From Candidatus Aminicenantota bacterium (GTDB lineage: Bacteria > Acidobacteriota > Aminicenantia > Aminicenantales > UBA4085): 38,530 bases of DNA. The position numbers were made by a program, and so were the translations under genes. This document shows positions 1 through 38,530 of the stretch, in pieces (positions within the stretch are counted from its first letter, which is position 1; the number at the start of each line of letters is the position of its first letter). Under the pieces are notes generated by a model, which saw only the letters and a list, made by a program, of their open reading frames with translations, searched no databases and was not told the origin of the DNA. Location: assembly GCA_016867585.1 (NCBI GenBank), contig VGJF01000003.1, forward strand, positions 1-38,530, in the 5' to 3' direction.

Positions 1-1063
1 CGACCCCGACGTGTTCCAAGCGACGGCCAATTCGCTCTTCGGCCGGCCCATGGTCATCCCCCCCTACATCTATCCGCCCCTTCTCGGACAAATCCTCATC
101 CCCCTGGCCGCTCTCCCTCCCGAGCTGTTCTACTGGGCCTTCTTCGCCCTGAACCTCGCCCTGGCCGGCCTGACCCTCTTCCTGACGGCCAGGCTCCTCC
201 GCCTCGAGGCCCGGCCGAGCATTCTTCCGATCCTCTTTCTCTTCATTCTCCTCCCCGTCAACCGCCCTCTCATCAGCACCTTCTACCACGGCCAGATCAA
301 CCTTCTCGTCCTCGACGCCCTGCTCGCCGCGCTTCTCCTTCGACGGGGAGGCCGACCTTGGCTGTCGGGCCTCTGCCTCGGCTTCGCCGTGATCGTCAAG
401 ATCTACCCCGCCCTATTCGCCCTCCCCCTCCTCTGGTCGAAGAAGGGGAAAGACCTGGCCGCTCTCGCCGCCGGCGGCCTGGCCTTGGTCGGCGCCTCGG
501 CCGCCGCCTTCGGAGCGGCCCCCTGGGCGGATTTCGTCCGCTTCACCGCGGAAACGATGACCGGTCGCTCGACGTCCCCCTATCTCGTCGAATTCGGGGA
601 CGCCGTCCTCAACGTCTCCCTCAAGGGATTTCTCCACCATCTGTTCGAGGTCTTCGCCTGGAACCAATCCGCCGTCGCGCCTCTCTGGGCGGCCTTGACG
701 GCCGTCCTTCTCATCCTCGTCCTGGCCATGCTCCGCGGCCGGCCCTGGACGACGGATTTGGGGCTCCAGGCCTCCGTTCTCCTTCCCTTGACCGTCCTCC
801 TAGCCCCCCTGTCCTGGTCCCACCATTACATCGTCGTCCTCGTCCCCCTGGCCTATCTCTTCCGCCGCCTCCTCTCCGAGCGCCGCTACGGGGCTTTCCC
901 CGGCCTCGCCCTCTCCGCCGCCCTGATCCTCTACACGGTCTCCTGGAAAGGCTTCCCGTTCAACCATGCCCGGACCTTCGGGGGACTCGGGCTTCTCCTC
1001 TTCGTCCTCGTCTTCGAGCGCCGGACGGCCCGGTTCTCGGGGAAGCCGGACGACGGCCCATGA
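1..1063 (+). CDS. GT87 / DUF2029-like polyprenol-phosphate-dependent glycosyltransferase, 5' end outside window (partial)
   Basis: Frame is open to the left edge (DPDVFQATANSLFGRPMVIPPYIYPPLL...); multi-TM hydrophobic protein with GT87-like pattern; ends in an ATGA overlap with the next gene. Confidence 0.7.
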   Translation, partial: DPDVFQATANSLFGRPMVIPPYIYPPLLGQILIPLAALPPELFYWAFFALNLALAGLTLFLTARLLRLEARPSILPILFLFILLPVNRPLISTFYHGQINLLVLDALLAALLLRRGGRPWLSGLCLGFAVIVKIYPALFALPLLWSKKGKDLAALAAGGLALVGASAAAFGAAPWADFVRFTAETMTGRSTSPYLVEFGDAVLNVSLKGFLHHLFEVFAWNQSAVAPLWAALTAVLLILVLAMLRGRPWTTDLGLQASVLLPLTVLLAPLSWSHHYIVVLVPLAYLFRRLLSERRYGAFPGLALSAALILYTVSWKGFPFNHARTFGGLGLLLFVLVFERRTARFSGKPDDGP

Positions 1064-2283
1064 ATTTCCGTTTCGGCCTCAAAGGCCGTCCGGTAACGGC
1101 CGTGACGGCCGCCCTTCTGGCTCTCCTCGGGATTTTCCTCGTCCTCAACCGGTTCTTTTACGCCCCCAAGATTCTCCTCATCGGGATCATCCTCATCGTC
1201 TCCCTGGCCCTCCGGAAGACGGGGCTCCTCCTCCGGGACTGGTTTCCCTTCCTGGCCTTTCTCTACCTCTTCGATAGCCTGCGCGGAACGATCTACGCCC
1301 TGACCTGCCGGCTCCAGCTCCCCGTCCGGGCTCTCTACGTCCTCGACCTCGAAAGAACCCTGTTCGGGACGGTGCCCTCCGAAGCCCTCCAGAAGGCCCT
1401 CCTCCGCTCGCCGCCGCCGGAGTTCGGGCTTCTCGAAAAGATCGCCACGGTCGTCCACGGGACGCATTTCATCGCCTTTCTCTACGTCGGCCTCGTCGTC
1501 TGGCTTCAGCGGCCCCGCTTTTTCGGCGCTTACAAGTCCGCCTTTTCCTGGCTGACCGGCCTGGGCGTTCTCGGCTATCTCCTCGTCCCGACCGTCCCGC
1601 CCTGGATGGCTTCGGAAGTTTTCGGCCTCGTCCCCGGCCTCCAGCACTTCAACGTCATCCTCTACAACACGAATTTCCCCGACCTGTCTGCGGGCTTCAA
1701 CACCAACCCCATCGCCGCCATGCCCTCCCTCCACGCCGCTTTCCCCTGCCTGGCCTTCCTCATTCTCGCCCGCCTCTACCGCGGCCGGGCCCTCGTTTTC
1801 GGACTCTACGCCCTCCTCATGGCCTTGGCCATCGTCTACACGAGCGATCATTATGTCGTCGACCTCCTGGCCGGGTTCGCCTTGGCCGCGGCCTGCTACA
1901 TGTTCGCTTTCCGGCGGCTCGCCGGGAGCGCTCCGCCGCCGGCGACTCGGAGTCCGTGGAGGCCGGCCGCCCTCGGGTCGGCCCTGCTCGCGGCCGGGAT
2001 CGGTCTCGGGTTGGCCAACAAGCATGCCTTCGAGGCCCATCCGGAAGCCTACGACTACGCCTCCGTCCCCCGTTACGTCGATTTCACCGGGAACGAGGAC
2101 CGGTATGCCGGCAACTTCAGCGTCCAGATGTATCTCGGCGGGCATGCCATCTCCCGGGGGGACATCGGGCGGGCGTTGGGATATTTCGAGCGTGCCCTGG
2201 GCCTCGCCGAAGGACGAGCCGAGAGGGCCCGGGCCGAGCTTCGGATCGCCCAAGGCCGGGCCCTTCTCGAGAACCGGAAATAG
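1060..2283 (+). CDS. PAP2/Aur1-like (inositolphosphotransferase-type) membrane protein with short TPR-like C-terminal tail
   Basis: Motifs AAMPSLHAAFP and YTSDHYVVDLLAG (PAP2 phosphatase signature); ATG at 1060 overlaps the upstream stop; C-terminus GDIGRALGYFERALGLAEG is TPR-like. Confidence 0.75.
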   Translation: MNFRFGLKGRPVTAVTAALLALLGIFLVLNRFFYAPKILLIGIILIVSLALRKTGLLLRDWFPFLAFLYLFDSLRGTIYALTCRLQLPVRALYVLDLERTLFGTVPSEALQKALLRSPPPEFGLLEKIATVVHGTHFIAFLYVGLVVWLQRPRFFGAYKSAFSWLTGLGVLGYLLVPTVPPWMASEVFGLVPGLQHFNVILYNTNFPDLSAGFNTNPIAAMPSLHAAFPCLAFLILARLYRGRALVFGLYALLMALAIVYTSDHYVVDLLAGFALAAACYMFAFRRLAGSAPPPATRSPWRPAALGSALLAAGIGLGLANKHAFEAHPEAYDYASVPRYVDFTGNEDRYAGNFSVQMYLGGHAISRGDIGRALGYFERALGLAEGRAERARAELRIAQGRALLENRK

Positions 2284-2286
2284 AAT

Positions 2287-3213
2287 CTATGGCCGGGAAA
2301 GCAACGACCTGGCCCCGGCCCGGGTCAGGTAAACGCCAAGCAAAATGACCGCCGCCCCGGCGATCTGGACCATATGCATCCTCTCGCCCAAGATCCACCA
2401 GGCGAAGACGGCCGTCAAAACGGGGGTCAGGTTGCCGTAGACCGCCGTCCGGGTGTTTCCGATCCGCTGGACCGAGTAGTACCAGATGAGGTAGCCCAGG
2501 ACGAGGCCGAAGAGGGCGGACAGAAAAAGGGCCGACCAGGCCCGCCAGGAGACATCGGCCCAGGCGATCCGGACGACCTCCGCGGCCGTCGTCGGAAAAT
2601 AGGCCGCCGCGCCGACGGCCACGGTCACGGCCGAGAATTGAAGCGGCGAGAGGCGGGCCAGGAACGGTTTCGAGAAAACGGTGTATCCGGCCCAGAGGAT
2701 CGTCCCGGCGAAAATCATCGCGTCGCCCTGGGCGCCGGCCGACCCCGGGGCGATCCCGCCGTTCATCCGGGAGATGACGAGATAAAGGCCGCCAAGGGAG
2801 ATGAAGATCCCCGTCCAGGTCGGCCAGGGGATATTCTCGATGCCTAGGAGCCGAGAGAGAAGGGCGACGAAGACCGGAGAGGTCGAGAGGATGAACGACG
2901 TGTTGGCGGCCGTCGTCCGGCTCATCGCCCCGATGAACAGCGCCTGATAAACGGCGTTCCCCATGATCCCGATCAAGGCCAGTTTCCAGAGGTCGGCCGG
3001 AACAATCCCCTGGAGCCTCCGGCGGGAGAGAGCCAGGAGGCCGAGGAGAACGGCGGCCGTGAGGAGGAGGCGCAGCCCGTTGAACGCCTCGGGAGAAAGC
3101 TCGCGCAGGCCGATCTTGACGAAGCTGAAGTTGACGGCCCACATGAGCACGGCCGCGAGCATCAGGGCATCGCTCAATCCGAAAGCCGGTCCCCGGCTGT
3201 TGGAGGGTCGCAT
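2287..3213 (-). CDS. DMT-superfamily EamA transporter
   Basis: Ten-TM pattern, two EamA repeats; ATG (cat at 3211-3213) gives MRPSNSRGPAFGLSDALMLAAVLMWAVNFSFVKIGL. Confidence 0.85.
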   Translation of the reverse strand: MRPSNSRGPAFGLSDALMLAAVLMWAVNFSFVKIGLRELSPEAFNGLRLLLTAAVLLGLLALSRRRLQGIVPADLWKLALIGIMGNAVYQALFIGAMSRTTAANTSFILSTSPVFVALLSRLLGIENIPWPTWTGIFISLGGLYLVISRMNGGIAPGSAGAQGDAMIFAGTILWAGYTVFSKPFLARLSPLQFSAVTVAVGAAAYFPTTAAEVVRIAWADVSWRAWSALFLSALFGLVLGYLIWYYSVQRIGNTRTAVYGNLTPVLTAVFAWWILGERMHMVQIAGAAVILLGVYLTRAGARSLLSRP

Positions 3214-3233
3214 GGTCGGGCGCGGGGAAGGGC

Positions 3234-3629
3234 TCAGCCGGCCGTCCGCGTTCTCGGGAACGAGGCCTCGACGACGGCTCGGATGCCCCCCCGCGGATTG
3301 AAGGCCCCCTTGACTTCGGCCCGGACGGGCCGGCAGGCCCGGACGACGTCTTCCAAGATCCGGTTGACGGCATTTTCGTAAAAGATCCCCAGGCCGCGGT
3401 AAGCCAGGATGTATTCCTTGAGGGACTTGAGCTCGAGGCACGCCGCCCGGGGGACATAGCGGATCGTGATCGTCCCGAAATCGGGGAGGCCCGTCTTGGG
3501 GCAGACCGAGGTGAACTCCGGGATATCGATCGTGACTTCATAGCCCCGGAATTGATTGGGAAACGTGGCCAAGGCCGGAAGTTCGACGGACAGGCCGGCC
3601 TTCCCCTCTTTCTCGCCGGTGCGGCGCAT
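3234..3629 (-). CDS. queF: NADPH-dependent 7-cyano-7-deazaguanine reductase QueF
   Basis: 131 aa with [22 protein letters not shown] and [13 protein letters not shown]...FYENAVNRI, typical of QueF. Confidence 0.93.
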
Positions 3630-3652
3630 TGGTTTGTCCTCTCGAAAATGCT

Positions 3653-3660
3653 ATTATAAT
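3653..3660. promoter_or_regulatory. Overlapping divergent -10 elements (ATTATAAT) between queF and the DUF6485-like gene
   Basis: tATTATAATc reads TATAAT on + (3655-3660) and TATAAT on - (3658-3653) in the 64-bp divergent gap. Confidence 0.45.
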
Positions 3661-3693
3661 CGAACCTTTCCCCAAGGAGAAGACGGAAGAGCG

Positions 3694-3891
3694 ATGACCG
3701 CCTGCCGCCAAGAAAAGAACATGCCCCGCTGCAACTGCAGCTACGAGCCCTGCCCCCGCAAGGGCGTCTGTTGCGAATGCCTCGCCTATCATTGGGGGAT
3801 GAGGGAGCTCCCGGCCTGTTTTTTCCCGGACGAGGTCGAACGGACCTGGGACCGCTCGCTGAGCCGGTTTCTGAAGACCGTCGCGAAGTAG
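3694..3891 (+). CDS. Small Cys-rich protein, DUF6485-like
   Basis: [55 protein letters not shown]...; dense conserved Cys pattern; ATG at 3694. Confidence 0.75.
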
Positions 3892-3894
3892 GCC

Positions 3895-4842
3895 ATGCGG
3901 CCTTCGTTCACGTACGGGCCCGTCCCCTCCCGCCGGCTGGGATTTTCCCTGGGCGTCGACCTTCTTCCTTTCAAGACCTGCTCGATGGACTGCGTCTACT
4001 GCCAGCTCGGCCCGAACCGCCGGACGACGGTCCGGCGGCGGGAGCACGCCCCGGCCCGGGCCGTTCTGGCCGAAATCCGGGCCGCCCTCGCCTCCGGCCG
4101 GCGGATCGACGCCGTCACCTTTTCCGGCTCGGGCGAGCCGACCCTCCACGCCGGACTGGGCCGGATCATCCGGGCGATCAAGCGCCAGACGACCGTGCCG
4201 GTCGTCGTCCTGACGAACAGCTCGACCCTCTCCCGGCCCGAGGTCAGGTTGGCCCTGGCCGCGGCCGACATCGTCATCCCCTCGCTCGATGCGGCGACCG
4301 AGTCCGTCCTCCGGCGGGTCAATCGGCCGCATCCCTCTCTCACGGCGGCGCGGATCATCGACGGTTTGGCCGCGTTCCGGCGGCGCTTCAAGGGCCAAAT
4401 CTGGCTCGAAATCCTTCTCGTCAAAGGGATAAACGACGGCCCGGCCCATCTCCGGGCGCTCCGCCGGGCGATCGCCCGCCTGGCGCCGGACCGCGTCCAG
4501 CTCAACACCGTCGTCCGCCCGCCGGCCGAGCCGTGGGCCAAGCCGCTCTCCCGGCCGGAGCTCGAGCGCATCAAGGCCTCGTTCGGCGGGACGGCCGAAA
4601 TCGTCGCCGAGCCGCCGGAAGGGGGAAGGTCCGCTCCGGCCGCCGGCGGCCTCGAGGGGCGCGTTTTGGGGCTCCTCCGGCGGAGGCCCGAAACGGCCGA
4701 GGGCTTGGCCGTGTCGCTGGAGGCGGAAATCGGCGCCGTCCGGAGCGCGGTCCGAACCCTCTCCGCCTCCGGACGGATCAAGCCCGCGGCTCACGGCCGC
4801 CGCCGGTATTACGAAGTTGTCAAAGACGCCGCCGCCGGCTGA
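3895..4842 (+). CDS. Radical SAM protein
   Basis: CSMDCVYC (CxxxCxxC) cluster motif, GSGEPTLH, SLDAATESVLRRVNRPH; begins 3 nt after the upstream stop. Confidence 0.9.
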   Translation: MRPSFTYGPVPSRRLGFSLGVDLLPFKTCSMDCVYCQLGPNRRTTVRRREHAPARAVLAEIRAALASGRRIDAVTFSGSGEPTLHAGLGRIIRAIKRQTTVPVVVLTNSSTLSRPEVRLALAAADIVIPSLDAATESVLRRVNRPHPSLTAARIIDGLAAFRRRFKGQIWLEILLVKGINDGPAHLRALRRAIARLAPDRVQLNTVVRPPAEPWAKPLSRPELERIKASFGGTAEIVAEPPEGGRSAPAAGGLEGRVLGLLRRRPETAEGLAVSLEAEIGAVRSAVRTLSASGRIKPAAHGRRRYYEVVKDAAAG

Positions 4843-4888
4843 CATCCATCCGGACTTGGGTTATAATGCCGTCTCCCGAGAGAACCCC

Positions 4889-5974
4889 GTGATCAAAGCG
4901 AACGCCTTTCTGTCTCGAATCAGCCCCTACAAGCCCGGCCGGCCGATCGAGGAGGTCGCCCGCGAGCTGAAGCTTCGGGGTGAAATCATCAAGCTCGCCT
5001 CGAACGAAAATCCCCTCGGCCCGTCCCCTCTCGCCCTTCGGGCCATCCGCCGCTTCCTCAAGGACATGTCCCTCTATCCCGACGACAACTGCTACTATCT
5101 CAAGAAGAAGATGGCCGGGCTCCTCGGGGTGACCCCCGAAAACCTCCTCTTCGCCAACGGCTCGGTCGAGATTCTCCCGATGGCGACGCACGCTTATCTC
5201 GGCCCGGGGGACAGCGCCGTCACCGGGGCCGGGGCTTTCCTCTGGTTCAAGATCGCCGTCTGCCATACGCCGGCCGAACTCATCGAGGTCCCGCGGAAAG
5301 ATTTTCGCTTCGACCTCCGGGCGATGGCCGCCGCCATCCGGAAAAACACCCGGCTCGTCTACATCGACAATCCCAACAACCCGACGGGGACGATCGTCAC
5401 CCGGGACGAAGTCGAGGAATTCTTCCGGCATGTTCCCGAAGACGTCCTCGTCATCTTCGACGAAGCCTATATCGAATACATCGACGACCCCGCTTTCCCG
5501 GACTGGTCCGACCTCTTCCGGCGTCGGAAAAACATCCTCATCCTCCGGACCTTCTCCAAAATCTACGGCATGGCCGGCCTCCGCCTGGGCTTCGGCGTCG
5601 CCGACCCGGAAATCATCGACAGCCTGGCCAAGCTCAGGATTTCGTTCAACGTCAACCGCTTTTCCCAAGTCGCCGGGACGGCCGCCCTCGACGACGCGGC
5701 CCACGTCCGGAAGGGGAAAGCCGTCAACGACGCCGGGAAGGCGTACCTGGCCGAGGCCTACCGCCGGCTCGGCCTATTCGCCCTCCCGACCCACGCGAAT
5801 TTCTTCTTCGTCGATTTCGGCCGGGACAGCCGGCCGGTCTTCGAAGCCCTCCAGGGCAAGGGCATTATCACCCGGACGATCAAGGAATACGGCTTCCCCA
5901 ACGCCCTGCGGATCTCGATCGGGACCGAGGAGCAGAACCGGCGCCTCATCCGGGCCTTGGGAAGCCGTCTCTAG
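4889..5974 (+). CDS. hisC: Histidinol-phosphate aminotransferase
   Basis: Class I/II PLP aminotransferase: ISPYKPGRPIEEV, KLASNENPLGPSPLA, NPNNPTGTIV, RTFSKIYGMAGLRLGF. GTG at 4889 is the likely start; the longer ATG start at 4817 would overlap the radical SAM gene. Confidence 0.88.
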   Translation: MIKANAFLSRISPYKPGRPIEEVARELKLRGEIIKLASNENPLGPSPLALRAIRRFLKDMSLYPDDNCYYLKKKMAGLLGVTPENLLFANGSVEILPMATHAYLGPGDSAVTGAGAFLWFKIAVCHTPAELIEVPRKDFRFDLRAMAAAIRKNTRLVYIDNPNNPTGTIVTRDEVEEFFRHVPEDVLVIFDEAYIEYIDDPAFPDWSDLFRRRKNILILRTFSKIYGMAGLRLGFGVADPEIIDSLAKLRISFNVNRFSQVAGTAALDDAAHVRKGKAVNDAGKAYLAEAYRRLGLFALPTHANFFFVDFGRDSRPVFEALQGKGIITRTIKEYGFPNALRISIGTEEQNRRLIRALGSRL

Positions 5975-5993
5975 ATTTTCCCCGCGAGCCAAG

Positions 5994-6515
5994 ATGCCTC
6001 GGCCAAGGACCACGGGAAAGGCCGGGAAGCCGACTTTTCGGTACGAAGCCGTCGGCCTCGTCCGCTCTCCCTTCAAGACGCCCGAAGAGATCCCGGTCGA
6101 ACGCAACGCCGACCCCCGCGGCTTCGACGACGTCCGGGGAAAGCTCGTCATCGACCCCGCCTGCGCCCGAGGCCTCAAGGACATCGACGGCTTTTCCCAT
6201 CTCTTCGTCCTGTTCGCCTTTCATCGAGCCGGGGAAGCCAAGCTCCTGTCCCGGCCGCCGTTCGACACGGAGCCCCGCGGCGTTTTCGCCTCTCGCTCTC
6301 CCCGCCGCCCCAACGCCTTGGGCCTGACCATCGTCAAGCTTGAGAGCCGCCGGGGGCGGGTCCTTCACGTCTCGGGACTGGACATGATCGACGGAACGCC
6401 CATCCTGGACATCAAGCCTTACACCGACCGCGACCGCAGGAGGGGGGCGCGGACGGGCTGGCTGGCCCGGTACCGGCGGCGGGCGGCGGGCCGAGGCCGG
6501 AAAGGAGCGGCATGA
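5994..6515 (+). CDS. trmO: tRNA (adenine-N6)-methyltransferase TrmO (TsaA family)
   Basis: VGLVRSPFKTPEEIPVER, LKDIDGFSHLFVLFAFHRA, RSPRRPNALGLTIVKLE, LDMIDGTPILDIKPY. Confidence 0.88.
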   Translation: MPRPRTTGKAGKPTFRYEAVGLVRSPFKTPEEIPVERNADPRGFDDVRGKLVIDPACARGLKDIDGFSHLFVLFAFHRAGEAKLLSRPPFDTEPRGVFASRSPRRPNALGLTIVKLESRRGRVLHVSGLDMIDGTPILDIKPYTDRDRRRGARTGWLARYRRRAAGRGRKGAA

Positions 6516-8518
6516 GAATTCTCTCCCGGACCGCCTTGCGGGCCGCGGCCGCGGTCCTCGCCCCGGCCGCCCTGGCCGTCGGCCAGGACCTCCTCCGCCA
6601 ACTTGGAGGTTTCCAAGACTTCCTCAGCCGGAGGGTCTCCTCCTTCGACCGATCCGGCGGAAACCGGGACGCCCTGACGATCAAGCCGGGAGAGACGGCC
6701 GTCCTCGCCGACCTCCAAGGCCCGGGGGCTATTCACCACTTCTGGGTGACGATCTCGGCCGAACCGTTCTATGGGCGCAAGATCGTCCTCCGGATGTACT
6801 GGGACGGCGAGACGGCCCCTTCGGTCGAAGCTCCGATCGGCGATTTCTTCGGCGTCGGCCACGGGTTGAACCGCAATTTCGCCTCGCTGCCGTTGGTCTG
6901 CTCATCCGAAGGCCGGGCCCGCAACAGCTTCTGGTACATGCCGTTCCGGAAGTCCGCCCGGGTCACCGTGGCCAACGAGGGCCGAAGGGACGTCGCCGCG
7001 TTCTATTACTACCTCGACTACCGGGTCCTCCCTTCGCTTCCGACCGACACGCCGACCTTCCATGCCCAATACCGCCAGGAGACGCCCTGCGCCGCCGGAC
7101 GGAACTACCTCATCCTCGAAGCCCAGGGGCGGGGCCATTATGTCGGCTGTCACCTCAGCGTTTTTCAAAAGGCCATGGGCTGGTGGGGCGAGGGGGACGA
7201 CATGATCATCGTCGACGGCGAGGACTTCCCCTCCCTCCACGGCACGGGATCGGAGGACTATTTCGCCGACGCTTGGGGGATGCGGGAGAGCCAGAGCCTG
7301 TTCTACGGCTGCCCTCTCCAGGAGGAGGATTTCCAGGCCGGCTCCAAGGCCTCGGTCTACCGCTTCCACATCCCCGACCCCATCCCGTTCCGGAAGTCGA
7401 TCTCGGTCTCGATCGAGCACGGCCACGACAACGATCGGGCCGACGATTTCTCATCCACGGCCTACTGGTACCAGTCCGAGCCGCACAGGCCCTTTCTGGC
7501 CCTTCCGACCGTCGAGGCCCGGCTGCCGTTCGCCCTCGAGCCCCCGCCGAACTTCGTCCTCCCGGCCTGGAAAGAAGCCAAGGCCGACCTCGGACAGGCC
7601 TTCGAAGACGCCGAAAAAGGGCTCGCCTTCAAGGGCGGGCGGCTTGTCCTCTCGAAGTCCTCCTATTACCTCCCGAGCGGGGAGCGGTATCCCGTCTTGG
7701 CGACGGACGGGCCGACATCCCCCTCCGTCCACATCGGCTTTCCGGTCGGCGTCGCCGAGCGCTACGACGTGACCCTCTTTTTCCTCAAGGGGCCGAACAT
7801 GGGGATTTGGCGGCCGACGAGCCTCGTTTCGGCCGGGTCCGACGTTTTGGAGGAACGGCCCGACTTTTCCGGGTACGCGGAAGCGAAGGGGATGGGCGCG
7901 CTCTCGCTGAAGAGCGTGTCCCTCTCCGCAGGCCCAGGGGTTCTCGAGCTGGCCCGCCGCGGCAAGGCCCGGGCCGCTTCCGGGGACGACTTGGCCTTCC
8001 TCGGCCTGAGCCTCGTCCCGTCCGAGCGCCGTTATCTCACGGAGTGGAACGTCATCGGCCCGTTCGCCGCGCCGGACATGGACGCCCTGACCGTCGCCTA
8101 TCCGCCCGAGCGGGAGCTCGACCTCGAGAAATCCTACGCCGGCGGATTCGGGAAGACGGCCGTCTGGCGGAAAGCCCGCGCCGGCGCCGGCGGTTACGTC
8201 AACCTCCTCGAATTCGTCCAGCCGGGGGAATACGTCATCGCCTACGCCCTGGGCTTCGTCGAAGCTCCCTCGGCCACGGAGGCCGTCCTGCTCCTCGGCA
8301 GCGACGACGGCGTCCGGGCCTGGGTCAACGGGGAGCTCGTCCACACGAACGCCGCCTACCGGGCCTCCGCCCCGGACCTCGACAAAGTCGCGGTCCGGCT
8401 GAACAAGGGGAGAAATGCCGTTCTCCTCAAGATCCTCCAGGGGGCCGGGGCCTGGGGCTTTCACGCCCGCTTCGCCGACCCCGAGGGCGGGCTGCGCTGG
8501 TCGGCCGACCGGCCTTGA
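6512..8518 (+). CDS. Secreted DUF2961/GH172-like glycoside hydrolase family protein
   Basis: Signal-peptide-like N-terminus; GPGAIHHFWVTI, RMYWDGETAPSVEAPIGDFFG, GTGSEDYFADAWG are DUF2961 hallmarks; C-terminal galactose-binding-like region. Confidence 0.82.
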   Translation: MRILSRTALRAAAAVLAPAALAVGQDLLRQLGGFQDFLSRRVSSFDRSGGNRDALTIKPGETAVLADLQGPGAIHHFWVTISAEPFYGRKIVLRMYWDGETAPSVEAPIGDFFGVGHGLNRNFASLPLVCSSEGRARNSFWYMPFRKSARVTVANEGRRDVAAFYYYLDYRVLPSLPTDTPTFHAQYRQETPCAAGRNYLILEAQGRGHYVGCHLSVFQKAMGWWGEGDDMIIVDGEDFPSLHGTGSEDYFADAWGMRESQSLFYGCPLQEEDFQAGSKASVYRFHIPDPIPFRKSISVSIEHGHDNDRADDFSSTAYWYQSEPHRPFLALPTVEARLPFALEPPPNFVLPAWKEAKADLGQAFEDAEKGLAFKGGRLVLSKSSYYLPSGERYPVLATDGPTSPSVHIGFPVGVAERYDVTLFFLKGPNMGIWRPTSLVSAGSDVLEERPDFSGYAEAKGMGALSLKSVSLSAGPGVLELARRGKARAASGDDLAFLGLSLVPSERRYLTEWNVIGPFAAPDMDALTVAYPPERELDLEKSYAGGFGKTAVWRKARAGAGGYVNLLEFVQPGEYVIAYALGFVEAPSATEAVLLLGSDDGVRAWVNGELVHTNAAYRASAPDLDKVAVRLNKGRNAVLLKILQGAGAWGFHARFADPEGGLRWSADRP

Positions 8519-8521
8519 ATC

Positions 8522-9154
8522 ATGAAGGGCGATAAAACCCTCTGGACGGCCCGTGAGGCCGGCCTTCTCCGCAGGCTCAAGACGCCCGTTGAAATCCAGG
8601 AATACTTGAACTCGCTGGCCTATGATGCCGCCCCCGGTACGGCTTCCCCCCGACGGGTCCTTCGGAAGAAAAGGGCGAACTGCTTCGAGGGGGCGCTTTT
8701 GGCCGCGGCGGCCCTGCGCGTCCACGGCCGGCCGCCGCTTCTCGTCGACATGCGTTCCCGGAACGACGACGACCACGTCCTGGCCGTATTCCGCCGAAAC
8801 GGGGCTTGGGGCTGCGTGGCCAAATCGAACTTCACCGTCCTCGGCTTCCGCGAGCCTGTTTACCGGACGATCCGGGAGCTGATGGCCTCGTTTTTCGACG
8901 TCTTTTTCAACACGATCGGGGAGAAGACCCTCCGTCATTATTCCGTCCCTTTCGACCTCCGCCGGTTCGACGACCGCGGCTGGATGACGACCGAAGACGA
9001 CGTCAGCTGGATCGGCGACGCCCTCGACCGGGCGCGTCATTATCCCTTCTTGACCCGCGCCCAGGTCCGGAGCCTCGCGACGGCCGACCCCGCCCTCGTC
9101 AAGGCCGGCCTCCTCGGAGCCGATGGCGCGGGGCTTTACAAACCCGGCCGTTAG
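8522..9154 (+). CDS. Uncharacterised protein, possible transglutaminase-like fold
   Basis: 210 aa; NCFEGALLAAAALRVHG (candidate Cys) and DDDHVLAVFRRNGAWGCVAKSN (candidate His); 3 nt after the GH172-like gene. Confidence 0.6.
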   Translation: MKGDKTLWTAREAGLLRRLKTPVEIQEYLNSLAYDAAPGTASPRRVLRKKRANCFEGALLAAAALRVHGRPPLLVDMRSRNDDDHVLAVFRRNGAWGCVAKSNFTVLGFREPVYRTIRELMASFFDVFFNTIGEKTLRHYSVPFDLRRFDDRGWMTTEDDVSWIGDALDRARHYPFLTRAQVRSLATADPALVKAGLLGADGAGLYKPGR

Positions 9155-10596
9155 GCGCCGGCGATTTCCCCGGCGGCCGACCGGATGACGTCCCAGGCCG
9201 TCCGGACATGCCGCTCCTCGGTCGTCCTCTGGCCGATGACCATCCGGAGAGTGAATTTTCCCCCAAGGACGGTATGGGTCAGGAAGACTTTGCCCGAGGC
9301 GTTGATCCGCTCCAGGAGGGCCGCGTTGGCGGCGTTGAGCGCCTCCTCGTTTCGCCGGCCGTCGTTCCAGCGGAAGCAGACCAGCCCGAAAGGCACGGGG
9401 GCGAGGAGTTCGAAATCCGGGGCCGCCTCGACCCAGCCCTTGAACAGCCGGGCCAGCCTCTGATGCTCCCGGACGAGGGCCCGCAGCCCTTCGACGCCGT
9501 AGGCGCGGATGACGAACCAGAGCTTCAGGGCCCGGAACCGGCGGCCGAGCTGGATCCCCCAATCGCGGTAGTTCTTGACGAACGGGTCGGCGCCGGTCTT
9601 CAGGTATTCGGGACGGATCTCGAAGGATCGGACCAGGGCGCCCGGGTCCTTGACGAAGTAGGCCGAGCAGTCGAAATTCGTCAGCATCCACTTGTGGGGA
9701 TTGAAGACGAACGAGTCCGCGAACTCGGCCCCGTCGAGGATCGAACGGTTTTCGGGGCAGAGGGCCGCCGTCCCGGCGTAAGCCGCGTCGACGTGGAGCC
9801 AGAGGCCGCGGCCGGAGGCGATCTCCCCGACGGCCCGGAGAGGGTCCACGGCCGAGGACGAAGTCGTTCCCAGCGTGGCCACGACGCAGGCGGGCTGAAA
9901 GCCAGCAGCGATATCGGCCGCGACCGCCGCCTCGATCTCGGCCGGGATGATGGCGAAGTCCGCGTCGGTCTTGATGAGGCGCAGGTTCTCCCGCCCGTAG
10001 CCGGCGATTTTGACGCCCTTCTCGATGCTGGAATGGGCCTCGGCCGAAGCGTAGACCACGAGCGGACGCCGGAGGCCGCGCTCATTGGATTCGAAACCCG
10101 TCGCCCTTTCGCGGGCCGAAATAAGGGCGCAAAGGGTGGCCGTCGAGGCCGTGTCCTGGATCGTCCCGCCGAATCCGGCGGGCAGGCCGAGCATCCGCCG
10201 CAGCCACTCGAGAACCAGGTCCTCGAGCTCGGCCGCGGCCGGAGATGTCCGCCAGATCATGGCCTGGGTCCCGAGGCCGGCGGTCAGCATCTCGGCCAAA
10301 ATGGAGGCGGGACTGTTGTTGGCCGGAAAATAGGCGTGCCAGCCGGGGTGCTGCCAGTGAGCGATCCCGGGCAGGATGATCTCCCGAAAATCGGCGAAGA
10401 TGCGGTCCATCGGCTCGGCCGTCTCGGGCGGATCTTCCGGAAGCCGGCTTCTGACTTCGCCCGGCTTGAGGGGGGATAGAACGGGAAAGCGTTCGATGTC
10501 CCGCAGATAGTCGGCGATCCAATCGACGAACTCGTGTCCGTAGCGGCGAAATGTCTCGATGTCCAAGGCTTTTCTCCCGTTTGAAGGTCCTTTCAT
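9151..10596 (-). CDS. PLP-dependent group II aromatic-L-amino-acid decarboxylase-like protein
   Basis: MKGPSNGRKALDIETFRRYGHEFVDWIADYL; HWQHPGWHAYFPANNSPASILAEM; HVDAAYAG; FNPHKWMLTNFDCS (PLP Lys). Confidence 0.88.
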   Translation of the reverse strand: MKGPSNGRKALDIETFRRYGHEFVDWIADYLRDIERFPVLSPLKPGEVRSRLPEDPPETAEPMDRIFADFREIILPGIAHWQHPGWHAYFPANNSPASILAEMLTAGLGTQAMIWRTSPAAAELEDLVLEWLRRMLGLPAGFGGTIQDTASTATLCALISARERATGFESNERGLRRPLVVYASAEAHSSIEKGVKIAGYGRENLRLIKTDADFAIIPAEIEAAVAADIAAGFQPACVVATLGTTSSSAVDPLRAVGEIASGRGLWLHVDAAYAGTAALCPENRSILDGAEFADSFVFNPHKWMLTNFDCSAYFVKDPGALVRSFEIRPEYLKTGADPFVKNYRDWGIQLGRRFRALKLWFVIRAYGVEGLRALVREHQRLARLFKGWVEAAPDFELLAPVPFGLVCFRWNDGRRNEEALNAANAALLERINASGKVFLTHTVLGGKFTLRMVIGQRTTEERHVRTAWDVIRSAAGEIAGA

Positions 10597-10751
10597 TCTA
10601 GTCCAAGGGTTGTTTCCGGTCAAAAGTCGCTTTCTCGGGGCCGGATTTCGTCTTTTCGGACGGAAAACACGCCCAAACAGGCCTTGGTTGCGGGCCATGC
10701 CAGGCTCTTCGGCCGCGGCCGAAGAATTTTTCAAAAAAATGAAAAAAAATG

Positions 10752-10781
10752 TTGCCGAATTCTTTCCTTTCATGATATAAT
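10752..10781 (+). promoter_or_regulatory. Putative sigma70-type promoter (TTGCCG-N18-TATAAT)
   Basis: TTGCCG 10752-10757, TATAAT 10776-10781, within an A/T-rich island unlike the surrounding GC-rich DNA. Confidence 0.5.
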
Positions 10782-10787
10782 AAAAAA

Positions 10788-11046
10788 AGTGGTTGGGGGG
10801 CCAGCAAATAAGTTATTGAAAATAAATCACTTGTATTTTATTGCGTAATCCTTCCCCCAACGGACGCCTTTTGGCGGCGCATGCAACTCTTTTCCCCGGC
10901 CGGACGTATATAGAGATGAAATGAGAAACAGAGAAGCCGCCTCTCCTCCTCCTTCTTGGGAGTTCTCCATACATCTCCTTTTCATTTAATTCCCTTCCCT
11001 TCTCGAGCGGCCTTCCCGGATGAGCCGGGGAGGCCGTTCGTTTTTT
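10788..11046 (+). ncRNA. Candidate structured small RNA of unknown family
   Basis: Non-coding interval bounded by a promoter-like element and a strong intrinsic terminator; contains GTTGGGGG/CCCCCAAC stem (10792-10799/10854-10861), CGCC-TTTT-GGCG (10865-10876) and GAGATG-N4-GAGAA / TTCTC-N4-CATCTC (10913-10927/10963-10977). No long ORF. Confidence 0.5.
11004..11046 (+). terminator. Rho-independent terminator
   Basis: CGAGCGGCCTTCCCGG-ATGAG-CCGGGGAGGCCGTTCG (16-bp stem including two G-T pairs) followed by TTTTTT. Confidence 0.85.
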
Positions 11047-11101
11047 AGCGGCCGACGACGGCCCTGACCCTCAACGCTTTTATGTTTTCCCCCAAACGCC
11101 C

Positions 11102-11178
11102 ATGGCGCGGCCGCATCCTCCGGAGCGTAGCGGGACCCTCGTCAGGGTGGCGGAGCGAGGGGGAGGCGGCCGCGCCAT
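11102..11178. repeat. 77-bp palindromic element with perfect 13-bp terminal inverted repeats
   Basis: ATGGCGCGGCCGC (11102-11114) and GCGGCCGCGCCAT (11166-11178); interior ACCCTcgtcAGGGT hairpin and two CGGAGCG direct repeats (11121, 11151). Confidence 0.75.
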
Positions 11179-11192
11179 CGATATTTCGGGCC

Positions 11193-11211
11193 TAATACGC
11201 AAAGTGTATTA
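11193..11211. promoter_or_regulatory. Operator-like inverted repeat TAATAC-N7-GTATTA
   Basis: TAATACgcaaagtGTATTA, perfect 6-bp arms, 20 bp upstream of a TTGACA -35 box. Confidence 0.4.
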
Positions 11212-11230
11212 CGGTCAGGCGACGGCCGTA

Positions 11231-11259
11231 TTGACAGGGACGGCCGACTCCGGCAAAAT
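11231..11259 (+). promoter_or_regulatory. Putative promoter for the cobalamin riboswitch transcript
   Basis: TTGACA (11231-11236), 17-bp spacer, CAAAAT (11254-11259). Confidence 0.5.
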
Positions 11260-11265
11260 AGCTTC

Positions 11266-11445
11266 TCTCGCGGGATCGGCCGGAGGGAAGTCCGTTTGAA
11301 ACGGACGCAGCCCCCGCTACTGTGATCGGGGACGATTCCCGGATGACGCCACGGCCCTCGAAACGAGGGCGGGAAGGCCCGGGAGGAGGACGATCCGAGA
11401 GCCAGGAAACCGCCGCCAGACCCCAGGGAACCCGTCTTCGGGTGG
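11266..11445 (+). promoter_or_regulatory. Cobalamin (adenosylcobalamin) riboswitch
   Basis: GACGCAGCCCCCGCTACTGTGATCGGGGACGA core and GAGAGCCAGGAAACCGCC B12 box, followed by ACCCG-TCTT-CGGGT hairpin near the GAGGAGG ribosome-binding site of the BtuB-like gene. Confidence 0.9.
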
Positions 11446-11458
11446 AAGAGGAGGTTTC

Positions 11459-13390
11459 ATGACCATTGCCGCCCTGCTAATCGCCTTCGGCCCGTTCCTC
11501 CAGTCGCCGGCGGAGGAGGCGAACCGAAAACAATCCCCGATCCGGCACGATGTCGTGATCACCGCGACGCGGATCGAAACGCCCGTCCGAGAGGTCGCCG
11601 CCGCGGTGACGCTGCTCACCCGGACCGACCTCGACCGGGCCCTCAGGACGAGCGTCTTCGACGCTTTGGAGAACGCCCCCGGCTTGACCCTTCTCAGGAA
11701 CGGCGGCCCGGGGGGAGTCTCCTCGGTTTTCATCCGGGGGATGAATTCGGAGCACGTCCTGGTGACCCTCGACGGCCTCCCTCTGAACGATCCGGTCAAT
11801 CCGTCCCGCTCGTTCGACTTCGCCCATCTCAGCCTCGCCGGGGTGGACCGGATCGAGGTCCTCCGCGGGCCTCAAAGCCCGCTCTACGGATCGGACGCCG
11901 TGGGCGGGGCGGTCAACATCCTGACCGCCCGCGGAGGCGGAAAACCCCGCCTGACGATGAGCGCCGCCGGCGGTTCCTACCGGACCTTCGACGGAAGCCT
12001 CGACGTCCAAGGCTCGGCCGGGGTCGTCCGATACGCCTTCGGACTGTCCGGCTCGGCGACTAGGGGGATTTCGGCGGCCGGCGCCTCCTATCCGGGAAAC
12101 GCGGAGAGCGACGGCGGCCGCGGCACGACCTTGACCGGACGCCTGGGGGCGACGCTCAAGAAGGGCGCCGAATTCGACCTTATCATCCGGGGGGTCTCGG
12201 CCAGGACCGACCTCGACAATTTCGGCGGCCCCTTCGGCGATGACCTGAACCATGTCCAGAAGCTCGCCGCCGGGCTCGTCCGGCTCCAGGCAAGATTCCT
12301 CCAAGCCGGCGGACGCTTGGAGCAGAAAATCGGCCTCTCGGCATTTAGGTCCGAGCGGACCTATGACAATCCCGCCGACCCCGACCACCCCGGGGAATCC
12401 GAAGGGGGGTCGTTTCAAGGCTCGCGGCTCCGCTTCGACTGGCAGAACAACCTCTTCCTCCACGCCGCCCAGACCCTGACCTTCGGCTTCGAGGCCGAAA
12501 AAGAGGCCGGCCGATCGGAATACCGCTACGAATCGGCCTGGGGCCCGGGCGAGAGCCTTTTCCCGGGCCGCGCCGCCGGCCGGACCGGCTTCTACCTCCA
12601 GGACCAGGTCCGGATCAAGGGACGCTTCTTCGCCGCCGTCGGCCTTCGTCTCGACCGCCACGAACGGTCGGGACTGGCTTTGACCTACCGTCTCGCCCCG
12701 GCTTACCTCATCGAGCGGACGGGGACAAAGCTCCGGGCGACGCTCGGGACGGCCTTCAAGGCCCCTTCGCTCTATCAGCTCTACGCCCCGGCGACCTCCT
12801 GGGGTCCGGTCGGCCACCCCGGCTTGAAAGCGGAGCGAAGCTTGGGGTGGGAGGCCGGGTTCGAGCAATCCCTCTGGGCCGGCCGCGTCGAGTTCGGCCT
12901 CGTCTATTTCCGAAACGACCTCGAAAACCTGATCGATTTCGATTTCGGCCAAGGGTACGTCAACGTCGGAAGGGCCCGGACGCGCGGCCTCGAAGCCTCG
13001 CTCGAGGCAAGGCCGGCCGACGGCCTGGAGGGGCGCCTGTCCTATGCCCAGCTCGAGGCCTGCGACGCGGAATCGAATACCCCCCTCCCGCGAAGGCCCA
13101 AGGATCGCTTCACGGCCGGCCTCCGGTGGGCGGCTGCCGACCGTTTCGAGGCCGGATTTTCCGCCGCCTACACGGGTCCGCGCCCCGACCGCGACTACGG
13201 CGCTTGGCCCGCCCGACCGGTGACCTTGGCCGGGTTCTGGCTTCTGGGGGCCGACGCCTCTTTCGCGGCCGGCGGGGGGACGCGCCTGTTCCTCCGGTTG
13301 GACAATATTCTCGGGGTCCGTTATGAAACAATCTTCGGATACGGCTCCCCCGGGCGCGTCGTCTACGGGGGGGTTCGCCTCAACCTCTGA
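11459..13390 (+). CDS. btuB: TonB-dependent vitamin B12 receptor, BtuB-like
   Basis: TonB-box-like HDVVITATRIE; plug domain DALENAPGLTLLRNGG...SVFIRG, RIEVLRGPQSPLYGSDAVGGAVNI; beta-barrel C-terminus; cobalamin riboswitch in its leader. Confidence 0.88.
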   Translation: MTIAALLIAFGPFLQSPAEEANRKQSPIRHDVVITATRIETPVREVAAAVTLLTRTDLDRALRTSVFDALENAPGLTLLRNGGPGGVSSVFIRGMNSEHVLVTLDGLPLNDPVNPSRSFDFAHLSLAGVDRIEVLRGPQSPLYGSDAVGGAVNILTARGGGKPRLTMSAAGGSYRTFDGSLDVQGSAGVVRYAFGLSGSATRGISAAGASYPGNAESDGGRGTTLTGRLGATLKKGAEFDLIIRGVSARTDLDNFGGPFGDDLNHVQKLAAGLVRLQARFLQAGGRLEQKIGLSAFRSERTYDNPADPDHPGESEGGSFQGSRLRFDWQNNLFLHAAQTLTFGFEAEKEAGRSEYRYESAWGPGESLFPGRAAGRTGFYLQDQVRIKGRFFAAVGLRLDRHERSGLALTYRLAPAYLIERTGTKLRATLGTAFKAPSLYQLYAPATSWGPVGHPGLKAERSLGWEAGFEQSLWAGRVEFGLVYFRNDLENLIDFDFGQGYVNVGRARTRGLEASLEARPADGLEGRLSYAQLEACDAESNTPLPRRPKDRFTAGLRWAAADRFEAGFSAAYTGPRPDRDYGAWPARPVTLAGFWLLGADASFAAGGGTRLFLRLDNILGVRYETIFGYGSPGRVVYGGVRLNL

Positions 13391-13515
13391 CCGAAGGGCT
13401 GCCTTCACGCCGAGGCCTCACCGTCTCTACGGACGCCTGCCTCGGAGCGAACAGGGGGAGTCCTTGGAGCGCCCCGGCGTTCTCCCGCGGGAGCCGCGTC
13501 CGGGCCGTCTCCCCG

Positions 13516-13544
13516 TTGCATCTCCTTTCCGTTCGTCATAAAGT
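13516..13544 (+). promoter_or_regulatory. Putative promoter upstream of the M29-like peptidase gene
   Basis: TTGCAT (13516), 17-bp spacer, TAAAGT (13539-13544), then AGGAGG 5' of the ATG at 13563. Confidence 0.4.
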
Positions 13545-13562
13545 AGAGAAAAGGAGGCCTCC

Positions 13563-14711
13563 ATGACGAGTTTATCGGGCCGGGACTTGGCCAACCTCGT
13601 GAAATCGGTCTTCCCGCGCTTCCCCGAAGACCGGGTTCTCGCCGTCCTCGTCGACGTCCCCCGCTCTCCGGCCGACGACAACCGGGAATGGAAGGCCCGT
13701 CGGAGCCTGGCCTTCGAGTGGTCCTCCGCCCTCAAGAAAAACCGTGCGGATGTCCCCCTCGAGGACATCCGCCTGTACGCCTACCCCGACGTCGGCTCAA
13801 ACAACGCCGACCTCCCGGCCGAGGCCTTTCTCATCGACGGCCCCGTGCCCGCCGAGGCCTCAGCCCTGCTCGGGGCCGGCTTTCCCGTATTGTTCGCCCG
13901 CGTCTTCGACGAGGCCCAGCTTTTTCTCGCCCCAACGGAATATTCGACGACCGCCCCCCTCAAGGTCGCGGCCAAGAAGCATGGCTTCCGGGCGGCGACC
14001 ATGCCGGGATTCTCGATGGCCATGATCCCGGCCCTCCAGGTCGATTACGCCGAGGTCGCCCGCCGGGTCGAAGCGATACGGTCCCGCCTCGACGAGGCCG
14101 CCGAGGCCGTCGTCCGTTTTCTCCTCGACGGAGGTCTCGAGTACCGGGTCCGTTTCGACCTGAGGTTCCGTTCCGCCCACGCCAGCTCGGGCCGGTTTCC
14201 GGACCGAGGAACGGCGGGAAACCTGCCCAGCGGCGAAGCCTACATCGTCCCTTACGAGGGCGAACGTGGCGAGCCGAGCCGGACCGAGGGCGTCCTGCCG
14301 GTCGAGGCCGGAGGCGAGGTCGTCCTCTTCCAAATCTCTGCCAACAAGGCCGTCCAGGTCTACGGGGAGGGGAAAGCGGCCGCGGCCGAGCGCGAGCGCC
14401 TCGCCCGGGAGCCGGCTTACGGAAACATGGCCGAACTCGGCTTCGGCGTCCTGGCCGATTTCGGCCTGGCTCCGGCCGGGGAGATCCTCCTCGACGAAAA
14501 ACTCGGCCTTCATGTCGCCTTCGGCCGGAGCGAGCACTTCGGCGGCGCGGTCGGCCCGAAAGATTTTTCCTCCCCGGCCGAGGTCGTCCATCTCGACCGG
14601 ATCTACATCCCCGCGGCTCAGCCGCGGATTTCCGTCCACTCGGTCGTCCTCTCTTATCCCGACGGCCGACGCGAAGAGGTCATGGACAACGGGGCCTACA
14701 CGATTTTTTGA
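13563..14711 (+). CDS. Aminopeptidase-like protein (M29-like)
   Basis: AGNLPSGEAYIVPYEGE, GNMAELGFGVLADFGLAPAGEILLDEKLGLHVAFGRSEHFGG resemble M29 metal-binding and C-terminal motifs. Confidence 0.6.
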   Translation: MTSLSGRDLANLVKSVFPRFPEDRVLAVLVDVPRSPADDNREWKARRSLAFEWSSALKKNRADVPLEDIRLYAYPDVGSNNADLPAEAFLIDGPVPAEASALLGAGFPVLFARVFDEAQLFLAPTEYSTTAPLKVAAKKHGFRAATMPGFSMAMIPALQVDYAEVARRVEAIRSRLDEAAEAVVRFLLDGGLEYRVRFDLRFRSAHASSGRFPDRGTAGNLPSGEAYIVPYEGERGEPSRTEGVLPVEAGGEVVLFQISANKAVQVYGEGKAAAAERERLAREPAYGNMAELGFGVLADFGLAPAGEILLDEKLGLHVAFGRSEHFGGAVGPKDFSSPAEVVHLDRIYIPAAQPRISVHSVVLSYPDGRREEVMDNGAYTIF

Positions 14712-14741
14712 CGGGAAGAATCGGCGGCGGCGGCTTGGGTT

Positions 14742-15308
14742 TCAGGAGAGGTGGTCGAGGAGGATTTTTGCGGCGATGACGATGAGGACCGCGGCTCCGG
14801 CGAGCTCTGCCCGCTTCCCCGCCCAGCGCCCCAGGGCGGGCCCGATTCTCGTCCCGGCCGCGGTCAGGAGAAAGCAGATGGCCCCGATGACGGCCGCGGG
14901 ATAGACGACGGAGACCCTCAGGGCGGCCAGGCTCAAGCCCACGGCCAGGGCGTCCAGGCTCGTCGCCAAGGACAAGATGAGGAGGCGGCCGCCGCGGGTC
15001 AAGTCGGGGCAGGCCGAGGCCCCGCCATCTCCCTTTCCCCGGAACGCCCCGACCGCCATCCGGCCGGCGACGAAGACGAGGAGTCCGGCCGCGACCCAAT
15101 GGTCGAAGCTCGCGATGGCCCGGCTCACCGTCCGGCCCGCCGTCCAGCCGAGGAGAGGCATGAGGAACTGGAACAGCCCGAAGCTTCCGGCCATGCGGAG
15201 CGTCTGAAGGGGCGTGCATCCCCGCATGGCCAGGCTCGCCCCGACCGATACGGCGAAGGCATCCATGGCCAGGGCCAAGGCCAGGGCCAGGACCATCCCG
15301 AAGCTCAT
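14742..15308 (-). CDS. mntP: Manganese efflux pump MntP
   Basis: ALAMDAFAVSVGASLA, FDHWVAAGLLVFVAGRM, SLATSLDALAVGLSLA; six-TM MntP pattern. Confidence 0.9.
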   Translation of the reverse strand: MSFGMVLALALALAMDAFAVSVGASLAMRGCTPLQTLRMAGSFGLFQFLMPLLGWTAGRTVSRAIASFDHWVAAGLLVFVAGRMAVGAFRGKGDGGASACPDLTRGGRLLILSLATSLDALAVGLSLAALRVSVVYPAAVIGAICFLLTAAGTRIGPALGRWAGKRAELAGAAVLIVIAAKILLDHLS

Positions 15309-16474
15309 CCCGGCCTCGCCAGATACTCCAGGGCCAGTCCGGCCAGGAGGGCGGCGGCCGAGGGGAGGGCCTTCTCGTCGAGGTCGAATCCGGGATGGTG
15401 GTGGGGAAAGCGCGTCCCGTCGCCCGCCCCGAAAAAGAGAAACGCGCCGGGGACTTCGCGGAGATAGTAGGCGAAGTCCTCTCCCCCCATCACCGGCCGA
15501 ATCGGGACGACGCTCTTGCCGCCGAACAGACGGGCGGCGACGGCCAGGGCGAAATCCGTCTCCGCCGCGTCGTTGACCAGGGGCGGGTACCCGTCCTCGT
15601 ATTCGACCTCGGCCTCGGCGCCGAAGGAGCCGGCCGTCGTCCGGGCGATCTCGACGAGACGCCTCTTCATGAGCGCCTGGACGTCCGGGTCGAACGTCCG
15701 GACGGTTCCGGAGAGCTCGACCGCGCCGGGGATGATGTTGTAGACCGTGCCGCCGCGGATCGTGCCGAAGGACAGGACGGCCGGCTGAAGAGGGTCGACG
15801 TTGCGGCTGACGACGCTCTGCAGGGCGGAGACGACGGCAGCCGCGGCCAAAATCGGGTCGACGGCCTGATGGGGCATCGAGGCATGGCCGCCTCGGCCGG
15901 CGACCGTGATCCGGAAATTGTCCGACTGGGCCATCATCGGGCCCCGGACCGCGCCGACCGTCCCCGTCGGCATCGGCTGCCAGAGATGGAGGCCGAAGAT
16001 CGCCTCCACCCCGTCGAGGGCCCCGGCCTCGATCATCGGCTTCGCCCCGCCGGGGGGAAGCTCTTCGGCCGGCTGGCAGAGGAAAACGACCCGTCCCCGG
16101 AAACGGTCCTTTCGGCGGGCGAGGGCTTCGGCGGCGGCCTGGAGGACGGCCATGTGCCCGTCGTGGCCGCAGGCGTGGCAGGCCCCGGGCGTCGTCGACG
16201 CGTATTCCTTGTCGCCCTCCTCGGCGAGAGGGAGGGCGTCGATGTCCGTGCGCAGGGCGACGGTCCGGCCGCCCGGCCGGCCGTCAAGCACGGCCCGAAG
16301 GCCGGTTCCGGCCATGGCCGCGACCGAGAGGCCCGTCTTCAGGAAGAAATCGCGCAAGGCGGCGGAGGTTGCGAATTCGTTGTGGGCCGTCTCCGGCCGG
16401 CGATGGAAATCCCGCCGCCGGCCGATGATCCGTCCGGCCATGGCCTCCATTTCGAGCCGAAGTTCCTCAAGCAT
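15305..16474 (-). CDS. M20 family amidohydrolase / metallopeptidase
   Basis: FHRRPE, ALRTDIDALPL, CHACGHDGHMAVLQAAAEAL, QPAEELPPGGAKPMIEAGAL, HHHPGFDLDEKALP. Confidence 0.92.
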   Translation of the reverse strand: MLEELRLEMEAMAGRIIGRRRDFHRRPETAHNEFATSAALRDFFLKTGLSVAAMAGTGLRAVLDGRPGGRTVALRTDIDALPLAEEGDKEYASTTPGACHACGHDGHMAVLQAAAEALARRKDRFRGRVVFLCQPAEELPPGGAKPMIEAGALDGVEAIFGLHLWQPMPTGTVGAVRGPMMAQSDNFRITVAGRGGHASMPHQAVDPILAAAAVVSALQSVVSRNVDPLQPAVLSFGTIRGGTVYNIIPGAVELSGTVRTFDPDVQALMKRRLVEIARTTAGSFGAEAEVEYEDGYPPLVNDAAETDFALAVAARLFGGKSVVPIRPVMGGEDFAYYLREVPGAFLFFGAGDGTRFPHHHPGFDLDEKALPSAAALLAGLALEYLARPG

Positions 16475-17891
16475 GGGACAACCTCCGTTTCGACAGCAAG
16501 CTGACGCCGACCACGACGGCCGCGTTGGCGGCCAGGGCGATGAAGCCGGCGTTCAATCCCCAGAGCGGATCCCTCTTCCCGAAGACGAGGACGGCGGCGA
16601 CGGCAATCCCGGTCACGATCCCGGCGAACGCCCCGGCCTTGGTCGTCCGCTTCCAGACGAGGGCCAAGACGACGGCCGGGAAGAATTGGGAGACGCCGTC
16701 GTAGCCGATGAGGAGGAGGTTGACCAAGGCATTGGGGAAGACGAGGGCGAAGAGGAGGGCGGCGGCCATGACGACGAGGACCATGGCCCGGGACAACCGG
16801 AGGACGGCCCGCTCGCTCGCCCCCGGCCGAAATCCCGTCCGGTAGATGTTCTTGGCGATGAGGGCCGAAGCCGTCAGGACGAGAACCGAGGCGGGGACCA
16901 TGGCCGTCACCGCGCCGGCCGCCCCGACGAATCCCAGGAACCAGGCCGGATAGGTCCTCCGGACGAGAGCCAGGAAGGCCATGTCGCCGTTGGCTAGGCC
17001 CGGCAGGACAAGGAAGGCCGTGAACCCGACCCCGAGGACGAGAAGGATGGGAATCTGGTAGAAGGGCATGATCATCGCGTTCCGGCGGATGACCCGGTCG
17101 CTCTTGGCCGAGTAGGCCGAGGCGAACATGTGCGGCCACATGTAGAATCCCGCCCCGGTCAGGAGGACGGTCGACATGACCCAGGCGACGCCCATCGATT
17201 CCGTCGACCCGGGAAAGACGAGATGCCCGGGAGCGCGGGCGGCCAGGGCCTTGAACATCGCCCCCAAGCCGCCGAAATGGACGGCCGGGAGCCCGAAACC
17301 GACGATGCCCACGGCGGCGATCATCAGGACGTCCTTGATGACCGCCACCCAGGCGCTGCCCCGGAGGCCGCTCGTGAAGACGAAAACGCAGGTCAGGACG
17401 AATGCGGCCGGGATGGCCGTCCCGGCCCCGACGGCCCCGCCGCTTGAGACCTCGACGATGAGCCCCAATCCGGCCAATTGGAGCTGGAGGTAGGGGAGGA
17501 GAGAGGCCACGCCGACCAGGGCGACGAACACCCCCAAGGCCCGGCTCCCGAAGGTTTGGACGAAGAAATCGGGCTGGGTGTGGAGGCTGAACCGCTTGCC
17601 GCGCCGCCAGATCGCGGGAAGCAGAAAAAACGAGATCGTGTAGGCCAAGGCGCCGTAGATCATGATGTAGTACGTCGGGGCGCCCCGGGCATAGGCCCAG
17701 CCGCTCGCCCCGAGGAAGGTGAACGTCGTGTAGACCTCCCCGGCCATCAGGAACCACATGATCAGCAGGCCGAAGCGGCGTCCCCCGACCGTCCAGTTCT
17801 CGAAGTTCATGGGCAGCCGCCGGCCGGCCCAGATCCCGACGCCGGCGGCCGCGACGACGACGACGGCGATGATGGCCAGGGCCGGGGTCAT
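16467..17891 (-). CDS. Sodium:solute symporter (SSS) family protein
   Basis: Multi-TM; GRRLPMNFENWTVGGRRFGLLIMWFLMAGEVYTTFTFLG; ATG at 17891. Confidence 0.88.
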   Translation of the reverse strand: MTPALAIIAVVVVAAAGVGIWAGRRLPMNFENWTVGGRRFGLLIMWFLMAGEVYTTFTFLGASGWAYARGAPTYYIMIYGALAYTISFFLLPAIWRRGKRFSLHTQPDFFVQTFGSRALGVFVALVGVASLLPYLQLQLAGLGLIVEVSSGGAVGAGTAIPAAFVLTCVFVFTSGLRGSAWVAVIKDVLMIAAVGIVGFGLPAVHFGGLGAMFKALAARAPGHLVFPGSTESMGVAWVMSTVLLTGAGFYMWPHMFASAYSAKSDRVIRRNAMIMPFYQIPILLVLGVGFTAFLVLPGLANGDMAFLALVRRTYPAWFLGFVGAAGAVTAMVPASVLVLTASALIAKNIYRTGFRPGASERAVLRLSRAMVLVVMAAALLFALVFPNALVNLLLIGYDGVSQFFPAVVLALVWKRTTKAGAFAGIVTGIAVAAVLVFGKRDPLWGLNAGFIALAANAAVVVGVSLLSKRRLSHA

Positions 17892-18109
17892 GGTTCGTCG
17901 TCCCGGCCGGCCAGCCGGTCCCGGCGGTCGAAGCGGTCGGCCAAAAACAAGGCCAGGGGGGTCAGGGCGACCCAAAGGAGGATCCAGAAGAGGACGAAAG
18001 GCAGGCCGAAAACCATCGGCCGGAGGCGGTTGACAAAAGGCAGGGCCAGGACCAAGGCGGCGAAGGGGACGGCCCCGACGCCCAGGGCTTTCCGCAGGCC
18101 TTTGCGCAT
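17888..18109 (-). CDS. DUF3311-like small membrane protein
   Basis: 73 aa with two TM segments ending in ATGA overlap with the SSS gene; this pairing is characteristic. Confidence 0.7.
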   Translation of the reverse strand: MRKGLRKALGVGAVPFAALVLALPFVNRLRPMVFGLPFVLFWILLWVALTPLALFLADRFDRRDRLAGRDDEP

Positions 18110-18116
18110 CCCGGCT

Positions 18117-18166
18117 ATTATAGACAAGACGGGCCGCTTCAGGAAACGGGGCCTCTTTGTTATAAT
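18117..18166. promoter_or_regulatory. Divergent promoter region between the DUF3311/SSS operon and uvrA
   Basis: ATTATA (TATAAT on -, 18122-18117) and TATAAT on + (18161-18166). Confidence 0.45.
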
Positions 18167-18187
18167 AGGATATTTCCGGAGGCGGTT

Positions 18188-20953
18188 TTGGATCGACCCG
18201 AGGCAGCCCGCGACGTCATCCGCCTGAGAGGCGTCCGGGTCCATAACTTGAAGAACATTTCCCTGGACATCCCTCTCGACCGCTTGGTCGTCGTCACCGG
18301 CGTCAGCGGCTCTGGCAAATCCTCCCTGGCCTTCGACACCCTCTACGCCGAAGGCCAGCGCCGCTACATTGAATCCCTGTCGGCCTACGCCCGCCAGTTC
18401 CTCGAACGGATGGAAAAGCCCGAGGCCGAGGCGATCGAGGGCATCCCTCCGGCCATCGCCATCCAGCAAAAAGCGGCCACGAAAAATCCCCGCTCGACGG
18501 TGGCCACGGTGACCGAGGCCTACGATTTCTTGCGGGTTCTCTACGCCCGGATCGGAACGGTTCACTGCCTGAGCTGCGGTCGTCCGGTCGGTCGCGACTC
18601 CATCGACGCCATGGCCGAGGAAATCGTCGGGCTTCCCCAGGGGACCCGGCTGACGATCGCCTTCGCCTGGCCTCCGGAAAAAGGGCTCGGCCCCTTGAAG
18701 AAGCTCGGCTTCTACCGCTTCCTCCGGGACGGCGAAGTCGTTTCCTTCGAGGCCGCCGGGGCCGGAACGGGGCCGCCGAAGGAACTCGACGTCCTCGTCG
18801 ACAAGCTGGCCTTGGCCGCCGACGACCGGGACCGCCTCGTCGACTCGCTCGAGACGGCCATGAAACACGGCGGGGGGAGGGTCAAGGTCCGTCTCGAGGA
18901 CGGGCGGGAGCTCGTCTTTTCGGACAAGCTCGAGTGCCGGGACTGCCGGATCGCCTGCGACGACCCCTTCCCCAACCTGTTCTCATTCAACAGCCCCCAG
19001 GGCGCCTGCCCGGAGTGCCATGGCTTCGGCGACCTGGCCGTCCTCGACGAGGAGAAAATCATCCCCGACCCCGGCAAGTCGCTGGCCGAGGGCGCCGTCG
19101 AGCCCTGGACCAAGCCGGTCTCGAAGGGGGTCATGAAGGAGATGCTCCGGGAGGCGAAGAAACGCGGCCTCCCGACGAACCTCCCTTGGAAAAGCCTCAA
19201 GCCCGAGGAGCGGCGGTTCATCCTGGAGGGCGGGGACGGCTGGTACGGCGTCCGGGGTTTTTTCGACTGGCTTCAATCCAAGAAATACAAGGTCCAAGTC
19301 CGGGTTTTTCTCAGCCGCTACCGCAAATACGCCCCCTGCCCGGCCTGTTCCCAGACGCGCCTCAACCCCAGGGCCCTGAGCGTCAAGGTCGGGGGCCTGA
19401 CGATCGGCCAGTTCGTCCGCCTGACGGTCAGGGAGGCCTTCGACTTCCTCCAAGGCCTGGCCCTCTCCCCGGCCGAGAGGCAGATCGCCGAAAAGCTCGT
19501 CTCCGAAATCGCGAACCGGCTGAAATTCCTCCTCGAGGTCGGTCTGGATTACCTGTCCCTCGACCGGATGACCTTCACCCTCAGCGGCGGCGAGGCCCAG
19601 CGGATCAACCTCGCCGCGGCCTTGAGCTCGTCTCTCGTCGGGACGCTGTTCGTCCTCGACGAGCCGTCGATCGGCCTCCATCCCCGGGACAACGCGCGTC
19701 TCATCCGGATCCTCCATTCCCTGAAGGACGTCGGCAACACCGTCCTCGTCGTCGAGCACGACCCCGAGATCATCCGGGCCGCGGACCACCTCATCGACCT
19801 CGGCCCCCGGGCGGGAGAGCACGGCGGCGAGGTCATGCTCGCCGGGCCGAGCCGCGAGGTCCTGAGATGCGGCCGGAACGGCCCGGGTCCGGCGGTCGGC
19901 GGAAACGGCTCGCTGACCTTCCGCTACCTGAGCGGGGAGATGGGGATCCCCGTCCCGATGAAGCGCCGAATCCCGTCGCGTTTTCTCCTCGTCCAGGACG
20001 CCCATCGGCACAACCTCAAGCATCTCGACGTCCGCCTGCCGCTCGGCGTCCTGACCGCCATCACCGGCGTGTCGGGTTCGGGGAAAAGCACCCTCCTCCA
20101 CGACGTCCTCTACCGGGGCTGGTGCGGAGAAACGCGGCAGGGCTTCAAGGCCATCCGGGGCCTGGACTTCCTCGACAAGCTTGTCTTGGTCGACCAGTCC
20201 CCAATCAGCGCCTCGCCCCGTTCGGTCCCGGCGACGTACGCCAAGGCCATGGACGGCCTCCGGGAGCTCTTCAGCGAGACGCGCGAGGCCCGGGCCCAGG
20301 GGTTCAAGCCCGGCGTTTTCTCCTTCAACACGCGAGGCGGGCGGTGCGAGGACTGCGAGGGGGCGGGTCAGCAGGTCGTCGAAATGCAGTTCCTGTCGGA
20401 CGTGACCCTCGTCTGCGAGACGTGCCGAGGCCGGCGGTTCAAGAGCGAGGTCCTCGACGTCCGCTATAGGGGCAAGAACATCGACGACGTCCTTCACCTG
20501 ACCGTCGACGACGCCCTCGAGTTCTTCGCCGGCCGGCCGGACATCGTCAACAGATTGAAGCCGCTCCGCGAGGTCGGCCTCGGCTACATCCGGCTCGGCC
20601 AGCCGACGACGACCCTCTCCGGCGGCGAGCTCCAGCGGATCAAGCTGGCCTATCATCTCGTCCACGAGCGCGACGCCCATGTCCTCTATCTCTTCGACGA
20701 GCCGACGATCGGCCTTCACCTGGACGACGTCTCCGTCCTCCTGCGGTGCTTCCAGAGGCTCGTCGACGAGGGCCATTCGGTCATGGTCATCGAGCACAAC
20801 CTCGAGGTCATCAAAAGCGCCGATTACATCGTCGACCTGGGGCCGGAGGGCGGCGAGCGGGGCGGCGAGATCATGGCCGAAGGGACGCCGGAGGAGGTCG
20901 CGAAATCGCGGGGCTCGACGACCGGCCGTTATCTGCGGAAGGCCCTGTCTTGA
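18188..20953 (+). CDS. uvrA: Excinuclease ABC subunit A (UvrA family, somewhat divergent)
   Basis: TTG start; [35 protein letters not shown], two zinc-finger regions, [13 protein letters not shown] and [13 protein letters not shown] signatures, second Walker [17 protein letters not shown]. Confidence 0.92.
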
Positions 20954-21120
20954 ACGACGGCCGTCGCGCTCCCGCCGAACATGCCCTGGCGGCCGTGGGG
21001 CTGGGCTATGGTTCGTGCCAGATCGCGGCCCTCTACGACGGCGAGGCGAACGCCTTGGTCGGCGCGGACGGGGAGGGCGAGAGCGTCATCTACATGACCG
21101 CCGTCGGGCGGCCGGATTGA
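20950..21120 (+). pseudogene. Possible fragment of an Hsp70/DnaK-like N-terminus
   Basis: VGLGYGSCQIAALYDGEANALVGADGEGESVIYMTAVG resembles the GIDLGTTNS..AV.EGG....I.N.EG N-terminus of Hsp70; stops after 56 aa; TTGA overlap with uvrA. Confidence 0.3.
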
Positions 21121-21129
21121 GCGGCGTCT

Positions 21130-21387
21130 TCACGACCCCCCGGAGCGGGAAGAGCCCGGCGGGACGGCGGCCTCGACGGCCTCTCCCGTCCGCCGCCTCC
21201 CTTTCTCGACCTTGGCCAGGAGGAACCCGACGACCAGGCCGACGGCGAAAACTCCCAAGACGAGAAGGAAGAGGGGCATGTAGAGGCTCCAAAAATACAG
21301 CCTGACCGGGGCCAGCCGGGAATTCTGAACGACCAGAATCGCCAGAAGCCCCGTCAAGACGAGGATCAAAACGGCCTTCCCCTTCAT
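21130..21387 (-). CDS. LapA family (DUF1049) membrane protein
   Basis: 85 aa, two TM segments: LTGLLAILVVQNSRLAPVRLYFWSLYMPLFLLVLGVFAVGLVVGFLLAKVEK. Confidence 0.78.
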   Translation of the reverse strand: MKGKAVLILVLTGLLAILVVQNSRLAPVRLYFWSLYMPLFLLVLGVFAVGLVVGFLLAKVEKGRRRTGEAVEAAVPPGSSRSGGS

Positions 21388-21415
21388 CGCGTCCTCCTTG
21401 TCCGGGGCCTCCGGC

Positions 21416-22489
21416 TCAAAGCCATTTCCTGCGCCGGAACAGGACGGCCATTCCGCCCCCGAGGGCGATCATGACGCCCCAGACGATGAAATAACCCGCC
21501 CGCCATTTCAGCTCGGGCATGTGCTCGAAATTCATCCCGTAGACCCCGGCAATGAACGTCAGGGGGATGAAGATTGTGGCGATGATCGTCAGGACCTTCA
21601 TGACCTCGTTCATCCGGTTCGAGACGCTCGAGAGGTAAGTCTCCAGCATGCCGGACAGGACTTCCCGGAAGGTCTCGACGCTGTCGATGACCTGGATGGC
21701 GTGATCGTAGACGTCGCGGAAGAAGATGGCGGTCGGCTTCCGGACGAGGTCGGACTCGATCCTCTCGATCTTGGCCAGGATCTCCCGCAGCGGCCAGACG
21801 GACTTCCGGAGAAAGATCATCTCCCGCTTCAAGGCGTGAATCCGGTGGAGCGTGGCCCGGTCCGGGTCGGCCATGAGTTCGTCCTCGAGGCGGTCGATTT
21901 TCTCGCCCAGCCCTTCGAGGACGACGAAATAGTGGTCGACGACGGCGTCGAGGAGGGAATAGGCCAGATAATCGGCCCCCATCTTCCGGATCCGGCCGCG
22001 GCCCTGGCGGAGGCGCTCCCGGACGTGGTCGAACATGTCGCCCGGCCGCTCCTGGAACGAGAGGACGAAGTTCGAGCCGAACACGAGGCTGAGCTGTTCG
22101 ATCACGATCCCCTCGCCCTTCTCGTCGAGCTCGATCATCTTGAGGACGATATAGACCGCCGTCCCCAGGTCCTCCAGCTTCGGGCGCTGGGCCGTCGTCA
22201 TGATGTCCTCGAGGATGAGCGGGTGAAGCCCGAAGGCGCCGCCGAGGCCGTTGATGAGGCCGGCCTCATGGACGCCGTCGACGTTGATCCAGGTCGTCGT
22301 GGCCGTCTCCCGGAGAGGCGCGCATTCCTCGGCCGAGGCGGCCGTCTTTTCCAGGAAAATGTCGCCGTCGTAGTCCATGACCGTGATCCGGGGGTGCTCG
22401 ACCTTCCGTTCGCCGACATGGACGAGGCTCCCCGGAGGGAGCCCTTCCTTCGGGGAGCGCTTGGCCTCCCGGCCGGCTCTGGATCTCAT
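21416..22489 (-). CDS. corA: Magnesium/cobalt transporter CorA
   Basis: C-terminal IFIPLTFIAGVYGMNFEHMPEL (GMN motif), two TMs; N-terminal CorA domain. Confidence 0.92.
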   Translation of the reverse strand: MRSRAGREAKRSPKEGLPPGSLVHVGERKVEHPRITVMDYDGDIFLEKTAASAEECAPLRETATTTWINVDGVHEAGLINGLGGAFGLHPLILEDIMTTAQRPKLEDLGTAVYIVLKMIELDEKGEGIVIEQLSLVFGSNFVLSFQERPGDMFDHVRERLRQGRGRIRKMGADYLAYSLLDAVVDHYFVVLEGLGEKIDRLEDELMADPDRATLHRIHALKREMIFLRKSVWPLREILAKIERIESDLVRKPTAIFFRDVYDHAIQVIDSVETFREVLSGMLETYLSSVSNRMNEVMKVLTIIATIFIPLTFIAGVYGMNFEHMPELKWRAGYFIVWGVMIALGGGMAVLFRRRKWL

Positions 22490-22543
22490 CTCAGTCGCGC
22501 TTCGGCGGCCTTCCAATCGACGGCCTTGAAGAAGGCTTCGGCA

Positions 22544-23641
22544 TCATCGTCCTCCGCGCTTTTCAGGCGGCTTGTCCGGAGCCCGTTCGGGAACGTCCTC
22601 CTCCCCGGCGGTCTTCTCGGAGACCTCGCCGAGCTTGACCTTCCTCCGGATGTCCGTTTCGAGGTCGGCGGCCAGGGCGGCATTGTCCTTGAGAAGGCGC
22701 TTGACGTTCTCGCGGCCCTGGCCGATCCGCTCGCCCTTGTAGGAGTACCAGGTCCCCGTTTTTTCGATGAGCCCGACCCCGGTCCCCATGTCGACGAGGT
22801 CGCCCTCGCGGGAGATCCCCTCGCCGTAGATGATGTCGAATTCGGCCTCCCGGAAAGGCGGGGCCATCTTGTTCTTGACGACCTTGACCTTGACCCGGTT
22901 GCCGACGACGCTGTCCCCCTCCTTGATGGCCGTCATCCGCCGGATGTCGACCCGGAGGGAGGCGTAGAACTTCAGGGCCCGGCCGCCCGTCGTCGTCTCC
23001 GGATTGCCGAGGAAAAAGCCGATTTTCTCCCGGATCTGGTTGATGAAGATGAAGCAGGTCTTGGACCGGCTGACGATGGCCGTCAGCTTCCGGAGAGCCT
23101 GGCTCATGAGCCGGGCCTGGAGCCCCATGTGGGCATCGCCCATATCGCCCTCGAGCTCGGCCTTGGGGACGAGGGCGGCCACGGAATCGACGACGACGAC
23201 GTCGACGGCCCCGCTGCGGACGAGGACCTCGGCGATCTCCAGGCCCTGCTCGCCGAAATCCGGCTGGGCGATGAGGAGGTTGTCGACGTCGACCCCGACC
23301 TTGGCCGCGTAGTTGGGGTCGAGGGCGTGCTCGGCGTCGATGAACGCCGCCTGCCCCCCGCGGCGCTGGGCCTCGGCGATGACGTGGAGGGCCAGGGTCG
23401 TCTTCCCCGTCGCTTCGGGGCCGTAGACCTCGACAACCCGGCCCCGGGGAAAGCCGCCGATGCCGAGGGCCAGGTCGAAGGCGATCGAGCCCGATGGGAT
23501 GGCCTCGACCTTCATCGCCGCCCCGCGCTGGCCGAGCTTCATGACCGCCCCCTTGCCGAACTGCTTTTCGATCTGGGAGACGGCCGCCTCGATGGCCTTG
23601 TTCTTGGAAACGTCCTTGGGGGCAAGCCCTTCGTCTTTCAT
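22544..23641 (-). CDS. recA: Recombinase RecA
   Basis: [88 protein letters not shown]. Confidence 0.97.
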
Positions 23642-23744
23642 CGCAGCCTCCTCGACGGATGATCCCTCTTGGAAATGACGTCCGGACGGCCGAAAATTCT
23701 CACTCTTTTTGTATCACAACTTCGGGCGGGAGTAAAACCGGCCG

Positions 23745-25382
23745 TCAGCCCGTGATTCCGGTGACCGAGCCGTCGTCGGCGACGTCGATTTTTTCGGCCG
23801 CCGGCGTCCGGGGAAGCCCGGGCATGGTCATGATCTCCCCGCAAAAGGCGACGACGAAACCGGCCCCGGCGCTCAAGGAGGCGTCCGTGACCTTGAGAGC
23901 GAAGTTCCGGGGACGCCCCAGGAGCCGGGGATCGTCGGAAAGCGAGTACTGGGTCTTGGCCACGCAGACCGGAACGCCGCGATAGCCGTCGGACTCGAAC
24001 CGCTGGAGCTTGCGGCGGGCCCGGGGCTCGAGATCGACCCGGCCGGCGCCGTAGATCCGCCGGGCGATCGTCTCGATCTTTTCGGGGAGGGCGCTCTCGA
24101 GCGGGTAGAGGAACTCGAAATGGGACGGGTCGCTCTCGACCGCGGCCAGGACCTCCCGGGCCAGGCCGAGTCCTCCCTCTCCGCCCAGGCGGTAGACATC
24201 GCTCGCCGCCGAGCGGACGCCCTCCCGGCGGCAGAGCTCTTCGAAAACGGCGAGCTCCGCGTCCGTGTCGGCCGGGAAGCGGTTGAGGGTCACGACAAGC
24301 GGCAGGCCGAAGGCCCTGACGTTTTCGATGTGCTTGCGGAGATTGTCGTACCCCCGCTCGACGGCGGCCGGATTTTCGGCGTTCAGGGCGTCGAGCTTGA
24401 TCCCGCCGTGGAATTTCAGGGACCGGAGCGTGGCGACAAGGACGCAAGCCGCCGGGGGCGGGATCTCCCCCGTCCGGACGACGATGTCGAAAAACTTTTC
24501 GGCCCCGAGATCCGAGGCGAAACCGCATTCGGTGACGACATAATCGGCCAGCCGGAGGGCGAGGGCGGTGGCGATGACCGAGTTCGTTCCGTGGGCGATG
24601 TTGGCGAAGGGGCCGCCGTGGACGAAGGCCGGCGCCCCTTCGAGCGTCTGGACGAGGTTGGGCTTGAGGGCGTCCTTGAGAAGGGCGGTCATCGCCCCTT
24701 GGGCCTTGACCTGGGCCGCCGTCACCGGCCGTCCATCCGATCCGTAGCCGACGACGACCCGGCCGATCCGGGCCTTGAGGTCGGAGAGGTCCCGGGCCAG
24801 GCAAAAGATGGCCATGATTTCGGAGGCGGCGGTGATGTCAAAGGAGGTCTCCCGGGCCACGCCGGAGAAGGCTTCGCCCAGCCCGACGATGATTTCCCGG
24901 AGGGAGCGGTCGTTCATGTCCAGGACGCGCTTCCAGCCGAGTGTCCGGTCGTCGAGGAGGCCGCAGGCCCCATCGAAATGGAGGCGGTTGTCGGCCATCG
25001 CCGCCAGGAGGTTGTGGGCCGCGGTGATGGCGTGGAAGTCGCCGGTGAAATGGAGGTTGATCTCGTCGGAAGGGACGACCCGGGCCGCCCCCCCGCCCGT
25101 GGCCCCGCCCTTCATCCCGAAGACCGGTCCGATCGACGGTTCCCGGAGGGCGGCCGCGGCCCGCTTGCCGAGCCGGACGAGGGCGTCGACGAGCCCGATG
25201 GCCGTGGTCGTCTTCCCCTCCCCGGCCGGGGTCGGGGTCATGGCCGTGACGAGAATGAGCTTTCCCGCGGGAGGCCTGCCGGCCGCCCCGCGGGGATCGA
25301 TTTTCGCTTTGGCTCTTCCATACGGTTCGACGAAGGCGGGATCGAGTCCGAGACGGCCGGCGATTTCGGCGATGGGTTTCAT
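23745..25382 (-). CDS. fhs: Formate--tetrahydrofolate ligase
   Basis: TPAGEGKTTTAIGLVDAL, REPSIGPVFGMKGGATGGG, FHAITAAHNLLAAMADN, GPFANIAHGTNS. Confidence 0.96.
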   Translation of the reverse strand: MKPIAEIAGRLGLDPAFVEPYGRAKAKIDPRGAAGRPPAGKLILVTAMTPTPAGEGKTTTAIGLVDALVRLGKRAAAALREPSIGPVFGMKGGATGGGAARVVPSDEINLHFTGDFHAITAAHNLLAAMADNRLHFDGACGLLDDRTLGWKRVLDMNDRSLREIIVGLGEAFSGVARETSFDITAASEIMAIFCLARDLSDLKARIGRVVVGYGSDGRPVTAAQVKAQGAMTALLKDALKPNLVQTLEGAPAFVHGGPFANIAHGTNSVIATALALRLADYVVTECGFASDLGAEKFFDIVVRTGEIPPPAACVLVATLRSLKFHGGIKLDALNAENPAAVERGYDNLRKHIENVRAFGLPLVVTLNRFPADTDAELAVFEELCRREGVRSAASDVYRLGGEGGLGLAREVLAAVESDPSHFEFLYPLESALPEKIETIARRIYGAGRVDLEPRARRKLQRFESDGYRGVPVCVAKTQYSLSDDPRLLGRPRNFALKVTDASLSAGAGFVVAFCGEIMTMPGLPRTPAAEKIDVADDGSVTGITG

Positions 25383-25391
25383 GCCCCCAGT

Positions 25392-26195
25392 TTACTTGCC
25401 GTGGAGGCTGAGGTAAAGCAGGTCGTAATCGGCGATCAAGCCGTGGTCGGCGAAGCTGAAGTAGACGTTGTTCCCGACGACGACATGATCGAGGACCTTG
25501 AGCCCCATGACCTTGGCCGCCAAAACGAGCTCCTTGGTGATTTCCCGGTCGCAGCGCGAAGGCTCCGGATCGCCGGAGGGATGATTGTGGGCGAAGACGA
25601 GGGCCGCGGCGTCGTATCGCAAAGCGTCCTTCATGATCTCCCGGGGATAGACGGCGCTCGAGTCGACCGTCCCCTCGAAAAGGGTCTTCTCCTCGATGAT
25701 CTGGTTCTTGGCGTCGAGGAAAAGGACCTTGAAATGCTCCCGGCGGAGGTCCCGAAGGGCATGAGTCAGGTAGTCGTAAACTTCTCGGGAGGACCGGAGA
25801 TAAGGCCGGCCGATGATCCGGTCCTTGAGGAAGCGGCGGGAGACCTCCTGGACGAGGCGGAGGCCGAAGACATTATGGGGACCGATGCCCGGGATCCGGC
25901 AAAGCTCGCGCTCTTCGGCCTCGAGAACGCCCCGGAGCGACTTGAACGCCCGGACGGCCGCCCGGGCCGGCTCCCGGCAGTCCCGGCGGGGCGTGCCCAG
26001 GGTCAGGAGGAGCTCGATGACCTCATGGTCCAGGAAGCCGTCCAGGCCGGCCCTGAGGAACCGCTCCCGGAGGCGGCCGCGGTGGCCCCGGCGGCCGTCC
26101 GAAAGGCCGCCGGGCCCATCCCCGGCCCCGGCGGTGGAATCCCCGCCCGCCGCCTCCCCCGAAAAATCCGCGGCCTCGTCTTCTGGGTGTCTCAT
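25392..26195 (-). CDS. radC: RadC family JAB-domain protein
   Basis: GIGPHNVFGLRLVQEVSRRFL and VFAHNHPSGDPEPSRCDREIT (HxHP...D JAMM motif). Start uncertain (26195, 26213 or 26249). Confidence 0.9.
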   Translation of the reverse strand: MRHPEDEAADFSGEAAGGDSTAGAGDGPGGLSDGRRGHRGRLRERFLRAGLDGFLDHEVIELLLTLGTPRRDCREPARAAVRAFKSLRGVLEAEERELCRIPGIGPHNVFGLRLVQEVSRRFLKDRIIGRPYLRSSREVYDYLTHALRDLRREHFKVLFLDAKNQIIEEKTLFEGTVDSSAVYPREIMKDALRYDAAALVFAHNHPSGDPEPSRCDREITKELVLAAKVMGLKVLDHVVVGNNVYFSFADHGLIADYDLLYLSLHGK

Positions 26196-26259
26196 GGCCT
26201 TGCCTGGCGTCATAAGAATAGACGCTCGAGATGGCCGAAATTCGCACAAACGGAAAAAT

Positions 26260-27276
26260 TCAGGCGGCCAAGGCTTTACGGACGGCCGCGACCTTGGCCG
26301 GATCGAGGCCGAAGGGAAGAATCCCGGTGCCGAGCAGGAATCGGGGATGGCGGCTTCCGACGGCCAGGATCTCGGCCGTCCGCGAACCGATCTCCTCGGC
26401 CTCGGCCGTCTCGAGAAAGCGGGGGTCCATGTTCGCCCGGAGGAGGACGGGCCGGTCCCGCAGCCGCTCGACGAACCAGGCCAGGTCCGCCTTGAAGTCG
26501 GCCAGGACGCCGTTGGCCCCGGCGGCTAGGAAGTCATCGACGAGCGGGGCCGTGTCGCCGCCGACGATGTAAGGAACATAGGGGACGCCGAGGTCGTCCC
26601 GGAAATGGCGGATCGCCCGTTCGGTCGGAGGCTTGACGACCGCCCGGTACAGGGCGGGCGAAACGAGAGGCGGAGCGGCGCTCGAATCGAACAGGGCGAT
26701 CCCCAGCCCGCGGTCGAGGAACGCCTTGCCGTAGGACATGACCGCGGCCGCGCAGAAGTCGAGGAGAGACGCCGCCCATTCCGGGTCGTCGAGCAGGGCG
26801 ACCAGCATGGGCTCCGCACCGACAAGGGCGCAGGCCATGGAGAACGGGCCGCTGAGGGCCCCGCGGAGGTAAACCTCGCCGCCGTGCCGGGCGGCGACCC
26901 TCCGGCCCGCCTCCAGGAAGACATACATCCGCCCGCTCCGTTCGGGGTCCGGCAGGGGCAGCAGCCCGACAGGCTGCCCGGGGCGGATCGGACGGGACTC
27001 GATGGCCGGGACTTCGTCCCCGTCGAAAAAACGGACCTTCGCTCCGGCGGCTTCGGCCTCGACGTTGTAAACGTCCAGGCCGACGGTCACGATATCGGCC
27101 TGGTAGAGATCGATCTCGGCCTCCAAGGCCCTCTCCAGAAGCTCGGCGTCCCGGGCCAGGCGCGACGGCGTCGTCCCGACCAAGGCCGCCTTGTGCTCGT
27201 AGACCGCGGGACAGAAGGGCGGCCGGTCGGCCCGGCGGCCTTCGACGAGCGCCTCGACTCTCTCCCGTCCGGTCAC
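26260..27276 (-). CDS. Uroporphyrinogen decarboxylase (URO-D) family protein
   Basis: MTGRERVEALVEGRRADRPPF..., LRGALSGPFSMACALVG, URO-D/methyltransferase fold layout. Confidence 0.75.
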   Translation of the reverse strand: MTGRERVEALVEGRRADRPPFCPAVYEHKAALVGTTPSRLARDAELLERALEAEIDLYQADIVTVGLDVYNVEAEAAGAKVRFFDGDEVPAIESRPIRPGQPVGLLPLPDPERSGRMYVFLEAGRRVAARHGGEVYLRGALSGPFSMACALVGAEPMLVALLDDPEWAASLLDFCAAAVMSYGKAFLDRGLGIALFDSSAAPPLVSPALYRAVVKPPTERAIRHFRDDLGVPYVPYIVGGDTAPLVDDFLAAGANGVLADFKADLAWFVERLRDRPVLLRANMDPRFLETAEAEEIGSRTAEILAVGSRHPRFLLGTGILPFGLDPAKVAAVRKALAA

Positions 27277-27425
27277 CGGATTATTTTACTCCACCTTGGC
27301 CATGCCCGACATCCAAATCCCTTTTAATGGCGAAAACGCCCGCTGAATGGGAGGCCCGGGAGCCCACCGCACCAAACAGAAGGGAACCATATCGGGAAAA
27401 CCCAGAAAGCGGGAAGCGGAGGCGT

Positions 27426-27454
27426 TTGACCCTCCTCCGGGGCTGTGATAAAAG
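27426..27454 (+). promoter_or_regulatory. Putative promoter of the thymidylate synthase-like gene
   Basis: TTGACC (27426-27431), 17-bp spacer, TAAAAG (27449-27454). Confidence 0.45.
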
Positions 27455-27476
27455 TCGGACTGCCGAGGAGGCGCAG

Positions 27477-28301
27477 ATGAACGGCGACATCCCGACGTTG
27501 TTCGTGACCGGCCGGACCCTCCCCGAGGCCTGGGAGCGGGCCGTCCTCGAATGCTGGCGCAAGGGGGCCGCCGTCCGGACCGAATACGACAAGCCCGGCG
27601 ACCCCCCGAGCCGCGACTGCACGATGACCTGGGTCGTCGAGGAGCCCTTCGGCGAGCCGCGCATCCATCGGGCCTTCCCCGGAGGACTCGAGGACTTGGA
27701 GATATACCGCCAGGAGGTCGTCGAGGGCGTCCATGACCATTGGATCTCCCCCCGGGAAGGGAAGTGGACATACACCTATCACAAGCGCCTTTTCGGATAC
27801 GACATCGAAGGGGAGACGATCGACCAGATCGAATATGTCGTGGCCAAGCTCGCCTCCGCCGGCCATACGCGCCGGGCCCAGGCCGTCACCTGGAACGTCA
27901 AGCTCGACCCTCCGACCTATGATCCCCCCTGCCTGCAGCGGTTGTGGTTCCGTCTCCTCGACGACGACGCCGGCCGCCCCGTCCTCAACATGAACGCCCA
28001 CTGGCGGTCCCGGGACGCCTACAAGGCCGCCTACATGAACGTCTTCGCCCTGACCGACCTGGGCCGGCTCGTGGCCGAACGAATCGCCGGCCGGACCGGC
28101 CGGCCCGTCCGGCTCGGCCGCTACGTCGACCTCGTCGACAGCTTCCACATCTACGGATCGTATTTCGATGAGTTCGCCGGTTTCCTGAAAATGGTCGAGA
28201 AGCGCTCCTTCGAGGAGAGGACCTGGAGGAGCGACTACGCCGAGCCGATGTTCGCCGAGGCCCGGGAGCGGCTCCGCCGGGAAAACGCCGAGGGGAAATG
28301 A
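27477..28301 (+). CDS. Thymidylate synthase ThyA-family protein
   Basis: PPCLQRLWFRL (catalytic Cys region), NMNAHWRSRDAYKAAYMNVFALTDL (RSxD and Asn), YVDLVDSFHIYGSYF. Confidence 0.83.
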   Translation: MNGDIPTLFVTGRTLPEAWERAVLECWRKGAAVRTEYDKPGDPPSRDCTMTWVVEEPFGEPRIHRAFPGGLEDLEIYRQEVVEGVHDHWISPREGKWTYTYHKRLFGYDIEGETIDQIEYVVAKLASAGHTRRAQAVTWNVKLDPPTYDPPCLQRLWFRLLDDDAGRPVLNMNAHWRSRDAYKAAYMNVFALTDLGRLVAERIAGRTGRPVRLGRYVDLVDSFHIYGSYFDEFAGFLKMVEKRSFEERTWRSDYAEPMFAEARERLRRENAEGK

Positions 28302-28900
28302 GGCTCTGCCTCGTTCTTCTCGCTTCGGCCGCCGCCGCGGCCGCGGGAACGATCCTCGCCGACGCCAAAGGCCGGTGGCGCCTCGTCTATGTCTTCAAGC
28401 CCTTGACGATGTCCTTGGTCATCGCCCTGGCCGCTGTCCGCGTTCCCCTCGACAGGCCGGCCTACAAGACCTTCATCCTCGCCGGCCTCGCCGCCTCTCT
28501 CCTCGGCGACGTCTTCATGATGCTCCGCCGGAAGCGTTTCGTCGAGGGGCTGGCCGCCTTTCTCCTGGCCCACGGCTTCTATATCGCCGCCTTCGTATCG
28601 ACGACGGGCGCCCGGCTCAGCCTCGGGACGGTCTGGCCTTTCCTCGTCTATGCGATCGTCATGATGCGGATCGTCCTCCCCCGGGCGGGAAGGATGAAGG
28701 GGCCGATCGTCGTCTACATCATCGTCATTACCCTGATGGCCGCCCTCGCCGCGGACCGCCATATCCTCCTCGGGGGAGCGATGGCCCTCTCGGCCTTTGC
28801 CGGAGCGCTCCTGTTCGTCATTTCGGACTCGGTCCTGGCCGCGAACCGTTTCGTCAAAAAGATCCCCTTCGCCCAGGCCCTCTTCGCCCTGTCCGTCTGA
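28298..28900 (+). CDS. Lysoplasmalogenase / YhhN (TMEM86) family membrane protein
   Basis: KPLTMSLVIALA, AGLAASLLGDVFMML, LLAHGFYIAAF, LFVISDSVLAANRF are YhhN motifs; ATGA overlap with the ThyA-like gene. Confidence 0.82.
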   Translation: MRLCLVLLASAAAAAAGTILADAKGRWRLVYVFKPLTMSLVIALAAVRVPLDRPAYKTFILAGLAASLLGDVFMMLRRKRFVEGLAAFLLAHGFYIAAFVSTTGARLSLGTVWPFLVYAIVMMRIVLPRAGRMKGPIVVYIIVITLMAALAADRHILLGGAMALSAFAGALLFVISDSVLAANRFVKKIPFAQALFALSV

Positions 28901-28907
28901 GGGCTCG

Positions 28908-30389
28908 TCATTTCGTCAATAGCCAGGCGACGACCTCGGGGAGCATCCGGCCGACAGCCAGCGTATGTCCGAGATTCTTGAACGGCCGGTACTCGACGGG
29001 GAAGCCGGACGTCCGGGCCTTCTGGAAGGCGGCTTCGAGCCGGCTCGGAGGGACGATGGGATCGAGCTCGGCGGCCGCAACTAGCGTCGGCGGCGCTTGG
29101 CTCGCCCCCGCCCCGAACCCGCTGAACCCGCAGAGGCAGGTCGCGGCCGCGATTTTTTCCGGACGGAGGCCGGCCAGCGCGCCGGCAAACACCCCGCCCA
29201 TGGAGTGTCCCAGGACGAAGACTCTTCCGGGGTCGAAGGGATGGTCGAAGGCCACGGCCTCGAGCAAGTCGTCGAAAACGCGGCCGGCCTTGGAGGCTCC
29301 GAAGGCATAAGACGACGGGGAAACCAGGATAAATCCGTGCTTCTCGGCCAAAGTCTTGATCATCCCGACCCCGTATCCGTCCGGGAACATGTTCTCGTCG
29401 CCGCTCGCGCCGTGGAGGGCGACGACGAGCGGCGGAGGGGCTTTCTCCCCGGCCGAGGCGGGATGAAAAACGCGGACGGGGACATCCTCCTCGCCCGACC
29501 TAACGACCCGCCAGTAGTCGCCCCGACGTCCCCGGAAGGGAAGGCGGCCTTCTTCAAGGGCCCGGATTTCCTCCTCGACCTGCCCGGCCAAAGCCTCCGG
29601 GTCGATCATCATCCGGGCCGAGCTCTCGACGCCCCCGGTGTCGGGAAGAAGGGCGTTCCGGGCTTTCACGGCGGCCAGAGCCTGCCGAAGGGCGGGGGTG
29701 GCGGCGATGATCTTGTCCAGGCGGGCGGCGTTGGAGGCGGCCCGCGCCGCGAGGGGCTTCGCGACGACGGACCAAACTCCGCAGAAATAAAAAGCTCTTC
29801 CCGAAGAGAAGCCGACCCGGTATCGGCCGGGGAGGAGGCGGCCGCGGAAAGGCTCGAGGGAAATCGACAGGGCGCCCTGGGGACCGGCTTGCGGAGAGCC
29901 GGCAAACGGGATGTCGATCTCCTTGGCCTTACCGAGAGGGGAGAGGCGAACCGCGGCCCGGATCGCGGAGCCGGCTTGAGGCTGTTCGAGGATGGGTTCG
30001 ATGAACAGGACGGGCGCGGGGCCGCCGAGGACGTGGCTCCTCGGTTCGATCCTCGGCCTGAGGGCCCGAAGCGGAGCCGGAAAGCGGCGCCCGATCTCGG
30101 GGGCGATCGACTCGGCCAAGGCGTTCAGGCGCTCGACGGCCCGGGCGAAGTTCCCGGCGAAAACGAAAAGGGTCAACCCGTCGAATTCTTTGTTGACCCG
30201 GACGAGCTCCGGCTCGTCGAGGCTCGCCCGGAGAAAGGCCTCTTCGAACCGGAGGTAGGCCGCGGCCAGGTCGGCCCGCGTCGCGGCGGCCGGCCCGTCG
30301 ACAACGGCCGCCGTCTCCGCCGCCGCCAAAGGGCTCAGGACCAGAAGGATCGCGGCGATCCGCCGCGGAACGGAGGGCTTTTCTTTCAT
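28908..30389 (-). CDS. Secreted alpha/beta hydrolase (PHB depolymerase/esterase-like C-terminal domain)
   Basis: Signal-peptide-like start; LVVALHGASGDENMFPDGYG, VFVLGHSMGGVFAGALAG (GxSxG), KNLGHTLAVG (His). Confidence 0.8.
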   Translation of the reverse strand: MKEKPSVPRRIAAILLVLSPLAAAETAAVVDGPAAATRADLAAAYLRFEEAFLRASLDEPELVRVNKEFDGLTLFVFAGNFARAVERLNALAESIAPEIGRRFPAPLRALRPRIEPRSHVLGGPAPVLFIEPILEQPQAGSAIRAAVRLSPLGKAKEIDIPFAGSPQAGPQGALSISLEPFRGRLLPGRYRVGFSSGRAFYFCGVWSVVAKPLAARAASNAARLDKIIAATPALRQALAAVKARNALLPDTGGVESSARMMIDPEALAGQVEEEIRALEEGRLPFRGRRGDYWRVVRSGEEDVPVRVFHPASAGEKAPPPLVVALHGASGDENMFPDGYGVGMIKTLAEKHGFILVSPSSYAFGASKAGRVFDDLLEAVAFDHPFDPGRVFVLGHSMGGVFAGALAGLRPEKIAAATCLCGFSGFGAGASQAPPTLVAAAELDPIVPPSRLEAAFQKARTSGFPVEYRPFKNLGHTLAVGRMLPEVVAWLLTK

Positions 30390-30450
30390 CGGTCTCTTCC
30401 TCCTCGCGATCGGGCGGTCTTTCGGTCCGCCCGGAGCCATGACCTTCGGC

Positions 30451-32346
30451 CTAGCGGAACGACAGTCCGGACAGAACGAGATTGAGGACGGCCGAAGCAT
30501 TGGGGCCGGTGACGGCGACGACCCAGGCCGTCGGCTCGGCGGCAAGCACGGCCGCCGCCCGGGAATCCTCCGAGGCGAGGAGCCCTTTCAGTCCGCCGGC
30601 CTCGGCCTCGGCCGGGACGCGGCCGATATCCAGGCTTCGGAGGAGTTCGGCCGCGGCCGCCCGAAAAGCTTTCCAGGGAAGAAGCGAGAACTCCCGAATC
30701 TCGACCCGAACGCCCGACGGCCCCTCCAAGGCGGCGACGGCCGGGTCGGGCCACACGGCCTCGGTCTTGGTCAGGGAAAAGCCTTCGGGAGGCGCGACCT
30801 CCAGCCCCAGCCACCTGTTCCGATAAACTCCGCCCTCGATCTCATACGGCCGGGCCTTGAAGGGGACCTCGACCGTCTTCCCCCCGGCGAAGCCATAGGC
30901 TTCGACCCGAAGGTCGACTTGCCCGAAGAGGCGGGCAGCCGCCCCGGCCGTGAGCCCGCCTGCGCCGTCGGCCAGCGAGGAGGAGGCGATGGCGACCCGG
31001 GCCGCGTCGGCCGGGCCGGACGAGACGATCGTCGCGTCGAGGGGAATCCAATCGCGGCCGATGCGGACTTCGGTCCAGGCATGTCCGCCGAACATCCCCA
31101 GGGCATAGACATAGCCCATGACGACCCGCGTGGGGAGGCCGGCCGCCCGGCCCAAGGCGGCCAGCATCGTCGCGTACCCGACGCACGTCCCGCGGCGGGT
31201 CTTGAACAGCTCTCCCGCCGGGGCGAAGGCGATCCCGAGGTCGAAAATCATGTTTTCATGGACCCAGCGGAGGAGCTTGAGGGCGGACCGGTAAGCGTCG
31301 GCCTCATCGCCGACGATCTCTTGGGCCAGCCGGCGGATCTCCGGCAGGTCGGACTGGACGTATTCGTTCGGGGCGAGGAACTCCCGGTTTTCGGCGGTCT
31401 CCGCCGCCGGCCGGGAGGCCGCTCCGGGAACGGCCGGCCGGCGGACTTCGAGCCTGAGGGTCTCCCGGGTCCGGGAGAGGATCTTCTGGCCCGAAGTTCC
31501 GATATCGGGCCAGCCTTCCTCCGGATTCCGATGGACGAGCTCGACCCGGAGATAATCGAGCGCCCGGGCTTTGGGCAGGCGGATGTTCGTCCGGAGGATC
31601 GAACGTTCATACAGCTCGGCCGGGAGCTCCGCCCCGCCTACGGCGGCCAAGGCCGTCATCCGGTCGGCCCGGACGATCTCGGCCAGGCCGAAGGGCGTCG
31701 TCATCTCGGCCCGGACGGTCTCCGCCCGCTCGTCGAGCCAGGCCGTGCTTTTCACCCCCGCCGCCTCGATCAGCTCTTCGACCTTCCAGACGGCCAGGTC
31801 TCGTCCTCCGGCCCGGACGGTCTCCCGGGCCAAGGCCCTGCGGCTTCCCCTGGTCACGGCCCCGGCCTCGGCGGCGAAGGTCTGGTACTCGACGATATCT
31901 CCGGGCTTCTTGAGGCCCTTCTCGGTCAGCCGGCGGATCCCCTCGGGGCCCAGAAGCTCGCCCTGGAAGGCGACCGTCCGGGAGTAGGTGTTTCCCCCGG
32001 CCTCGCTCCGGATCTCGACCATCCCGTCCTTGACGACGCCCTCGGTTTTCGTCGAAAGGAGCGAAGCCCTGAGCTCGTAGCCGACCTTGGCGAGGCGCCC
32101 CTCGGCCGTCTCTTCGGCGCTCGAGCGGAGATCGATCTCGACCCGGTTCCCCATCCGGTTGAGAACGATCTTCATCTCGGAGGAGGAGAGGATCGTCCCT
32201 CCCGGACCCGGGGCGGTCATCGTCTCGACGACGTATCCGACGGGAACGCCGGCGATGGTGATGACCGACCAGTCTCCTCCCGTCTCGGAGGCCGGACCGG
32301 CGGCCAGGACGGCGGCCAGGAGCAGGGCCGGTCGCCAGGGCTTCAT
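30451..32346 (-). CDS. Secreted transglutaminase-like domain protein
   Basis: Signal peptide; TRRGTCVGYATMLAALGRAAGLPTRVVMGYVYALGMFGGHAWTEVRIGRDWIPLDAT (Cys-His-Asp triad). Confidence 0.88.
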   Translation of the reverse strand: MKPWRPALLLAAVLAAGPASETGGDWSVITIAGVPVGYVVETMTAPGPGGTILSSSEMKIVLNRMGNRVEIDLRSSAEETAEGRLAKVGYELRASLLSTKTEGVVKDGMVEIRSEAGGNTYSRTVAFQGELLGPEGIRRLTEKGLKKPGDIVEYQTFAAEAGAVTRGSRRALARETVRAGGRDLAVWKVEELIEAAGVKSTAWLDERAETVRAEMTTPFGLAEIVRADRMTALAAVGGAELPAELYERSILRTNIRLPKARALDYLRVELVHRNPEEGWPDIGTSGQKILSRTRETLRLEVRRPAVPGAASRPAAETAENREFLAPNEYVQSDLPEIRRLAQEIVGDEADAYRSALKLLRWVHENMIFDLGIAFAPAGELFKTRRGTCVGYATMLAALGRAAGLPTRVVMGYVYALGMFGGHAWTEVRIGRDWIPLDATIVSSGPADAARVAIASSSLADGAGGLTAGAAARLFGQVDLRVEAYGFAGGKTVEVPFKARPYEIEGGVYRNRWLGLEVAPPEGFSLTKTEAVWPDPAVAALEGPSGVRVEIREFSLLPWKAFRAAAAELLRSLDIGRVPAEAEAGGLKGLLASEDSRAAAVLAAEPTAWVVAVTGPNASAVLNLVLSGLSFR

Positions 32347-32352
32347 CCGCGG

Positions 32353-33240
32353 TCACCTCAACACGATCTCGGCCAGGACGGGATAGTGGTCGGAAACGAA
32401 CCGGCCGTCCCACTTTTCGGCGATGATCCCGTGGCGAAGGACCGGGCCCGTTCCCTGGACGAAGATGAAGTCGATGATACGGCCCGTCCCGGGCTCGTCC
32501 CGGAATCCGTTGAACGTCCTCCCGCCTCCGTAGGATCCGGTCAGGGAAAGGGCCGCGGCGTCGCGGAGGGCCGGAGCCCCGTTCAGCCCGGATGTCAGGA
32601 TCCGGACGGGCTCGTCCTCGGCGGCCGCGTTGAAATCGCCGGTGACCACGGCCGGCGCCTCGCCGGCGATCGCCGCCAGCCGGCGGAGAAGGAGCTCGGC
32701 GCTCTTTCGCCGGGCCTCCGGTCCGACGTGGTCGAAATGGGTGTTGAAGACGAAAAACGTCCCCTCATCCGGCGTCCCGGCGAAACGGGCCCAGGTGACG
32801 ATCCGCCGGCAGGCTCCGTCCCAGCCCGGGCTCCCGGCCTCCTCGGGCGTCTCCGACAGCCAGTAGGTCGACTGGTCGAGAAGGCGAAGGCGGTCCTTCC
32901 GGAAAAAGATCGGGCAGAACTCGCCGGCCTCCTTCCCGTCGTCCCGGCCGACCCCGACCCAAGCGTAGCCGGGGAGGAGCGTTTCGAGGTCGGCGATCTG
33001 GCCGCGAAGGCACTCCTGCATCCCGACGATGTCGGCCTTGTGGAAGAGGAGGGTTTTCGCGGCGAGTCCTTTTCTCGCCGGCCAGGCGTTCGGCCCATCC
33101 TTGGGATTGTCGTACCGGACGTTGAACGTCATGACCGTCAGTCCCGGCTCATGAGAGCGGGCCGCCGCGGCCGCCCAAACGGCCAGGGCCGCGGCCAGGA
33201 CGGCCGGGCTGACGGCCGAAAATCGAGCGCGGGCCTTCAT
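32353..33240 (-). CDS. Endonuclease/exonuclease/phosphatase family protein, secreted
   Basis: Signal-like N-terminus; LTVMTFNVRYDNPKDG, ADIVGMQE, THFDHVG, VVTGDFNA, DFIFV, SDHYPVLAEI. Confidence 0.93.
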   Translation of the reverse strand: MKARARFSAVSPAVLAAALAVWAAAAARSHEPGLTVMTFNVRYDNPKDGPNAWPARKGLAAKTLLFHKADIVGMQECLRGQIADLETLLPGYAWVGVGRDDGKEAGEFCPIFFRKDRLRLLDQSTYWLSETPEEAGSPGWDGACRRIVTWARFAGTPDEGTFFVFNTHFDHVGPEARRKSAELLLRRLAAIAGEAPAVVTGDFNAAAEDEPVRILTSGLNGAPALRDAAALSLTGSYGGGRTFNGFRDEPGTGRIIDFIFVQGTGPVLRHGIIAEKWDGRFVSDHYPVLAEIVLR

Positions 33241-33307
33241 GAGTTTTTCCTCCCGGCCATCTTAACGGGCGGAGGCCGGTCCGTCAACTCGTCAGCCGCG
33301 CCGTCTT

Positions 33308-34807
33308 TCAGGCCCCAGTCAAAGTTCGGCGAAAACAATCAGCCAGACGTACGGCGACGTCCGAACGAAAGTCTTTCACCAAGCTCGGGACAATGGAAGA
33401 TGGGTTCAGCGGACGCTTACCGAAGGTCTGCATGGCTACGAGCTGCCGCTGATTGAAGAGCGCGCCCCAGGTCGTCATCCCGTACACCCAGGTCTTCACG
33501 TTCCACTGATTCTCAGGGATGCTCTCTCCGGGACGCTCAACCTCGATCTTTCGAGCGCGAGCGAACGCCGCCAGATCGGTGTCTTCTACCTCTCGGTAGT
33601 CTTTTCCACCCTTTCCTTCCACCACGACGCACACTATCTGCTCGCCCATTCGACCAGCGCGGCCGGCGGCGCGAATCTCCTCCTCAGAGGTCTGCTCCTC
33701 GCAGTAAGGGCAGGTCGCGGGGCCTCGTTCCCCCTTGGTCCCCTCGGTCCTCTTGATAGCGCTGCCCTTGGCCACGCCGAAGGAGACCTCCTTCCTCGCC
33801 TTGTCCACTTTCATCGTGAGCGCCGTCTTGCTGCTCTTGCTGCACAGGACAAGGCTACGGAGCAACGGCATCTGCCCCTGACACGATGGATTGGAGCACG
33901 GAGCTGTCCTCGCCCACATGTACGCGAGGACGGGGCGGCCGTCTTTGCCCGCGGGATACAGGTGCTCGATCTTCTCTCGCGTCCGCTCCAGGACCCAGTT
34001 CGCCCACCTCTCGAAGTCGTGGACGAGAACGTTGGGCACCTGGACTTCACGTTCGACCTTCTTGCCGAATTCCTCGATGAGCGCCTTCCTCTTACCTGGC
34101 TTCCCGTACTTCTGCGGGAACTCGCAGGTGGCTCTCAGGATGAGGTTGGCCACCGGGTTGTAGTCGTTGGCGATGGCTTGGCAGCCGAGCCGCCCCGCTT
34201 CCAGCGGGATCGCGCCGCCGCCGGCGAAGGGGTCGAGCACGGTCGGGACCTCGCCCCCGTGCGCGATCTTCACCAGCTCACGGGCGATACGAAGGACCTC
34301 GTGTCCCTGGGTGTTCTCGGGATCGGAGGTCTCCCACTTCACCAGGGAGCGGTCGTCAAGGAGCTCCTTGGGCACGGCCGCGTTCTTCCGCTTCCCCGCT
34401 TCGAACGCCAGCGATTCCGGCGACCATTTGGCGATGAATATCAGGAGCCGGTTCCGCAGCGTGTCTGCCATCCCCTCGTAAGGACGGTACGGGTCCTCGT
34501 CGCGGCGGCTCTCACGACCGCGACGGTAGTGCTTCATCTCCGCCGGCACGTGCCTCTTGAGATGGCGCTCCACGGCCGCACGGAAGTCCGTCGGGCAGCG
34601 CGGATCATCGGGATCGGGCACGAGCGATGCGAAGACAACTGCACGTGATACCGCGAGAGGGCGTCGGGCCCACCACTTGTGCAATCGGCTGATGTGTCCC
34701 TGGGGAATCCCTTTATCCCGCACGCTCTCCGCCGAGATTTCGCGAATGGGCAGCGCGACTTCGATGAGGCGCGGGCAATCACCGGCGTAGTTTCCTCGCC
34801 CGCTCAT
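33308..34807 (-). CDS. DUF1156-type adenine-specific DNA methylase with Zn-ribbon; apparently C-terminally truncated
   Basis: ESVRDKGIPQGHISRLHKWWARRPLAVSRAVVFASLV (DUF1156), VLDPFAGGGAIPLEAGRLGCQAIANDYNPVANLIL (SAM motif I), APCSNPSCQGQMPLLRSLVLC (Zn-ribbon). No (D/N)PP(Y/F) motif in 499 aa. Confidence 0.85.
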   Translation of the reverse strand: MSGRGNYAGDCPRLIEVALPIREISAESVRDKGIPQGHISRLHKWWARRPLAVSRAVVFASLVPDPDDPRCPTDFRAAVERHLKRHVPAEMKHYRRGRESRRDEDPYRPYEGMADTLRNRLLIFIAKWSPESLAFEAGKRKNAAVPKELLDDRSLVKWETSDPENTQGHEVLRIARELVKIAHGGEVPTVLDPFAGGGAIPLEAGRLGCQAIANDYNPVANLILRATCEFPQKYGKPGKRKALIEEFGKKVEREVQVPNVLVHDFERWANWVLERTREKIEHLYPAGKDGRPVLAYMWARTAPCSNPSCQGQMPLLRSLVLCSKSSKTALTMKVDKARKEVSFGVAKGSAIKRTEGTKGERGPATCPYCEEQTSEEEIRAAGRAGRMGEQIVCVVVEGKGGKDYREVEDTDLAAFARARKIEVERPGESIPENQWNVKTWVYGMTTWGALFNQRQLVAMQTFGKRPLNPSSIVPSLVKDFRSDVAVRLADCFRRTLTGA

Positions 34808-36051
34808 GCGTGGCCCTCTCGACCTTCGTGCGGCGAGGGTTTGGCCCAGATTGTGAGGCGTAGCTCCTCGCCGAAGTGCGCGTAAACGGGGCGACGGCCG
34901 GAGTGGGCCTCGCTGGCGCCGAGAATCTTGCGCACACCCTCGCCGCGTGACTCCAGAAACGCCCGTCCGGTTCTCCGGCTCTTCATGCGCGAAAGGAAGC
35001 TCACGAGAAGCTGGTTCCGCGTGAACACACGAAACGGCATCGTCTCGATGGTAAGCGTATTGGGCAGGCGGCCTGGACTGTAGAGATCGAGCCGGTCGGA
35101 GAACAGAAACAGCCTGATCTTCGACCCCGCGATGGAGTAATCGCGGTGCGCCACGGCGTTGACAATCGCCTCGTGGACCGCACCGATGTCGTACTGCGGA
35201 TGATCCTCGCGCCCGGCGGGCTTGCGGGCCGGCTTGAGCATGAAGCGGTCGACAAACGCCGTCGCGTCGTCAATCTGCGCATCAACCCGGCCTTCGATCA
35301 GCTCGGAGTGCACGAGGTCGTCGGACGTGAGATCGGTGCCGCGATAGACCGCCGCTTCAACGTAGGCTGACGGCAGCTGGGCGCGCGGAGCCTTGCCGAA
35401 TGCCAGAAGCCCGGCGACTGTCGGACGGTCCGGGCCATCGTCTGCCTTGGCGAGCACGCGGGTGTTGCGGAGCAGGTCCAGCCACGGGATTGCCGAGGGC
35501 CCGTTCTGGAAAAACCGCTGTAACGCCCCGCGGTCGAGATCCTCGTCGGTCGCCGTGGGCACGGGCTGTTCGTCGAAGACGAAGGCACGGCCGCGCTCCT
35601 GGAACAATCTGGCGAGGGGCGCGCCCGTGAGAATCTGCTTGCTGGAACCGACGCGCACGTAGTGGCGTCCGCCGCTCGTGCCGTGCACGTAGAGCCCGCG
35701 GCGAACCTCGACTAACATGACGATGGCCTCGGAGCTGTCGGGTCGCGGGACGCTCTCCTTGCGCAGGATCGGACGGATCGGTGGGTCGCAATTGTTCGTC
35801 GCTACGTTCACAACCCAGCGCTCGACGTCCGCGAGACGGTCCTCCGGCAGTCCACGAACCAAGCCGCTATCGTCCACGCCAAGGAACAACACGCCTCCCT
35901 CGGCGTTCGCGAAGGCGACTATTTCACCGGCCATGTCCTCGCTGTTCGGCGACCGGACGCCGCGCTCGCCGAGTACGAGCTCTTTGAATTCGGCGCGGGC
36001 ATCCTCCCCGGCGGAAAGCTGGCGCTGAATCTCGTCCAAAGTGTCGAACAT
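34804..36051 (-). CDS. AlbA_2/Schlafen-type putative nucleic-acid-binding protein with RecG-like HATPase C-terminal domain
   Basis: ARAEFKELVLG...DMAGEIVAFANAEGGVLFLGVDDSG (AlbA_2) and HEAIVNAVAHRDYSIAGSKIRLFLFSDRLDLYSPGRLPN (HATPase_c_4-like). Confidence 0.88.
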   Translation of the reverse strand: MFDTLDEIQRQLSAGEDARAEFKELVLGERGVRSPNSEDMAGEIVAFANAEGGVLFLGVDDSGLVRGLPEDRLADVERWVVNVATNNCDPPIRPILRKESVPRPDSSEAIVMLVEVRRGLYVHGTSGGRHYVRVGSSKQILTGAPLARLFQERGRAFVFDEQPVPTATDEDLDRGALQRFFQNGPSAIPWLDLLRNTRVLAKADDGPDRPTVAGLLAFGKAPRAQLPSAYVEAAVYRGTDLTSDDLVHSELIEGRVDAQIDDATAFVDRFMLKPARKPAGREDHPQYDIGAVHEAIVNAVAHRDYSIAGSKIRLFLFSDRLDLYSPGRLPNTLTIETMPFRVFTRNQLLVSFLSRMKSRRTGRAFLESRGEGVRKILGASEAHSGRRPVYAHFGEELRLTIWAKPSPHEGREGHA

Positions 36052-36054
36052 GGC

Positions 36055-38530
36055 TCAGTACCCGTATCTCTCACGGCGCAACCGGAAGGCTTCGGCGCTG
36101 CCTTCCATGATCACGCTGACGCGGTCCTTGATCTCCGGGCGGTCGATGCTGCCCGCGCCGAGCACAACCCCGAGCCGGTCCCTGACGCCGAGCGCCACGA
36201 TCAGCTCGGCGTCTCCGTTGACGGGAATGTTGGCGTTGTGCGTCGCGATGATGACCTGCCGCGAGAACTTGCGACGCCGCAACAGGTCCACGACGACATT
36301 GTACACGTACTGGTTGTCGAGGTCGTCCTCCGGCTGGTCGATGATGATGGGCTGATCTCCAGCCGAAAGAAGAAGGCTCAGAATCGCGGTGCTTTTCTCG
36401 CCGACGGACCCGGTCTCGATCGTCTTGAACGAACCGTCGGCCGCGCGGACTTTCGCCTCGACGAGGTCTTCCGGGATGAATCGCTCCATCTCGTCGAGCC
36501 GCAGGCGGTCCCGCCGCGCAAGTGCGTTGAAGAACTTTTTGGTCAAGCATTCCACGCCCACCAGCACGGCGACTCGCGACTCCTCAGCCCCCATGGTGGT
36601 TCCGCGCGACACCGTCGCCTCCACGTCGGCACGCATGGCCTCGACAAGTTCTCGAATGCGGTCTGGGACCTGTCCGCTCGCTGCGAATACGTAGTCGCAC
36701 AGCGCCGTCCAGTCGCGCTGCTGGAGTCCGGCACCCCCGAACCACTGCTCGCGGCGCGACTCGAAGTCGTCCCGGTCCCGAAACCCGAGTATTTCCAGCC
36801 GCACATCCGCGTCGATGTCCTCGAGTGCCCGGGCGCGCTCGCGGCGCGCAGCTAGTCGTTGCTCGTGGACCTCGACGAGCTGCAGGCGAGCGCCACGCAG
36901 CTTCCGAGAGATTGCCTCCAGTTCCTGCGCCGTCTTCTGGAGCGAGGCCAGCTCGCGTTCGAGCAACGCTCGTCGCTGAAGCAGCTTCTCGTGCTGAGCG
37001 AAGTCCACTCCGCGGGAAGTCATCTCCTGCCGCAAGGCGTCGTACGCGGAACGTGCCTCTTCGTAGCTTGCCTGCCACCTCTCGGATTGCTCGGTGGCGA
37101 TGGTGTCCAGCAGAGCCCGCAGGGCCGTGGCTTGATCTCGAAGGGTGCCAGCCGCTGCCCGCCGGGCAGCACTGACGCGATCGGCAACCGTGCGCAGCCA
37201 AGCGGCCGCCGGCGTGGTGTCTGGAAGTGCGCCGCCGGAATGGGCAGCCTCCATCGTCACTGCCGCTTGGTCCAGCTCGCCCGCAAGGCGCTCGGCTTCT
37301 TTGCGCGTGTCCTCCAACCAGCGCCGTTCGCGCTCGAAGGCATCGAACCGGGCCAGAACCTCCTTTCGCCCTGCGCTTTCCACGAAGGCGATCTGGTCGC
37401 GCACCTTCTGGAGTTCGGTTTCGACCGTCGGCAGTTTCGCACCTTGCTCGGTAATGCGGGTCCGAGTCGCCTGAAGCTCGGCCAGTGTTTCGGAGAGCGC
37501 CCGGCGCCGGTTCTCGATATCGCGCAGCCGGTCGGGATCGATCAGCGCGTCCAGCTCGCCGCGCTGCGAGGCAGGATCCCTGGCGATGCGGGCGATCTGC
37601 CTTTGCGACAAAAGCCTCGGAGAAACAAGGCTGCGAACATCGAGAGACGCAGGTTTTGCATCGGGTTTGTCCGGATCCGGAACGATCTCGATGCCGGAAG
37701 CCGAGCGGTGCACGCGATAGGACCGCTCGGCCACCACGATGTCCAGCGCGATCTCGTGATTGGGCAGGAGCGTTCCCTTCGTGTGGCCGAAGTCACGCTC
37801 CCGCTTCTCCGACAATATGGAAAGGACTGCCTCGCGCACGTTGCTGGGCTCATCATCGGGGAGGTCTTCGCCGCGCGCACGGTCGAGGGCATGCCGCACG
37901 TACTCGATCACGGTGGACTTGCCGGTGCCGCGCCCGCCGATGAGCGTCGTCAGACAAGGGTTGACCGGGATCTCGACATCCTCGAAGAAATCCGTGCCCT
38001 GTATCCTGATACACTGGATCCGCGGGTAGGCCCGAGCCGGAGGGCCGTCCGACATTCGACGCAGGCGCGATTCCGGATCGAGAAGCGCGAGCCGGATGCC
38101 TTCCACATCGGGAACCTCCATCTTCAGCCACGTGAAGCGGCTCCCGATTGCTTCGTAGCTGTGCGGGTCCGAACACTCGACGAGCGCCCAGTGCTTCTGC
38201 TCCCGGTAACGCGCCTTTTGACTCTCCGTGAGGAAGTCCCAGTCCTCCGACCGCCGGGCGGCCGTCCAGCGCCACAGCAGCTCCTTGAAGGGCTGCGGAA
38301 GGTCGCTGAACGGCCGAGATGCCTGGAAGCCGTGCCAGTCGCGCCGCGTGATCACGCGCCGGCGCAGATGCCCCTTCATCTCGTCCCATAGCGACGTCGC
38401 AACCGTAATCTCGCTGACCGCAGCGCCGCCGATTACCATGCGCGAAACGCCCTGACGGCCATCAGCGTGGGCCGGCAGTACGACAAACTCCAGATTGCGG
38501 TCGCCGGACGGCGGGCGGCAGTAGTCGTAC
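36055..38530 (-). CDS. TrlF/Ppl-like ATPase (SMC/ABC-type with coiled coil; PHP-like N-terminus continues beyond window), partial
   Basis: Walker A TLIGGRGTGKSTVIEYV; long Glu/Arg-rich coiled coil; SVGEKSTAILSLLLSAGDQPIIIDQPEDDLDNQYVY (signature + Walker B); ATHNANIPVNGDAELIVAL. Frame stays open upstream of the first in-window Met (38439) to the window edge (YDYCRPPSGDRNLEFVVLPAHADGRQGVSR-M). Confidence 0.85.
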   Translation of the reverse strand, partial: YDYCRPPSGDRNLEFVVLPAHADGRQGVSRMVIGGAAVSEITVATSLWDEMKGHLRRRVITRRDWHGFQASRPFSDLPQPFKELLWRWTAARRSEDWDFLTESQKARYREQKHWALVECSDPHSYEAIGSRFTWLKMEVPDVEGIRLALLDPESRLRRMSDGPPARAYPRIQCIRIQGTDFFEDVEIPVNPCLTTLIGGRGTGKSTVIEYVRHALDRARGEDLPDDEPSNVREAVLSILSEKRERDFGHTKGTLLPNHEIALDIVVAERSYRVHRSASGIEIVPDPDKPDAKPASLDVRSLVSPRLLSQRQIARIARDPASQRGELDALIDPDRLRDIENRRRALSETLAELQATRTRITEQGAKLPTVETELQKVRDQIAFVESAGRKEVLARFDAFERERRWLEDTRKEAERLAGELDQAAVTMEAAHSGGALPDTTPAAAWLRTVADRVSAARRAAAGTLRDQATALRALLDTIATEQSERWQASYEEARSAYDALRQEMTSRGVDFAQHEKLLQRRALLERELASLQKTAQELEAISRKLRGARLQLVEVHEQRLAARRERARALEDIDADVRLEILGFRDRDDFESRREQWFGGAGLQQRDWTALCDYVFAASGQVPDRIRELVEAMRADVEATVSRGTTMGAEESRVAVLVGVECLTKKFFNALARRDRLRLDEMERFIPEDLVEAKVRAADGSFKTIETGSVGEKSTAILSLLLSAGDQPIIIDQPEDDLDNQYVYNVVVDLLRRRKFSRQVIIATHNANIPVNGDAELIVALGVRDRLGVVLGAGSIDRPEIKDRVSVIMEGSAEAFRLRRERYGY

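Follow-up and report, generated by a model that had tools for sequence, protein, structure and literature searches.

A conserved small transcription unit of uncultured Aminicenantes with an ECF-type promoter, a C/U-rich tract and a short reading frame

Results

Organization of the locus

The window (the whole stretch of DNA analysed, 38,530 nt) contains a small transcription unit between a PLP decarboxylase gene (PF00282) and the gene of a btuB-like TonB receptor (Table 1). The decarboxylase gene is also located divergently upstream of the unit in most homologues. Two promoters, P1 and P2, precede a short reading frame that includes a C/U-rich tract, and an intrinsic terminator follows. The earlier note on this DNA described P1, the terminator with its 16-bp stem and U6 tract and, accordingly, an independent small transcription unit. 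All of these are present and recur in homologues. P2, the C/U tract and the AUG-started frame were absent from that description. Transcription from P1 probably starts near position 10788. The previously assigned length of ~260 nt fits this transcript, whereas an RNA from P2 would have ~130 nt.

Table 1. Features of the transcription unit and its surroundings in the window.
Feature	Positions	Strand	Remarks
Whole unit, P1 to terminator	10752-11046	+	259-nt transcribable stretch from P1
P1, sigma70-type TTGCCG-N18-TATAAT with extended -10 (ATGATATAAT)	10752-10781	+	pattern in the sequence; recurs in homologues
P1 leader	10788-10882	+	length and sequence vary among homologues; G-run after the start recurs in most
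P2, ECF-sigma-type GCAAC-N17-CGTATA	10883-10910	+	conserved at fixed spacing
Short P2 transcript, ~130 nt	10916-11046	+	putative start, from promoter position; matched by model R1
Small ORF, 22 codons, MRNREAASPPPSWEFSIHLLFI and stop	10921-10989	+	ATG 10921, TAA 10989; frame kept open in homologues
C/U-rich anti-Shine-Dalgarno-like tract CCTCTCCTCCTCCTTCTT (homologues: CCTCCTTTTTNNCCCTCCTTTT)	10940-10957	+	third codon positions most conserved
Intrinsic terminator	11004-11046	+	16-pair GC-rich stem 11004-11040, then TTTTTT; recurs in homologues
GC-rich palindromic element	11095-11190		between terminator and riboswitch
Promoter-like site of the riboswitch	11231		
Cobalamin riboswitch (RF00174)	11254-11400		62.7 bits in the searched stretch, at whose edge the match ends
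btuB-like TonB receptor	11459-13390		downstream of the riboswitch
DUF2961 protein	6512-8518		close to the unit
MntP-type manganese efflux pump (PF02659)	14742-15308		close to the unit

Homologues and distribution

A covariance model (R1) was built from eight homologues, leaving out the window itself. It matches the window at 10905-11046 with an E-value of 5.4e-14. In 142 genomes of the class there are ~40 strong matches, one per genome, which are counts that are not independent because the homologues are related. The strong matches are confined to one order (families f1, f2, f3, f5, f6 and f7). When R1 was run against 297 genomes of the phylum, four passed E 0.001, all of the same order, and nothing convincing was found elsewhere in Acidobacteriota. 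Searching 99 genomes at the DNA level yielded two informative matches (G018 and G007), both with the gene neighbourhood of the window, and further homologues were picked up by a pattern search with the conserved block. Weaker members with a reduced core are present in G057, G002, G010 and G017. The named relatives are Candidatus Aminicenantes MAGs, and R1 also matches loci from these MAGs. Sequence comparison establishes that the unit is a genuine and conserved very small gene of uncultured Aminicenantes. It likewise establishes P1, P2 as a recurrent motif, the terminator, the maintained reading frame and nucleotide-level constraint.

The unit had been proposed as a new RNA, and no known family matches it. 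For positions 10400-11400 of the window, Rfam 15 at E ≤ 10 gives only the cobalamin riboswitch above its cut-off; within the unit, no match comes near a cut-off even at this threshold. Cobalamin riboswitches are also the only matches above cut-off in 13 homologous loci scanned at the gathering threshold. 6S RNA, previously left open, has no match in the genome with its covariance model (RF00013) at E ≤ 10, in a search of moderate sensitivity (8 of 14 known genomes detected in the control, four of them over the cut-off).

Promoters

Three promoter-like sites are found, compared with 0.3 expected in shuffled sequences. The pattern TTGNNN-N16/18-TATAAT lies upstream of P2 in 38 of the 39 homologues with enough upstream sequence, and the distance from P1 to P2 varies from 76 to 380 nt. 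The folds of the P1 leaders are about equal to those of shuffles (mean z -0.9) and co-variation of leader-core pairing is weak (permutation p 0.028). A leader that hides the C/U tract was considered and rejected: the tract is predicted to be about equally accessible in transcripts from P1 (0.54) and from P2 (0.56).

The elements of P2 are present at the same spacing in nearly all homologues (GCAAC in 37/39 and CGTAT in 39/39). The -35 and -10 elements generally recognised by ECF factors are AAC and CGT, respectively (PMC4153023). Both are found in P2 at fixed spacing, and the promoter is presumably used by an ECF sigma factor. The pattern GCAACNNTTN{12,14}CGTATA has 80 matches in the 142 genomes, compared with 18 for the reversed pattern. 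By our own tally the numbers within the order are 76 and 5, and ~22 of the 76 are the unit itself. Other P2-type sites are located ~20–130 nt upstream of genes for PadR-type regulators with MacB/FtsX-like permeases, of TldD-like genes and of the gene for a small membrane protein that recurs; the names PadR, MacB/FtsX-like and TldD-like are readings of the sequences and not family-library assignments. Each genome encodes 16–38 region-2 sigma proteins, and no convincing copy of the P2 motif was found at 30 sigma loci scanned.

Pairs of PadR-type regulator and MacB/FtsX-like genes behind the motif are seen at loci L144, L151, L153-L155, L161, L176 and L177, and genome G037 contains several such pairs. 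The small membrane protein has ~50–61 residues (e.g. MKFRTKFAIFL..LTFVGFNLI) and is encoded at L145, L148, L164-L166, L168, L170, L171 and L175. Its loci have a GCAAC-N17-CGTATA promoter and a clear Shine-Dalgarno sequence, and several are near an ispF-like gene. For two examples of the protein, neither Pfam nor NCBIfam gives a match above cut-off.

Reading frame

In the homologues, P2 is followed by an ATG preceded by purine-rich sequence; next come a variable linker, also purine-rich, and the tract CCUCCUUUUUNNCCCUCCUUUU. The earlier note saw no meaningful ORF here and listed MQLFSPAGRI as the only one. That ORF is spurious, and the frame from the ATG at 10921 is open across homologues. Frame 0 has an ATG and is open through the tract in 36 of 43 homologues compared with 6.4 expected from shuffled linkers, a shuffle that preserves base composition and not dinucleotides, with counts that ignore relatedness. 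The other two frames are open in 6 and 9 homologues, which is near expectation. The linkers are 12–54 nt long; in the 31 tabulated homologues, which were chosen for an in-frame start, every length is divisible by three. Frame-0 linkers are free of stops in 33 of 36 cases (22.8 expected); the three with a stop are open in other frames. An apparent frame shift and shift back is seen in G083/G059 and in G018. The consensus frame is broken and not restored in G015, G045, G081 and G043, and the minimal homologue G057 has one tract and a different frame.

Close pairs of homologues are not enriched in synonymous changes, and the advantage of frame 0 in amino-acid similarity is mild and limited to larger divergence. 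Thus, the peptide as such may be unimportant. Five of the peptides were compared with Pfam and NCBIfam, and no family was found at E ≤ 1. The ORF is probably translated, as judged from the kept frame.

C/U tract

The most conserved part of the unit in the homologues is the linear C/U tract behind the second, ECF-type promoter. Its sequence resembles the anti-Shine-Dalgarno end of 16S rRNA, a likeness compared only in G052 (GGATCACCTCCTTT), the one of six genomes searched in which the 16S 3' end was read. Anti-Shine-Dalgarno motifs of the alpha-r14/NfeR1 type are present as CCUCCUUUUU..CCCUCCUUUU in homologues and as CCUCUCCUCCUCCUUCUU in the window. CTC CTT, CCT CCT and ATA are nearly invariant. 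The entropy is 0.98, 0.88 and 0.80 for codon positions 1, 2 and 3, respectively, so that the third position is the most conserved. Third positions are nearly invariant although the homologues differ in GC content, and in one codon the first two positions vary while the final C is kept. Because of the codon-position entropy and the lack of a synonymous excess, a reading of the unit as all protein has to be tempered. In predicted ensembles the tract is ~55–60% unpaired. All six genomes tested encode an Hfq-like protein, which scores over the cut-off in three of them, one being the genome of the window. The tract may act in trans on Shine-Dalgarno sequences of target mRNAs.

Terminator and folding

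Four terminator-like sites were found, compared with 1.9 expected in shuffles. In an alignment of 16 homologues the terminator is the sole consensus helix, and six of its base pairs show changes in both partners. In this alignment the covariation sought by the earlier note is seen in the terminator only. The stems that it listed (GTTGGGGG/CCCCCAAC, GCAATAA/TTATTGC, CGCC-TTTT-GGCG and GAGATG../..CATCTC) are local to this genome and form no conserved fold. Two further hairpins are possible in many homologues, an alternative GGGAG/AUUCCC pairing and one that joins the second CCUCC to the GGAG after it, but their pairing registers shift. The RNA is best explained as short and mostly unfolded, probably ending at its own terminator. 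Of the proposed structured small RNA the transcription unit stands and the structure does not; the structured, non-coding interpretation is not supported. Overall, the earlier observation is partly confirmed and its interpretation partly supported.

Discussion

Comparison with known systems

Three known systems share features with the Aminicenantes unit. Pos19 (RSs0019) of Rhodobacter sphaeroides belongs to the regulon of the ECF-type factor RpoE; its small ORF is translated and it is also an Hfq-linked RNA regulator (PMC5036791). Both RNAs are short and combine an ECF-type promoter with a small ORF; the function of the Aminicenantes RNA is deduced from sequence. The Pos19 ORF comprises 150 nt of a 219-nt RNA from a different phylum, and its abstract does not mention an anti-Shine-Dalgarno tract (PMC5036791). 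A Pos19-like coding sRNA should have a small ORF that is kept and translated; in the Aminicenantes unit the frame is kept, the amino-acid constraint is weak and translation is predicted.

The alpha-r14/NfeR1 RNAs of rhizobia block translation initiation with repeated unpaired anti-Shine-Dalgarno motifs (CCUCCUCCC; PMC10746234). The Aminicenantes RNA shares this kind of motif and might likewise pair with ribosome-binding sites. The rhizobial RNAs have three conserved motif-presenting hairpins and a sigma70 promoter and are described as Hfq-independent (PMC10746234). In contrast, the Aminicenantes tract is linear and tandem, and the unit combines it with an ECF-type promoter and a reading frame that is kept. 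Three hairpins with identical motifs are not found in it, the terminator helix alone being conserved.

The CCUCCUCCC motif is also carried by the CcsR/cuckoo family. These alphaproteobacterial RNAs have an RpoHI/RpoHII promoter, a link to a small protein and an intrinsic terminator (PMC10253847), and the Aminicenantes unit is similar in its putative stress-sigma promoter, small-protein link and terminator. In CcsR, four RNAs are processed from the 3' part of the transcript of a separate small protein (DUF1127; PMC10253847), whereas ORF and tract overlap in the Aminicenantes unit.

Proposed function and alternatives

The simplest joint reading of the data is a translated ORF that overlaps an RNA element. 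We favour, with about even confidence, an order-specific coding sRNA induced by an ECF sigma factor, which would be both a small message and possibly an anti-Shine-Dalgarno regulatory RNA. Transcripts would arise from P1 and, under stress, from P2. The short frame would be translated, and the C/U tract embedded in it would pair with Shine-Dalgarno sites in target mRNAs and thereby keep ribosomes from binding. The peptide would be a second product.

A purely non-coding, ECF-dependent anti-Shine-Dalgarno sRNA is possible but rather unlikely. The open frame would then be a by-product of the purine-rich 5' part and the stop-poor tract. Conservation at the nucleotide level that is strongest at third codon positions, the absence of a synonymous excess and the broken frame in several lineages are consistent with this, and known sRNAs work in this way (alpha-r14/NfeR1, PMC10746234). 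However, same-composition shuffles yield far fewer open frames, the excess is limited to one frame and the linkers differ in length by multiples of three.

The unit might instead be a plain small-protein gene, i.e. an ECF-dependent mRNA for a basic-hydrophobic peptide of 20–50 residues with no trans-acting RNA role, which we regard as unlikely. The kept frame and the mild amino-acid signal at larger divergence agree with it. Furthermore, the P2-type promoter precedes protein genes elsewhere, including that of another small protein. The nearly invariant third positions at differing GC content, the codon that retains only its final C and the close pairs lacking a synonymous excess argue against it.

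In a self-limiting form of the dual RNA, translating ribosomes would cover the tract, and other mRNAs would be silenced only when translation of the RNA itself falls, e.g. under stress. The frame would then be maintained because translation itself is needed, whatever the peptide sequence. Such an RNA would account for an open frame under weak amino-acid constraint and for near-invariant third positions, as well as for frame switches that leave an ORF open through the tract. We consider it quite unlikely.

A cis-acting leader or attenuator of B12-uptake genes is very improbable. The unit usually directly precedes btuB-like or btuF/C/D-like genes. In the window the terminator is followed by a cobalamin riboswitch, as it is at 9 of the 13 homologous loci that were scanned. 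However, the terminator divides the unit from the downstream genes, and the riboswitch of the window has its own promoter-like site. The B12 genes of G015, G087, G043 and G037 are encoded on the opposite strand, and G035 has different genes downstream; thus, the unit is not simply their leader.

A structured non-coding RNA, either divergent 6S-like or of a new class, is hardly tenable: the fold of the 259-nt RNA from P1 is better than that of shuffled sequences (z = -2.6), but the terminator is the only conserved helix, the leader fold is not conserved, a 6S match is absent and a reading frame is kept.

A literature search found no paper naming both Aminicenantes and sRNA. The favoured coding sRNA would be one of the first sRNAs, regulatory or coding, to have comparative support in these widespread uncultured bacteria. 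If the dual reading is right, the unit is a clear case of an anti-Shine-Dalgarno tract inside a maintained reading frame. Additionally, an ECF-type promoter motif is defined and part of its putative regulon is gained.

Counting itself, the palindromic element between terminator and riboswitch has 17 matches in the genome (E ≤ 0.001) and resembles a dispersed repeat of the REP/MITE type.
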